53,002 nt of DNA. Source: Terriglobales bacterium (GTDB lineage: Bacteria > Acidobacteriota > Terriglobia > Terriglobales > Acidobacteriaceae). Shown here one piece after another: positions 1-53,002 of the stretch. A model generated the notes under the pieces. That model searched no databases. It was given only the letters and a program-made list of their open reading frames with translations, and was not told the DNA's origin. Position numbers and translations under genes: made by a program. Position 1 is the stretch's first letter; every line of letters begins with the position of its first letter. Location: assembly GCA_024281115.1 (NCBI GenBank), contig JAMXLI010000158.1:1-53002 (forward strand), in the 5' to 3' direction.

Positions 1-808
1 ATCCGCCCGTGGCCTGCAGGCCGCCGGAAATGAACTGAAAAATTGTGAAGCTGCTGGCCCCCGCGCCCACAAGATTCGGGTTGTCGCTGCTGAACACGAC
101 CTTGCTGAAGCCCGACCCGGTGAATGGTTCGGCGCCGTTGTCGGCCCCCGTGATCAGGTTCCAACTTGCGCCGGCGTCGGTGGAGCGCAAGATACCCAGG
201 CCGTAATAAGAATCGATCGCCGAGTTCGGCTCGCCCGTCCCGGCCAGCACCACGTTGAGGTTGCCCGGTTGCACCGCCAAGGCGCCCGTGGCCAGCGTAG
301 CTTCGTCATCGGTCAGCGGCGTCCAGGTAACCGTGGCGGGATCGGAGTTGGCGGCGTTGCTTGACTTCCACACTCCCCCATACGCGCCCGCAATGTAAAC
401 CGTGTTCCCCGTGGGATCGTTCGGATCCACGGCAACGGCGCTCACTCGTCCGCTGACTGGTCCATAGTCCTGGTCATCGGCGAGCCCGCTGGCATTGGAG
501 GCCAGGGGCGCGGGTCCCAGCGCAGTCCACTGCGTGGAAGCCCAGATCTGGGTGATGGTGGGCGCGCTCTGCGCGGCCTGCATAGCCTGCCGTCGAGCCC
601 GCATCGCCATCTTCTGGCGGTAGGCCCTGTATAGGCGGCCCGCCCCATTTTGCCCGCGGAACTTACGTCCCGCGCTGAACCATAGTTCCCGTCGCAGCGG
701 ATTGTCGCGCTCCGGACCGGCGGGGCGTGTTTTCGCCCAAGGAGTCAGGGGAACGAGCAGAATGCAGAGCAATACCCCGCCGAGGACACTGCACGTGCGC
801 TGGGTCAT
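1..808 (-). CDS. Secreted BNR/YCF48-like beta-propeller protein (3' end outside window)
   Basis: Reading leftwards from an ATG at 808, the frame stays open to the window edge (about 269 codons), so the C-terminus is missing. The N-terminus is a signal peptide (MTQRTCSVLGGVLLCILLVP...). After a basic linker come stretches typical of sialidase-like/photosystem-stability-type propellers: GRVSAVAVDPNDP, VYIAGAYGGVWKSSN, GALAVQPGNLNVVLAGTGE and GILRSTDAGASWNLI. The GVWKSSN and STDAGASW pieces are Asp-box-like blade motifs. Such proteins are exported and usually of unknown substrate; they are common in Acidobacteriota. It is divergent from modA. The family is clear from the repeats; the activity is not. 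Confidence 0.8.
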   Translation of the reverse strand, partial: MTQRTCSVLGGVLLCILLVPLTPWAKTRPAGPERDNPLRRELWFSAGRKFRGQNGAGRLYRAYRQKMAMRARRQAMQAAQSAPTITQIWASTQWTALGPAPLASNASGLADDQDYGPVSGRVSAVAVDPNDPTGNTVYIAGAYGGVWKSSNAANSDPATVTWTPLTDDEATLATGALAVQPGNLNVVLAGTGEPNSAIDSYYGLGILRSTDAGASWNLITGADNGAEPFTGSGFSKVVFSSDNPNLVGAGASSFTIFQFISGGLQATGG

Positions 809-908
809 ACCGCCAATCCTGGGATACCGGGGGAGAGCAGCAAGAGTATGTTGGCGGCCCGAAGCAGTGTCAACGCGAAATCACGGGCACGGGGCGCTTT
901 CGACGCGC

Positions 909-924
909 TCAATTACCAAATTGA
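909..924. promoter_or_regulatory. Inverted repeat upstream of modA, candidate operator
   Basis: TCAATT-ACCA-AATTGA is a perfect 6-bp inverted repeat with a 4-bp centre. It lies in an AT-rich patch between the divergent propeller gene and modA, about 74 bp before the modA ATG. Symmetry and placement suggest a dimeric regulator site. It does not look like the classical enterobacterial ModE box, and no regulator gene adjoins it. Confidence 0.35.
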
Positions 925-997
925 TACCGCGGCGGCTTGGACGCGGCTGGCTCCTTTGCAGCCGGGGGGAGCATGTCCCTACGCTACAATCGCCTGC

Positions 998-1792
998 ATG
1001 TCGGCCGCCCGCGCCTGGCTTGGCGTGATGATTTTGGCGTGCTGCGCGCTTGCCTTAAGCGCGCGGGCGCCGGAGCCGTCCACACCTCAGTTGACCGTAG
1101 CCGCGGCGGCCGATCTTAGCGTCGCACTGCAACAGATCGCGCTCGCTTTCGAGCAGCAAAGCGGCGCCAAGGTGCGGATTTCACTCGGCGCCTCCGGCAA
1201 CCTCGCGACGCAGATCGAGAATGGCGCGCCTTTCGACGTTTTTCTCTCCGCCGATCTCGATTACCCGCGCAAGCTGATCGCCGGGGGCGCAGCCGATGCC
1301 GGCCTGCGCACCTACGCTGTCGGCCGCCTGGTTCTATGGTTGCCTACGCAATCGAGTCTCGATCCCGAGCGACGCGGCCTGCAGGTCCTTCTCGATCCCT
1401 CGGTGAAGAAGATCTCCATCGCCAATCCGCAGCATGCTCCCTACGGGCGCGCCGCGGTGGCCGCTCTGCGCCACTTCAACCTGTACGACAAAGTGGCGCC
1501 GCGCCTGGTTTACGGAGAAAACGTCTCCCAGGCGGCGCAGTTCGTGGAATCAGGAAACGCCCAGGCCGGCCTGGTCGCGCTCGCCCATGCGCTGGCTCCG
1601 GGAATGGCAAACCAGGGGAGGTCCTGGATCATTCCCGCGGAAGCGTACCCGCCGCTTTATCAGGGCGCGGTCATCGTCTCGCGCTCTTCCCAAAAACCGC
1701 TCGCCGCGCGCTTCCTGCAATGCCTGCGCGCGCCCGCCTCGCAAGAGATTCTGCGGCGTTTTGGATTTGCGCCCCCGGAGAGTGACGACTGA
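998..1792 (+). CDS. modA: Molybdate ABC transporter, periplasmic substrate-binding protein
   Basis: The 264-aa protein captures molybdate (or tungstate) in the periplasm and delivers it to ModBC. A signal peptide (MSAARAWLGVMILACCALALSARA) is followed by the ModA N-terminal signature TVAAAADLSVALQQIA, the oxyanion-loop region LGASGNLATQIENGAPFDVF with SADLDYPRKL, and the C-terminal TLKKP-like segment replaced by ALAARFLQCLRAPASQEIL. The ATG at 998 is chosen because it begins the signal peptide; an earlier in-frame ATG at 848 would add 50 non-homologous residues. No Shine-Dalgarno sequence precedes 998. modB starts one base after the stop, so the genes are one operon. Confidence 0.93.
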   Translation: MSAARAWLGVMILACCALALSARAPEPSTPQLTVAAAADLSVALQQIALAFEQQSGAKVRISLGASGNLATQIENGAPFDVFLSADLDYPRKLIAGGAADAGLRTYAVGRLVLWLPTQSSLDPERRGLQVLLDPSVKKISIANPQHAPYGRAAVAALRHFNLYDKVAPRLVYGENVSQAAQFVESGNAQAGLVALAHALAPGMANQGRSWIIPAEAYPPLYQGAVIVSRSSQKPLAARFLQCLRAPASQEILRRFGFAPPESDD

Positions 1793-1793
1793 G

Positions 1794-2468
1794 ATGGACT
1801 GGACCGCATTTGCGCTGACCCTGCGGCTGGCCGTCCTGGTCACGGCGGTGCTGTTCGCCGTCGGGCTGCCGATTGCATACTGGATCAGCTTTTCGCCTTG
1901 GCGCTGGAAGTTCCTGGTGGAATCGCTGGTTGCGTTGCCGCTGGTGCTGCCGCCCACGGTGCTCGGATTTTATGTGCTGCTGGCCCTCGGCTCGCGCAGT
2001 CCCCTGGGCCGTTGGTGGCAATCCATCACTGGGCACACCCTGGCATTTACCTTTGAGGGCCTGGTGATCGGGTCTTTGTTGTACAGCCTGCCTTTCGCCG
2101 TCCAGCCTTTTGCGGCATCTTTTGGCAGCGTGGACCGGCGCCTGCTCGCGGCCTCGGCCACGCTGGGCGCCACTCCGCTGCGCACTTTCACCCGCGTGAT
2201 ACTGCCGCTTTCCGCCTCCGGCCTGCTCACCGGAATCGCGCTCACCTTCGCCCATACCCTGGGAGAATTCGGAGTGGTGCTGATGGTGGGGGGGAACATT
2301 CCCGGCGTAACCCGGACCGTCTCGATCGAGATCTACGATCAGGTGCAGGCATTCAATTACTCGGCGGCCAATCAGACAGCGCTCGTCCTACTGGCGATTT
2401 CTTTTGTGGTGCTCTCGCTGGTATACGCATTGAACCGCAAAGCCTGGGTGCTATGGCCTTGGAGGTAG
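1794..2468 (+). CDS. modB: Molybdate ABC transporter permease
   Basis: The 224-aa inner-membrane permease forms the molybdate channel. It starts MDWTAFALTLRLAVLVTAVLF, one base after the modA stop, and shows about five hydrophobic segments. The family features LVALPLVLPPTVLGFYVL and the EAA loop region AASATLGATPLRTFTRVILP followed by GLLTGIALTFAHTLGEFGVVLMVGGNIPG are all present, so the coupling helix that docks on ModC is intact. Length is normal for ModB. The coding region overlaps modC by 16 bases, which fits translational coupling. Confidence 0.94.
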   Translation: MDWTAFALTLRLAVLVTAVLFAVGLPIAYWISFSPWRWKFLVESLVALPLVLPPTVLGFYVLLALGSRSPLGRWWQSITGHTLAFTFEGLVIGSLLYSLPFAVQPFAASFGSVDRRLLAASATLGATPLRTFTRVILPLSASGLLTGIALTFAHTLGEFGVVLMVGGNIPGVTRTVSIEIYDQVQAFNYSAANQTALVLLAISFVVLSLVYALNRKAWVLWPWR

Positions 2469-3610
2469 ACTCCCCCCAGCGCAGCGCCGAACGTTCCCGC
2501 GCACCTGAAAACGCGGGTCTGCAGGTATCCATCCGCGGCTTGCATCGCGACGGGGGAGGAGGGCAATTTTCGCTGGCCCTGGACTGGCAGGCGCAGCCGG
2601 GCTTCAACGTGGTGTTCGGCGCCTCGGGGGCGGGGAAGACCACGCTGCTCGACTGCATCGCGGGGCTGGCCCGTCCTGGGTCCGGGCGCATCAGCCTGGG
2701 CCCGGAAGTGCTTTTTGACAGTGCCGCCGGAGTTGACCTGCCGCCAGCGCGGCGCCGCGTCGGCTACGTCTTCCAGGACCTGGCCTTGTTCCCGCACCTG
2801 ACTGTGGCCGGCAATGTCGCCTACGGCCTTCTCCATCTGCAGCCGCATGCTGGCCGGGAGCGCGTGCACGCCATCCTGCGGCGTTTCCGGATCGATTCAC
2901 TGGCGGCGCGTCGCCCCTCCCAGATTTCCGGGGGCGAGCGCCAGCGGGTTGCGCTGGCCCGCGCCCTGGTCACCGACCCCGCCATCCTGCTGTTGGACGA
3001 GCCGATGGCGGGGCTGGACGCCCCTACCAAGTCGAACCTGCTGGCGGACTTGCGGGCATGGAACCAGGAGCGTCGCATCCCTATCGTTTACGTCACCCAC
3101 ACGCGCGAGGAAGTGTTTGCGCTGGCCGACCGCGTGGCCGTGCTGGAAGCAGGCAGAATCACCGCGCAAGGCACGCCCTACGAGGTGCTGGAGGCCCCCC
3201 GCCGCGAAAGCATCGCGCAGCTCGCCGGGTTCGAGAACCGCTTCGAAGCGCACGTGGCCGAGACGCATGAAAAAACCGGCACCATGACGTGCCGCCTGGC
3301 TGGGACTGCGGTTGAGATTGAAGCGCCGCTCATGCGCAGCGCCGCGGGAGCGAACGTGCGGCTGGCCCTGCGCGCCGGCGACATCCTGCTGGCCACTGCC
3401 CCTCCGGAGAAAATCAGCGCGCGCAATATCATTGCCGGAACAGTTCGCACGCTTGAGCAGCGCGACTTTATGGTGGTGGCGATGGTCGATTGCGGCGTCG
3501 CCTTCGAGGTCCACCTGACCCCCGGGGCGCGCGACGCCCTGCAGCTTCAACCTGGGACCGCCGTGTGGCTGGTGATCAAGACCCACTCCTTCCACGTGAT
3601 TCGGGAATAG
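2453..3610 (+). CDS. modC: Molybdate ABC transporter ATP-binding protein with Mop/TOBE domain
   Basis: The 385-aa ATPase energises ModB. Visible motifs are Walker A GASGAGKTT, the Q-loop FQDLALFPHLTV, signature ISGGERQRVALARAL, Walker B AILLLDEPMAGLD, and the H-loop VTHTREE. After the ATPase domain (to about residue 245) the C-terminal part, including SARNIIAGTVRTLEQ and VHLTPGARDALQLQPGTAVWLVIKTHSFHV, is a molybdate-binding Mop/TOBE domain, expected for ModC rather than for other importers. The start at 2453 overlaps modB. It is the last gene of modABC and converges on tetR. Confidence 0.94.
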   Translation: MALEVDSPQRSAERSRAPENAGLQVSIRGLHRDGGGGQFSLALDWQAQPGFNVVFGASGAGKTTLLDCIAGLARPGSGRISLGPEVLFDSAAGVDLPPARRRVGYVFQDLALFPHLTVAGNVAYGLLHLQPHAGRERVHAILRRFRIDSLAARRPSQISGGERQRVALARALVTDPAILLLDEPMAGLDAPTKSNLLADLRAWNQERRIPIVYVTHTREEVFALADRVAVLEAGRITAQGTPYEVLEAPRRESIAQLAGFENRFEAHVAETHEKTGTMTCRLAGTAVEIEAPLMRSAAGANVRLALRAGDILLATAPPEKISARNIIAGTVRTLEQRDFMVVAMVDCGVAFEVHLTPGARDALQLQPGTAVWLVIKTHSFHVIRE

Positions 3611-3650
3611 CGGCGAAGGAATCGCTTTCGGCTGTGCCAGGCCGACGCGC

Positions 3651-4256
3651 TTAACCGCGATTCTGCTTATGCGGGGCGCACAATGTGCCCAGCAGGAAGG
3701 TGAGGTCGGACCTTACCCAACGCGCCAGCGGGCCTTCCCGGTAGATCGCCCAGGCCAGCAGCGAGCCGTTGTAGGTGCTTTGGACCAGGCGCGACAGGCG
3801 GCGCGTGTTGCATGGCCGCAACTCTCCGGCGGCCACCGCTGCATCAAGAAGCCTCTGCGTTTCGCGCGCCAGCTCGCGGAACTGCCGTAGGGTGACCGCG
3901 CGAAAGTCCGCATCGGTGAGATCAATCTGCAGATACGCGAGACCATTGGCCATGGCCTGCGGCGTGGCAGCGAAGCCGCTGCATTCGACGTACAACCCGA
4001 CGAGCGCCTTGAGCGGGGACTTGTGGCGCGCGCGCGCGGCCACGAAATGCTGCTCGAGCCCGGAGGTTCCGGCCCGGCAAGCAGCAAGCAGCAGGCCGCG
4101 CTTGGTCCGAAAACGCTGGATCAGCGTAGCCGGGACGACCCCCGCCTCCTGGGCGATTTCAGCCAGGGTAAGTTGGGCGGGACTGACTCGCTGCATGACG
4201 CGGGCGGCGGCGGCCAGGATTTCCTGATCGGTGGTTTGGCGCGGGCGCGGGGTCAT
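3651..4256 (-). CDS. TetR/AcrR-family transcriptional regulator
   Basis: The 201-aa repressor has an N-terminal TetR helix-turn-helix, ILAAAARVMQ...LTLAEIAQEAGVVPATLIQRFRTKRGLLLAA, with the usual TLYxxFxxKexL element as TLIQRFRTKRGLL. The C-terminal ligand domain, about 130 residues and mostly helical, gives no clue to its effector. It is divergent from the SDR gene at 4368 and shares with it a 111-bp AT-rich region containing two near-identical 17-bp repeats, so autorepression plus control of the SDR gene is the natural reading. The ligand is unknown and may be the SDR substrate. Confidence 0.9.
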   Translation of the reverse strand: MTPRPRQTTDQEILAAAARVMQRVSPAQLTLAEIAQEAGVVPATLIQRFRTKRGLLLAACRAGTSGLEQHFVAARARHKSPLKALVGLYVECSGFAATPQAMANGLAYLQIDLTDADFRAVTLRQFRELARETQRLLDAAVAAGELRPCNTRRLSRLVQSTYNGSLLAWAIYREGPLARWVRSDLTFLLGTLCAPHKQNRG

Positions 4257-4288
4257 GGAGCGGGCAGGGGTGCCGCACTGCAGTATAT

Positions 4289-4337
4289 ATGAATGGCTAT
4301 TTATTTATTGCTTGACATTTATGAACGGCTATTTATT
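4289..4337. promoter_or_regulatory. Duplicated 17-bp operator between tetR and the SDR gene
   Basis: ATGAATGGCTATTTATT at 4289-4305 and ATGAACGGCTATTTATT at 4321-4337 match at 16 of 17 positions and start 32 bp apart, about three helical turns. Each contains an imperfect palindrome AAYGGCTATT. The second copy fills the -35/-10 spacer of the SDR promoter, and the first sits just upstream of the -10-like TATACT (minus strand, 4282-4287) of tetR. This is what a TetR dimer operator repeated once per divergent promoter would look like. Confidence 0.7.
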
Positions 4338-4339
4338 AT
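4312..4339 (+). promoter_or_regulatory. Sigma-70-type promoter for the SDR gene
   Basis: A perfect TTGACA at 4312-4317 and TATTAT at 4334-4339 are separated by 16 bp. Transcription would begin near 4346, leaving a leader of about 20 nt that carries the Shine-Dalgarno sequence at 4357-4362. The operator copy at 4321-4337 overlaps the spacer and -10, so a bound repressor would block polymerase. Confidence 0.7.
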
Positions 4340-4356
4340 GACCGCGTTCCGCCAAT

Positions 4357-4362
4357 AGGAGG
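4357..4362 (+). promoter_or_regulatory. Strong Shine-Dalgarno sequence pointing to a CTG start
   Basis: AGGAGG stands five bases before an in-frame CTG at 4368. The frame has a stop at 4356-4358 and contains no ATG, GTG or TTG before GTG 4422. That GTG lies inside the conserved first beta strand of the SDR fold (KIALVAGATRGAG) and has no Shine-Dalgarno sequence. The site therefore decides the start in favour of CTG 4368. Confidence 0.6.
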
Positions 4363-4367
4363 CGAGC

Positions 4368-5375
4368 CTGTCCCGCTCCGCCGCATATCGCGCCCCCAGC
4401 CTGCGAGGCAAAATCGCGCTGGTGGCCGGCGCTACCCGCGGCGCCGGGCGCGGCATCGCGGTGGCGCTGGGCGAGGCGGGCGCGACCGTGTACTGCACCG
4501 GGCGCAGTTCGCGCGGGCATTCCGTCACGCCGGGCCGGCCGGAAACCATCGAGGAGACCGCGCAACTGGTCGCGGCGGCGGGCGGGCGCGGTATCCCCGT
4601 CCGGGTGGACCACACCGAGCCCCAACAGGTGAAGAAGCTGGTTGCCGGCATCCGGCGCCGCCACCGCGGGCTCGATATCCTGGTAAACGACGTCTGGGGC
4701 GGCGATCCGCTCACCGAGTTCGGCAAACCCTTCTGGAACACCGATCTGGAAAACGGTCTGCACATGCTCAAGCAGGCCGTAAACTCGCACATCATCACCG
4801 CGCACTATGCCGCGCCGCTTATGCTCGGCCGCCAGGGCGCGATGATCTTCGAGATCACCGATGGCGACACGTTTCACTATCGCGGCAATCTCTTCTACGA
4901 CCTGGTGAAAATCTCTGTCATCCGGCTGGCGTTTGCCATGTCGCGCGAACTGCGCAAGCAGGGCGTGGTGGCCCTGGCCCTGACGCCGGGTTTCCTGCGC
5001 TCCGAGGCGGTGCTGCAACACTTCGGGGTTTCGGAGGCCAACTGGAGGGCGGCTGCAAACAAGGTGCCGCCCGGGCGTAAACAGAGGGTGGTGCACGACG
5101 ACACCGTGGATTTTATGTTTTCCGAGTCGCCCCGCTATGTCGGGAGGGCGGTGGTTGCGCTCGCCGCTGACCCCAAGGTGAAGAACAAGAGCGGACGTGT
5201 CTTCAGTTCCTGGGGGCTTTCCCGCGAGTACGGCTTCACCGATGTGGACGGAACCCGGCCCGATTGGGGGCGTCACGCCGCCAGGACCTACGGCAAATAC
5301 AAGTTCTGCGACGAGCGCTTTTATTCCTACTGGGCCCCCGGTCTGGTGGAGCGCATTTTTCCGGATTGGTTCTGA
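4368..5375 (+). CDS. Short-chain dehydrogenase/reductase, probable CTG start
   Basis: The 335-aa NAD(P)-dependent oxidoreductase of the SDR family shows the nucleotide-binding strand and glycine motif KIALVAGATRGAGRGIAVALGEAGATVYCTGR, the DILVNDVWGG element where classical SDRs have NNAG, and a YRGNLFYDLVKISVIRLAFAMSREL segment with the catalytic Tyr...Lys (Y-x3-K form shifted to YDLVK). Length is above the usual 250 because of a C-terminal extension (FSSWGLSREYGFTDVDGTRPDW). It resembles SDR proteins often annotated as dehydrogenases of unknown substrate. A GTG at 4422 would remove the first strand. The 3' end overlaps the convergent glycosyltransferase gene by 49 bases. Confidence 0.85.
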   Translation: MSRSAAYRAPSLRGKIALVAGATRGAGRGIAVALGEAGATVYCTGRSSRGHSVTPGRPETIEETAQLVAAAGGRGIPVRVDHTEPQQVKKLVAGIRRRHRGLDILVNDVWGGDPLTEFGKPFWNTDLENGLHMLKQAVNSHIITAHYAAPLMLGRQGAMIFEITDGDTFHYRGNLFYDLVKISVIRLAFAMSRELRKQGVVALALTPGFLRSEAVLQHFGVSEANWRAAANKVPPGRKQRVVHDDTVDFMFSESPRYVGRAVVALAADPKVKNKSGRVFSSWGLSREYGFTDVDGTRPDWGRHAARTYGKYKFCDERFYSYWAPGLVERIFPDWF

Positions 5376-6970
5376 TTCCAGGGCGCTGGTCCGCCTTCGC
5401 GCCGTGCTTCCACCGCCCGCTCTATTTCGATCACTGCTACCCACTGGCCTCCGCGGTGCTGCTCGTACACGATTTGTCCTCCGAGCAGTTGCGCGCCGAA
5501 CAATGGCGGTACGTCCTGGTGATATCCGAAGAAGCGTTCTTTCAAGCGTGTCCAGGCTGGCCACCGCTCCAGCCATCGCCAGCTGGGCTGGTACTTAGTG
5601 GAAAAGAGCAAGGCCGCCCCATAGCCGGACCGCAACTCCGCGGCCGCTTGCAGGTTGGCCAGCGAGAAATCTTCTATGCGCATGATCTGAACGGGGCGGG
5701 CAACATAGCCCAGGTAGGGCCGGGTCAGCTCATCCGACGCAGGCCAGGCGGTGAGCACGCGTGCGTCGCGGAAGCGCGCCGCCACAAACCGCTCCGCTTG
5801 CTGGTGCAGCAGTACATAGTCGCGGTAGGCCAGGTTATCCTCGGGCGCAAATCCATAGGGTGGGTTCACGAAAAGACCGCTGGCGAGGCCGAGCATCACA
5901 ATCGCGATCACCAGGCGCCATGCGCGCACCCGCCGCCACAGTGTCGAGACGCACAGAATGATCACCAGGGGCACGGCGGGCAGCAGGTAGCGCGCGAGGG
6001 GTGCGCCGCCGATAACAGACAGGGCAGCGGCGTAGCTGGCGATCACTGCCGCGAATGCCGCCTGCACGGCAAAGGCGATGCGCGGACGCTCTCCCGAGGC
6101 ATCCTCGAGCGGCGGATACATCATGGCCAGGCCCGCCGCCACCGTAATCATGAACAGGTTCATGTAGCCGGTGAGCTGCCAGATCCGCAGCAGGCCGGCC
6201 AGCAGGATGCGCAGAGGGTGGAGCGTAGCCTCCAGGTTGTAACGCACGAACTCGGGGTTGCCGAAGGCGTATCCCGTGCGCGCCCAGTGATAGGCGAACC
6301 ACGTCCCCAGGGGCGCCAGGGGCAGGAGCAGGGCCGCCAGGCGCCGCCGCGAGAATTGCGGGAACAGGCACAGCGGCTCCACGGCGCGACGCCGTCTGTG
6401 TATGAATCGGGATGCAAATTCCCAGCCCAGCAATGCCAGCGGGGCGAGGATGGCAGTCTCCTTGGCCAGGGCAGCCAACGAAAACCAGGCGGCAGTGCTC
6501 CCCGGGCGATCGGAGAGATACGCGGCCAGGCCCCAGAAGGTGAGTCCGGCGGCGGCCACGTCCAGGTGCGCCAGCGAGCTCTGCGCAAAGAAAACCGGGT
6601 ACACGGCAGTACACAAGGTTGCGCCGGCTGCGACCTGTCGGTTGGCCGCGAGTTCCGCAAGGCGGTAAACGCCGGTCAGGGCGAAGGCCGCGCTCAGCAG
6701 CATGGCGATGCGCGTCACCGCGGGAGAGGCCCCGGCCAGCTTCCAGGCCAGCGCCAGCCAGGCGATTACCAGCGGGGGATGCGCATTGGTCAACGTGCTC
6801 TGCGGAATCAGGTTGCCGTGCAGCAGCAGGTCGCGGGCCGCGGGCACGAAATAGCCGGATTCGTCCCAGAAGTAGGGCAGCCGCAGCAGCGGAGCATGCG
6901 CCGCCAGGATCGCGGCGAAGCACAGGAAGGACAGCAGCGCCGGAGGGCAACGCTCGCCCGGCAACCGCAC
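5327..6970 (-). CDS. GT39/PMT-like membrane glycosyltransferase
   Basis: The 547-aa integral membrane protein has about 10-12 hydrophobic segments. The first periplasmic loop carries the catalytic acidic pair of ArnT/PMT-type GT-C enzymes in LPYFWDESGYFVPAARDLL, followed by the conserved NAHPPLVIAWLALAWKL region. Such enzymes transfer a sugar from a polyprenyl-phosphate carrier onto lipid or protein at the outer face of the inner membrane; donor and acceptor cannot be told here. The start is GTG at 6970, the only usable one upstream of the first helix. The C-terminal part is soluble (FFGYHQDVPPLFGAQLLGGQIVYEQ) and its coding end overlaps the SDR gene tail to tail. Confidence 0.85.
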   Translation of the reverse strand: MRLPGERCPPALLSFLCFAAILAAHAPLLRLPYFWDESGYFVPAARDLLLHGNLIPQSTLTNAHPPLVIAWLALAWKLAGASPAVTRIAMLLSAAFALTGVYRLAELAANRQVAAGATLCTAVYPVFFAQSSLAHLDVAAAGLTFWGLAAYLSDRPGSTAAWFSLAALAKETAILAPLALLGWEFASRFIHRRRRAVEPLCLFPQFSRRRLAALLLPLAPLGTWFAYHWARTGYAFGNPEFVRYNLEATLHPLRILLAGLLRIWQLTGYMNLFMITVAAGLAMMYPPLEDASGERPRIAFAVQAAFAAVIASYAAALSVIGGAPLARYLLPAVPLVIILCVSTLWRRVRAWRLVIAIVMLGLASGLFVNPPYGFAPEDNLAYRDYVLLHQQAERFVAARFRDARVLTAWPASDELTRPYLGYVARPVQIMRIEDFSLANLQAAAELRSGYGAALLFSTKYQPSWRWLERWPAWTRLKERFFGYHQDVPPLFGAQLLGGQIVYEQHRGGQWVAVIEIERAVEARREGGPAPWNQNQSGKMRSTRPGAQ

Positions 6971-7025
6971 GCGCCAGTACGTCCCCGCTCTCCGCTGGGC
7001 AGCGTCCGAGCCGCCGTTGGCGCCG

Positions 7026-7322
7026 CTAATGGACGGGCCCCGAGCCTGCCACGCGCGGATCGAGCTTGATTTCGCCGAAAGCCTGCTCGTAGCTGACGAT
7101 GTTCTGCTGCAGGATGGCCAGCAGCGCTTTGGCTTGCTGCGGGCTCAGGTAAATTCCCTGGAAGTTGTGGACTTCCACTTGCGTCTCGCTCTGCTGCTGC
7201 AGGGTGCCAAAGACGAGGAAGAAGTCCCAGACATTCACGCGCACCTGCACGCTGTTAGCGTAGCTCTCGCGGTAGTCGGGCCGGTTCACTAATTTGACGT
7301 TCGGCTGGGCGGGGATGGCCAT
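7026..7322 (-). CDS. DUF3467 family protein
   Basis: The 98-aa soluble protein matches the DUF3467 pattern: an RPDYRESYANSVQVRVNVWDFFLVFG opening, a central acidic/polar strand, and the ending IYLSPQQAKALLAILQQNIVSYEQAFGEI. The family function is unknown; the fold is thought to be a small alpha/beta module. It is 55 bases upstream of the glycosyltransferase and 37 bases downstream of the VWFA gene on the same strand, so it may belong to one transcript. The ATG at 7322 is the first possible start. Confidence 0.88.
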   Translation of the reverse strand: MAIPAQPNVKLVNRPDYRESYANSVQVRVNVWDFFLVFGTLQQQSETQVEVHNFQGIYLSPQQAKALLAILQQNIVSYEQAFGEIKLDPRVAGSGPVH

Positions 7323-7359
7323 AGCGGTACGAGTCTATCGCACCCGCCCGGGCTGGGTG

Positions 7360-8400
7360 TCAGCGCGCCAGGGGCTCGGGAGCGGCCACGGCCTGGGGCG
7401 CCCGCGCGTAGTAGCCGGGACGCGCGTGGATGTGCAGCTTCTTCCCGAACTTCCTCGCCGTGATGCGGATCTTGTGGAAGCGACCGTCAGCCTCAAAATG
7501 CGTGGGCCGGTAAGCGATGGCATACCGGTTGCGCAGGTCGTCTCCGATCTGCGTGAAGGCCTTGCCGAATTCGTGCTTCGATTCAGGGAAGAACACGCGT
7601 CCGCCGGTGCGCTCGGCCAGGGAGCGCATTACCTGGTTCGCCCGGGATTCCCAGCTGCTGGGGTTGGTGCTCAGGGCGTAAATGGTCACCTCGTTGTCTT
7701 GCGCCTGGGCCAGCGCGTCTTCCAGCGCCAGCTTGCTGCTGTTGTCGTCGCCATCGGTCACCAGCACCAGCACGCGCGCCACCCGGTCCACTTCGGCATG
7801 GCCGGCGAGCTGGCGGCAGGCGGCGGCAACCGCGTCGAATACCGCCGTCGCTCCCCCATCATCGTGCAGGCTGGAGATGGCATGGCTCAACCGGTTCGTA
7901 TCCGAAGTGAAATCCTGCGCCAGTTTTTTGCGCTGCGAGAAGCCCATCACAAAGGCTTCATCGGCGGGGCGGGCCACCACCTTCTCTAAAAATTTCCGGG
8001 CCGCTTGCTGCTCGTATCCGAACCGCTGGTCCACCGAGCCGCTGGTATCCACCAGCAGCGCCAGCCGCAGCGGCAAGTTGGCTTCATTGCGGAAATCTAC
8101 AATCCGTCCGGCATCGCGCTTGTCTTCCCGCACCTCCACATCGTGCGCCGCCAGGTCGTCCACGAACCGTCCCTTCAGCTTGGCCGTGAACATCACGGCC
8201 ACCTCGTTCACCTGTTTGCGCAGGATCCAACCGTCAGCATCCGCGGCAATCGCCGCCGGCGAGGCCGAAGGAACGGGGGTGAAGGGGGTCTGCGCCATCG
8301 CCGCAACGGGTGCCAGCAGCAGGGCGAGCAACCAACCCTTGCAGATCCGGGCGGGAAAGGGGACAGCGAGGGAGTGAAGGACGGAATCGAGCGGGGACAT
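7360..8400 (-). CDS. VWFA-related acidobacterial domain protein, secreted
   Basis: The 346-aa protein has a signal peptide (about residues 1-38, ending APVAAMAQ) and a von Willebrand A domain with the MIDAS triad: DTSGSVDQ (DxSxS), a later threonine region, and VLVTDGDDNSSKLALEDAL. It ends with the IRITARKFGKKLHIHARPGYYA segment typical of the phylum-specific VWFA family (TIGR03436 type). These proteins are predicted periplasmic or surface adhesion or scaffold modules with unproven roles. The ATG at 8400 is preceded by GAGGTGG; an earlier in-frame start at 8559 would place 53 unrelated residues before the signal peptide. DUF3467 follows 37 bases later. Confidence 0.88.
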   Translation of the reverse strand: MSPLDSVLHSLAVPFPARICKGWLLALLLAPVAAMAQTPFTPVPSASPAAIAADADGWILRKQVNEVAVMFTAKLKGRFVDDLAAHDVEVREDKRDAGRIVDFRNEANLPLRLALLVDTSGSVDQRFGYEQQAARKFLEKVVARPADEAFVMGFSQRKKLAQDFTSDTNRLSHAISSLHDDGGATAVFDAVAAACRQLAGHAEVDRVARVLVLVTDGDDNSSKLALEDALAQAQDNEVTIYALSTNPSSWESRANQVMRSLAERTGGRVFFPESKHEFGKAFTQIGDDLRNRYAIAYRPTHFEADGRFHKIRITARKFGKKLHIHARPGYYARAPQAVAAPEPLAR

Positions 8401-8735
8401 GCAACCACCTCGTGCGCGAACTGAGATAGCAAGATGCCGCGTCCCGAAAAGGTGTTGGACGGCGCTCCGGAATTGGGGGGGTGTTTGCGCGGTACGAGCG
8501 CCGGGCTGCAGACGCGCCGACGAGAGTACGTCCGTTCGCCCCGCCCCGTCAATATGCAAGATGCTGCAGGGTCACAGCAGGAAAATGCGGATGGCACAGC
8601 GGGTGCGCGCAAAGGTGAGCAGATCGGGTTTATGGGCCCTGCGGGTCTAAACGCCCGGGTGAGGCGTCGGCCGCCCCGCCCCCGGCGAGAACGCAGATTT
8701 CGCCCCGAATTGCGGGCCGGGAGCAGAGTGGACGA

Positions 8736-8822
8736 TGGTGCCGGGAACAGGACTTGAACCTGCACGCCCTTGCGGGCACTGGCTCCTAAGGCCAGCGCGT
8801 CTGCCAATTCCGCCATCCCGGC
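8736..8822 (-). tRNA. tRNA-Leu (anticodon UAG)
   Basis: Acceptor stem GCCGGGA at the 5' end (8822 downward) pairs with TCCCGGC, followed by discriminator A and an encoded CCA (8738-8736). The D loop contains AATTGGCAGAC, the anticodon stem is CTGGC/GCCAG with loop CTTAGGA (anticodon TAG, reading CUA), the variable arm is long (CCCGCAAGGG), and the T loop is GGTTCAAGTCC. The long variable arm and anticodon agree on leucine. The length of 87 nt is normal. Confidence 0.95.
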
Positions 8823-9021
8823 GCTTCTGGTTAAACGGTTGGAACCAGTAGGTTAGTTGACTCTATGGTCGCTGGCAAGCGCACCGCCGGCAGGGGCGAT
8901 GCGGTCACTGTGCGCTCACTTTTGCGCCTGCTCCCGCGCCCCCGCTCGCTTGCCTCCGAGCCGCCACAGGTCGGTGCAGCCAGCAAATTACAGAGAATTA
9001 GGGCTCCGGGCGTTGATGGGC

Positions 9022-9666
9022 TTAGTTATTCTTGTTGTAGCGATTGATTGGTACCAGTCGGTTGTTGATGTCGATCCGGTAGGCTATTGATGTTTCGCGC
9101 CGCTCTCCGAAGATGTCCTTGTATTCGATCACCGCAAAGCAGACCGCAATCTTATTGAAATCGGTGTGCCCGTCGCATTCAGTAGGATAATCCAATTTTG
9201 ACTCGGCTCCAATTGCAAGTGGTTCTGGATAAACTTGGGCTACCTTTCCCGCCCCAATGTCGTCCGGCAGGCTGTCCACAACTCGAACACCTACTCTCTT
9301 TTGGACAATCCAAGCCGGGCTTCTACCGTCGTTCTTGCAAATAACCCTTAGCGGAACAGAGGTCGTCGGTATTGTTTCCCCGTCTTCAAATCGCGAACCC
9401 AGGGACGGGCCATCGTATCCGGGAAGGTATTCGAGGCGTGCGAGTACCCAAGCACGCTCAGAATTTACCAAGCTCTCCGCGTTTGTTTGAGCTGCAACAG
9501 CAGCGATACGAGTGAGTGTCAAACCTCGCTTTATGTAACACGCCTGCACCACATACACTGCAACCTGCAAGAACCCGACGAGCACCAGCAGACCAGTGAA
9601 GGTGACAATGTCAGAGCTGATCGCTATTACCGAAATGTCAAATACGGGGAAGATGTTGAGCTTCAT
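9022..9666 (-). CDS. Hypothetical membrane-anchored protein
   Basis: The 214-aa protein is not a family I recognise with certainty. It has one clear transmembrane segment near the N-terminus (residues 17-43, IVTFTGLLVLVGFLQVAVYVVQACYIK), a short coiled or helical linker, then a soluble beta-rich domain beginning SERAWVLARLEYLPG. The SERAWV start and ending FAVIEYKDIFGERRETSI resemble a group of membrane-anchored proteins found scattered in many bacteria and annotated as hypothetical. The DNA is visibly more AT-rich than its neighbours, as are the next two genes, suggesting acquisition. Expected topology is a short cytoplasmic or periplasmic N-terminus with the soluble domain on one side. Confidence 0.7.
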   Translation of the reverse strand: MKLNIFPVFDISVIAISSDIVTFTGLLVLVGFLQVAVYVVQACYIKRGLTLTRIAAVAAQTNAESLVNSERAWVLARLEYLPGYDGPSLGSRFEDGETIPTTSVPLRVICKNDGRSPAWIVQKRVGVRVVDSLPDDIGAGKVAQVYPEPLAIGAESKLDYPTECDGHTDFNKIAVCFAVIEYKDIFGERRETSIAYRIDINNRLVPINRYNKNN

Positions 9667-9690
9667 AAATGCGTCTCGCGAACAGCCCGC

Positions 9691-9903
9691 TTATTTGTTA
9701 GTTAATCGGTAGCCCAACTCCAATATGGTGACTAGAGCGGCAAACAGCAAGGCAGCCACAATTCGCCAGTCTGCTTCCTTGGCGATGTAATACGCCACCA
9801 CCGCGAAAAGGAGAATGAACAGTAAATAGCCGGCGCCATCCAGACGATCACTAATCCCTCGCTTCACGCTTTGCCTGAATCTCGCGGGTTCAGTCATTTG
9901 CAT
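9691..9903 (-). CDS. Small two-helix membrane protein, unknown
   Basis: The 70-aa protein has a basic N-terminus (QSVKRGISDRLDGA) and two hydrophobic stretches, YLLFILLFAVVAYYIA and WRIVAALLFAALVTILELGY. No family is recognised. It lies 24 bases upstream of the hypothetical gene ending at 9022 on the same strand and shares its lower GC, so the two may be one transcription unit. Coding potential is supported mainly by the well-formed helices and continuous position in the group. Confidence 0.5.
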   Translation of the reverse strand: MQMTEPARFRQSVKRGISDRLDGAGYLLFILLFAVVAYYIAKEADWRIVAALLFAALVTILELGYRLTNK

Positions 9904-9951
9904 TCTCGCCGCCTCCGGCTCAGGCGGGCCGTCCGGCTCGAAACCTCGTTG

Positions 9952-10263
9952 CTATGGCGCGTTGTTTTTTTCTTTCCACAGCGCCGCGTGTGCGGCCAGT
10001 CCTGCACTTGATGCCAGGCCGTCTGCTACGCGTTCCACGGCGAACACAGCGTCTGATGACAGGGCCATGGCATTCTCTGCGCGGTCTTCGTGGACCCACC
10101 TAATGAACTTAGCTCTCTGCTCTTGCCTGATTTCGTCAGACAAGAGCAGCAGCACTGCATAGTCGCATAAATGGTTTCGTTTGTTTTGGGACCGTACATA
10201 AAGCGGGAGAAAGAATAGAACGAATAGAACACAGGACAGTGCAAACAATATCCACGCCAACAT
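9952..10263 (-). CDS. Small membrane protein, unknown
   Basis: The 103-aa protein begins MLAWILFALSCVLFVLFFLPLYVRS, one N-terminal membrane helix, followed by a charged helical region (SDEIRQEQRAKFIRWVHEDRAENAMAL) and an Ala-rich tail. The start at 10263 is chosen because GGGAG lies eight bases upstream; an in-frame ATG at 10359 would put a hydrophilic stretch before the helix. The family is not recognised. It is the first of three co-oriented small membrane-protein genes in AT-richer DNA beside tRNA-Leu. Confidence 0.55.
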   Translation of the reverse strand: MLAWILFALSCVLFVLFFLPLYVRSQNKRNHLCDYAVLLLLSDEIRQEQRAKFIRWVHEDRAENAMALSSDAVFAVERVADGLASSAGLAAHAALWKEKNNAP

Positions 10264-10914
10264 GCGATTCTCCCTTCGGAAACGCTGCCCAGTGCCCATA
10301 TAGAGTGACCCCATGGCTGCTAAGTTTCGGTGATGATTCACACACGGCGGTGTGAGCAAGCTACCCGCAGGTCTAAAACGGCCCAGACGCGAACCTTCCC
10401 TCCGTGGGGGCGAGCGTTTTCATGAATGTCTGCCATTGCGTGAATCCGGGGTCCCCTGTCGATATGCCGACAACTCGGCCGCGATTTCCCTCGTGGAAGG
10501 TCGCGGGGGCTGAAACTACGGAAGCACGTCAGCCGAAATCGCCTGGTTTCGATTTTGCGGCTGGAGAATGTGTGGCGAATTGCCACAAAAAAACTGATTA
10601 TCGCTCCGCCCCGTGGACTCCGAAGCCGCGCCTCGCGCCTGCAGCGGCCGCACTCGCCCCCTCAGACAAAGGGGGACGGCCCGCCCAATTCGGGAACGAC
10701 TCAAAGTGCTGACCAGGGCAAAGCGAACGTGCTCGACGGGGGAGAGTGATAATGAGCTTACGCCTATCCAACAACGCAATTCCTGATCGGGTCGCCGAGT
10801 GCCTCATCAACTAGGCGCGGAAGGAGCGACTGCGATGAAGTGATCCCCTTCTAACTTTTCTTCAGTCTCCCCCTCCTGGTCGCCGGTTTTCAGTACAAAC
10901 ACAAAGGGGGTCGT
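10264..10914. other. About 650 bp without a supported gene
   Basis: Short frames exist on both strands, but none combines a plausible start, composition and recognisable protein. Base composition changes from AT-richer on the left to GC-rich again near 10600. The last 60 bases form the 5' region of the secreted protein at 10915 (Shine-Dalgarno-like AAAGGGGG at 10903-10910). The stretch may be degraded coding sequence at the edge of the AT-rich patch. Confidence 0.5.
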
Positions 10915-11292
10915 ATGAAACTCAACCGGTGGGTTTTTCTGATTGGCCTGCTGATGGCGACACTGCCGCTATCGGCCCAATCCCAGTTCATCCCCATAGT
11001 TACCGTGCCATTCGAGTTCATGGTGAACGATGTTGTGTGTCCAGCAGGCAACTACGCGATCCAGTCGGATGCGCAAAACAATATGCTGGTCCTCACCAAT
11101 GCGAGCACCCAAGATCGCATCCAGGTGTTCACCCGAAACTATGAACTGTTAAATATGGCAGAGCAATCTGTGCTGACGTTCCGTCGCGACGGCAACACCT
11201 ATGTTCTTCACCAGGTGCAGAGATCGGGCGACAGCCATACGCACGATATCGCACACGACAACCATGTGATGGAACTCGCCGCTATCCGTTGA
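10915..11292 (+). CDS. Small secreted protein, acidobacterial type
   Basis: The 125-aa protein has a signal peptide (MKLNRWVFLIGLLMATLPLSAQS) and a beta-rich mature domain starting VTVPFEFMVNDVVCPAGNYAIQS. The pattern VPFxFxVNxxxxPAGxY is one I know from many small secreted Acidobacteriota proteins annotated as hypothetical; no function is established. It contains one cysteine and a His-rich region near the end (GDSHTHDIAHDNHVMEL), which could bind metal but is not proof of it. AAAGGGGG precedes the ATG with good spacing. It stands alone, convergent with the PilZ gene. Confidence 0.75.
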   Translation: MKLNRWVFLIGLLMATLPLSAQSQFIPIVTVPFEFMVNDVVCPAGNYAIQSDAQNNMLVLTNASTQDRIQVFTRNYELLNMAEQSVLTFRRDGNTYVLHQVQRSGDSHTHDIAHDNHVMELAAIR

Positions 11293-11408
11293 TCCGCTGG
11301 AAGGGCCGCCCTTCCGGGGACGGCCCCACTCCTCGAAGTCGTATCCTGAAAATTGGCGATTAAGGCTTTGAGCGCGCGGGTGTGCGCGCCTCAGTCAGCC
11401 GCGGCCGG

Positions 11409-11750
11409 CTACCAGTCCGACGTGCACAGGCGGCGGATGGCCTGCCGCTGATTGTCGCGCACCAGGACAAACTCAAACCCGTGCAAGTAGCCGCGCAGGT
11501 TGCGCACCGCGGCATACACCCGCAGCCCCGAGGCCAGTTCCAGGAACACGATTTCACCCTCGCGCAATTGCTGCGAGAGCATGGCGGCGCCTCCGCCTTC
11601 GCTGAGCACACGGCACTGGCCGGCGATAGGGATGGTGGGCGAATCCGGCCAGTTGAGGAGGGCTGTCACCGCGCGATCCACGTTGTAACGGTGGTAGCGC
11701 CGCTTGGAAAGATAATCGTGCTCGACGGGTTTGCCGGGTTGCGCGGACAT
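11409..11750 (-). CDS. PilZ-domain protein
   Basis: The 113-aa protein is essentially one PilZ domain, a c-di-GMP receptor fold. The arginine motif is present as KRRYHRYNVD (residues 17-26). The second motif, normally D/NxSxxG, is VLSEGG here, keeping Ser and Gly but not the acidic residue, so c-di-GMP affinity may be altered. The remainder forms the expected beta strands (EIVFLELASGLRVYAAVRNLRGYLHGFEFVLV). It is monocistronic as far as can be seen. It may link c-di-GMP to the type IV pilus genes in the same window, but that is inference. Confidence 0.85.
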   Translation of the reverse strand: MSAQPGKPVEHDYLSKRRYHRYNVDRAVTALLNWPDSPTIPIAGQCRVLSEGGGAAMLSQQLREGEIVFLELASGLRVYAAVRNLRGYLHGFEFVLVRDNQRQAIRRLCTSDW

Positions 11751-11966
11751 AAATGACCCCTGCCGGCCACGCTGGCGGGTGCTTCAAAGCGCGACCGTGC
11801 GCCTGCTTTTGAAGCTACGCGTAAACGGGAGGCAGGACAATTCGCGAACGGTCAGTAATGTGACGGAAGGGCGGACAGTAACCTGCCGGCTTCGGTACAT
11901 GCCCGGCCAGGCCGCTGGCACACCACTGACTTGGGCCTACCCAGGCGCGTGCGCTCGACGTCCGCT

Positions 11967-12239
11967 TTACTGCACTTGCGTGAAGCCGTTGTAAATCCAG
12001 ATCCCCGCAATCACCAGAATCAGAACCCCGGAAGCCGCTCCAAATATCCGCACCAAGGGGGTGAGCTTATTCATCCGGCGCAGGATTTCCAATTGCTCCT
12101 GCTCCATGTGAGATTCCGATTCATCGAGGAACAGCTGATCATCTTCACGCATGCTGAGCGTGCTCTTATAGATCAGCAGCACGATCAGAACGGCGGTCAG
12201 GGCACCCCACGCGATCAGCAGCCAGGTGAGATGAGACAT
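11967..12239 (-). CDS. Two-helix membrane protein, unknown
   Basis: The 90-aa protein has two membrane helices, WLLIAWGALTAVLIVLLIY near the start and VRIFGAASGVLILVIAGIWIY near the end. They are joined by an acidic linker (SMREDDQLFLDESESHMEQEQLEILRRM) likely to be helical. The ATG at 12239 has GAGGTGG just upstream; a start at 12314 would add 25 hydrophilic residues. No known family is recognised, but the helix-acidic linker-helix plan is conserved-looking and free of stop codons. It diverges from the Fe-S protein gene. Confidence 0.6.
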   Translation of the reverse strand: MSHLTWLLIAWGALTAVLIVLLIYKSTLSMREDDQLFLDESESHMEQEQLEILRRMNKLTPLVRIFGAASGVLILVIAGIWIYNGFTQVQ

Positions 12240-12481
12240 TGGCCACCTCGGTTCAGGTAAGAGCTGCTTCCCTAGGGTGGGATCCGGCTTTTCCCTATGG
12301 CTTGCTCCGGACACCCCGATAGGGGCGGAGCCATTATAGCTCCGCCCGCCTTGGCAAGCACCCGCCCAGGGCCCCTTGCCGGCCTCAGGTGGCTGGCCCC
12401 TGGCCGCTTTATGCGTCCCTGGTCCTGGCGCGGCATCTAATTACCAGGCGTGAACCCCCGCGCATGCGGCTACGCTGAGTT

Positions 12482-12490
12482 TGTTATAAT
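12482..12490 (+). promoter_or_regulatory. Extended -10 promoter of the Fe-S assembly gene
   Basis: TGTTATAAT contains a perfect TATAAT (12485-12490) with an upstream TGn extension. No good -35 hexamer is seen, as is common for extended -10 promoters. Transcription would start near 12497, about 20 bases before the ATG, with AGGAG at 12507-12511 as Shine-Dalgarno sequence. Confidence 0.6.
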
Positions 12491-12516
12491 CGCAGTGTTC
12501 ATCTACAGGAGAGAAC

Positions 12517-12879
12517 ATGTCCACAACTACCACCACCCCGCCCGTCAAAACCGCGCCTATCTCATTGACCCCTAAGGCCGTCTCCAAGGTCAAAGAGATC
12601 ATGGGGCAGCAGAATCCCGTGCCCGCAGGCCTGCGCGTCGGCGTTGTGGGCGGCGGCTGCTCCGGCTTCTCGTATGCCATGTCGTTTGAGAATAATCCGG
12701 GGATGATGGACAAAGTTTTCGACATGGACGGCCTGAAGGTTTACGTGGACGCCACCTCGCTGATGTACCTGCAAGGTTGCAAAGTGGACTACCTCGAGAC
12801 CCTGGATGGCGCAGGCTTCAAGTTCGAGAACCCGAACGTGAAGAGCACCTGCGGCTGCGGCTCGTCGTTCCAGGTTTAG
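12517..12879 (+). CDS. erpA: A-type iron-sulfur cluster insertion protein (ErpA/IscA family)
   Basis: The 120-aa cytosolic carrier passes Fe-S clusters to apo-proteins. The three ligand cysteines of A-type carriers are present: Cys48 in GGGCSGF, and Cys112 and Cys114 in STCGCGSSF. The core region ISLTPKAVSKVKEIM through KVYVDATSLMYLQG matches the family, with VDxxSxxYLxG conserved. A Thr/Pro-rich dozen residues precedes the domain. The gene has its own extended -10 promoter, Shine-Dalgarno and terminator, so it is monocistronic. ErpA and IscA cannot be separated by motif alone; the absence of iscSU neighbours favours a housekeeping ErpA role. Confidence 0.9.
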   Translation: MSTTTTTPPVKTAPISLTPKAVSKVKEIMGQQNPVPAGLRVGVVGGGCSGFSYAMSFENNPGMMDKVFDMDGLKVYVDATSLMYLQGCKVDYLETLDGAGFKFENPNVKSTCGCGSSFQV

Positions 12880-12901
12880 TTGGAGCCAGCAACCGACCAG
12901 A

Positions 12902-12929
12902 GCCCCGCTCATTGCGGGGCCTTTTCTTT
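12902..12929 (+). terminator. Rho-independent terminator after erpA
   Basis: GCCCCGC-TCATT-GCGGGGC forms a perfect 7-bp GC stem, followed directly by CTTTTCTTT. It lies 23 bases after the stop codon. Confidence 0.85.
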
Positions 12930-12964
12930 GGAAACAATTCTGGCAGGGACGTCTGTCTCGGCCG

Positions 12965-13924
12965 CTATTGCGGCGGGATATCGGGGGGCTGTTGCGGGAA
13001 CATGCCCGGCACGGGCGCCTGTTGCTGCGGCTGATTGGGACCGGGGGCTCCCGGCCGGTTCTGCGGCGCAACCACGCCTACGGCGCCGTTCACACCTCCG
13101 TTCAGCGGCGGCTGCGCCGGCCCGGTCAGCATTCCGCCGCGATCCAGGCTGGGGTCATACACGAATTGCCAATCCTTGTAGTGTTTCTTTTTATTAAATT
13201 CGCGGATCGTGGCCTTGGGGCTGAAGCTGGCCACTCCCACCAGGGGACCTCCGCCAAACACCTGGGCGCCAAAACCTGCTCCCGCCGGCGACTGCGATTG
13301 AGCCGCATCCACGGCGCCCCCGGACGGGGGCTGGGTCGGCGTCCCTGCCGTGCCAGCTGTCGCATCGCCCGGAGTTAGCGCTGGATTCGTCGGCCCGCCC
13401 GGCCCACCCGGATTACCTGGCCCTCCGGGCACGATCACCGATGCAGGAGCGCCGTTCCCTGGCTGACCAAACACGCTCGCTTGCCCCCCGAAGGTAAATT
13501 GCGGGTTTACTTGTCCAGGCACTCCCGGACCATTGGCGATGCCGGGCACCGGGATGCCCTGGGCGAACATGCGCACATCCCCAAAGCGCAGCAGCTTGAA
13601 ATCTTTGCCCGTGATGGGATCCTTGTAGCGCCGCCGCAGGAAGCGCATGTTGTTGGTGTTTTCCAGCTCTTCCAGGCTGTTGGGATAGCGCCCGAATTTC
13701 TTGTAGAAGCGTTTAATGGCGCGCGAGTACTGCACGCCGCGGTGGATCAGCTCCTCTTCGCGGTCGCGTTCGACCTGCATCTTCACGCGGGGAGCGACTG
13801 CCGCGCTGGCGATAACCAGCAGCGTGATGAACAGCAGGACGGTGAGGAGCATGTAGCCGCCCTCGCTGGCCCGGCCGTCGAGGAGGGCCGGGCGGTTCCG
13901 CCGGAATTTGCTCCGCATCAGCAT
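12965..13924 (-). CDS. Pseudopilin-like protein with long Gly/Pro/Gln-rich tail
   Basis: The 319-aa protein has a prepilin-like N-terminus: a basic leader ending SEGG, then the hydrophobic segment YMLLTVLLFITLLVIASAAVAP. The position equivalent to Glu5 is Thr, as in tip-type minor pseudopilins. The following VERDREEELIHRGVQYSRAIKRFYKKFGRYPNS and YKDPITGKDFKLL parts resemble GspG/GspH-like secretion proteins. From about residue 140 the chain is low-complexity (Gly, Pro, Gln, Ala), with a short conserved island (IREFNKKKHYKDWQFVYDPSLDRGG) near residue 245. It is the last gene of the pilM-type cluster, 15 bases after the PilP-like gene. Confidence 0.78.
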   Translation of the reverse strand: MLMRSKFRRNRPALLDGRASEGGYMLLTVLLFITLLVIASAAVAPRVKMQVERDREEELIHRGVQYSRAIKRFYKKFGRYPNSLEELENTNNMRFLRRRYKDPITGKDFKLLRFGDVRMFAQGIPVPGIANGPGVPGQVNPQFTFGGQASVFGQPGNGAPASVIVPGGPGNPGGPGGPTNPALTPGDATAGTAGTPTQPPSGGAVDAAQSQSPAGAGFGAQVFGGGPLVGVASFSPKATIREFNKKKHYKDWQFVYDPSLDRGGMLTGPAQPPLNGGVNGAVGVVAPQNRPGAPGPNQPQQQAPVPGMFPQQPPDIPPQ

Positions 13925-13939
13925 AGCGGGTCGCCTTGC

Positions 13940-14554
13940 CTATCCCTGGGTGATGGGGATGCTCTGGCGGTTCGTGGGATTGAGCACGTCCTGGACTTCT
14001 ATGGCGGTCGGCCCGATGCGCACCACCTTGTAGCGGCGGTCCACGATATCGCCCTCGCCCGCGATGAAGATATCGTCGCCCTTGGCCAGGAACACGCGCC
14101 GCGGTTCGCCCGGCTTGTTGGCGAACCCATAAAACTTCAACTGGATGGGCGGGGGCGGCGGCGGCAAGCTCACTGTGGGGCGCTGCTGTTCCTGCTGCGA
14201 GTTGCGCAGCCGCGCCGATTGCACCGGCTTGGGAATCTCGGGCTCCGATTGCGAGAGGAAGATGTTTCTGCCGTTCCCGGCATACTTCACTTCCTCGCTG
14301 CTCTTGAGCAAGTCGAGGCGGAGACGGGGATCGAGCGTGGCCGCCAGAACCGGACGGGCGCGGCGCCCGTCGGACGGGCGGCGTCCAGGTGCCACCGCGG
14401 ACGGCTCCGGCGCTGCCGCCGTAACGGCCGCATCCGGAGTCGAAGACCCGCCGCCGAAGAAGTCGCTCATCCGCCACAGGAACAGCAGCACCGCCAGCAG
14501 CAGTCCCAACGAGACGATGAGGGTCTTGCGCCGGTCCTCGGTCCCCAGTTGCAC
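13940..14554 (-). CDS. PilP-like membrane-anchored pilus protein
   Basis: The 204-aa protein has one N-terminal membrane helix (TLIVSLGLLLAVLLFLW), an Ala/Pro-rich linker, and a C-terminal domain (IQLKFYGFANKPGEPRRVFLAKGDDIFIAGEGDIVDRRYKVVRIG) ending with IEVQDVLNPTNRQSIPITQG. Position after PilMNO and the small C-terminal beta domain suggest a PilP/GspC-like link to the outer-membrane secretin, though the usual PilP lipobox is missing. Translation starts with GTG abutting the PilO stop, with GGAG five bases upstream inside the pilO end. Sequence similarity to classical PilP is weak, so the role is inferred from position. Confidence 0.7.
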   Translation of the reverse strand: MQLGTEDRRKTLIVSLGLLLAVLLFLWRMSDFFGGGSSTPDAAVTAAAPEPSAVAPGRRPSDGRRARPVLAATLDPRLRLDLLKSSEEVKYAGNGRNIFLSQSEPEIPKPVQSARLRNSQQEQQRPTVSLPPPPPPIQLKFYGFANKPGEPRRVFLAKGDDIFIAGEGDIVDRRYKVVRIGPTAIEVQDVLNPTNRQSIPITQG

Positions 14555-15085
14555 TTACGCTCCGCCTTTAAGGTAGGTTTGCATCTTCAGTTGCAGTTTC
14601 ACCGTGCCGCCCTGCGCATCCCCCAATTGAATACTGTTCACGATAAACAGCAGCTTGTCCCGCTCCAGGGCGTTGACGAAGCGCACCACGTGCACATAGT
14701 CCCCGGAGAGAACAGCGTCGATGCTGACCGGGCGCAGGCCCATCCCCTCCCTGTCTTCCTGGTGATACTTGGCCTGGGTCAGCTTGGCCCCATTGGCCGT
14801 GGCCAGGTTGCCCAGCTCATCGTAGATCTGCGAATACTCGCCCGGCAGGCGTTCCTGGTAGAAATCGGCGATCTCCTGCTTGGCCTCGAGCACCTTCTTG
14901 TCCAGTCCACGCAGCGGCAACACCTGCTTGGTTTTGCTCTGCAACTGACTTTCGAGCGCGCGAATCTCCTCCTGGCGGGAGCGGCCCAGGGGCGAAATGA
15001 GGGCGATGAGCGCCACCAGGTCAATGCACAGCAGCGCAATCAGCACCGTCTTCAAGCGGGCGCGTGTCTCCAGCAAGCCGGCCAT
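14555..15085 (-). CDS. pilO: PilO-like type IV pilus inner-membrane protein
   Basis: The 176-aa protein has a membrane helix (LKTVLIALLCIDLVALIALI), a coiled-coil-prone region (RQEEIRALESQLQSKTKQVLPL) and a C-terminal ferredoxin-like domain with GMGLRPVSIDAVLSGDYVHVVRFVNALERDKLLFIV, the usual PilO arrangement. PilO dimerises with PilN to form the alignment complex of the pilus machine. Its ATG shares one base with the PilN stop (TGATG). The start at 15085 is chosen over an upstream start that would read through pilN in another frame. Confidence 0.82.
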   Translation of the reverse strand: MAGLLETRARLKTVLIALLCIDLVALIALISPLGRSRQEEIRALESQLQSKTKQVLPLRGLDKKVLEAKQEIADFYQERLPGEYSQIYDELGNLATANGAKLTQAKYHQEDREGMGLRPVSIDAVLSGDYVHVVRFVNALERDKLLFIVNSIQLGDAQGGTVKLQLKMQTYLKGGA

Positions 15086-15726
15086 CAGCGGACCTCCTGC
15101 GACCTGGCTTGCGCGGTCTGGGCTTCGCCCGCCGGGGAGGCCGTTTGCAGCGCCGGGGGAACGTACAGCGCGCGAATATCGAACTGCACCGCGTCGCCCG
15201 GATTGGCGGCGGAAGGCGGCTGGGTCGATTCCGCCAGCACTTCCGGTTCCTTGAAGCGGCTGGAAGCCTCCATCTTCTTCACCAGGTCGAGCGCGCGCTG
15301 GCGCGATTCGCCCGCCACGGCCAGGCGCAGTTCGAGCTGGTTCTGCTCGTTCAACTCCGGGCGGATGGAAACCACGTGCAGGCGCGGCGGCATGATCTTT
15401 TCCAGGTCGGCGAACACCTCGGTCCAGGAAAATGCCTTGCGCGCGATGAGTTCGTTGAGCAGGCGCGACTTGTCGCGCGTGTCCCGATTCTCCGGGCGGT
15501 TCAGAAAGGCCTGCGCCCGCCCAATCTCCTGGTCGCCCTGCGCCAGCTGCGCCTGCAACGCGCGGATGGCCCGGTCCTCGGTGCGCCATTCGCGCAAGCG
15601 GAAAAACGCTCCCCAGACCAGGGCAACGGTGACCAGGCCTGTCCCACCCAGCAGCAGCGCCCAGCGCCGGACAAAGCGGCGAGCATCCTCGTAGGGCTGG
15701 CTGGCGAGATTGATGTGTACGCGCAT
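15085..15726 (-). CDS. pilN: PilN-like type IV pilus assembly protein
   Basis: The 213-aa protein opens with INLASQPYEDARRF, the PilN motif (INLLP-like) that binds PilM, followed by a membrane helix (WALLLGGTGLVTVALVWGAFF) and a long coiled region up to about residue 95. The rest, including SWTEVFADLEKIMPPRLHVVSIRPE, is the PilN ferredoxin-like domain. Its start overlaps the PilM stop and its stop overlaps the PilO start, each by one base, so the three proteins are translationally coupled. Length is normal for PilN. Confidence 0.85.
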   Translation of the reverse strand: MRVHINLASQPYEDARRFVRRWALLLGGTGLVTVALVWGAFFRLREWRTEDRAIRALQAQLAQGDQEIGRAQAFLNRPENRDTRDKSRLLNELIARKAFSWTEVFADLEKIMPPRLHVVSIRPELNEQNQLELRLAVAGESRQRALDLVKKMEASSRFKEPEVLAESTQPPSAANPGDAVQFDIRALYVPPALQTASPAGEAQTAQARSQEVR

Positions 15727-16610
15727 CAGAGGAGCGCTCCCAGCACTCCCGCCAGGCGCGAGCGAGGCACTCCGTTCACGTCGTGAACGTCGCGCGCGCC
15801 GACCAGGTCCTGCACATTTACGTTGGTTTGCGCCTGCAGGCTGCTCAGCGCCGAGCCCGATTCCGGCAATCCCGCCACATAGATGTGTTCCACGTTCAGC
15901 CGGTAGGTGTCCTGGAAGAAGACTACCGAAGGATAAACGTCCTCGGCCAGTTGATCGCCGGTTATGCCCAGGCCGCGCGTGTTTTCCAGGGTGCGAAACA
16001 GCAGCAGCTGGCTATGGTCCAGGATGGCGATGCTGGTGGTGTAGCTGTCCACTTTCAGCACCATGGTGGGCCGGACCGCATCCACCGCTCCCAGCGTCGC
16101 CAGCATGGAGGGAATCACGACGCCAGGCGCGTAGCCCGCGTCGCGAAAGGCAGACTCGTATTCCTCGATGACGTTGGCCAGGGCTACGGTGGCCACCACC
16201 TTGATGCCGCTCCCCGAAGGTTGCGCATGATAGGAAACGCGCGCCCTGTCCACGTCGAAGGGCAGCGACTTTTTCAGCCGGAAGCGGACCACCCCGGCCG
16301 CTTCGTCGCGTTTCTGCGGCAGAGCTTCGAAGTCGAGCAGCACCACGCGCGCCGCCGCATCGGGCAGCACGGCGATCACGTCCCGGGAACGGGTCGCGAC
16401 CGGCTCCAGCGCTTCCTCAATAGCGCGACGCAGCGAGTCAGGCCGCAACACGTTGGCCTCGGTGAGGTCCGGCGCCAGGCTACCTTCGGGCAGGGGACGG
16501 GCAGCACAGGCCCCCAGCGCCGCGCCGTTGTCGCCGATGCGCGCCGCGATCACCTGGTCGGCGGAAACCTCGCAGGCCAGCGGCGGCCGATCGTATCGTT
16601 CCGACCTCAT
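15726..16610 (-). CDS. pilM: PilM-like actin-fold pilus assembly ATPase
   Basis: The 294-aa cytoplasmic protein is of the PilM/actin-like group. Recognisable are PPLACEVSADQVIAARI, the strand SRDVIAVLPDAAARVVLLDFEALP, RFRLKKSLPFDVDRARVSYH (the PilM conserved K-PFxxxD) and VLKVDSYTTSIAILDHSQLLLFRTLENT, the phosphate-2-like loop. It binds the PilN N-terminus and couples cytoplasmic parts to the inner membrane complex. It is shorter than typical PilM (about 350 aa) and lacks the usual GSS/GTG first phosphate loop, so nucleotide binding may be reduced. Confidence 0.83.
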   Translation of the reverse strand: MRSERYDRPPLACEVSADQVIAARIGDNGAALGACAARPLPEGSLAPDLTEANVLRPDSLRRAIEEALEPVATRSRDVIAVLPDAAARVVLLDFEALPQKRDEAAGVVRFRLKKSLPFDVDRARVSYHAQPSGSGIKVVATVALANVIEEYESAFRDAGYAPGVVIPSMLATLGAVDAVRPTMVLKVDSYTTSIAILDHSQLLLFRTLENTRGLGITGDQLAEDVYPSVVFFQDTYRLNVEHIYVAGLPESGSALSSLQAQTNVNVQDLVGARDVHDVNGVPRSRLAGVLGALL

Positions 16611-16705
16611 CTTTGCGGTTGAATCCTCGCTCTATGATCGTAACTTCTCGCGGGATTGGGAAGTGACCATCCGGAAGCCCCGGCCCGCAACCGCTCCGGT
16701 GCCGC

Positions 16706-18373
16706 CTAGCGCATGGTTTCGATGAAGGTAACTTTGTTGATTTCCTTCAGCGTGGAAAGGCCGGCGCGTACCTTGTCGAGCGCGGACTCGCGCAGGAAGC
16801 GCATGCCCTCCTCCCGTGCCGCGCGCCGGATTTCCGAGCTGGGCTTCTTGGAGAGGATCATTTCCCGTATGCGGTCGCTCAGATCCAGCAACTCGTGAAT
16901 GGCGGTGCGGCCGCGGTACCCCGTGCCCGCGCACTCGATACAGCCTTCCCCTTCGTAAAACACCACATCGCCCCACTGCGCCGGGTCCAGGCCGCTGGAT
17001 TCGAGCACGTCGGCGGGATAGCGCATCGGCTTGCGGCAGTTATCGCAGATCAGGCGCACCAGCCGCTGCGCCAGAATGCAGTTCAGGGCGGAGACAAAGT
17101 TGTAGGGCTCGACCCCCATGTTCAGAAAGCGCCCAATCACGTCCACCACGTTATTGGCATGGACGGTGGTAAACACCAGGTGCCCGGTGAGGGCGGACTG
17201 GATGGCGATCTGCGCGGTTTCCGAGTCGCGGATTTCGCCCACCATGATCTTGTCGGGATCGTGGCGCAGGATGGAGCGCAAGCCGCGGGCAAACGTCAGC
17301 CCTTTCTTTTCGTTGACCGGAATTTGCGTGATGCCGCGGATCTGATATTCGACCGGGTCCTCGATGGTGATGATCTTGTCTTCGTCGGTCTTGATCTCGT
17401 TGACGGCGGCGTACAGCGTGGTCGTCTTGCCGCTGCCGGTCGGCCCGGTGACCAGCACCATGCCGTAGGGCTCGGCGATGTAGCGCCGGAAGCGCTTCAG
17501 ATCGTCTTCGCTGAAGCCCACCACGTCGAGCACCAGCGTGCGGAACTTCTCGCTCATCGACTCTTTGTCCAGCACGCGCAGCACGGCGTCTTCGCCGTGG
17601 ATGGAGGGCATGATGGACACGCGGAAGTCAATCTGCCGCCCGTTGTACTTCACCCGGAAGCGGCCGTCCTGGGGAACGCGGCGCTCGGCAATGTCCAGTT
17701 CGCTCATCACCTTGATGCGCGAGATGATGGTGGACTGGTGCTCGCGCGCGATCGGGTTCATGGCCTGCTGCAGGACGCCGTCAATGCGGTACTTGATCAT
17801 CACCGAGTCGTCGCGGCTCTCGATGTGGATGTCGCTGGCGCGGCGCTGCAGGGCGGTGAAGATGGTGGTGTCCACCAGGCGAATGATGGGGCTGATGTCG
17901 CCTTCGGCGGTCAGCCTCTCGATGGAGATGGTTTCGTCGCTGCCCGCCTCGTCTTCGCGAATGACGTCGAGCGTGAAACCCTCGCTGGCCTCCTCCAGGA
18001 CGCGCTGCGACTGCTCGGTTTTCTTGAGGATGTCGCTGATCTGCGCCAGCGTGCTGACCTTGGTGACGATGCGCTTGCCCAGCAGCAGGCTGATCTCGTC
18101 AATCATCATCAGCTGGCTGGGATCGGCGATGGCAATGGCCAGCCGCCCGTCCGGGGTCTCATCCAGAGGTACGAAGTTGTAGCGGAACATCAGGTCCACG
18201 GGAATTTTCTTGAACAGCTCATGATGGAGCTGGAAGTCCCGCAGATCCACAAACTCGCAGCGATAGCGCCGGGCAACGTCGCGGGCGCGGCTCTCGTCAT
18301 CGGCGGGGGCATCGGTGGCCAGGGGCGCGCCGTTGCCGCCGTTGATGAATAAGGATTTCTTCTCCGAAGCCAT
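16706..18373 (-). CDS. pilB: GspE/PilB-family assembly ATPase
   Basis: The 555-aa hexameric ATPase drives pilin or pseudopilin polymerisation. An N-terminal GspE_N-like domain (DLRDFQLHHELFKKIPVDL) precedes the motor domain with Walker A GPTGSGKTTT (about 310), Asp box ITIEDPVEYQI, Walker B RHDPDKIMVGEIRDSETA and His box GHLVFTTVHANN. A zinc site CDNC...CIEC lies near the C-terminus. The ATG at 18373 is preferred to an in-frame TTG two codons earlier. It lies between the gspF/pilC gene (upstream) and pilM (95 bases downstream). PilT (retraction ATPase) is excluded by the N-terminal domain and zinc site. Confidence 0.92.
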   Translation of the reverse strand: MASEKKSLFINGGNGAPLATDAPADDESRARDVARRYRCEFVDLRDFQLHHELFKKIPVDLMFRYNFVPLDETPDGRLAIAIADPSQLMMIDEISLLLGKRIVTKVSTLAQISDILKKTEQSQRVLEEASEGFTLDVIREDEAGSDETISIERLTAEGDISPIIRLVDTTIFTALQRRASDIHIESRDDSVMIKYRIDGVLQQAMNPIAREHQSTIISRIKVMSELDIAERRVPQDGRFRVKYNGRQIDFRVSIMPSIHGEDAVLRVLDKESMSEKFRTLVLDVVGFSEDDLKRFRRYIAEPYGMVLVTGPTGSGKTTTLYAAVNEIKTDEDKIITIEDPVEYQIRGITQIPVNEKKGLTFARGLRSILRHDPDKIMVGEIRDSETAQIAIQSALTGHLVFTTVHANNVVDVIGRFLNMGVEPYNFVSALNCILAQRLVRLICDNCRKPMRYPADVLESSGLDPAQWGDVVFYEGEGCIECAGTGYRGRTAIHELLDLSDRIREMILSKKPSSEIRRAAREEGMRFLRESALDKVRAGLSTLKEINKVTFIETMR

Positions 18374-18553
18374 TAGCAAATCAGTAACGCTGTCCCTCTA
18401 CGAGTGTATCGTTCCCGGGCAGCGAAATCACTACCCGGAAGTGCCGCACCGACCGTCTGTTTTCATCGCAGTACGCGGAGGGGGGCAACCTGCCAGGGGC
18501 GCTCCCATAAGGAATGCGGAAGGGCGGCTATCTTGCGTCTCCTTAAGGCTTGG

Positions 18554-19765
18554 TTAATGCAGGCCCCCCGCGCCCAGGGTAAAAATGGGCAAGTAGAGCG
18601 AAATCAGCACGAAAGCCACCACCGTGCCCATCACGATGAGGATGGCGGGTTCGACAAGCGACATGGCGGCGGTCAGCGCGTTCTGCACGTCTTCCTCGTA
18701 GAACTCGGCCACCGAGTTCAGCATGGCGGGTAAGGCCCCCGTGGATTCGCCCACCTCGATCATCTCAACCGCCAGGTCGGGGAACATCTTGCGTTCTTCC
18801 AGGCTCTTAGCCAGCGGCTGGCCTTCGCGCACGCGCACGGCAGCGGCGGTCACGCCATGGGCGATGCTGCGGCTGCCGATCGACTCACCGGCGGTTTGGA
18901 GCGAAGGTACCAGGGGCAGGCCGCCGGCCAGCAGGGTGGCCATCAAGCGCGAAAAATTGGCCACCTGATACTTGAGTATGATCGGCCCAACCATCGGCAG
19001 GGAAAGGAAAAAGCGGTCCAGCCGGTCACCTCCTTTTTCGGATGCGCTCCAGCGCCACACCAGGAAAATCAGCGCCGCCAATCCCAGCAGCATGAGCACC
19101 GCATAGTGACGCGCGCCCGCGCCTACGCCCAGCATGAACACCGTCAGCGGCGGCAGCTGTGCGTTCAACGTGGTGTACAAGTCGGCAAACTGGGGGACCA
19201 CGTAGGTGACCAGGAACGACAGCATGATGACAACCAGCGAAATCAGAAGTGCGGGATAAACCAGCGAAGCTTTCAGCTTCTTCTTGAAGGAGATGGCCAG
19301 CCGCTGGAAGGAGATGTACCGGGCCAATACCTCTTCCAGGTTGCCGCTCTTCTCACCCGCCAGCAGGGTGGTGGAATAGATCTTGGGGAAAACGTGCTGC
19401 GCGGCAAAAGAATCGGACAGCAATTCGCCGCTGCGCACCCGGTCGCGCACATTCTCGAGCAGCGAGCGAAAATGCGCATTCTTCTGCCGTTTGAGCAGCA
19501 GGTCGAGAGCGTTGAGGATGGGCAACCCCGCCTTCACCAGGGTCAGAAACTGCTGGTTGAAGATGACGAATTGTTCCTGCTTGATTTTGCGGCGGCGGAG
19601 GCCCGGCAGGTCGCCGCCGGCCAACAGGCCGCGCGGCTTGACCCAATAGACGAGGTATCCCTGTTGCACGGAGCGGTCGCGGACCTCGGTCTCGGAATAG
19701 CCGTTTTCCACCTGCTGCAGCAGGTGGCCGCGTTCGTCCGCCGCTTTGACGACAAATTCAGCCAT
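18554..19765 (-). CDS. pilC: GspF/PilC-family platform protein
   Basis: The 403-aa polytopic protein is the inner-membrane platform on which PilB/GspE acts. Two T2SSF domains are visible: QFVIFNQQFLTLVKAGLPILNALDLLLKRQ...GNLEEVLARY, and after the helices YQVANFSRLMATLLAGGLPLVPSLQTAGESIG...VGESTGALPAMLNSVAEFYEEDVQ. Membrane helices lie around 170-195, 210-240 and at the C-terminus (PAILIVMGTVVAFVLISLYLPIF). The ATG at 19765 begins MAEFVVKAADERGHLL, the normal family start. About 180 bases separate it from pilB. Confidence 0.92.
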   Translation of the reverse strand: MAEFVVKAADERGHLLQQVENGYSETEVRDRSVQQGYLVYWVKPRGLLAGGDLPGLRRRKIKQEQFVIFNQQFLTLVKAGLPILNALDLLLKRQKNAHFRSLLENVRDRVRSGELLSDSFAAQHVFPKIYSTTLLAGEKSGNLEEVLARYISFQRLAISFKKKLKASLVYPALLISLVVIMLSFLVTYVVPQFADLYTTLNAQLPPLTVFMLGVGAGARHYAVLMLLGLAALIFLVWRWSASEKGGDRLDRFFLSLPMVGPIILKYQVANFSRLMATLLAGGLPLVPSLQTAGESIGSRSIAHGVTAAAVRVREGQPLAKSLEERKMFPDLAVEMIEVGESTGALPAMLNSVAEFYEEDVQNALTAAMSLVEPAILIVMGTVVAFVLISLYLPIFTLGAGGLH

Positions 19766-19844
19766 TTACGCCGAAAAAATCCCAGAATTGCTTCAGTCTA
19801 ACATCGCTCGTTTTACGCTCCCGCGCCGCCGGCCAGTACAAGCT

Positions 19845-20501
19845 TCAGTCGCCCGTGGGCTCTGTGATGACCTCGACGCCAGACGGGGGCGAAAACCGAA
19901 ACTGCGAGTCCGCAATCGCTACATTCTCTTCCGCCTGGCTGAACCGGTATTCCACTGTGGCGCCGTCTTCCTGCTCTACCACCAGGCGGGCGATGCGCCC
20001 CTGGGGAGCGATCTCGAACAGAACCAGCGAGACCTGCGGCAGGAAGCGGGGCACACCTCTCAACATGACATTGCCCGGCTGCTCGGGGCGCAGATCGGGC
20101 GCCAGGGAGAGTGCGTCGAATTGCTTCTCCAGGCGCGTCTTGCCCAAAAGGTAAGCGAGGGGGGAGCGCAGGTCGCCGGCATCCTTCAGCCGGGTCAGAC
20201 GCGCCTGCCGTTCGCCCGGAACATAAAACCAGGCCTGCTTGCCATTGGTAACAAATAGCTTGTCCTTGGGTTTGGTGTACTCCCAGCGCATTTTGCCCGG
20301 GCGCTTCAGGAGCAATGTCCCCGACTCCTGCCGCTCGAGACCGCCGCCGCGATAGCTTTCGGTGAAATGCGCCTGCAGGCTTTGCAGGTGGTTGTAGTAG
20401 GTGTCCGCCTTCTCCGCGAGGGCGCGGACCTCTGTCTGCGCCGGCAGGGCCGGAACAAACAACGCCAGCAGAGGGCAGAGAATCAGCAGGCGGACCATCA
20501 T
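19845..20501 (-). CDS. lolA: LolA-family outer-membrane lipoprotein carrier
   Basis: The 218-aa periplasmic chaperone carries lipoproteins from the inner membrane to the outer membrane. A signal peptide (MMVRLLILCPLLALFVPALPAQ) is followed by AHFTESYRGGGLERQESGTLLLKRPGKMRWEYTKPKDKLFVTNGKQAWFYVP, which is the LolA core (the GxxxxxRPGxxRWxY motif is intact). Helix and strand order to the end (VEYRFSQAEENVAIADSQFRFSPPSGVEVI) fits the half-barrel fold. The Lol ABC transporter and LolB are not in the window. It sits 25 bases after the TPR gene and 79 bases before gspF, all one strand. Confidence 0.92.
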   Translation of the reverse strand: MMVRLLILCPLLALFVPALPAQTEVRALAEKADTYYNHLQSLQAHFTESYRGGGLERQESGTLLLKRPGKMRWEYTKPKDKLFVTNGKQAWFYVPGERQARLTRLKDAGDLRSPLAYLLGKTRLEKQFDALSLAPDLRPEQPGNVMLRGVPRFLPQVSLVLFEIAPQGRIARLVVEQEDGATVEYRFSQAEENVAIADSQFRFSPPSGVEVITEPTGD

Positions 20502-20526
20502 TCGGGTAAGGCGCCCGGCGCCACGG

Positions 20527-21462
20527 TTATTGCTGTTTCCATACTTCCGGTTTGGGGGCTGCCGGTGGACGGTAACCGGGCGGCGCTCCCTCGGTGATGA
20601 ACGGAAACAGGTCGGGATCTTGCACCTCGACCTTGCCTCCGGGCACCAGCCGGTAAGGGTGGCGCAAGGGATCCAGCGGGATGCCCGGCAGCCAACCGGC
20701 GCGGGCCAGTTCGGTGAAACTCTCCGGATATTTTCCCGTGCGCTCGCGGTAGCGGCGCGCTACTTCCTCGAGCTGGGGCACATCCTCGTCCACCCGCAAG
20801 GCGCGCAAATGGGCGAGCGCATTGGCCTGAATGTTCTTGTCTTTCGAGGATTCGTAAGTCTTAGTCCAGAGAAAGCGGGCGGTTTCGATGTCCCCTCCGC
20901 GCTCGGCCATGCGGGCGGCCAGGACCTTCAGCCAGGGATGGGCGCCGGGGCGCTCTGAGCCGCGCCGGAAGGCATCGGCGGCGGCGGCATAGTCCTTGCG
21001 CTCCATGTAATGAATGAAGCCGAGATCGTAGTAGAGCCGCCATTGGTCGGGATTATTGCGAATGCCGAACTCGACCAGCTGCACGGCCTTGTCGGGCAGG
21101 CCGGCGCCTTGCGGCGGTTTCTGCGCCAGGAAGGCGGAGCCGAAGTCGTAGGCCACGATCAGGTGCGGATCCAGGGTGGTGGTGATTTCCAGCAAGGGCG
21201 CCAGAAGGTTGTAATGGCGCGCCAGCACCACGTGCCGCCGGCCAAAATACTGCACGGCGCGCGTCCAGTAAATGTCGGCGAGCAGGCCGTCGTAGCCGAG
21301 GCTCATGCGCTTGATCAGTTGCGGGGAGGGAATGTAGAGCACGTCTTCCAGGGTGGAAGCGGGGCGGAGCGCATCGATGCGGCGGACCGTGAACAGCACG
21401 GCCAACATGCCGGCCACCAGCAGCATGGCCAGAATCGCAGTGATGCGGCGGTTGGGCCTCAT
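20527..21462 (-). CDS. Membrane-anchored TPR-like protein
   Basis: The 311-aa protein has one N-terminal membrane helix (ITAILAMLLVAGMLAVLFTV) and a helical-repeat body. Repeat-like segments are WRLYYDLGFIHYMERKDYAAAADAFRRG and AARMAERGGDIETARFLWTKTYESSKD, close to TPR consensus, and a proline-rich C-terminus. It lies 25 bases before lolA in a probable operon. TPR proteins are often pilus pilotins or secretion scaffolds, so a role beside the following pilC-pilB-pilMNOP cluster is plausible but inferred. Confidence 0.8.
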   Translation of the reverse strand: MRPNRRITAILAMLLVAGMLAVLFTVRRIDALRPASTLEDVLYIPSPQLIKRMSLGYDGLLADIYWTRAVQYFGRRHVVLARHYNLLAPLLEITTTLDPHLIVAYDFGSAFLAQKPPQGAGLPDKAVQLVEFGIRNNPDQWRLYYDLGFIHYMERKDYAAAADAFRRGSERPGAHPWLKVLAARMAERGGDIETARFLWTKTYESSKDKNIQANALAHLRALRVDEDVPQLEEVARRYRERTGKYPESFTELARAGWLPGIPLDPLRHPYRLVPGGKVEVQDPDLFPFITEGAPPGYRPPAAPKPEVWKQQ

Positions 21463-21630
21463 GGAAGCGCGGAATACCCATAGATATTTTACGGCGGTCC
21501 GGCGGAGTCGCCCCAGTGCCCAGGCGGGCGACCGGCACCGAAGTCACCCCCGGCCGCGCGGCGGAACTTCTTGGGGCACGCCGAATGGCTGAGATAAAAT
21601 TACGCGCACTCATCCACGCGGAATCGCGAA

Positions 21631-23379
21631 ATGTCCCATGGCAGCGCTGCTTTCAGGGAAGAGGCGCGGGTTCTCGGCCAGCCTGCGTCGGAGCAGTTGC
21701 CCGCAATTGCGCCGCGGGAATGGCTCGTCTGTGCGGCCATTTCTCTGTCGCTGCTGGCGGCGAGCGTCATCATTTCCGCGAAGAAACCATTGTGGTTTGA
21801 CGAGATCCTTTCCTTAACGCTCGCCAGCGATCCTTCCGTCTCACACATGCTGAGCGCCCTGGCGCACGGGGCCGACGGCATGCCCCCGCTGTATTACCTG
21901 GTGGCCCAGGGCTGGCGACGACTTTTCGGGAACTCTGCCGCCAGTTTGCGATTGATTTCGCCGGTTTGTCTGTCGGTGGGCGTTTTTGCCGCATTTGCGG
22001 CGCTGCGCCGCGGGTTCAGCGTCTCTGCCTCCGCCGTGGCGGTGACGCTGGCCTTCTGCACCCCGTGGATTCTCGTGTTTCAAAGCAGCGATATGCGCGC
22101 GTACGGCATGTTCATGGGCCTGGCGGGCGTGGCGCTCTGGTTGCATCTCCGGTTAGCGTCGGACGAGACCATCACGCCCGCTTTATTTGCGGGCGCTGTC
22201 TTGTGCCATGCCGCGCTGGTCCTGTGTCATCCCTATGGAGTTCTTTACAGCGCGGCCTTTCTGGGAGGTCTGCTGCTATGGCAGATGTGGAGCGGGCGGG
22301 TGCGACTCGCGGCGCTGGCTGCCATTGCTTGCGGCGCTGCGACTCTCCTGCTCTGGCTGCCGGCCATGGTGCGCATTTCCGCGATGTCGCGGCCACGAAG
22401 CGTGGCTATGGTCCCGGAGCCCAAGAGCCTGGCTGCCAGTTACGGATTCGGTATGCATCCGGTACTAATGGTTCTGACCGCTGGCCTCGTTGTGGCGCGA
22501 ATGGCGCAACTGAAGAAGCGCCCGACAGGATGGGCTGCGCAGCGAACCCTTCTGCTGGTTTGCGCGGTCCTGTTTCTGACCAGCTTCCTGGTGGATCTGG
22601 TTCCGGCGATCGCACCATTGTCGGCACCATTGCTCCTGGCGTCCTTGTTCCTGCTGGCCACTAAGCCTGCCGGCGGCAACCGTTTGCCTGACCCGATGCA
22701 GCCGATGCTTCCGGTTGCCCTCACCTTGCTTCTGATTCCCTTGGCCGCCTTTGTAATCTCCCGGCTGCTGGCTCCGCGTTACCAGGGCCGCTATATGCTG
22801 CCGTCCTGGTTTGGGGTAGCGATCCTGATTGCGGCGGCGATCGATAATGCGCGCGTGCCCGCCATGTTGAATCGAAGCCGGCGGCCAATTCTCTGGGGCG
22901 TGTTGTTGCCCGCGATCATCCTGTTACCGGTAATCCGCGCCCGGCGCCTGGTGCTCGACGACGTACCGCTGTTCGGCACCAGCCGGAGCGCCATAGAGGC
23001 GCTCGCGCCTGCGGGGCGCGCCATCGTCGTCGAGGAACCGTTATCTTTCCTTCCGCTGGCACACGCAGGACAGGCTTCCGCCAACCAGTACTACTTCATG
23101 CTCGACCACAAGGCCGCGCTTACGACAGCGGCAGCCCACTCCATCATTAACTTCAACCTCATGCAGGTCTGGGCCAACTATGGCTATCTGCCGGGGCACA
23201 TCTTGCCGCCGGCGGTGTTTCTCGGCCAACATTCCTCATTCCTGGTGTTGCATGCTCCCGGGTACTCGTGGTTTGAGTCCTGCTGCGCCAACACTCCGGC
23301 CTACAGAACGCGCCAACTGGGATGGCTGGGGAACTCCGTGCTGGTGGAAGTAACGCGAACGCCTGCCGGGGAGCGCTGA
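21631..23379 (+). CDS. GT39-like membrane glycosyltransferase, second copy
   Basis: The 582-aa polytopic protein has about 11 hydrophobic segments and the GT-C catalytic region WFDEILSLTLASDP (acidic pair after a short first loop), followed by the MPPLYYLVAQGWRRLFG motif (the HPPLYY-like region with Met for His). It differs in sequence from the enzyme at 5327-6970. The substrate is unknown; polyprenyl-phosphate sugar donors are the family rule. GGAA seven bases before the ATG at 21631 supports the start. It is monocistronic, divergent from the TPR gene and convergent with the ABC genes. Confidence 0.82.
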   Translation: MSHGSAAFREEARVLGQPASEQLPAIAPREWLVCAAISLSLLAASVIISAKKPLWFDEILSLTLASDPSVSHMLSALAHGADGMPPLYYLVAQGWRRLFGNSAASLRLISPVCLSVGVFAAFAALRRGFSVSASAVAVTLAFCTPWILVFQSSDMRAYGMFMGLAGVALWLHLRLASDETITPALFAGAVLCHAALVLCHPYGVLYSAAFLGGLLLWQMWSGRVRLAALAAIACGAATLLLWLPAMVRISAMSRPRSVAMVPEPKSLAASYGFGMHPVLMVLTAGLVVARMAQLKKRPTGWAAQRTLLLVCAVLFLTSFLVDLVPAIAPLSAPLLLASLFLLATKPAGGNRLPDPMQPMLPVALTLLLIPLAAFVISRLLAPRYQGRYMLPSWFGVAILIAAAIDNARVPAMLNRSRRPILWGVLLPAIILLPVIRARRLVLDDVPLFGTSRSAIEALAPAGRAIVVEEPLSFLPLAHAGQASANQYYFMLDHKAALTTAAAHSIINFNLMQVWANYGYLPGHILPPAVFLGQHSSFLVLHAPGYSWFESCCANTPAYRTRQLGWLGNSVLVEVTRTPAGER

Positions 23380-23394
23380 CGGGGATGCCGCTCT

Positions 23395-24171
23395 TTACTT
23401 GAGGTTGCGGTGCTCAAAAATGAGCATGGCGCCGGCGATCACGGTGGCAGCGTAGAGCAAGCTATAGAGAGAATTGTAGAGCACCAGTGATCCGGCGACG
23501 GCCTGGTCGTGCGCCACCAAGGAGATTACGTTCAGGGCAGAGAAGTTAGGCACAACGTAAGCCACGCCGGTGGCTGCCCAGCGGGTTACCCCGTGCGCCA
23601 ACGCTGCGAAATTGCGCAAGTCCTCGGAAAATGTGCCGATGATGAACAAGGCAAAGGTAAACACGGCCGCCAGCAGCGGCGACGAAAATGACGAAAACAA
23701 CAGCGCCAGCGCGGTGATCACCATGAATTGCAGCACGATGAAATAGAGCGCCACCAGCAGGTAGGCGTCGGCGCGCTGGAAATGGTGGGCCTGATAGAGC
23801 AACGCGGCGAACAGGCCCAGGGCCATCAGGAAAGTATTCACCACCAGAGTGGCCATCAACCCGCCGAACTTACCCAGGATGAATTCCCAGCGGCGCACCG
23901 GGCGCGAGAGGATGGTGTACAGCGTGCGCTTATCGATCTCCTTGGAGACCAGCCCGATTCCAATGAAAATTGCAATGATCAGTCCAAAAAGCGAGACCGA
24001 CGTGAGGCCCAGGTTCACCACCACGTTGCGCTCAATATCGATCGAGATTTGCGCCACCAGCACGGAAGCGCCCGCCATGAGCAGGGCGAAAGCGATCAGG
24101 TTGTAGAGAACGCGATCGCGCACCGCTTCGCGGAAGGTGTTGGCGGCGATGTAGGCAACGCGCGAGCTCAT
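23395..24171 (-). CDS. ABC-2-type exporter permease
   Basis: The 258-aa permease has about six membrane helices and the family start IAANTFREAVRDRVLYNLIAFALL, with SKEIDKRTLYTILSRPVRRWEFILGKFGG after the second helix, a motif of the NosY/ABC-2 group. Its start ATG overlaps the ATPase stop by four bases (ATGA), a strong sign that the two proteins form one complex. The exported compound cannot be told from sequence. Confidence 0.87.
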   Translation of the reverse strand: MSSRVAYIAANTFREAVRDRVLYNLIAFALLMAGASVLVAQISIDIERNVVVNLGLTSVSLFGLIIAIFIGIGLVSKEIDKRTLYTILSRPVRRWEFILGKFGGLMATLVVNTFLMALGLFAALLYQAHHFQRADAYLLVALYFIVLQFMVITALALLFSSFSSPLLAAVFTFALFIIGTFSEDLRNFAALAHGVTRWAATGVAYVVPNFSALNVISLVAHDQAVAGSLVLYNSLYSLLYAATVIAGAMLIFEHRNLK

Positions 24172-25103
24172 GCGCGCGCCTCCGCCAGTTCGCGCGGGGT
24201 GAGCTTCTGCACAAAATAATCTTCGAGCGTGGCGCGCAGGGGCGTCACTGAAACCAGGCGAAGTCCGGCGCGGCGCACGGCCTCCAGGATGGCATCAAGT
24301 TGCTCTTCGGCCACCACGGCGCGCGCCATGTCTCCGGTTACATGGCACTCCGCGGACAGAGCGCGCACGGCCGAGGGAACCTCGCCTTGCCAGACCACCT
24401 CCACCCGGCCCTGCATGGTTGAGGTCAGGTCCGCGATGACCCCGATGCCGCGAAGTTCGCCCTTGTGGACGACGGCCACGCGATCGCACAACGCCTCGGC
24501 GTCGGAAAGAATGTGGGTGGAGAAGAACACGGTCCGTCCCTGCTGCTTCAAACCCTCGATCAGGTCGCGCACCTCGCGGCGTCCAATGGGATCAAGGCCC
24601 GACATGGGCTCGTCCAGAAACACCACGCGCGGTTCGTGCAGAATGGCCTGCGCGATCCCGGCGCGTTGCAGCATCCCCTTGGAGAATTTGCGCAATTGCA
24701 GATGGGCCGAGTCGGCCAGGCCCACCTGGGTGAGAGCGGCACTTACGCGGCGGCGGCGTTCCCGCGCGGGCACCCCGGAAAGCTGGGCGTAGTACTCCAG
24801 GAGTTCGCTGGCCGTAAGGTAATCGTAAAAGTAAGGCTGCTCGGGCAGGTACCCGATCTGCGCTTTCACGCGCGGATCGTTCACTTCCATGCCCAGGATG
24901 CGCGCCGTTCCCGCGGTGGGGAACACCAGCCCCATCAGCAGCTTGAGCGTGGTGGTCTTGCCGGCGCCGTTCGGTCCCAGAAAGCCGAAGACTTCTCCCT
25001 CTTCGACGGCGAGATCGAGCGGGTGCAAGGCGCGTTTGGGGCGCTTGGGCCAGAATCCGACGGAATAAGTTTTTTCCAAACCGACGATTTCGATCGCAGG
25101 CAT
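24168..25103 (-). CDS. ABC exporter ATP-binding protein
   Basis: The 311-aa ATPase has Walker A GPNGAGKTTT, Q-loop YLPEQPYFYDYLTA, signature FSKGMLQRAGIAQAIL, Walker B VVFLDEPMSGLDP and H-loop FFSTHILSDAE. It is the CcmA/NodI-like ABC-2 subgroup with a C-terminal extension (about 230-311). The signature is FSKGM rather than LSGGQ, which is common in this group. ATG 25103 is preferred over the TTG three codons earlier, although no strong Shine-Dalgarno is seen. It is coupled to the permease downstream. Confidence 0.9.
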   Translation of the reverse strand: MPAIEIVGLEKTYSVGFWPKRPKRALHPLDLAVEEGEVFGFLGPNGAGKTTTLKLLMGLVFPTAGTARILGMEVNDPRVKAQIGYLPEQPYFYDYLTASELLEYYAQLSGVPARERRRRVSAALTQVGLADSAHLQLRKFSKGMLQRAGIAQAILHEPRVVFLDEPMSGLDPIGRREVRDLIEGLKQQGRTVFFSTHILSDAEALCDRVAVVHKGELRGIGVIADLTSTMQGRVEVVWQGEVPSAVRALSAECHVTGDMARAVVAEEQLDAILEAVRRAGLRLVSVTPLRATLEDYFVQKLTPRELAEARA

Positions 25104-25218
25104 AGAAAGCAATGCGGGCGGGAATCAGGACAAATTATAAGCAAACGATGGGAAGGGAGGATTGGCGCGGAAGGTTACTGTCGTAAGCAGCAACCTCGGC
25201 ATTGATGATCTGCAACGC

Positions 25219-25252
25219 AAAAGGGGAGCAGCGGATTGCTCCGCCGCTCCCC
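25219..25252 (-). terminator. Rho-independent terminator after first pilin gene
   Basis: On the minus strand GGGGAGCGGCGG and CCGCTGCTCCCC pair with a single mismatch around a short loop, followed by TTTT. It lies about 40 bases past the pilin stop. Confidence 0.75.
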
Positions 25253-25292
25253 TCGGCTTGTACCCTCCCCCAGGTACTTCGCCGAACTGCGA

Positions 25293-25796
25293 TTAGAGTG
25301 GCGACCAGGCGGCCACAGTGGCCGAGGTGGTCACAGGAGTCGTGTTCGAGCCGGTGTTGGCATCGCCGCGCACCACACCGTCCTCGATGGAGCCGAACTG
25401 GCGCACGCCGGTCTGGTTCCACGCGACCGGAGCCGCGCCCACCGTGTAGGTGGTGTTGGCGCCGTTCAGCGGGGTTGCGCCGGCAGCATCGAAGTTGTAG
25501 CCGCTCTTCGCACCGCTATCGAGCACGTGATCAATCAAGCACGCGGTGGTCGATGACGGAGTGCAGGGCGACGCCCCGCCCAGCGAGGGCAGGTCGGCCG
25601 AGTATCCCGCAGCGGGATATGCCGTCTGGTAGCTGACTTCCGCAGTATTGAGGGTGCGCACCGAGCTGACCGCCGACGATTCGTTGGCGGCAATACGCGA
25701 CCGCAGTAGGTTCGGTATGGCAATGGCAGCGATGATCAGGATGATCGCCACCACGATCAGCAACTCAATTAACGAAAAACCCTTCTGTTTCCTCAT
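25293..25796 (-). CDS. pilA: Type IV major pilin, copy 1
   Basis: The 167-aa prepilin has the class-III leader MRKQKG, cleavage before Phe7, Glu at mature position 5 and the hydrophobic helix LLIVVAIILIIAAIAIPNLL. Two cysteines, Cys78 and Cys86, flank a short loop (SPCTPSSTTAC) that may form a disulfide. The C-terminus ends TSATVAAWSPL. It is nearly identical to copy 2 for about 140 residues, with differences mainly in the last 30. It has its own sigma-54 promoter and terminator. PilA monomers are assembled by the PilB/PilC-type machine encoded at 12965-19765. Confidence 0.95.
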   Translation of the reverse strand: MRKQKGFSLIELLIVVAIILIIAAIAIPNLLRSRIAANESSAVSSVRTLNTAEVSYQTAYPAAGYSADLPSLGGASPCTPSSTTACLIDHVLDSGAKSGYNFDAAGATPLNGANTTYTVGAAPVAWNQTGVRQFGSIEDGVVRGDANTGSNTTPVTTSATVAAWSPL

Positions 25797-25863
25797 GTAG
25801 TTTGCCTCGTCTCGTCTCTCGCCAAGAATTTCGGGAGCAATCGCCCCTTCCCCCAACGCATAG

Positions 25864-25880
25864 TGGCAGTTTTGCTGCCA
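25864..25880 (-). promoter_or_regulatory. Sigma-54 promoter of pilA copy 1
   Basis: On the minus strand TGGCAGCAAAACTGCCA keeps the TGGCA-N7-TGC spacing of RpoN promoters, with -24 GG at 25879-25878 and -12 GC at 25867-25866. The expected start is near 25854, about 58 bases upstream of the ATG. pilA genes of several bacteria are RpoN-dependent, which supports the call. Confidence 0.8.
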
Positions 25881-26020
25881 TTGCAGTAAGTGGCGGCACA
25901 GGTTCCGGGCGAACCAAGTAAGCGCAACGTTTCCAGCAGGTTGTAAGCTAGATCCCAGGCCTTTGCACGGCCCGGGCTGACGCGCCGGCCGGGCCTGAGT
26001 ATCAAAATGCGGCGTCGGTC

Positions 26021-26035
26021 TGACAGTTTTTGTCG
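26021..26035. promoter_or_regulatory. Palindrome upstream of pilA copy 1, candidate enhancer site
   Basis: TGACAGTTTTTGTCG lies about 149 bp upstream of the -24 element and matches at 14 of 15 positions, in inverted form, the palindrome before copy 2 (26878-26892). That distance is normal for activators of sigma-54 promoters. No activator gene is present in the window. Confidence 0.55.
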
Positions 26036-26081
26036 TTTTGGGATTGCGAGCATGGGGCAGGTTCGGTAGCAAAGCTGGACC

Positions 26082-26125
26082 AAAAAACAAAAAGGGAGCA
26101 AGGAACTGTTTGGTTCCTTGCTCCC
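26082..26125 (-). terminator. Strong rho-independent terminator after second pilin gene
   Basis: A perfect 13-bp stem, GGGAGCAAGGAAC with GTTCCTTGCTCCC, and a 6-base loop are followed on the minus strand by TTTTTGTTTTTT. It separates the two pilin units. Confidence 0.9.
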
Positions 26126-26161
26126 CGGCTTAGTCCTCCCCAGGTACCGAGCCGAACTCGA

Positions 26162-26668
26162 TTACTGCAGAGCCGACCAAGCGGCAACGGTTGCCGCAGT
26201 CGTGTTGGCGGTGGTCGCCTTGCCCGTGTTGGGGTCATAGCGCACTACGCCGTCTTCGATGGAGCCGAACTGACGCACGCCGGTCTGGTTCCAGGCCACC
26301 GGAGCCGCACCCGCGGTGTAGGTTGTGTTAGCGCCGTTGACCGGGTTCGCACCCTTCACGGCGAAGTTGTAGCCGCTCTTGGCGCCGCCATCGAGCACAT
26401 GGTCGATCAGGCAAGCGGTGGTCGAGGCCGGGGTGCAGGGCGAGGCGCCACCCAGTGAGGGCAGGTCAGCCGAGTAACCGGCAGCGGGATACGAAGTCTG
26501 GTAGGAGACTTCCGCGGTGTTGATGGTGCGCACGGACGACACGGCGGACGACTCGTTAGCTGCAATGCGGGCACGCAGCAGGTTGGGAATGGCGATGGCG
26601 GCGATGATGAGAATGATCGCTACCACAATCAGCAACTCAATCAGTGAAAAGCCTTTCTGTTTACGCAT
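26162..26668 (-). CDS. pilA: Type IV major pilin, copy 2
   Basis: The 168-aa prepilin has the same leader MRKQKG|F with Glu5 and helix as copy 1. Cys78 and Cys86 are conserved (SPCTPASTTAC). Differences from copy 1 include IN for LN near residue 49, and the tail EDGVVRYDPNTGKATTANTTAATVAAWSALQ. The tandem arrangement with a full promoter region and terminator each means the copies can be expressed independently. Upstream is UdgX on the other strand. Confidence 0.95.
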   Translation of the reverse strand: MRKQKGFSLIELLIVVAIILIIAAIAIPNLLRARIAANESSAVSSVRTINTAEVSYQTSYPAAGYSADLPSLGGASPCTPASTTACLIDHVLDGGAKSGYNFAVKGANPVNGANTTYTAGAAPVAWNQTGVRQFGSIEDGVVRYDPNTGKATTANTTAATVAAWSALQ

Positions 26669-26731
26669 CTGGTTTGATCCTCGTCTCTGTCTCTCGAAGT
26701 CGGCTTACTAAGCCGCGAACGCCCTTCGTAG

Positions 26732-26748
26732 TGGCAGTTTTGCTGCCA
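26732..26748 (-). promoter_or_regulatory. Sigma-54 promoter of pilA copy 2
   Basis: The element TGGCAGCAAAACTGCCA on the minus strand is identical in sequence to the one before copy 1. GG lies at 26747-26746. It starts 64 bases from the ATG, compared with 68 for copy 1. Confidence 0.8.
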
Positions 26749-26877
26749 CAGCGGGCGGGTCCGGCATCTCCGTAACCTCCACAGCAACAAACCCATGCTT
26801 TTCAACGTTTTGTGAATCAATTCGACGTGCGCGGCGGATCCTGTGCGCTGCCGCGAAGGGGCACTGGAGCGGCCGGC

Positions 26878-26892
26878 TGACAAAAACTGTCA
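26878..26892. promoter_or_regulatory. Palindrome upstream of pilA copy 2, candidate enhancer site
   Basis: TGACA-AAAAC-TGTCA is a perfect 5+5 palindrome, about 138 bp upstream of the -24 GG. A further half-site, TTTTGTCAGTTT, is at 26907-26918. The offset between the two copies of the palindrome relative to their promoters (138 and 149) is about one helical turn, which preserves face. Confidence 0.55.
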
Positions 26893-27063
26893 CTCTCTGA
26901 GACTGCTTTTGTCAGTTTGATATCCCTTTGGAGGGGGCCGAGCGCCGGTAAACCTGGCTGTTGCCGCAACGGGAAAGGCCGGCCCGAATCGAACTGCAGG
27001 GAACATTCGCCGCACGGCAGCCCCAAATTGGCATCCTAACCAATGGTTCCGTATGGAGTGGGT

Positions 27064-27708
27064 ATGAAGAGCAAAGTGCCCACGGCCCTGCCCTGGGTGC
27101 CCGAGAAGCGCAACGTGCCCGCCCTGCAGCAAGCCGCGCGCAATTGCCGCGGCTGCGATCTCTGGAAGCGCGGCACGCAGACCGTCTTTGGCGAAGGCGC
27201 TTCCGGCGCGCGCGTGATGTTGGTGGGCGAGCAGCCCGGCGATAAAGAAGATCTTGCTGGCCGGCCGTTCGTGGGGCCTGCGGGCGGATTGCTGGACCGG
27301 GCACTGGAAGCTGCGGGAATCGAGCGCCGGTCGGTGTATGTCACCAACGCGGTGAAGCATTTCAAATGGGAGCCGCGGGGCAAGCGCAGGATCCACAAGA
27401 AGCCGAGCCAGATCGAAATCAATGCCTGCCGACCGTGGCTCGATGCCGAAATCGAGGCGGTGCGTCCCCAGGTGATCGTGTGCATGGGCGCCACGGCGGC
27501 GCAGGCCATGCTGGGCAAGAGCTTTCGCGTGACCCAGCAGCGGGGACAGATGCTGCCGTGGGGGACGGGAGCGTCAATCATGGCCACCGTCCATCCGTCT
27601 TCCATTCTGCGCGCCCCCGATGACGAGTCGCGTCACCGCGAGATGGAGCGCTTCATCGACGACCTGCGCAACGTGGCCTCGGCGCTGCGCCGGCGCAAGG
27701 CGGCTTGA
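27064..27708 (+). CDS. UdgX-type uracil-DNA glycosylase
   Basis: The 214-aa protein is of the family-4-like uracil-DNA glycosylase group. Motif GEQPGDKED (55-63), F/GPAGGLLDRAL and HPSSILR (177-183) are present, and the UdgX hallmark loop KRRIH at 107-111 with His111 is complete. UdgX forms a covalent link to the abasic site via that histidine after excising uracil. Cys28, Cys31, Cys122 and Cys140 are the probable [4Fe-4S] ligands. GGAG six bases upstream selects ATG 27064 over 27043. It is divergent from pilA copy 2. Confidence 0.93.
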   Translation: MKSKVPTALPWVPEKRNVPALQQAARNCRGCDLWKRGTQTVFGEGASGARVMLVGEQPGDKEDLAGRPFVGPAGGLLDRALEAAGIERRSVYVTNAVKHFKWEPRGKRRIHKKPSQIEINACRPWLDAEIEAVRPQVIVCMGATAAQAMLGKSFRVTQQRGQMLPWGTGASIMATVHPSSILRAPDDESRHREMERFIDDLRNVASALRRRKAA

Positions 27709-27739
27709 GCGGCGAGGCGGTGCGCCGCAGGAGCGAGGC

Positions 27740-28600
27740 TCAGGCGGTTGGCGAGGCGCGCAAGCTGAGCAGCGTGATTTCGGGCGGGCAATTCAAGCGC
27801 GCCGGAACGCGAATGGTTCCGATCCCCGGGTTGGTATACAGCGTGAGCGGTGGCAGGCGATAAAGTCCGAAGGGATACCGGCGGCCCAGCGGCGGCAGGA
27901 AGGGAGCTCCGATCCAGGGCAGCCGGATTTGTCCGCCATGGGAATGTCCGGAGAGCTGCAAGTCCACCGGCCGGCGCATTACCTGGTGGGCATAATCGGG
28001 CTCGTGCACAGCCAACACGACGGGCTGATCCTGGGGAATGCCGCGCAGGGTCAAATCAAGGTCGTCGTCGCCCCCGAGGACGTCTTCCACTCCCGCAATC
28101 CAGAGGCGGGCGCCATTCTTCTCCAGGGCAAGGGAGCGGTTGCGCAGCACCTGAATGCCGCGCTGCTCCAGGCTCAGGGTGACCCGTCGCGGGTCGCTGA
28201 AGTGATCGTGGTTGCCGAGAACGGCGAAGCTGCCGTGGCGCGAACGCAGGGCGGCCAGCAAGGTGGCGCAAGGCTCCGCGTCGGACGCGGCATGGGGATC
28301 GCGCTTGTGCCCCAACCTGACCGTGACAAAGTCTCCCGTCAGCATCACCAGATCAGGATGGAGCTGATTGGTAAGTTGCACCGCCTCGCGGATGAGGGAT
28401 TCAGCGAGGGGTGAATAATGAAAATCGCTGAGCTGCGCGATGGTGAAGCCGTCTAACGCGGAGGGCAGGCGGCCCAGGGGAACTTCGACCTTTCGCACCA
28501 GCAAATCGCGCGCACCCACCAGGACCGCGTCGGCGCCCACCGCCATCCCGGCAACGGCAGTGGCGCCGCCCAGCAGAAATTGTCGTCGGGTGGGGTTCAA
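27740..28600 (-). CDS. Tat-exported calcineurin-like phosphoesterase
   Basis: The 286-aa protein has a twin-arginine start, PTRRQFLLGGATAVAGM, and then metallophosphoesterase motifs: QLSDFHYSP (D-x-H), LTGDFV, LGNHDHF, AVHEPD and SGHSHGGQ. It resembles YkuE/YaeI-type enzymes that act on lipid or nucleotide phosphates. The start is TTG at 28600, chosen because it overlaps the permease stop as TTGA, giving translational coupling; the first ATG is inside the Tat helix. The substrate is unknown. Confidence 0.85.
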   Translation of the reverse strand: MNPTRRQFLLGGATAVAGMAVGADAVLVGARDLLVRKVEVPLGRLPSALDGFTIAQLSDFHYSPLAESLIREAVQLTNQLHPDLVMLTGDFVTVRLGHKRDPHAASDAEPCATLLAALRSRHGSFAVLGNHDHFSDPRRVTLSLEQRGIQVLRNRSLALEKNGARLWIAGVEDVLGGDDDLDLTLRGIPQDQPVVLAVHEPDYAHQVMRRPVDLQLSGHSHGGQIRLPWIGAPFLPPLGRRYPFGLYRLPPLTLYTNPGIGTIRVPARLNCPPEITLLSLRASPTA

Positions 28601-29955
28601 CTTTCGAGAATAGCACCGGAAGATGCCGCCCGCCGCGGCAGGGCCGCATACGCAAGGGGGCCGCTGGCGAGGGCGAGCAGACCCAGCCAACGCGCAGCTG
28701 GATCGCTGTTGATCAGCGCCCAGAGGAACAGAGCGATGGGCAGCAGCACCACGGCGGCGAGTCCGGCGCGTCCGCCGGGAACGCGAAAGGGGCGCGGCAA
28801 CTGGGGCGCCTGCTGGCGCAAGCGCCAAAACGAAAGCAGTGTCAGGACGGAACTGGCCACCCGCAGCCACGCATAGACGGAAATCAGACGAGGCAGGCTG
28901 AAAACCGGGAGCACGGTACAGACTGCCACCGAGATGGCAATGGCGAGGGCCGGAGTGCGATAACGCGGGTGCAGGCGGGCAAGCGCGGGATGGAGATAGC
29001 CGTCTTCGGCCATGGCAAAGGGCAAGCGCGTGGCGGAGAGCACGGTGCTCTCCAGCAGCACGAAGGTGCAAACCGCGGCGGCAGAGAACATCGACCATTG
29101 CAGCGCCCTGCCGCCCATCAGGCGCGCCGCGGTTACGATGTATCCCGTTTGCCAGGATTGCCAGTTCCCAAGCGCCGCCAGGCCTGCGGCCAGAGGCAGC
29201 AGGAAGGTGAGAATGGCCAAAGGGGCGGTGAGGGCCAGGGCACGGGGAAAATTGCTTTCCGGTTCCTCGATCGCCCCCGCCACGGTGGAAAGTTGCTCAT
29301 ATCCGGAATAGATCCACAAAGCCAGAGCCAGCCCGGTGCCGAACACCTCGTGAAATGGTTGTCCGGGCGCGATGAAGGGATGAAACGGATTGCCGCGGGC
29401 GAGAGAGAATCCGCGCGCCGTGAACCAAACCACCGGGACCAACGCTGCCAGAAGCAGCCCCAAGGTTAGATTACCCACCAGGCGGATGCCGCGCACATTC
29501 AGCCAGCCCACAAACAGCAGGAACCCAAACGCGATCAGCCAGTGCTGAGCGCTGTTACGCATGGGCGCGAGCTGTGCGATGTAATCTGCCAGCATTACGC
29601 CGTAGGCGCCGCACATCAGGAACGTGCCTGTCCAGTTCCACCAGCCGCAGAGAAAGCCGGCAAAATCGCCGAAAGCCATGCGGGTCCAGCGGTAGAATCC
29701 GCCCTCGACGGGCAGGGCGCTGGCCATCTCCGCCGTAGCCAGCGAGATGGGGACGCTGAACAGCCAGGGCACGACCAGGATGAGCAATAACGACATGCCC
29801 GGCCCGGAAGCTGAGACCATCGACTCGAAACCAAAGGGACCGCCGGCGCAATAGGCGTAGAGGACCGCAACGAACGGGGCCAGCCCGATGCGCTGCAGGC
29901 GGACGCGCGGGCGTGCGGGAGCAACCGCGGGGGGAGTCGGCTGTCCGTGGGGCAT
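28597..29955 (-). CDS. APC-superfamily amino acid permease
   Basis: The 452-aa transporter has about 12 membrane helices and APC signatures in the first helix, YAYCAGGPFGFESMVSASGPG, with the later WIYSGYEQLSTVAGAIEEPESNFPRALALT of helix 6. The substrate is probably an amino acid or polyamine. ATG 29955 is preferred to 30000 because the preceding residues are not membrane-related. The downstream phosphoesterase start overlaps the stop by four bases. The divergent neighbour is a Rieske oxygenase gene, whose ATG is 77 bases away. Confidence 0.85.
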   Translation of the reverse strand: MPHGQPTPPAVAPARPRVRLQRIGLAPFVAVLYAYCAGGPFGFESMVSASGPGMSLLLILVVPWLFSVPISLATAEMASALPVEGGFYRWTRMAFGDFAGFLCGWWNWTGTFLMCGAYGVMLADYIAQLAPMRNSAQHWLIAFGFLLFVGWLNVRGIRLVGNLTLGLLLAALVPVVWFTARGFSLARGNPFHPFIAPGQPFHEVFGTGLALALWIYSGYEQLSTVAGAIEEPESNFPRALALTAPLAILTFLLPLAAGLAALGNWQSWQTGYIVTAARLMGGRALQWSMFSAAAVCTFVLLESTVLSATRLPFAMAEDGYLHPALARLHPRYRTPALAIAISVAVCTVLPVFSLPRLISVYAWLRVASSVLTLLSFWRLRQQAPQLPRPFRVPGGRAGLAAVVLLPIALFLWALINSDPAARWLGLLALASGPLAYAALPRRAASSGAILES

Positions 29956-30031
29956 GGTGTTCCGCCATCTTAAGGGAAGACAGCCGTCCGGCAGCGGCAT
30001 ATTCTTCCGGCGACCTTACAATGTCACTGCG

Positions 30032-31153
30032 ATGAACAAAGGGGCTGCTTTCGCGATGGACGCGAACCTGGCGCGGGCCTGGTCGCTGCCCGCCGCCTGC
30101 TACGTAGACCCTTCAATTTTCTGTGCCGAGAGAGAGGCGATCTTTGCCCGGACATGGCAGCTTGCCGGCGACGGGGCGCAGGTGGCCGGCGCAGGCGATT
30201 TTTTCACCTGTGAAGTGGCCGGCGAGCCGATGCTGATCGCACGCGACGAGGGCGGACGTTTGCGCGCTTTCTACAACGTGTGCCGGCATCGCGCGGGCCC
30301 GGCGGCGCAAGGCTGCGGCAGGCGCAAGGTATTTCGTTGCGCTTACCATGGATGGACCTACGACCTGCAGGGCGCACTGGTAAGTGCCACCGAATTTGAG
30401 GGCGTGGAGGATTTCAGGCGCGAGGAATTCGGGCTGCGACCCGCGCGCGTAGAGGAATGGTCCGGGCTGGTGTTCATCAACCTGGATGACAAGGCAGAGC
30501 CGCTGGCGAGCAGCCTGGGTGAGTTGCCGTCGCAGGTGGCGGGCTACAGGAGCTCCCACCTGGTCCTGGCCGAGCGCCGGCAATACCAGGTGGCATGCAA
30601 CTGGAAAACGTACGTAGATAATTATCTCGAGGGATTCCATTTGCCGAGCGTCCATCCCGGGCTGAGCCGCGAGGTGGATTACAGCGCCTATGCCGGGGAA
30701 GTTTACGGCCGGCACTGCAAGCAGTGGAGCCGGATCCGCAGCGATGGCGACGGCGGCGGGCGAAGTTACTCCTCCGGGGGCACGGAGGAAGCGGCTTATT
30801 TCTGGATTTATCCCAACTGGATGCTGAACTACTATCCCGGCAATGTGCAGGTGAACGTGGTGCGGCCGCTGGAAACGGAGAAGACCGAGGTCAGCTTCGA
30901 GTGGTATTGCGCGCCCGGAGTGGCCGGCTCAGAAGCTTTCGTCGCGGCGGTGAAGCTGGCCCACCAGACGCAGTTGGAAGATGGCGCCATCTGCGAGACC
31001 GTGCAGAAGAACCTGCACAGCCGGAGCTACGAGCGCGGCCGCTACAGCATCACGCAGGAAAAATGCGTGCACCACTTTCACCGGCTGTATGCCGAGGCCA
31101 TGGCGGGCACAGTTACCATGGCAGAAGCCCACCATCCGGACCCGCTCTCTTAG
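30032..31153 (+). CDS. Rieske non-heme iron oxygenase alpha subunit
   Basis: The 373-aa oxygenase has a Rieske [2Fe-2S] site Cys84-x-His86-x16-Cys103-x2-His106 (CRHRAG, CAYHGW) and a mononuclear iron site with His203, His208 (EGFHLPSVH) and Asp317, bridged by Asp196. The fold is that of ring-hydroxylating dioxygenases and, more closely in tone, choline or carnitine monooxygenase-type enzymes with the YPNWMLNYYPGN region. It would need a separate reductase, not found here. The substrate is not known. Its 3' end overlaps the convergent YtfJ-like gene by four bases. Confidence 0.9.
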   Translation: MNKGAAFAMDANLARAWSLPAACYVDPSIFCAEREAIFARTWQLAGDGAQVAGAGDFFTCEVAGEPMLIARDEGGRLRAFYNVCRHRAGPAAQGCGRRKVFRCAYHGWTYDLQGALVSATEFEGVEDFRREEFGLRPARVEEWSGLVFINLDDKAEPLASSLGELPSQVAGYRSSHLVLAERRQYQVACNWKTYVDNYLEGFHLPSVHPGLSREVDYSAYAGEVYGRHCKQWSRIRSDGDGGGRSYSSGGTEEAAYFWIYPNWMLNYYPGNVQVNVVRPLETEKTEVSFEWYCAPGVAGSEAFVAAVKLAHQTQLEDGAICETVQKNLHSRSYERGRYSITQEKCVHHFHRLYAEAMAGTVTMAEAHHPDPLS

Positions 31154-31491
31154 AAAAACGAGAAACGACGCAGGAAGAAACGGCCCAGCACCACGCCTGC
31201 GAGCGCCGCCCCGGCCAGCTTCTTGCGGTCGGAAATCGGGATGAAGCGCGTGCGTTCGGGAGTGATTTCGACGACTCCCAAGGGCAGGGCGTGCACCCCT
31301 CCGCCTCCACCTCCACCGGCGTTCTCCTGGCCGCGCGCATTGCCCGCGCCCACGCCGAAACCGTACGCCACTTTGGCGACCGGGATGATGGTTTTGCCCT
31401 GGCTGGTAATGGGGTCGCCGAACAGCATCTTTACGTCGGAATGCGCGACCAGACTGTCGCGGACGGCTTCAATAATTCCCACACTGCCCAT
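31150..31491 (-). CDS. GerW/YtfJ-like protein
   Basis: The 113-aa protein has the family pattern MLFGDPITSQGKTIIPVAKVAYGFGVGAG, a glycine-rich stretch (about GGGGGGG, residues 61-67), and VHALPLGVVEITPERTRFIPI, ending in a basic hydrophobic tail. In Bacillus, YtfJ (GerW) is needed for spore germination; homologues occur widely in non-sporulating bacteria with unknown roles. GGAGG seven bases before ATG 31491 supports the start. It is divergent from nothing close and convergent with the Rieske gene. Confidence 0.87.
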   Translation of the reverse strand: MGSVGIIEAVRDSLVAHSDVKMLFGDPITSQGKTIIPVAKVAYGFGVGAGNARGQENAGGGGGGGVHALPLGVVEITPERTRFIPISDRKKLAGAALAGVVLGRFFLRRFSFF

Positions 31492-31515
31492 GGAGTCCTC
31501 CCCGAAGCAGAAATA

Positions 31516-32544
31516 CTACGCGGTTTTGCGCTGCTGCGGCGGAAAGGCAAACAGGGCCAGCTGCTCGGAGGCGGCGGGCCGCGCCGGCGCCTGCAGGCGA
31601 TAGCTGCGCCGGATGCCGTAACGCTCGCGCAAGCGCGCCACCAGCTCGGAAATCCGCTTGCGGTAAGCCGCGGAAACGAATGCTTTCCCGGCAAAACGCC
31701 GGCCGTAATCCTCAACCAGGTGAGGGAACTCGCGCTCGAGAAAAGGCAGGAACACGGCCGCGGAGCAGGGCTTCAAAAAGAGTGGATTGGCGTAGATGTG
31801 ACGAGCTCCCGCGTCTGCCGCCGCCCGCACCAGTTCCTCCAGGCGGGCGGGTGCATCGGTGATGCCGGGCAGCACAGGCGCGCAGATCACGCCCACATCC
31901 ACACCGGCCGCGGAAAGCCGGCGCAGCGCCTGCAGGCGCAGGTCAGGGCGCGGCGCCCGCGGTTCCAGCAGGCGGGCCAAGCCGGCATCGAGCGTGGTGA
32001 TCGTGATGCTCACCGACACAGAATTTTGCCGGGCCAGCTCCTGCAGCACGTCCAGATCGCGCGTCATCATATTCGACTTGCTGACCAGCCCGATCTCGAG
32101 CCCGCGGTGCAGCGCCAGCTCTTCCAGGATGGAGCGCGTCACCCGAAAGCGGCGTTCGGCAGGCTGGTAAGGATCGGTCGCCGTGCCGATGGCGATCTGC
32201 TCGCCCGGCTTCACACGCTTGAGGTCGCGGCGCAGCATCCAGGCGGCATTCTGCTTGACGTAGATCATGCGCTCGAAATCCAGGCCGTCACGCAGCTCCA
32301 TGAACTCGTGGGTATAACGCGCATAGCAGTAACGACAGGCGAACTCGCACCCGCGGTAAGGATTGATGGTCCAGGTGAAAGGCATGTAGGGCGCGCTGCA
32401 GCGATTCAGCAGCGAGCGCACGGGGAGAGTGAAAAACGACACATCGTGGCCGGGCTGGAGAAACTCGCCTTGCGCGGCAAGGCGGGCAATCCCCACCAGA
32501 GGTTTCTCCGCGGGCGGTTGGGGAATGGGGCTGGGGCGGCTCAC
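31516..32544 (-). CDS. SPL-like radical SAM protein
   Basis: The approximately 342-aa protein has the radical SAM cluster motif Cys-x3-Cys-x2-Cys as GCEFACRYCYAR, preceded by MPFTWTINPYRGC, the pattern of spore-photoproduct-lyase-like (Rv2578c-type) proteins. It continues IGTATDPYQPAERRFRVTRSILEEL and SKSNMMTRDLDVLQEL. The function of this subgroup is not established; DNA repair is one guess from SPL. The start is uncertain: GTG 32544, with AAGG upstream, or TTG 32568. It is followed 24 bases earlier in the window by YtfJ-like on the same strand. Confidence 0.85.
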   Translation of the reverse strand: MSRPSPIPQPPAEKPLVGIARLAAQGEFLQPGHDVSFFTLPVRSLLNRCSAPYMPFTWTINPYRGCEFACRYCYARYTHEFMELRDGLDFERMIYVKQNAAWMLRRDLKRVKPGEQIAIGTATDPYQPAERRFRVTRSILEELALHRGLEIGLVSKSNMMTRDLDVLQELARQNSVSVSITITTLDAGLARLLEPRAPRPDLRLQALRRLSAAGVDVGVICAPVLPGITDAPARLEELVRAAADAGARHIYANPLFLKPCSAAVFLPFLEREFPHLVEDYGRRFAGKAFVSAAYRKRISELVARLRERYGIRRSYRLQAPARPAASEQLALFAFPPQQRKTA

Positions 32545-32602
32545 CGGTATTCGCCTTTTGTTCGCCAAGGATAGCGAACCAGCGCCGCCCGGTCAAGCCA
32601 GA

Positions 32603-33385
32603 CTAAGACCGCTCCAGCCTAATATTGCCGTCACTGGTGCGGATCTCGAGCACCGGGCCGCCGCCGTTGATCTTGCCGCGGACCTTGTTCCGGCCGAAGC
32701 TGCCGGAGACGGTGACCGGGAGATCGAGGGTGATATGGCCGTCGCCGGTGCGGGCGTCGAGGTCGGCGGCGAATTCCCCGGGCAGGCGCAGGTCCACGCT
32801 GCCGTCGCTGGTGGAGACGCTCCAGGCCGAATTCATGCGCGAACCGGCGGCTATCTCCGCCTCCACATGCCCGTCGCCGGTGTGCAGCTCCAGGTTGTCG
32901 AAGCGGCCCTGGACGCGAATGGAGCCGTCGCTGGTGCGCGCGCGCAGGTTGCCGTCGAGGCTGCGCGCCTCGATACGGCCGTCGCCGGTATCCAGGCGCA
33001 TGGTCCCGCGCACCTGCTCGATCTCGATGTGGCCGTCGCCGCTGTGCAGGTCGAGGTTGGCCGAACGCGGCACCATCAGTTCGATGCGGATGGTGTGACG
33101 GCTGAAACTGAACATGACCATGTGCGGCTCGTGCACGCTGATCTGCACGTTGTTGCCTTCCTGATGCTCGTCGATCCGCACGTGGCCGGGGGCGATCTTG
33201 TAGCCTTCGGTGGTCACCCGGGCGGAAATCGCGCTGCGGTCCCAGCTCTTGACCGCGATGCTGCCGTCGCCCGAATCCACGCGAAGCTCAGGGGTTCCCG
33301 TCAAGGAATAGTCCTTGTTCCATTGGTCGGCACGGACCAGGGCAGGGGCGGCCAGCAGAAGGAGCAGCAGGATTGGATAGCGCAC
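32603..33385 (-). CDS. Secreted DUF4097 beta-repeat protein
   Basis: The 260-aa protein has a signal peptide (MRYPILLLLLLAAPALVRA) and a chain of short repeats, VDSGDGSIAVKSWDRS, LHSGDGHIEIEQVRGT, LDTGDGRIEARSLDG, ARTSDGSIRVQG and LHTGDGHVEAEI, each with the S/T-x-D-G-x-I core of DUF4097 (bacterial adhesin-like beta-helix). GTG start with GGAGG five bases ahead. Likely periplasmic or surface structure; binding partner unknown. The stop lies 34 bases upstream of the radical SAM gene start region. Confidence 0.85.
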   Translation of the reverse strand: MRYPILLLLLLAAPALVRADQWNKDYSLTGTPELRVDSGDGSIAVKSWDRSAISARVTTEGYKIAPGHVRIDEHQEGNNVQISVHEPHMVMFSFSRHTIRIELMVPRSANLDLHSGDGHIEIEQVRGTMRLDTGDGRIEARSLDGNLRARTSDGSIRVQGRFDNLELHTGDGHVEAEIAAGSRMNSAWSVSTSDGSVDLRLPGEFAADLDARTGDGHITLDLPVTVSGSFGRNKVRGKINGGGPVLEIRTSDGNIRLERS

Positions 33386-33586
33386 ACCAACCTCCGTCAG
33401 ATGCGTCGAGGTATGGTACGCGAGTTGCCGGGAGAAAGTTCCTGCCGGCAGGGGGGCATTCAGGGGCGGCTGCCCCCGGGCTGGTGCGATTTTTCAACTA
33501 CAGCGTGGCAGGAGCTAAGTGGTCCCGAGCCGCGGAACGCCGAAGCGGCAAACCGCGGAGAACACGAGGCTCCCCAGGGCTCGAAG

Positions 33587-33727
33587 TCAGGCGTGGCGAC
33601 CGGCCGGCTTCGCCTTGCCCGGCAATTTGGGCGCGAAATGGTGCTCCGCGATAACCGCCGAGGTGCACATGATGGGGATAATCAGGAACACGAAAAGGGC
33701 AATAAGTGCCATGAAGAGGATGGGCAT
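33587..33727 (-). CDS. 46-residue membrane peptide
   Basis: A small open frame with an excellent Shine-Dalgarno sequence (GGAGGTGG, six bases before ATG 33727) encodes MPILFMALIALFVFLIIPIM, a single hydrophobic helix, then CTSAVIAEHHFAPKLPGKAKPAGRHA, a basic tail. It is too short for most gene finders. There is no known family. The convincing ribosome site and tidy protein make it likely real. Confidence 0.6.
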   Translation of the reverse strand: MPILFMALIALFVFLIIPIMCTSAVIAEHHFAPKLPGKAKPAGRHA

Positions 33728-33913
33728 AGGCCACCTCCGGGCCCATGGTGCAGGGAAAGGAACCAGCTTCGCAGTGACGGGTCTCACCCGTGCAGGTGAT
33801 GGGGGGACCAAGCCGCGGGCCAAGGACGTCTAGGCGGCCCAGCCAGCCTAGGACCTTCGTTACTTGGACGGGCGCGAACTTGCCCGGCATTCTGTAGCGG
33901 GGACCCTGCCGAG

Positions 33914-35098
33914 ATGGCCACGCTTACCGTCGCGATTTTCTCCTCCGATCGGGACCAACTTGAACACCTGCAGGAGCTGGTGAATGCGACCGCCGCTGCG
34001 CGGACGGTCCTCGCCGACATGCTGGAGGACCAGGAACTGCTCCTGCGCAAGATTGCGGCGCTGCAGCCCCAGGTGGTCCTGGTGGACCTGGCGCCCGGGA
34101 ACCCGGCAGCGGCGCTCAAGCTGATTGAAACGTTGCGCGCAGAATTTCCGGCGGTGGCCGTGTTCGCCAGCGGAGAGACTTCCAAGCGGCAGATGATCGT
34201 CGAGGCCATGCGACGGGGAGCTTGCGAATTCCTGGACCGGCCGCCGGCCACCACGGCGCTGCTGGAAGCCTTCAGCCGACTGGGCGCTGCGCGGCGGCGC
34301 GGCGGCGAGGAAGGTCGCGGCAAGGTGATCACCGTGCTGAACGCCAAGGGGGGCTGCGGTGCGACCACGGTGGCGGTGAATATCGCGGTGGCCCTGAATG
34401 AGGCCCACGGCGGCGCGGTGCTGGTGGATATGGCGCCCATCGGCCACTCGGCGCTGCACCTGAATGCCCGGCCGGTGTTCGGCTTCGTGGATGCCATACA
34501 AAACGCGCACCGGCTGGATTCCGCGTTGCTCGATGGTTTTATCACCAAGTGCTCCTGCGGCCTGGCCCTGCTGGCTGGCAGCCCGGTTCCAGTTCCCCTG
34601 AAGGTAACGGAAGACGATCTGGGCCGGGTTTTCGACCTGCTGATTGCTCATTACAAGTACGTGGTGGTGGACGCGTCCTCGCGCCTGGACATGCCGGTGC
34701 GCGTCGTGGGCAACCTGTCGGACTCGGTGCTGATGGTGGCCGAGACCGACATAATCGCCCTCCTGTGGAACGCAGCCCGCGTGCAGAGTTTTCTGGGGGA
34801 GAGCGGGCGGGAAAAGGTGCACCTGGTACTGAACCGCTTCCGGCGCACGCCCGAATTCAGCGACGCGGATGCCGAAGCCGCTACCGACGCCAAGATCCTG
34901 TGGAAGATTCCCAGCCAGTACTTCGTCGTGGGCACCGCCATTGACCGCGGCACACCCGTGGCGCTTTCAAAAAATTCGGAAATCGCGCGCTCGTTCCGCG
35001 GACTCGCCGACGCGGTCGCCGGCCAGCAGGTGCGACCGCCACGCGGGCTGCTGCACAGCGAGGCAGCCTCGCGAATCCGCGCGTTCAGCATGCCCTGA
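33914..35098 (+). CDS. CpaE/TadZ-like ATPase with receiver-like N-domain
   Basis: The 394-aa protein has an N-terminal atypical receiver domain (about 1-120, with VVLVDLAPGN where the phosphoacceptor region lies) joined to a MinD/ParA-type ATPase with deviant Walker A KGGCGATT (145-152) and VLVDMAPIG. Such proteins localise Tad/Flp pilus machines to the cell pole. The remaining tad genes are absent here, so its partner may be the type IV pilus system of this window or a distant locus. ATG 33914 has no strong Shine-Dalgarno. It converges on the M16 gene, 15 bases between stops. Confidence 0.85.
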   Translation: MATLTVAIFSSDRDQLEHLQELVNATAAARTVLADMLEDQELLLRKIAALQPQVVLVDLAPGNPAAALKLIETLRAEFPAVAVFASGETSKRQMIVEAMRRGACEFLDRPPATTALLEAFSRLGAARRRGGEEGRGKVITVLNAKGGCGATTVAVNIAVALNEAHGGAVLVDMAPIGHSALHLNARPVFGFVDAIQNAHRLDSALLDGFITKCSCGLALLAGSPVPVPLKVTEDDLGRVFDLLIAHYKYVVVDASSRLDMPVRVVGNLSDSVLMVAETDIIALLWNAARVQSFLGESGREKVHLVLNRFRRTPEFSDADAEAATDAKILWKIPSQYFVVGTAIDRGTPVALSKNSEIARSFRGLADAVAGQQVRPPRGLLHSEAASRIRAFSMP

Positions 35099-35113
35099 GG
35101 CCAGAGTGCCGGC

Positions 35114-37273
35114 CTAACGCTTGGGCCGCTCGAAAAGATTTTCCTCCACCGGCGGATTGACCTGGAACTCCAGCACGTTGACCGTGCTCGACACTCTTCC
35201 GTTCTGCCGGTTGACATGCTTCGCCGGCAGGGTCAGCCCGTCCAGCGTTTTCCAGTCAGACAAGTCAGTTTCGCCCTGAAACGGTCCCGAAGGGCCGACG
35301 GCGGGGTAGGATTCGCGCAGGATCTTGCCGCTGGCGGGCTCGACGTAGTAGCGCACCGGGGTGCCGGCCGCGCTGACGTCCAGAATGGTGGCCTGCGTAT
35401 CGCCGATCTTGACGTTCTGGCCCGCTGCAAAGGCGAATTGCGGATCGGAGAGGTGCTGCGCCACAAAGAGTGGATCGCGCTTCAGTTGCTCCAGGAGTTC
35501 TTTCCGCTGAGAAGCGGGAAGGTCCTCCACCGCTCCGTTCGGGGCCAGCATGAAAGCTGATTCGGGGGTGGAAACGATGGTCATGGTCTGCTCGCCCTGC
35601 TGCATGCTGGCGCGCACCCGGTCGGGAAAGACAATGGTGGCTTCCACCTGCAGGTTGACCTCGCCGGATGGCGCCTGCGCGGTCTGCGTCATCTTTTCCA
35701 GGAGGGAGTGCACCGAGGCGACTTTGGCTTCTCCGCCCATGGCGGCTACTACTTTGGCCATGAGTGCCTTGCCTTCGGAGTTGGACGCAGCCGGCTTGAC
35801 CTCAGCCGGGGCTTCCGCCGGGCCGGCCGGGGAGGCCGGGGAGGGAGTTCCCGGGATGGTGATGTCGATCGGCGTTACCGCGCCCAGGGTGCTGAGCGGC
35901 TGATCGAATTCCTTTTCATTTCCGACCACCAGCACCGCCAGCTGGTTGGCATGAATGTATTTTTCGGGAACGCGCGCTACCTCCTCCACCGTGACCTTCT
36001 CGATGCCGGCGCGGAAGCGCTCCAGGAAATCCGGCGGGTAGCCATAGAACTCGTACGCCAGGCGCTCACGCAGCACCTTGCCCGGCGAATCGAAGTTGAA
36101 GACGAACGAGTTGAGGATGGAATCCTTGGCGCGCTTGAGCTCCTGCTCGCTAATGGGGTGAGTTTTGAGGTCGGCTATCTCCGTCTCCAGGGCGCGCACC
36201 GCGCGGACCGTGTTCTTGCTTTGCGTTCCCAGGCCAATGCGCAGAACGCCAGGATGATCGAACGCGGTGCCGATGCCACCTCCAACGGAATAGGCCAGGC
36301 CCTGGCGGGTGCGGATATCGGAGATCAGGCGCGAGGAGAAGCCGCCGGCAAAGGCTTCGTTGAAGACCTCGATGGCATAGTAGTCGGGATTGCGGCGCGT
36401 GGTGCCCAGGGCGACCATGCGTACCAGGCTCTGGTCCACATCGTTCTTAGCGATCCCATAGTAGCCGGGATTCGCGGGGTGAAATTCAATCTCGGGCCGG
36501 GGCGCGGGCGGTCCCTCCGGCCAGGAGCCGAACACTTCGCGCAGTTGCGCCTCCACCTGCGCACTGTCGAAGTCCCCCACGATGCCGAAGATGATGTTGT
36601 TGGGGTGAACGTAGCGTTGGTGCCATTGCAGCAAGTCGTCGCGGGTAATGGCGGCAACGGTGGCGTACTCGGGCTCGCGGGCATAGGGATTGTCAGCGCC
36701 GTACGCCAGCTTCAGCGATTCGCGCGCGGCGATCTCCTCCACGTCGTCGTTGCGGCGGGAGATGCCGCTGTCCATGTGCCCCTTGGCCAGCTGCAGCTTG
36801 TCCGGGCGGAATGAGGGCTGCCGCAGGACCTCAACAAAAACATTAAAAACATCCCTAAAGTCCTGCTTGAGGCAGGAGAAAGCGATGGTGGTTGAATCGC
36901 TGCCGCCGCCGGTTTCCACCTTGGCAGCGCGCATTTCCAGAAAGTCGTCGAGCTGATCGCCGGTACGCGCCACCGTGCCGCCGGTGCGCCACACCTGGCC
37001 GTAAAGGTCAACCAGGCCCGTTTTACCCCGGGGCTCGGAGCGCGAACCGCCACGAATGCGCGCCACCCCGTCGATGAGCGGCAGCTCATGGTCCTCCTGG
37101 AGAAAGATCACCATGCCGTTGGGCAGCTGAATCCGCCGGGGCTGGACGGGTTTGAACGCAGGCAGGGGGGGCACGGGGACCTGCTTCCAGGTCGGTGCCT
37201 GCGCAACAGCGGCAGAGCAGAGCAGGAGGCAGGCGCAGATGACGTTACGGGCGGAGCGCAAGCGGCTGCTCAC
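35114..37273 (-). CDS. M16B peptidase-like subunit (non-catalytic) with C-terminal LolA-like extension
   Basis: The 719-aa protein has two M16 domains. The HxxEH zinc motif is replaced by GLVDLYGQVWRTGG, so it cannot bind zinc normally, while the substrate-binding element RTRQGLAYSVGG (R...Y) is kept. That makes it the beta-like partner of the gene upstream. Residues from about 500 form an extra domain (LMAKVVAAMGGEAKVASVHSLL...) that resembles an outer-membrane lipoprotein-carrier-type fold, unusual for M16. A signal peptide precedes the body. GTG start overlaps the neighbour's stop by four bases (GTGA). Confidence 0.88.
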   Translation of the reverse strand: MSSRLRSARNVICACLLLCSAAVAQAPTWKQVPVPPLPAFKPVQPRRIQLPNGMVIFLQEDHELPLIDGVARIRGGSRSEPRGKTGLVDLYGQVWRTGGTVARTGDQLDDFLEMRAAKVETGGGSDSTTIAFSCLKQDFRDVFNVFVEVLRQPSFRPDKLQLAKGHMDSGISRRNDDVEEIAARESLKLAYGADNPYAREPEYATVAAITRDDLLQWHQRYVHPNNIIFGIVGDFDSAQVEAQLREVFGSWPEGPPAPRPEIEFHPANPGYYGIAKNDVDQSLVRMVALGTTRRNPDYYAIEVFNEAFAGGFSSRLISDIRTRQGLAYSVGGGIGTAFDHPGVLRIGLGTQSKNTVRAVRALETEIADLKTHPISEQELKRAKDSILNSFVFNFDSPGKVLRERLAYEFYGYPPDFLERFRAGIEKVTVEEVARVPEKYIHANQLAVLVVGNEKEFDQPLSTLGAVTPIDITIPGTPSPASPAGPAEAPAEVKPAASNSEGKALMAKVVAAMGGEAKVASVHSLLEKMTQTAQAPSGEVNLQVEATIVFPDRVRASMQQGEQTMTIVSTPESAFMLAPNGAVEDLPASQRKELLEQLKRDPLFVAQHLSDPQFAFAAGQNVKIGDTQATILDVSAAGTPVRYYVEPASGKILRESYPAVGPSGPFQGETDLSDWKTLDGLTLPAKHVNRQNGRVSSTVNVLEFQVNPPVEENLFERPKR

Positions 37274-38808
37274 TCGGCGCCTCCCTTGGGCGCGGGCTGC
37301 ACGGGCGCCGCCGCGGGTGGCGGTGTGATGTTCTCGATGGTGCCCACGGTGCGGTTTTCATCCACGAAAACCTTGTTCGCGACGCGGCGGATGTCGGCCT
37401 TGCTCACCCGGTCAATGCGTTCCACGTCGCGAAACAGCTCGCGCCAGTCGCCAAAGCGCGCCTGATAGGTGCCGAGTTGAAAAGCGAGCCCCTGGTTATC
37501 GCCCAAGCCGCGGATCAGATCAGCCTTGGCGCGCGTCTTCATCATCTTCAGCTCGTCGTCGCTGACGTCTTCGCTCTTGAGCCGCTGCAATTCGGCGCGA
37601 ATGGCCACGCCCATTTCCTGGGGTGTGCGGCCGGGCAGGGGCACGGCATAGAAGTACACCAGGTTGGGATACTTGGTGCCGGGCAGGCCATATCCGCCTG
37701 CCGCCTGGGTGGCAATCTTCTTGTCGCGCACCAGGGAGCGGTACAGGCGCGAGGTCCGACCGTTGGACAACAAATCGATGATGGCGTCGTACACGGCATC
37801 GTCGGGATCGCGGTAATCCGGACGGTGATAGCCCTCCACGTAAAACGGTTGCGAGGCGTCCCGCAGGACGGCTTCGCGTTGCGCGTTCTGCGGGGGTTCG
37901 ACGGTATGCAGGTCCGGCGGCTTGGGATGCGAGGGGATGCGGGCAAAATACTTCTCCAGCACCGGGAGCGCCTGCGCCGGCTTCAAATCGCCGACCACGG
38001 TCACCACCATGTTGGAGGGAACGTAGTAGGTGCGAAAGAAGTTGGCAGCTTCCGTGGCGGAGAGGGATTCCAGGTCCGACATCCAGCCCACCGTGGGAAC
38101 GTGGTAAGGATGGGCCAGGAAGGCAGCAGCGGTGAACTGCTCGATGAGCCGGCCGGTGGGCTGGCTATCCACGCGCATGCGACGCTCTTCCATGACTACA
38201 TCACGCTCCTTGTAGAACTCGCGCATTACGGGGTGCGCGAAGCGCTCCGATTCCAGGTAAGCCCATAGCTCCAGGCGGTTGGCCGGCATGGAGTAGTGGT
38301 AGCCGGTTTCGTCCTCATTGGTGAAGGCGTTGACACCTTCGGCGCCCTGCCGTTCCAGGATCTCGTCGAACTCATTTTTGACTACGTACTTATCGGCGGC
38401 CGCGATAGCGTCTTTCCATTCCTTTTCAAGGGCGGCAATCTTGCGGGAGTCGCGAGGTCCATCCTGGTGCAACTGATATTGATAGGCGGCGTAGGCGCGC
38501 TCCACCTTGTCGAGCGCCAGTTTTTCCGCGGGGTAGTCTTGCGTGCCGATCTTATCGGTGCCCTTGAAAGCCATGTGCTCCATCATGTGGGCCAGGCCGC
38601 TGTGGCCCTTGGGGTCCTGCGCTGAGCCGGCATCCACCAGGGTGAAAAACGAAAAGACGGGCGCTTCAGGGCGTTCGCAGAGCAGCAGCGTCAGGCCGTT
38701 CGCCAATTTCTTCACCGTAATGCGTTTTTCGAAAGAGGCCATGTCCTGGGCGGACGCCAGGCAAGAAAGAACGAAGATCAGCGAGAGCAGAGTACAGCGG
38801 CGTTTCAT
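37270..38808 (-). CDS. M16B zinc metallopeptidase (catalytic subunit)
   Basis: The 512-aa protein has a signal peptide (MKRRCTLLSLIFVLSCLASAQ) and the inverted zinc site HMMEH in GLAHMMEHMAFKG, with the downstream ERMRV/ENEDETGYHY region supplying the third ligand. The C-terminal domain lacks the RxxGLAY element held by the partner. Together the two form a heterodimer like mitochondrial processing peptidase. GGAGG lies four bases before ATG 38808. Substrate is probably periplasmic peptide. Confidence 0.9.
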   Translation of the reverse strand: MKRRCTLLSLIFVLSCLASAQDMASFEKRITVKKLANGLTLLLCERPEAPVFSFFTLVDAGSAQDPKGHSGLAHMMEHMAFKGTDKIGTQDYPAEKLALDKVERAYAAYQYQLHQDGPRDSRKIAALEKEWKDAIAAADKYVVKNEFDEILERQGAEGVNAFTNEDETGYHYSMPANRLELWAYLESERFAHPVMREFYKERDVVMEERRMRVDSQPTGRLIEQFTAAAFLAHPYHVPTVGWMSDLESLSATEAANFFRTYYVPSNMVVTVVGDLKPAQALPVLEKYFARIPSHPKPPDLHTVEPPQNAQREAVLRDASQPFYVEGYHRPDYRDPDDAVYDAIIDLLSNGRTSRLYRSLVRDKKIATQAAGGYGLPGTKYPNLVYFYAVPLPGRTPQEMGVAIRAELQRLKSEDVSDDELKMMKTRAKADLIRGLGDNQGLAFQLGTYQARFGDWRELFRDVERIDRVSKADIRRVANKVFVDENRTVGTIENITPPPAAAPVQPAPKGGAE

Positions 38809-38930
38809 TCAGCCTCCACAGCGGTCAGGGAGCGGTGGGAAGGAATCCTGAAAGTAAGGCGCGGCGGAGCAGGTTGTCAAACCCGCCTTGCCGCGGCCGA
38901 GCCGGAGGAGTGCGAATAAGGCGCCGGTTT

Positions 38931-41366
38931 TCAGGGGAGCGCGGGCCGGGGCACGAGGGTGATCCTCTTCTCGGTGGAGGCTTCCACGGCTTGGCGCGTG
39001 TAAAGCAGCGGGAAGTACTGTCCGGAGCGCCATAGCGGCGCGAGATCGCGGTAGTGGGGGCTCTCCGGATCGCCTGATTGTCCCGGGTGATTGACCGCGC
39101 GCGAGTTGTCCCAATTGCCGGCCTCAAGAATCAGGCGGGCCGAAGGACCGCCCATCTGGCGGAAATCACCGGCGCGGTAAGCGGAGGCGTTAGGAGTGAA
39201 GCGGCTGCCGTTCTTGGGAATGGGCCCGACGTTGATTCGCTCGCGCTCGTCGGTGCCCACCAGTGGCGACAAGGGATGCTCGCTCAAGTTGTACTGCAGC
39301 TTTCCCCAACTCCACTGCCGCGGATCGCTGCCCTGCAACTGTTCCATTTCCTTGTAAGCGGCGGCCAGGGTGGTCAGCAGGAGGTGATTGCGGCGGCCGG
39401 CAGCGTCGCCGCTGAAGACGGTTTCGGGGCGTTCCAGGGCGTCGAGCATAGCGGCCGGGTCGGGCGCCTCGAACGAATCGGCGGCCGGCCGGCCGAGCAC
39501 TGCTTCCTTGTAAGCGCCTAGCAGGTGGCGAGTAAACCAAACTTCGTGCAGCGCCGCGGGGCCCGAATCCGCATCTACCGAGGCGTTCCAGGCCTGCAGC
39601 AGCCGCAAAGCCGCTTGGGTGGTGCTGTCGTCGCTGGCCGGCAAGGTCCGGAGCAGCGCCAGCAATCTCCGCGCAGGGATGGACACTACATCATTCTGCA
39701 GAGTCATGGAGTCCTCGATCCGCACCCGCTTTAAAGGGGAGAGGACTTCGTCAATGCGCTGGTGACGAAAGGGTGAGCTCCACTCGAATCCCAGCTTGCG
39801 TTCTTTATAGGGATAGCCGGCGGGCAGGTTCATCTCGTTGGAGGTGGTGATATAGCCGGAAGGCGGATTGTAGATGCGCGGCAGTTGATCGCCGCGCCAG
39901 CGGCCGCTCCACTCGTAACGGCCATCGCCGGGAACCGGCAGCAGGCCGTCCCAGTTAGGACGAATGGGAGCGAAGCCGGCCGGCGCCCAGCCGATGTTCC
40001 CCCGGACGTCGGCATATACATGGTTGATGGGCGGCGTGGCCCAGCGCTCCAGAGCCCTGGTGAACTGCGCGAAGTTGCGGGCGCGCATGTAGTCGAGCGA
40101 GACCAGATATGGAGCGGTGCCGGGCTCGGTCCAGTCTGTGCGCAAGGCATAGGCCCGCAGCTTGCCCTGCTCCACGTAGATCACAGGTCCATGGCGGGTG
40201 AACTTGAGTTCCGCAGCCATGGCCGGCTGGCCTTTGACCTTGATCTCTTCGCGGATGGCGCGGAAAGACTCCCACCCATTTCTATAGCGATACTGGTTGT
40301 GATCGGCGGGGTTGAGCTCATAAACGTACAGATCCTCCTGATCAATCGCGAAGTAGGTCCCGCCGAAGGCAATCCAATCGTTGTGGCCGTTGGAAACACC
40401 GGGTACCGCGGGTTCGCCGATGCCGGTGACGTGGAGGGTGGGCGAGTTCAGGTCAACGATGTAGCGCAAGCTGGGCTCGGAATACTCGCGATGGGGATCG
40501 TTGGCCATGAGGGCGTGGCCGGTCGCGGATTTTTTCGCGGCGATAACCCAGTTGTTGCTCTGCGCCAGCTCCTCGGAGGCCAGACCGCCGCTCGCACCGG
40601 CGAGCAGCGCGCTTTCCGCGGACTTCGCAGAGGGGGGCGCGAAGCGCACCGGCTGCGTGCCCAGGTTGAACATCTTGAGCACGTTTCGCGGCAGGCAGGG
40701 GTCGAGCCCCTCGGGGATGTGGGTCTGCCACGGGGGAGCCAGCCGGGAGCGGACCGTATCCGCTTGCAGCCCGGCGGCACAGACGACCCGGGCGCGCGCC
40801 ACTTCGTCCTGCAGATTGCCGGTAAGGCCATGGCTGCGGATGCGAACCACGTCGTCCGGCGACCAGCGCGCCGGCTGGTAGTTCAGCTTCCTGAATTCGA
40901 AAGGCATCCGCTCGGGATGGGTGACCAGCCAATCCACGTAGGCGTTGATGCCGGCCGTGAAGTCTTGCGCGATGCGCTCGGCGTCGGGACTGTATTGCGC
41001 CCACTCGGTTTTCATATCGCCGCGAAACAGAAAGAGACGCGCGGCCTTGTCCTGCTCCACGAACTCGGGACCGAAGACCTCGGCTAGCCGGCCCAAGCCG
41101 CGCCGGCGCCAGAGGTCAATCTGAAAAAGCCGGTCGCGCGCCGCATTGAAGCCTTGGGCGAAGAACAGGTCGTCTTCATTGTGGGCGTAAAGGTGGGGCA
41201 CTCCCCAGCGGTCCACCAGGATCTCGACAGCCTGCCGAAGTCCGGTGAGCGCGATCTGTTCGCTGCCGGCGCTTCCGCCGGGCAGCGGAACCGGAAGGAA
41301 GCACGCGAGCGCCAGGAGCACGCCGGCCAGCCGGACGAAGTGCCGAAAGCTCAAGCCCGGGCCCAT
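38931..41366 (-). CDS. Penicillin-acylase-family hydrolase
   Basis: The 811-aa Ntn-hydrolase precursor is made as one chain and cut to two subunits. Nucleophile Ser270 lies in AQSNNWVIAAKKS after a spacer peptide, as in penicillin G and quorum-quenching acylases. The pattern VDRWGVPHLYAHNEDDLFFAQGFNAARDRLFQIDLWRRRGLG is the family N-terminus. A signal/anchor segment (VRLAGVLLALACFLPVPL) precedes it. ATG 41366 is chosen with AAGGTG upstream; an ATG at 41429 adds 21 residues. Natural substrate unknown (beta-lactams or N-acyl-homoserine lactones are typical). Confidence 0.92.
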   Translation of the reverse strand: MGPGLSFRHFVRLAGVLLALACFLPVPLPGGSAGSEQIALTGLRQAVEILVDRWGVPHLYAHNEDDLFFAQGFNAARDRLFQIDLWRRRGLGRLAEVFGPEFVEQDKAARLFLFRGDMKTEWAQYSPDAERIAQDFTAGINAYVDWLVTHPERMPFEFRKLNYQPARWSPDDVVRIRSHGLTGNLQDEVARARVVCAAGLQADTVRSRLAPPWQTHIPEGLDPCLPRNVLKMFNLGTQPVRFAPPSAKSAESALLAGASGGLASEELAQSNNWVIAAKKSATGHALMANDPHREYSEPSLRYIVDLNSPTLHVTGIGEPAVPGVSNGHNDWIAFGGTYFAIDQEDLYVYELNPADHNQYRYRNGWESFRAIREEIKVKGQPAMAAELKFTRHGPVIYVEQGKLRAYALRTDWTEPGTAPYLVSLDYMRARNFAQFTRALERWATPPINHVYADVRGNIGWAPAGFAPIRPNWDGLLPVPGDGRYEWSGRWRGDQLPRIYNPPSGYITTSNEMNLPAGYPYKERKLGFEWSSPFRHQRIDEVLSPLKRVRIEDSMTLQNDVVSIPARRLLALLRTLPASDDSTTQAALRLLQAWNASVDADSGPAALHEVWFTRHLLGAYKEAVLGRPAADSFEAPDPAAMLDALERPETVFSGDAAGRRNHLLLTTLAAAYKEMEQLQGSDPRQWSWGKLQYNLSEHPLSPLVGTDERERINVGPIPKNGSRFTPNASAYRAGDFRQMGGPSARLILEAGNWDNSRAVNHPGQSGDPESPHYRDLAPLWRSGQYFPLLYTRQAVEASTEKRITLVPRPALP

Positions 41367-41472
41367 CGGGCGCACCTTGGAACTAGCGCGTGAATGCGTG
41401 CCTGCTCGCCGCCCGGCACTGAGCGTCATGGCGCGGGAATTCTACACCCTTGTCCGGCAGTTCCTGGGAAGG

Positions 41473-42180
41473 TCAGAGATCGAAGGTGCGGAAGGCGCGC
41501 GGCGGATCTCCAGCTTGCAGCAGCGGGAGGCCGACGTTGTAGACGGGAATGCCGGCCGTGGTCTTTCCCTCGCACGAGCCGTGGTGAGCGTGGCCGTGAA
41601 AGACCAGGTTGGCGCCGTGGCGGTCCACGACTTCCGCGAGCCGGGAGGAGCCCAGGTAGGGATAAATCTCCGGCGGCTCTCCCTGCACCGTAGCGGCGAT
41701 GGGAGCGTAGTGCAACACCACAACGCGCTTTTCCGTGCGCAACTGGGAGAGGGCGCGTTCCAGCTTCATTGCCTCTTCAATGCCGGCCTGCACGAAGTTC
41801 TTGACGGCCTGCTCGCCAAAGGCGGTGAGCACGCCGCGCCCGAAGCCACCCAGAAAACCCTTGGTGCCGGCAAAGCCGACGCCATCGCGCTCGTACGCCG
41901 TGCCATCGAGTACTTTGATTCCCTCGGTGGTCATCAGGCGCACCAGTTCGTTTTCCTGGTTGCTCTCGCAGTCATGATTGCCGAGCACGGCCACCACGGG
42001 CACGCGGATGCGCACCAGGGCGTTGAGCAACGACTCCATTTCCTGGGGCCGGCCATAGTTGGTGAGGTCGCCGGCGAGAATGAGCAGATCGGCCTCGTCG
42101 CGCACCCGTCCCATCTGGTCGCGAATGCGATCGTAGCTTTGCGGGCTGAAGTGCAGGTCAGCGGTGGCTGCGATTCTCAT
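41473..42180 (-). CDS. Calcineurin-like phosphoesterase, cytosolic
   Basis: The 235-aa protein shows metallophosphoesterase motifs ATADLHFS, LAGDLTNYG, LGNHDCES, LHYAPI and HGHAHHG. No signal peptide, so it should act in the cytosol. It starts seven bases after the stop of the nucleotidyltransferase, suggesting one operon. The substrate is unknown, but a nucleotide or nucleic-acid phosphodiester is suggested by the partner. Confidence 0.9.
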   Translation of the reverse strand: MRIAATADLHFSPQSYDRIRDQMGRVRDEADLLILAGDLTNYGRPQEMESLLNALVRIRVPVVAVLGNHDCESNQENELVRLMTTEGIKVLDGTAYERDGVGFAGTKGFLGGFGRGVLTAFGEQAVKNFVQAGIEEAMKLERALSQLRTEKRVVVLHYAPIAATVQGEPPEIYPYLGSSRLAEVVDRHGANLVFHGHAHHGSCEGKTTAGIPVYNVGLPLLQAGDPPRAFRTFDL

Positions 42181-42186
42181 CGAGCG

Positions 42187-43029
42187 TTAACAATGCCGGG
42201 CGGGGTCGAGGGCGGCAGCGGCCGCGCTCTGGCCGGCTTCGATCTTGGGGCGACGCTCGCGATATTGACGCTCAATGTCGGGCAGGCCCCATTCATCGAC
42301 ATCAATGGCAAACATCTTATCGTCGATCAGACTGCCGCGGAACTGCGCCTGCGGATCGGGATGAGCTAACGCCTGCTGAAAGCTCCGCAGCAGACGGTCC
42401 CAAATTTCCCGCGGAACGTAGTCGGTTTGCGCGGGATACACATAGCGGAACAGGAGCAGGGCCCACAGCAGGACTTCCCAGTGCGCGCCTACCAGGTGGA
42501 GGAGCCGGTCCCAGTCCAGCCGGCCGCGCGTCCCGTAAAGGACGTGGGCAATGTCGGCCCCGTCAAAACGCTCGCGGCGGGTGACAAAGAGCTTGGAGGC
42601 AATCAGTTCTTCGGCCGCCAGCACCCGCGTGGGCACGTCGAACACCGTGAGGACGGAACCACGCTGCACCCAGGATTCGTCCACCGAAATGGCGCCGTTG
42701 CTCATGCCCGTGATGAGGTCCACGAAGAAGTCGCCGCGCCGGGCCTTGGCCAGCCACACCGGGTCGGTAATCTCGTACTCGAAGCCATCGGCCACCAGGC
42801 AATCGAGCGTGGCCGCGACGTGGTGCACCGGCAGGAACAGGTCGAGGTCTTTGGTATCGCGGTAAATGCCGGTATGCTTTTGCAGGGCGAAGGCCCCCGA
42901 CACTACGTAGGGTGTCCCGCAGCGATTCATCAGTTCAAGCACTTCGCGGAACAGGGCAATCTGTTCCGGGGCAAATTCCGGGGGCTTCGAAGAACTGACC
43001 GGAAGCTGCTTTTCATCTGGCTGCGGCAC
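42187..43029 (-). CDS. Predicted nucleotidyltransferase
   Basis: The 280-aa protein has a Pol-beta-like minimal nucleotidyltransferase fold: YVVSGAFALQKHTGIYRDTKDLDLFLPV carries the catalytic DxD (DLDLF), and DFFVDLITGMSNG a later acidic strand (third carboxylate). The rest is helical. The likely start is GTG 43029, preceded by AAGG. A longer frame reaches ATG 43170, but those 47 residues overlap the divergent ligD gene and look non-coding. Coupled to the phosphoesterase. Target is unknown; not a MazF/HEPN toxin pair as no HEPN partner is present. Confidence 0.75.
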   Translation of the reverse strand: MPQPDEKQLPVSSSKPPEFAPEQIALFREVLELMNRCGTPYVVSGAFALQKHTGIYRDTKDLDLFLPVHHVAATLDCLVADGFEYEITDPVWLAKARRGDFFVDLITGMSNGAISVDESWVQRGSVLTVFDVPTRVLAAEELIASKLFVTRRERFDGADIAHVLYGTRGRLDWDRLLHLVGAHWEVLLWALLLFRYVYPAQTDYVPREIWDRLLRSFQQALAHPDPQAQFRGSLIDDKMFAIDVDEWGLPDIERQYRERRPKIEAGQSAAAAALDPARHC

Positions 43030-43154
43030 AGTGCCTTGGATGTTGGCAGTCCGGGACGTGGTTGTGACGGGGCGGGAAAATTGCCCGGGGCGCCGGCTCG
43101 ACCCGGAAGCCGGAGGGCGGCATCCAATCAGAGCGCAAGTCCAGGAGCGAGCGC

Positions 43155-44165
43155 GTGGGGCGGACGACAAGCCGGATCGAGGTGCAAGGAAGGGAACTGG
43201 AGCTGTCGAACCTGGAGAAGGTGTTGTATCCCGCCGCGGGCTTTACCAAGGGCCAGGTGATTGACTACTACGTGCGCATTGCGCCGGTGCTGCTGCCCCA
43301 TGTTCGCAATCGTCCGCTGACCTTGAAACGCTATCCCAATGGCGTGGACGGCCAGTTTTTTTACGAGAAGAATGCGCCCTCTCACCGCCCGGAGTGGGTG
43401 CAGACCGCGCCGGTATGGAGCGAGGGCAACCAGCGCACCATGCACTACGTGATGGCGCAGGACATCCCTACCCTGGTGTGGCTGGCCAACCTTGCGGACC
43501 TGGAGTTGCACACCTCGCTCTCTCTTGCCAAAGATGTGCTGCGCCCGACGATGATCGTGTTCGACCTGGATCCCGGCCCGCCCGCCCACCTCGTGCAGTG
43601 CTGCCAGGTAGGTCTTTGGGTCAAGGAAATATTCGATCGGCTGGGACTGGAAAGCTTTGCCAAAACCTCGGGTTCGAAGGGCCTGCAGATTTACATCCCC
43701 CTGAATACGGCTGTCACCTATGACCAGACCAAGCCGTTTGCCCATGAGCTGGCGCGCAAGCTGGAGCGCCAGCACCCCGAGCTGGTGGTTTCCGACATGA
43801 AGAAGTCGTTGCGAGTGGGCAAGGTGCTGGTGGACTGGAGCCAGAACGACGACCACAAGACCACCATCTGCGTGTATTCACTGCGGGCGAGGGAAAAGCC
43901 GACGGTCTCGTCGCCGGTGACCTGGGACGAGGTGCGGCGGACGCTGAAGAAAAACGATCCCGGCGAGCTGGTTTTTGAAGCCGGCGAACTGCTGGAACGG
44001 GTGGAGCAGCTTGGCGACCTGTTCGCTCCCGTGATAAAGCTGAAGCAGCGTCTACCGGGTCTGCCGGCCCTGCAGGAAGGCGAGGGCGCGGCCAGCAAAC
44101 CGGGGCGCACTTCCTCCGGGCGAAAGTCCAAGGCGCCGGCGCAGCGCCGGCGCAAGACGGCATAG
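43155..44165 (+). CDS. ligD: LigD-type NHEJ polymerase/primase domain protein
   Basis: The 336-aa protein is the polymerase domain of LigD only. It carries the archaeo-eukaryotic primase-like motifs LELSNLEKVLYPAAGFTKGQVIDYY, the metal-binding VFDLDPG, KTSGSKGLQIYIPL and KVLVDWSQN. It has a lysine/arginine-rich tail (GRKSKAPAQRRRKTA) for DNA contact. Ligase and nuclease domains and ku are absent here. GTG 43155 has GGAG eight bases upstream. It is divergent from the nucleotidyltransferase, with DUF72 24 bases downstream. Confidence 0.92.
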   Translation: MGRTTSRIEVQGRELELSNLEKVLYPAAGFTKGQVIDYYVRIAPVLLPHVRNRPLTLKRYPNGVDGQFFYEKNAPSHRPEWVQTAPVWSEGNQRTMHYVMAQDIPTLVWLANLADLELHTSLSLAKDVLRPTMIVFDLDPGPPAHLVQCCQVGLWVKEIFDRLGLESFAKTSGSKGLQIYIPLNTAVTYDQTKPFAHELARKLERQHPELVVSDMKKSLRVGKVLVDWSQNDDHKTTICVYSLRAREKPTVSSPVTWDEVRRTLKKNDPGELVFEAGELLERVEQLGDLFAPVIKLKQRLPGLPALQEGEGAASKPGRTSSGRKSKAPAQRRRKTA

Positions 44166-44189
44166 CCCGCAGGCAGTCCGGGAGCCTAG

Positions 44190-44903
44190 ATGGCGGTCCT
44201 TCATGCGGGAACTTCGGGGTGGGCCTACCCGGCGTGGAAACCGGGGTTCTACCCGGAGAAGACGCCGCAAAAAAACTTCCTGAAATTTTACGCCACACAA
44301 TTGAACGCCGTGGAGGTGAACTACACCTTCCGCCACATGGCTTCGGAAAAAAGCCTGCAGAACTGGATTGCAGACACGCCCGAGAGCTTTCGCTTCTGCG
44401 TGAAGGCGCACCAGGCCATCACTCACATTCGCCGATTGAAGAACGTGGAGGACATCCTGCGGCGATTCGTCGGCTCGGTGGAACTGCTGGAGCGCGCCGG
44501 ACGACTGGGTCCCGTGCTGTTTCAACTGCCTCCTAACCTGAAAGCGGACGTCACGCTGCTGGACGAATTCCTGGCGCAAGTGCCGCCGGGACTACGGTCG
44601 GCCCTGGAATTCCGGCACGAGTCCTGGTTCACCGAGCCGGTGTTCGACACCCTGCGAAGGCGCCGGGCAGCGCTCTGCGTGGCCGAGAGCGAAGAGCGGG
44701 ACACCCCCGACGTGGCGACGGCCGAGTTTTATTACGCGCGGCTGCGCAAGGGGGAGTACAGCGCGGACGAGCGCCGTCAGAGCGCCGAACGGATAGCCGC
44801 GCACCTGCGTTCCGGACGCGACGTGTTCGTCTTCTACAAGCACGAAGAGAGCCCGGCGGGAGCGCTCTACGCGCGCGGGTTGCTGCAGGCTCGTCCGGGC
44901 TGA
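44190..44903 (+). CDS. DUF72 (YecE-like) protein
   Basis: The 237-aa protein has a TIM-barrel-like DUF72 pattern: LHAGTSGWAYPAWKPGFYPE, LNAVEVNYTFRHMAS, FRFCVKAHQAITH, GPVLFQLPPNLK, EFRHESWF and VFVFYKHEESPAGALYA. Function unknown. DUF72 is often encoded near DNA-repair genes, consistent with ligD upstream. Start ATG 44190 with GGAG five bases earlier. Confidence 0.9.
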   Translation: MAVLHAGTSGWAYPAWKPGFYPEKTPQKNFLKFYATQLNAVEVNYTFRHMASEKSLQNWIADTPESFRFCVKAHQAITHIRRLKNVEDILRRFVGSVELLERAGRLGPVLFQLPPNLKADVTLLDEFLAQVPPGLRSALEFRHESWFTEPVFDTLRRRRAALCVAESEERDTPDVATAEFYYARLRKGEYSADERRQSAERIAAHLRSGRDVFVFYKHEESPAGALYARGLLQARPG

Positions 44904-45025
44904 GTGGGAGCGAGAACGGCTAGAAGGGAAGAGTTGCCGCCGGCATGGTTCCGGCCGCCCTGTGTGCGGCGCATCCAAAGCGGTATTCCATACCTGAGTC
45001 GCGCGCCTTCATACTGGTAACGTCC

Positions 45026-45958
45026 ATGGCTGCCGAAACCCTGTCTGTCGAAGAAAACCTACTGCGCAGCTTTTTGGATTATCTGAAGGTCGAGAAGGGC
45101 CTGTCGCCGCTGAGCCTCAAGGCTTATGCTGCCGATGTGAAGCAGTTCGCCGAATTCCTGGGGAAGCGCCGGCTGGCCAAGGCGCAGCGCGGCGACGTGA
45201 GCCGCTTCCTGCAACACCTGCTGGCCCATGGGGTGGACGGGCGCTCCACAGGGCGCAAGCTCTCGGCATTGCGGCAGTTCTACCGGTTTCTTTTACTTGA
45301 CCACGGCAGTGAGCACGATCCCACGCTGAACATCGAATCTCCCAGGCAGTGGAAGGTCCTGCCCAAGTCGCTGGCGCGGCCTGAAGTGGAAGCGATGCTG
45401 CGTCCCGAAGCTGGGACCGCAGGCCGGCGGCTGACCTTGGCCGTGCGCGACCGCGCGATCCTCGAGACCCTCTATGGCGGCGCGCTGCGCGTCTCGGAGG
45501 TGGCGAGCGTCCGTCTGCAAGATTTAAAGCTCGAACTTGGGTACGTGCTGGTGCGCGGAAAAGGAGACAAGGAGCGTATCGTGCCGCTGGGACGATCGGC
45601 GCAGGAGGCGCTGCAAATTTATCTCGCCGAGAGCCGCCCCGCGCTGCTGGGGCATAAGCTGTCGCCGCTGCTATTTGTCGGTCGCGGCGGGCGGGCGCTG
45701 ACGCGGCAACGCTTATGGCAAGTGGTCCGCTCGGCTTCGTCCAAGGCGGTACGGCGTGCCAGCCCGCACATGTTGCGGCACAGCTGCGCTACCCACATGG
45801 TGGAGAATGGCGCCGATTTGCGGACGGTGCAGACCATCCTGGGGCATGCCGACATCTCCACCACGCAGGTCTATACCCACGTCGCCCTGGATCGACTGAA
45901 GAGCGTGTATCGCCGGCATCATCCCCGGGCCACGATGAGAAAAACGGATGAAAAGTAG
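45026..45958 (+). CDS. xerD: Tyrosine recombinase, XerD-like
   Basis: The 310-aa protein has an N-terminal SAM-like core-binding domain (LRSFLDYLKVEKGLSPLSLKAYAADVKQFAEFL) and the catalytic domain with Arg in YGGALRVSEVASV, His/Arg in HMLRHSCATH, His in LGHADISTT and Tyr in YTH. The length and motifs suit XerC/D chromosome dimer resolution. ATG 45026 is preferred to 44945. The stop region overlaps the next recombinase gene by 11 bases. Confidence 0.88.
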   Translation: MAAETLSVEENLLRSFLDYLKVEKGLSPLSLKAYAADVKQFAEFLGKRRLAKAQRGDVSRFLQHLLAHGVDGRSTGRKLSALRQFYRFLLLDHGSEHDPTLNIESPRQWKVLPKSLARPEVEAMLRPEAGTAGRRLTLAVRDRAILETLYGGALRVSEVASVRLQDLKLELGYVLVRGKGDKERIVPLGRSAQEALQIYLAESRPALLGHKLSPLLFVGRGGRALTRQRLWQVVRSASSKAVRRASPHMLRHSCATHMVENGADLRTVQTILGHADISTTQVYTHVALDRLKSVYRRHHPRATMRKTDEK

Positions 45959-46901
45959 CTCCTCGCGTCGGCCGGTGGAGCGACGCGGCGCGGCGACCCG
46001 CGGGCCGCGCTCGCCGCTGCAGCCGGTGGTAGCACGCTTTCTCGATGCGCTGCGCCAGCGCAACGCCTCAGCCCACACCGTCAAGGCGTACAGCCAGGAC
46101 CTGGAGGCGTTCTGCGGCTACGTGGGCGCGTCCGGGTGGCGTCAGATTGATCATGTGCGAATCCGCGGCTTCCTTTCCCACTTGTACGAGCGCGGTCTCA
46201 GCAAAACCTCGGTGGCGCGGGCGCTCGCCGCCGTCCGATCGCTTTATCGCTGGCTGGCGCGAGAAGGCCTGGTGGAACAGAACCCGGCGAAGCTGGTGGC
46301 CACTCCGCGATTGCCCAAGAAGCTGCCGCGCGTGCCCACCATCGAAGAAATGACCAGAGTTTTCGCGGAGGAGATGCCGGAGAGCGCTGCGTTTCCGGAG
46401 CGCGACCGGCTGCTGCTGGAGCTGCTGTATGGTTGCGGCATCCGCAACTCAGAGCTGGTGGGAATCAACCTGGAAGACGTGAGCCGCTCCGAGCAAGCGA
46501 TCCTCATTCGCGGCAAGGGAAAAAAAGAGCGCCTGGTGCCGTTTGGCGAAGCGGCGCAAGCGGCGCTGCACGCCTACTTCCGGGCCCGGCAGAAGCTGCT
46601 GGCGGAAAAGCGCAAGAGCACTCCGGCGCTGCTGGTGAACCGGCGGGGCGGCCGGCTGACCACGCGGAGCGTAGGACGAATCGTCAAGGCTATTGCCGTG
46701 CAAAAAGGCTTGCCTCCCGACGTGCATCCCCACACTTTCCGTCACGCCTTCGGAACGCACATGCTGGAGGAAGGCGCCGACTTGCGCGCCATCCAGGAAC
46801 TGCTGGGCCACGAGCGCCTGGCCACCACGCAGCGTTACACGCAGCTTTCCATCCGCCACGTGATGAGCGTGTACGACAAGACCCATCCTCGCGCGAAATA
46901 G
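45948..46901 (+). CDS. xerC: Tyrosine recombinase, XerC-like
   Basis: The 317-aa protein is of the same family, with an N-terminal core-binding domain (ARFLDALRQRNASAHTVKAYSQDLEAFCGYV) and catalytic residues in YGCGIRNSELVG, HTFRHAFGTH, LGHERLATTQRY and Tyr. It begins with an Arg/Ser-rich 20-residue extension. The overlap with xerD makes a translationally coupled pair, which is unusual because XerC and XerD are often unlinked. Which is XerC or XerD in function is not certain. Confidence 0.87.
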   Translation: MKSSSSRRPVERRGAATRGPRSPLQPVVARFLDALRQRNASAHTVKAYSQDLEAFCGYVGASGWRQIDHVRIRGFLSHLYERGLSKTSVARALAAVRSLYRWLAREGLVEQNPAKLVATPRLPKKLPRVPTIEEMTRVFAEEMPESAAFPERDRLLLELLYGCGIRNSELVGINLEDVSRSEQAILIRGKGKKERLVPFGEAAQAALHAYFRARQKLLAEKRKSTPALLVNRRGGRLTTRSVGRIVKAIAVQKGLPPDVHPHTFRHAFGTHMLEEGADLRAIQELLGHERLATTQRYTQLSIRHVMSVYDKTHPRAK

Positions 46902-47017
46902 CCCCATTACTTCGGTAATTTTGCGGTAACCAGCTTCCTGCCTAGGATACCCAAGCGGGCGGAGGAACTCGCCGCGCGCGCATGGTGACTGCGCTGCGCA
47001 GCGCAGCAGGAGTGAAC

Positions 47018-48016
47018 ATGATGTCCACGTCGGAAAATCCTGAGCGGACGGTGCAGGACGCAATTTCGCACGCCGAACAGGTGGCGGCCCAGGGTGTTCC
47101 TTCGGGCAAGTTCGCCGGGGCCAGCAAAGAGCTTTGGATCGTATTTTCGCTGTTCGCGATTGCGGCCGTCCTGAATTCGCTGATTGACGCGCACCGCATG
47201 GTGCTGGGCTTCTACACGCTGCCCACACTCTATTCCGCCTACACCTACGGACGCCGCCACGCCACTTTGACGGCTTTCTCGAGCGTCTTCCTGGTCATCG
47301 TGCTGACCGTGTTTAACCCCACCCTGTTCTCTCACCAGTTCTCCGGCCTGGCCGGCGAGGACAAGTGGTTCGACATTACGGTTTGGGGTGGCATTCTGGT
47401 GGTGACCGCGTACTTCATGGGGACGCTGTATGAGCGCAACCGGGAGCACCTGGCGGAGCTGCGCGAGAGCTACCACGGAATCCTCCTGATCCTGCAGCAC
47501 TTCGCGGCCAACGATAAGTACAGCCAGGACCATGCCTACCGGGTTTCGATCTGCGCTACCCGCATCTGCGAATGCATGGGACTCGATTCCGACCGCACGG
47601 AGAACGTGCGCGCCGCCGCCCTGCTGCACAATCTGGACCAGCTTGGCATCAGCACTGACGTGTTGTGCCGGGCCGCGCGCATGACGGAAAACGATCCGCT
47701 CAAGAAGAACGAGAAGGCAATGGGGGGCTCTCTGCGGCGCGTGATCCCCGTGGTCATGGCGCATCAGCGCATTGTGCAGGGAGAGGTAACCGGCGCCTCC
47801 GAGGAGGTATCACTCGAAGCGCGCGTGCTGGCCGTGGCGGACAGCTATGAAACCCTGACCAGCGGGCACTCCGGCGAAAAAGCCCTCTCACCGGGTCAGG
47901 CGGAAGAGGCGATCATCAGCGGGTCGGGCACCAATTACGACGCGCGCGTGGTGGATGCGTTTGTCAAAGCTTTCCGCAGCCGCGTGATGGCAAAGGGTGC
48001 CGGCGAGTCCAGATAG
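47018..48016 (+). CDS. Membrane-anchored degenerate HD-GYP-like protein
   Basis: The 332-aa protein has four or more N-terminal hydrophobic segments (LWIVFSLFAIAAVLNSL, FSSVFLVIVLTVF, ITVWGGILVVTAYFM) and an HD-type domain with AALLHNLDQLGISTDVL where active HD-GYP proteins have HDIGKIGI. The Asp is Asn, and the HHExxDGxGYP element is absent (MAHQRIVQGE). VLAVADSYETLTS remains. It is therefore unlikely to hydrolyse c-di-GMP, but could bind it or another partner. AGGAG precedes ATG 47018. It is monocistronic with a terminator after it. Confidence 0.8.
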   Translation: MMSTSENPERTVQDAISHAEQVAAQGVPSGKFAGASKELWIVFSLFAIAAVLNSLIDAHRMVLGFYTLPTLYSAYTYGRRHATLTAFSSVFLVIVLTVFNPTLFSHQFSGLAGEDKWFDITVWGGILVVTAYFMGTLYERNREHLAELRESYHGILLILQHFAANDKYSQDHAYRVSICATRICECMGLDSDRTENVRAAALLHNLDQLGISTDVLCRAARMTENDPLKKNEKAMGGSLRRVIPVVMAHQRIVQGEVTGASEEVSLEARVLAVADSYETLTSGHSGEKALSPGQAEEAIISGSGTNYDARVVDAFVKAFRSRVMAKGAGESR

Positions 48017-48037
48017 AGTTTTCTCTGCAGAAGAAGG

Positions 48038-48060
48038 GGCGGCCGCGAGGCCGCCTTTTT
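48038..48060 (+). terminator. Rho-independent terminator after HD-GYP-like gene
   Basis: GGCGGCC-GCGA-GGCCGCC is a perfect 7-bp stem directly followed by TTTTT. It ends the preceding transcript 22 bases after the stop. Confidence 0.9.
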
Positions 48061-48130
48061 CTTTGCGTCCAAGTTGTTTGTCGAGGACCCCTTCCTCTGC
48101 TACCATCCGCCCACTCTCCAGGAGGCCTGG

Positions 48131-48607
48131 ATGAAAAAGAAAATGGTTGCCGTCGTTATATTTTTGGCTGCGTTCACCGCGTGCGTCGCAGGGCAAACAA
48201 AGAAGCAAGAACCGGCCTCCGTGCTTGAAGCCTATGTATCAGCCTGGAACCGCCATGATTTCTCGGCGATGGATGGGTTAATTGCTGCCGACGGCATTCA
48301 CGACGACATCGGAAACGCCGTGCATGCGCAAGGACCTGCCCAGGTTAAGGAGTTCATGAAGTCAATCATCGCCCAGGAGCCCGATTTCAAGTGGCACATT
48401 GACCGCATCATCGCCTCGGGTTCGATGGTTGCGGCCGAGTGGACGTGGACGGCGACATTTACCGGGGACGGTCCATACGGACCAGCGAAGAACCTGCCGA
48501 TCGCCGGGCGTGGGGCTTGCATCGCGGTAGTGGAGAAGGGCCTCATCAAGCAGCTCACCGACTATTACGACACGCTGAGCTTCTTCCCAAAGCCGGCGAA
48601 AAAATAG
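48131..48607 (+). CDS. Secreted SnoaL/NTF2-like protein
   Basis: The 158-aa protein has a signal peptide (MKKKMVAVVIFLAAFTACVAGQ) and an NTF2-like domain: VLEAYVSAWNRHDFSAMDGLIAADGIHDD, then EFMKSIIAQEPDFKWHIDRIIASGSMVAAEWTW. Such proteins may bind small molecules; enzyme activity cannot be shown. GGAGG five bases before ATG 48131 decides the start. It converges on another NTF2-like gene. Confidence 0.85.
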   Translation: MKKKMVAVVIFLAAFTACVAGQTKKQEPASVLEAYVSAWNRHDFSAMDGLIAADGIHDDIGNAVHAQGPAQVKEFMKSIIAQEPDFKWHIDRIIASGSMVAAEWTWTATFTGDGPYGPAKNLPIAGRGACIAVVEKGLIKQLTDYYDTLSFFPKPAKK

Positions 48608-48675
48608 GGCTCGGGCGCGGGCGGCGGCTAGGGCACCGGTCCATTTCCTGACCGCTGTGAGCCATCGCAGACACT

Positions 48676-49122
48676 TTATCGCAAAATCGTATTGGCTTCC
48701 GCAATGCACTGCCACCTGCCGCCCGGCATTTTGCGCCAGGTATCCACGTAGCGTTCGTGGTCCTGCAGAGGCTTCCCGTTCTTGTCGGCATGCCTGGCGT
48801 CGAAGGTCCCGATCACGATGGCGGTGTCGCCGAAGGTGATCACCTTAAGGTCGCTCAACTCGATCATCTCGTACTTGCTCTTCTTGGCATCGTCGAGGAC
48901 CTGAGATTTGTTCATCAGGCTTCCGTCCGGCAGGACCTCGATGTAGTCATCTGCAAGGAGACGGGCAATCGTGGAAGCATCGTTCGCCTTCTGGGCAGCG
49001 GCCCAGGAACGCTCGAGCGCCGTGAGCTGGGATGCGACGGTCATCCGCTTCTGCTCTCCTGATTGAGCAGAAGCCGAGAGACACGAGAGCAGTGTCACGA
49101 AACAAACCAGGAATTTAGTCAT
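48676..49122 (-). CDS. Secreted DUF4440-like NTF2-fold protein
   Basis: The 148-aa protein has a signal peptide (MTKFLVCFVTLLSCLSASAQ), then LTALERSWAAAQKANDASTIARLLADDYIEVLPDG and GTFDARHADKNGKPLQDHERYVDTWRKMPGGRWQCIAEANT, the DUF4440 pattern. Function unknown. It is tail-to-tail with the SnoaL-like gene (68 bases apart), and 114 bases downstream of the receptor gene on the same strand. Confidence 0.87.
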   Translation of the reverse strand: MTKFLVCFVTLLSCLSASAQSGEQKRMTVASQLTALERSWAAAQKANDASTIARLLADDYIEVLPDGSLMNKSQVLDDAKKSKYEMIELSDLKVITFGDTAIVIGTFDARHADKNGKPLQDHERYVDTWRKMPGGRWQCIAEANTILR

Positions 49123-49236
49123 AAAGGATTACCGTCTCTTTGCGAGTGGTCATTCGATGGGCGCCGCGTCACGAACCAACCTGGGGACGCGAACCAAGGA
49201 GATGGGGGGCGAAGAATTCAATCTGAGTTCACGCGA

Positions 49237-52200
49237 TCAGAACTGCAGTCGGAGAGCAAACTCCAACTGTCGCTGAGAAGCATTGGGCGCCAGGGTGGTG
49301 ATCACCCCTGCCTGGGGAAGTCCGAAGAAAGGCGCGCAGTCCACGCAGGAATTCGGCAACCCGAGATTTACACGGTTAAACACATTCGCAATATCCACAC
49401 GGAAGTTGGCCGCAAAGCTTTCACGGACTACCAACTCTTTATTGACAGCCAGATCGGTATTGAAGAACGCGGGACCACGCAGGGAGTTGCGACCTGCCGA
49501 TCCGAAAGTCCCGACCGCAGGCCGTTGCCAGGGGCCAATGGTCTCGCCATTAGACGTGAGCAAGATGCCGCCGGTTGTGGTGAAGTACCCGTTGCGATCG
49601 CCGGTGGTCTCCACCTTTCCCACCAGGTTGGGCCGGCAAGGACCAGTGTCACGATCTTGGCTGCACCCGCTCGAACTGTAGGTCGGGGAAAACGGTGTGC
49701 CGCTGGCCCAGTTGGTAATCGTGCTGAGCTGCCAGCCGCCCAGGAAGCGGTTTGCTACCGGACCTGCCGACCCGAAGAGCGCTTTTCCTCGGCCAAAAGG
49801 AAGCGGAACCAGGGTGGCCAGCACGAAACTGTGGCGCTGATCGAAGTCGTTGGGTCCGTAATTCAGGCGCGGATCGATCGCGAAGTAATCGTTATCGAAG
49901 CCTAAGCCTTTCGACCAGGTGTAATTGGCGAGCACCTCGTAGCCATTTCTGAACCTGCGGATGAACTTGGTCTGCAGGGAATTGAAGTTCGCCGAGGCAT
50001 TGTTGCCGAGAAAATTGATGGCCTGCTTCCAGCCGAACCGATTAAAAAAGGGAAAGCGGGAGTTGCAGGCTGCCGGCTGGGGGCTTTCGAAGCAACTGAA
50101 GTTGACGAAATTAGCAATGGTTCTCTGATTCAGGTTGTAAGAGGGGCTAGCGCCGGACCCGGGATAGATGTGCGTGGCCTTATTGCCCACGTACGCCACT
50201 TCCAGGGACATGTCGGGGTTGAGCTGGTGCTGAACGGCGGCATTCCACGAGTCCAGGGTGGCCACTCGTATCTTGTTGGGGATAGCGCGGGCAGCGATGC
50301 CCGCGGGCAGCTTGAACTGTCCTGCAGGGATGTCAGGAGCAAGGATGGCAGGTGGAGTGGGAGCCGGCTGGCTCAACAAAAAGACAAATTTATCCGGGCT
50401 GGCACTTGACTCCTGATCCAACAGCACGGGCGGATTCAGGGTAATGCTGTCGTCAAACAATGCCGCCACATCGAAGCTGCGGCCATATCCGGCACGAAGC
50501 ACGGTATTTGGCAACAGCTGGTAGGCAATCCCGATTCGCGGGGCCAGGTTCTTAAAGCTGTTGCCCACATTGCCGGAAAGACTCGTCCCCGGATACCCGG
50601 CCACGTTGATCATGCCGCTTGCAAGATCCAGGAAGCCGCCGGCGCCCTTTCCCGTCACGGTCTGCGGAAAATAGATTTCCCATCGCAGTCCGTAAGTCAA
50701 GGTCAGCTTGGATGTGGGTCGCCACGTATCCTGGCCATAGAAGAACGAGCGTTTTTCGTGATCGCCGGCATTGGTTACGTGGCTGACGTCTCGACCGAAA
50801 CTGCTGACTTCTCCCAGCAGAAACGTGGCCAGGCCCAGACCTCCCGTCGGCGGCTGGCCCTTTTTGCCTGGAACCTGGGTTCCCTGCGACGTGAACGTGA
50901 GCTGGCCGGAGCGGTGCGCGCTGCTGTCCAAGCGTAGATCTTCCCCATAACGGAAATCCACTCCCCACTTGATCAGGTGGTTACCACGGTTTTTGACCCA
51001 GTTGTTGACCCCCTGGAACTGCTGTTCGGTATCCAGGGTGGGGCAGAGGCACAAGTTCGGAGCATTGCCATACCCAAACTTGATATTGCTGCCGGTGGCC
51101 TGAGTCTGCGGTTGCAGGATACGTATTTGCGGCATGCCGGAGGTGAGCGGGTCGCCGAGGTTGAGGCCTTTAATCCCGGCATCGGCGGCTGGGGTGGTGC
51201 CCACGCCAAACGGCTCGATGTTCAGATGGCGACGATAGAAACCAAAACGAAGGTCCGTCAACAGAGAGGAATTCAACGCGAAGTCAACGCCGCCCGAGAC
51301 GCTCTGGTTGCGCGTATCGTTCTCTCCGGCAAACGCCGCAGGGTCGGGCAGCAGGCCGGGGCCGCCGACCGGGTTTCCATAGGCGGCAGGAGCGTTGATG
51401 CGAATGTCAGCTAAGCTGTACCGTCCAAAAGCCTTTACGCGCGAGCTTAATTGTCCATCAACGCGCAGATCAAACTGATCCACGTTGAAAGCAACCGTGC
51501 CGAAGGTCTGAAAATTGCGGGCCACAACCGTGGGGCTAGGCACGTTCGGCGCAGGCAGCATTTTCAGCAATGCGATGGCCTGCGGGGATACCAAGTTCAT
51601 CGGTATGCAGTTCGTGCTGACGTTTGCCTGGGGACAGGAGCCAATTGCGTGGTTCAGTTTTTTGTTGGTATTTGGATCGTAGATCGGTCCGGGGTACTGG
51701 CTCAGATCACAAACCCTACTGTTGGGATCGAGGCAGGTATTGCGCACAAGGTCCGTGGGAACGTTGAGCACCTGGGTAGCGCCAATCGCACGGCGGGTGC
51801 CCTGGTAATCCACAAAGAAGAACGCCTTACTCTTTGCAATTGGACCTCCCAGCGCACCTCCGAAAAGATTGAATTTCAGAGACGGTTGATTCTGCAGGCT
51901 TGGGTTTTGCAGGGCGGGAAATTTCGCCTGCCCCCAATCGGTGCTGCGCACTTCGAACGCACGTCCGTGCAATGCATTTGTGCCTGACTGTGTGCGGAAG
52001 CTGACTATTCCGGAGAGAGCCTGGCCGGATTCTGCATCCAGGCTTTGCGTGGTTACGTTCATCTCCGCCACGGCTTCGATGGGAGGATTGATAATCACGC
52101 TATTGCGGATGGGATCGCGATTGTCAGTCCCGTCCAGTTCAATGGCGGTCGCGCCGAACTGCTGCCCGTTGACATTGATTTCGAACCCGCCGGTGGGATT

Positions 52201-52716
52201 GGCCGAATAGGGCGACTGGGGGATTTTCAATTGCGCGCCCGGAACCAGCAACTCATAGCGCGTGATGTTGCGATCAAAATTCGGCAGCATCTGCAGGAAG
52301 TTTCCGTCCACCAGCGTCGAGACGTCGGAGCGCGTTTTAATGCTGCTGCCGCCCGCAGCCGCCCGGGAAATCTTTGAGGCCTGGCCGCGAGGCATGGAGG
52401 CATTCACCTGTTGTTCATCGTTCGCCGAAAGGCTGACGGAGGGAATGAGCACGGTATTGAATCCCCTGCTCTCAATCCGTACGTCGTAGGTGTCAGGAAG
52501 CAAGTGAGCGATCACATAATGACCGTCGCCATTGCTGATCGAAGTGAACTGCGTCTGTTTTTCTTCGGAGATGGCGGTTACGCGGGCCAAGCGAACCGGA
52601 GTGCCGACCGCGTCTATGAGGACCCCATGTATGGTGCCGTAAACGTCTTGGCAGGTCGCGGGAGGAATGCCAATTCCTAACCAAGCCAGCGCGAGAGCAA
52701 CTACAAAGCGCTTCAT
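49237..52716 (-). CDS. Oar-like TonB-dependent outer-membrane protein
   Basis: The 1159-aa protein has a signal peptide (MKRFVVALALAWLGIGIPPATC), a carboxypeptidase-regulatory-like domain (DVYGTIHGVLIDAVGTPVRLARVTAIS), a plug (VNGQQFGATAIELDGTDNRDP; SGQALSGIVSFRTQSGTNALHGRAFE) and a long beta barrel ending LEFALRLQF with an aromatic terminal residue. It belongs to the very large receptor family expanded in Acidobacteriota, thought to take up oligosaccharides or proteins. The ATG at 52716 is preferred to a TTG at 52728. No visible partner gene (SusD-type) follows. Confidence 0.92.
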   Translation of the reverse strand: MKRFVVALALAWLGIGIPPATCQDVYGTIHGVLIDAVGTPVRLARVTAISEEKQTQFTSISNGDGHYVIAHLLPDTYDVRIESRGFNTVLIPSVSLSANDEQQVNASMPRGQASKISRAAAGGSSIKTRSDVSTLVDGNFLQMLPNFDRNITRYELLVPGAQLKIPQSPYSANPTGGFEINVNGQQFGATAIELDGTDNRDPIRNSVIINPPIEAVAEMNVTTQSLDAESGQALSGIVSFRTQSGTNALHGRAFEVRSTDWGQAKFPALQNPSLQNQPSLKFNLFGGALGGPIAKSKAFFFVDYQGTRRAIGATQVLNVPTDLVRNTCLDPNSRVCDLSQYPGPIYDPNTNKKLNHAIGSCPQANVSTNCIPMNLVSPQAIALLKMLPAPNVPSPTVVARNFQTFGTVAFNVDQFDLRVDGQLSSRVKAFGRYSLADIRINAPAAYGNPVGGPGLLPDPAAFAGENDTRNQSVSGGVDFALNSSLLTDLRFGFYRRHLNIEPFGVGTTPAADAGIKGLNLGDPLTSGMPQIRILQPQTQATGSNIKFGYGNAPNLCLCPTLDTEQQFQGVNNWVKNRGNHLIKWGVDFRYGEDLRLDSSAHRSGQLTFTSQGTQVPGKKGQPPTGGLGLATFLLGEVSSFGRDVSHVTNAGDHEKRSFFYGQDTWRPTSKLTLTYGLRWEIYFPQTVTGKGAGGFLDLASGMINVAGYPGTSLSGNVGNSFKNLAPRIGIAYQLLPNTVLRAGYGRSFDVAALFDDSITLNPPVLLDQESSASPDKFVFLLSQPAPTPPAILAPDIPAGQFKLPAGIAARAIPNKIRVATLDSWNAAVQHQLNPDMSLEVAYVGNKATHIYPGSGASPSYNLNQRTIANFVNFSCFESPQPAACNSRFPFFNRFGWKQAINFLGNNASANFNSLQTKFIRRFRNGYEVLANYTWSKGLGFDNDYFAIDPRLNYGPNDFDQRHSFVLATLVPLPFGRGKALFGSAGPVANRFLGGWQLSTITNWASGTPFSPTYSSSGCSQDRDTGPCRPNLVGKVETTGDRNGYFTTTGGILLTSNGETIGPWQRPAVGTFGSAGRNSLRGPAFFNTDLAVNKELVVRESFAANFRVDIANVFNRVNLGLPNSCVDCAPFFGLPQAGVITTLAPNASQRQLEFALRLQF

Positions 52717-53002
52717 AGCAGCTCGCAATCGCTAGTTATGCGATTTGGCGGTCGATTCTGCGCGTCGGGGAAAATCCTGTCAACGAATTTTCCAGCAAGA
52801 CTTGCTTAGGTTGGAGCTGCTCAAGAACCGCCTGAGGATGTGAAGCCAGGCTGACGTCAGTAAGGACTCGCTCGGCAACTCCCAAGTAGTTCGCACGCTT
52901 CGACTAGCGCTGCAAACCTTTGGAACGAGAGGATTAAGTGTGTTGTTTAAATTCGCAATCGGGCCGGGATTGCCTGGGGAGCCGAACCTACAATGAATAG
53001 CA
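52717..53002. other. Upstream region of the receptor gene, no gene supported
   Basis: About 290 bases hold no convincing frame. A perfect 10-bp palindrome, CTGACGTCAG, at 52851-52860 could be a regulator site for the receptor. An ATG at 52993 may begin a rightward gene beyond the window but cannot be judged. Confidence 0.4.

Follow-up and report, generated by a model that had tools for sequence, protein, structure and literature searches.

The divergent tetR and short-chain dehydrogenase/reductase (SDR) genes on a contig of 53,002 nucleotides from a soil-type acidobacterium (the window, meaning the whole stretch analysed) probably form a conventional TetR switch, released by a ligand, that controls a NapW-like reductase, the start codon of which has changed from ATG to CTG in this lineage. 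The switch itself is a well-known kind of system, and its one rare feature is the CTG start, such start codons being rare in bacteria.

A divergent TetR-reductase gene pair

The TetR-family repressor gene (3651..4256, minus strand) encodes 201 aa, with a TetR_N (PF00440) helix-turn-helix domain at the N-terminus (44.7 bits; cut-off, 24). Relatives that are ~60–65% identical occur in the seven comparison loci described below; viral contigs yielded no relatives of this TetR. As a rule, TetR-family proteins repress a divergent gene when <200 bp separates the two (PMC3511530); the tetR and SDR start sites are 112 bp apart.

The SDR (4368..5375, plus strand; 335 aa) falls within the NF006159/PRK08303 subfamily, scoring 429.5 bits over the whole protein against a curated cut-off of 364 (NCBIfam NF006159). 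Its best solved relative, with homology over the whole length, is PDB 7bsx/7btm (E=1e-86). 7BSX is named in a study of NapW, which inactivates tetrahydroisoquinoline antibiotics by hemiaminal reduction (PMC8648761). In that study, of the polar residues close to the nicotinamide, only Asp165 gave a clear loss of activity when mutated, and most of the NapW homologues tested, at 34–75% identity and from diverse microbes, were active on these antibiotics in an NADPH-dependent manner (PMC8648761). The window SDR retains the NapW-type Asp (residue 165), which is invariant in 20 homologues; its counterpart in 7bsx is the Asp of the TDG motif (chain residue 185), which we infer to be Asp165 after a 20-residue tag. 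By homology, we regard the window SDR as a NapW-like NADPH-dependent enzyme that probably reduces reactive hemiaminal or iminium compounds. Its ORF is intact and, on the evidence of a dN of ~0.11 and a dS of ~1.7 relative to its closest relative (L001), the gene is under purifying selection. Four TetR-linked SDRs from other loci (L043, L050, L059 and L060) have GDGD in place of the usual TDGD and Phe in place of the catalytic Tyr of YxxxK, with the NapW-type Asp kept, which fits a mechanism that would rely on the Asp and not on Ser/Tyr.

At its 3′ end the SDR gene shares 49 bp (5327–5375) with the end of a convergent ORF that is glycosyltransferase-like (PMT_2). The upstream genes at 848–3610 resemble a modABC molybdate-type transporter, comprising a solute-binding protein, an ABC ATPase with a TOBE domain and, between them, an ORF that by eye is permease-like.

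Paired candidate operators and promoters in the control region

Two 17-bp direct repeats (4289–4305 and 4321–4337), 16/17 identical and 32 bp apart from start to start, lie in the control region. So good a pair never arose when the intergenic region was resampled 300 times under a first-order Markov model (best, 15/17). A 16-mer repeat core, with up to three mismatches allowed, matched only at the two repeats in the 53-kb window (0.15 matches expected), and the 14-mer core TGAAYGGCYRTTTA is matched exactly at just two places in the 3.58-Mb assembly, both of them in the tetR/SDR control region. A wider regulon was considered and rejected: the genome has no further perfect matches to the core, and matches with one or two mismatches were no more frequent than in a reversed control.

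We compared the control region across eight acidobacterial loci, each with a related TetR gene beside it (the window, L033, L043, L050, L059, L060, L130 and L007; L129 and L050 are two records of a single locus, which was counted once). Anchored on the −35 element, the eight align without gaps. Mean column conservation is 98% in the −35 and falls to ~45–50% in the flanks. The first repeat, candidate operator O1 (4289..4305, plus strand; core 4290–4303, TGAATGGCTATTTA), is on the tetR promoter side and is 91% conserved, against ~45% for its left flank. The second, candidate operator O2 (4321..4337, plus strand; core 4322–4335, TGAACGGCTATTTA), is 83% conserved and sits in the spacer of the SDR promoter, overlapping its −10. 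The O1–O2 spacing is constant at 32 bp in all eight loci, and both operators and the SDR-side promoter recur in register in the seven loci other than the window.

The SDR promoter, TTGACA-16-TATTAT (4312..4339, plus strand; −35, 4312–4317; −10, 4334–4339), is the sole sigma-70-like match in 1.9 kb, where 0.2 would be expected. On the other side, the probable tetR −10 (4282..4287, minus strand) reads TATACT, or TATTCT in most relatives, and no good −35 was seen with it. The corresponding plus-strand AGAATA columns are conserved across the eight loci and hence each promoter appears to carry one operator. The first-pass annotation had placed two 17-bp repeats at 32-bp spacing in the divergent promoter regions and had assigned TTGACA-16-TATTAT to the SDR; both are borne out.

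Could the repeats be promoter-linked sequence, or the sites of another regulator, instead of TetR operators? O2 does overlap a conserved promoter, and the palindromy of the operators, only 8–12 of 14 positions in the aligned loci, counts against our preferred explanation. Nevertheless, O1 is as conserved as O2 without being part of the SDR promoter, all 8 loci have the pair together with a related TetR gene, and the near-palindromic shape suits a TetR dimer. We therefore consider it quite improbable that the repeats are anything but TetR operators. Related TetR genes of two further loci (L131 and L119), 42–48% identical, are divergent from a gene that by eye is dihydrofolate-reductase-like, with paired AT-rich sites between the two genes.

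The most likely mechanism, as we read the analysis, is repression of both genes by TetR until a small molecule releases it. TetR, encoded on the minus strand, would bind at a pair of imperfect palindromes (consensus TGAAYGGCYRTTTA) separated by three helical turns. One is on the −10 side of the tetR promoter and the other inside the SDR promoter spacer. With both promoters thus occupied, both genes would be shut off. A small molecule, plausibly the reductase substrate or a related natural product, would then bind TetR and cause its release, whereupon transcription of the SDR would begin at its consensus promoter and translation, with fMet, at CTG 4368, aided by the perfect AGGAGG. The CTG start should lower the yield of SDR protein.

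Switch and enzyme have not always gone together. In the SDR tree, the window SDR clusters with L001–L013 and L015 (100/100 support), which mostly lack this TetR gene nearby, whereas the other module-linked SDRs, except that of L007, form a separate clade. That the closest relatives (L001–L013) are mostly without the TetR module counts against our preferred explanation. The split, with the window SDR and that of L007 in a different clade from the other module-linked SDRs, suggests exchange of either the target gene or the switch.

Probable translation of the reductase from CTG

The Shine-Dalgarno sequence AGGAGG (4357..4362, plus strand) is followed by the five bases CGAGC and then by the predicted SDR start codon, CTG (4368..4370, plus strand). 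GAGG or a similar sequence occupies the matching place in relatives. An in-frame TAG (4356–4358) overlaps the Shine-Dalgarno sequence upstream of the CTG, and between the predicted transcript start (4341) and GTG 4422 none of the three frames contains an ATG, GTG or TTG. The first-pass annotation had noted the perfect AGGAGG five bases before the CTG, which is indeed present, and had held that no other start is possible before the GTG. The latter claim stands for ATG, GTG and TTG from 4341 onwards but not without exception, as CTG 4401 and ATC 4413 are in frame; neither has a Shine-Dalgarno sequence, and a start at either would lose part of the conserved N-terminus. A mini-ORF in frame with the CTG (ATG 4338 to the TAG at 4358) was rejected because its ATG overlaps the −10 and precedes the predicted transcript start; it is further ruled out by its absence from L033 and L050.

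The SDR starts with ATG in all six relatives in which the promoter drives it directly (L033, L043, L050, L059, L060 and L130), and in an ungapped alignment the CTG shares its column with the ATG of L033 and L050. A conserved Tyr is residue 7 in L033, L050, L060 and L130, as it is in the window SDR if the CTG is residue 1; the Met-to-Tyr distance is one residue longer in L043 and L059. L007 gives no start-codon comparison because a 104-aa ORF (L007:2479–2793), directly behind the conserved operator-promoter, separates the promoter from the SDR. Aligned with the orthologue start, preceded by a Shine-Dalgarno sequence and with no other conventional start nearby, CTG 4368 appears to be where SDR translation begins. 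The arrangement of CTG, operators and promoter, described at first pass as self-consistent, gains support from the seven loci in which operators, phasing and promoter recur and from the position of the CTG on the relatives' ATG.

Initiation at the internal GTG (4422..4424, plus strand) can be rejected with near certainty. Although this is the first conventional in-frame start, it has no Shine-Dalgarno sequence and encodes Val19, which is invariant in 20 homologues. In the AlphaFold model (mean pLDDT 86.5), Val19 lies inside β-strand 1 of the Rossmann fold (predicted residues 16–20), so a start here would remove most of the strand and break the fold. Since the CTG stands over ATG, the GTG is Val19 within a strand and the gene is under purifying selection, the CTG is best read as a substituted start that replaced an ancestral ATG in the window lineage.

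The main rival to a CTG start is a base error, in which the living organism has ATG and the metagenome assembly shows C at 4368 through an assembly or sequencing error or because the base comes from a minor strain. CTG is one base from the ATG of all six directly driven relatives, and the assembly consists of 349 contigs with 5% contamination. Broader genome searches found no same-genus copy of the locus and, from the family, only two related SDR-module loci; with no second genome of the genus found, the C is unreplicated. Yet the sequence bears no mark of error and the ORF is otherwise intact, making such an error unlikely.

CTG has been reported as a weak but working start in Escherichia coli (Hecht 2017, cited in PMC13068326), and CUG complexes are less stable than those with AUG, GUG or UUG (PMC11497404). 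A poor start could mean a recent loss of the start codon, with the reductase an early pseudogene that is barely or not made; the end branch of the window SDR is also long (0.26, against mostly 0.04–0.2 in its clade). Purifying selection, full length and an intact catalytic motif argue otherwise, as does retention of the promoter, both operators and the perfect Shine-Dalgarno sequence, and we think recent start loss improbable. It is also rather unlikely that selection keeps the CTG as a deliberate low-output start, in what would be a NapW-type detoxification switch of Acidobacteria under tight repression and inducible by antibiotics.

Significance and comparison with known systems

The SDR offers a candidate natural bacterial CTG start backed by comparative genomics, one at which ORF callers restricted to ATG, GTG and TTG would truncate the protein inside its cofactor-binding strand. 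The locus further suggests that, beyond antibiotic producers, NapW-like reductases can come in a TetR-controlled module. Its operator motif is directly testable, and the natural ligand might reveal the true substrate of these widespread enzymes.

Three groups of known systems resemble parts of the module. The NapW, homW and SfmO1 reductases (PMC8648761; 7bsx, 7btm) share the NDVWGG and TDG motifs, Asp165 and YxxxK with the window SDR; the latter, however, adjoins a TetR gene, and the neighbouring genes inspected include no biosynthetic cluster. By sequence, the closest solved structures to the window TetR are those of the macrolide-sensing repressors MphR(A)/EreR (6u18, erythromycin resistance repressor, and 3frq, MphR(A); E 1e-10 to 2e-11). 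The relationship is remote, and their targets are a macrolide phosphotransferase or esterase whereas the predicted target in the window is a reductase. ActR/actA, SCO4099 and SCO7222 (PMC3511530) likewise consist of a divergent pair that shares its control region, with an operator site at each promoter and an enzyme as target; the window differs from these in its near-palindromes, directly repeated at exactly 32 bp, and in its CTG-started target.
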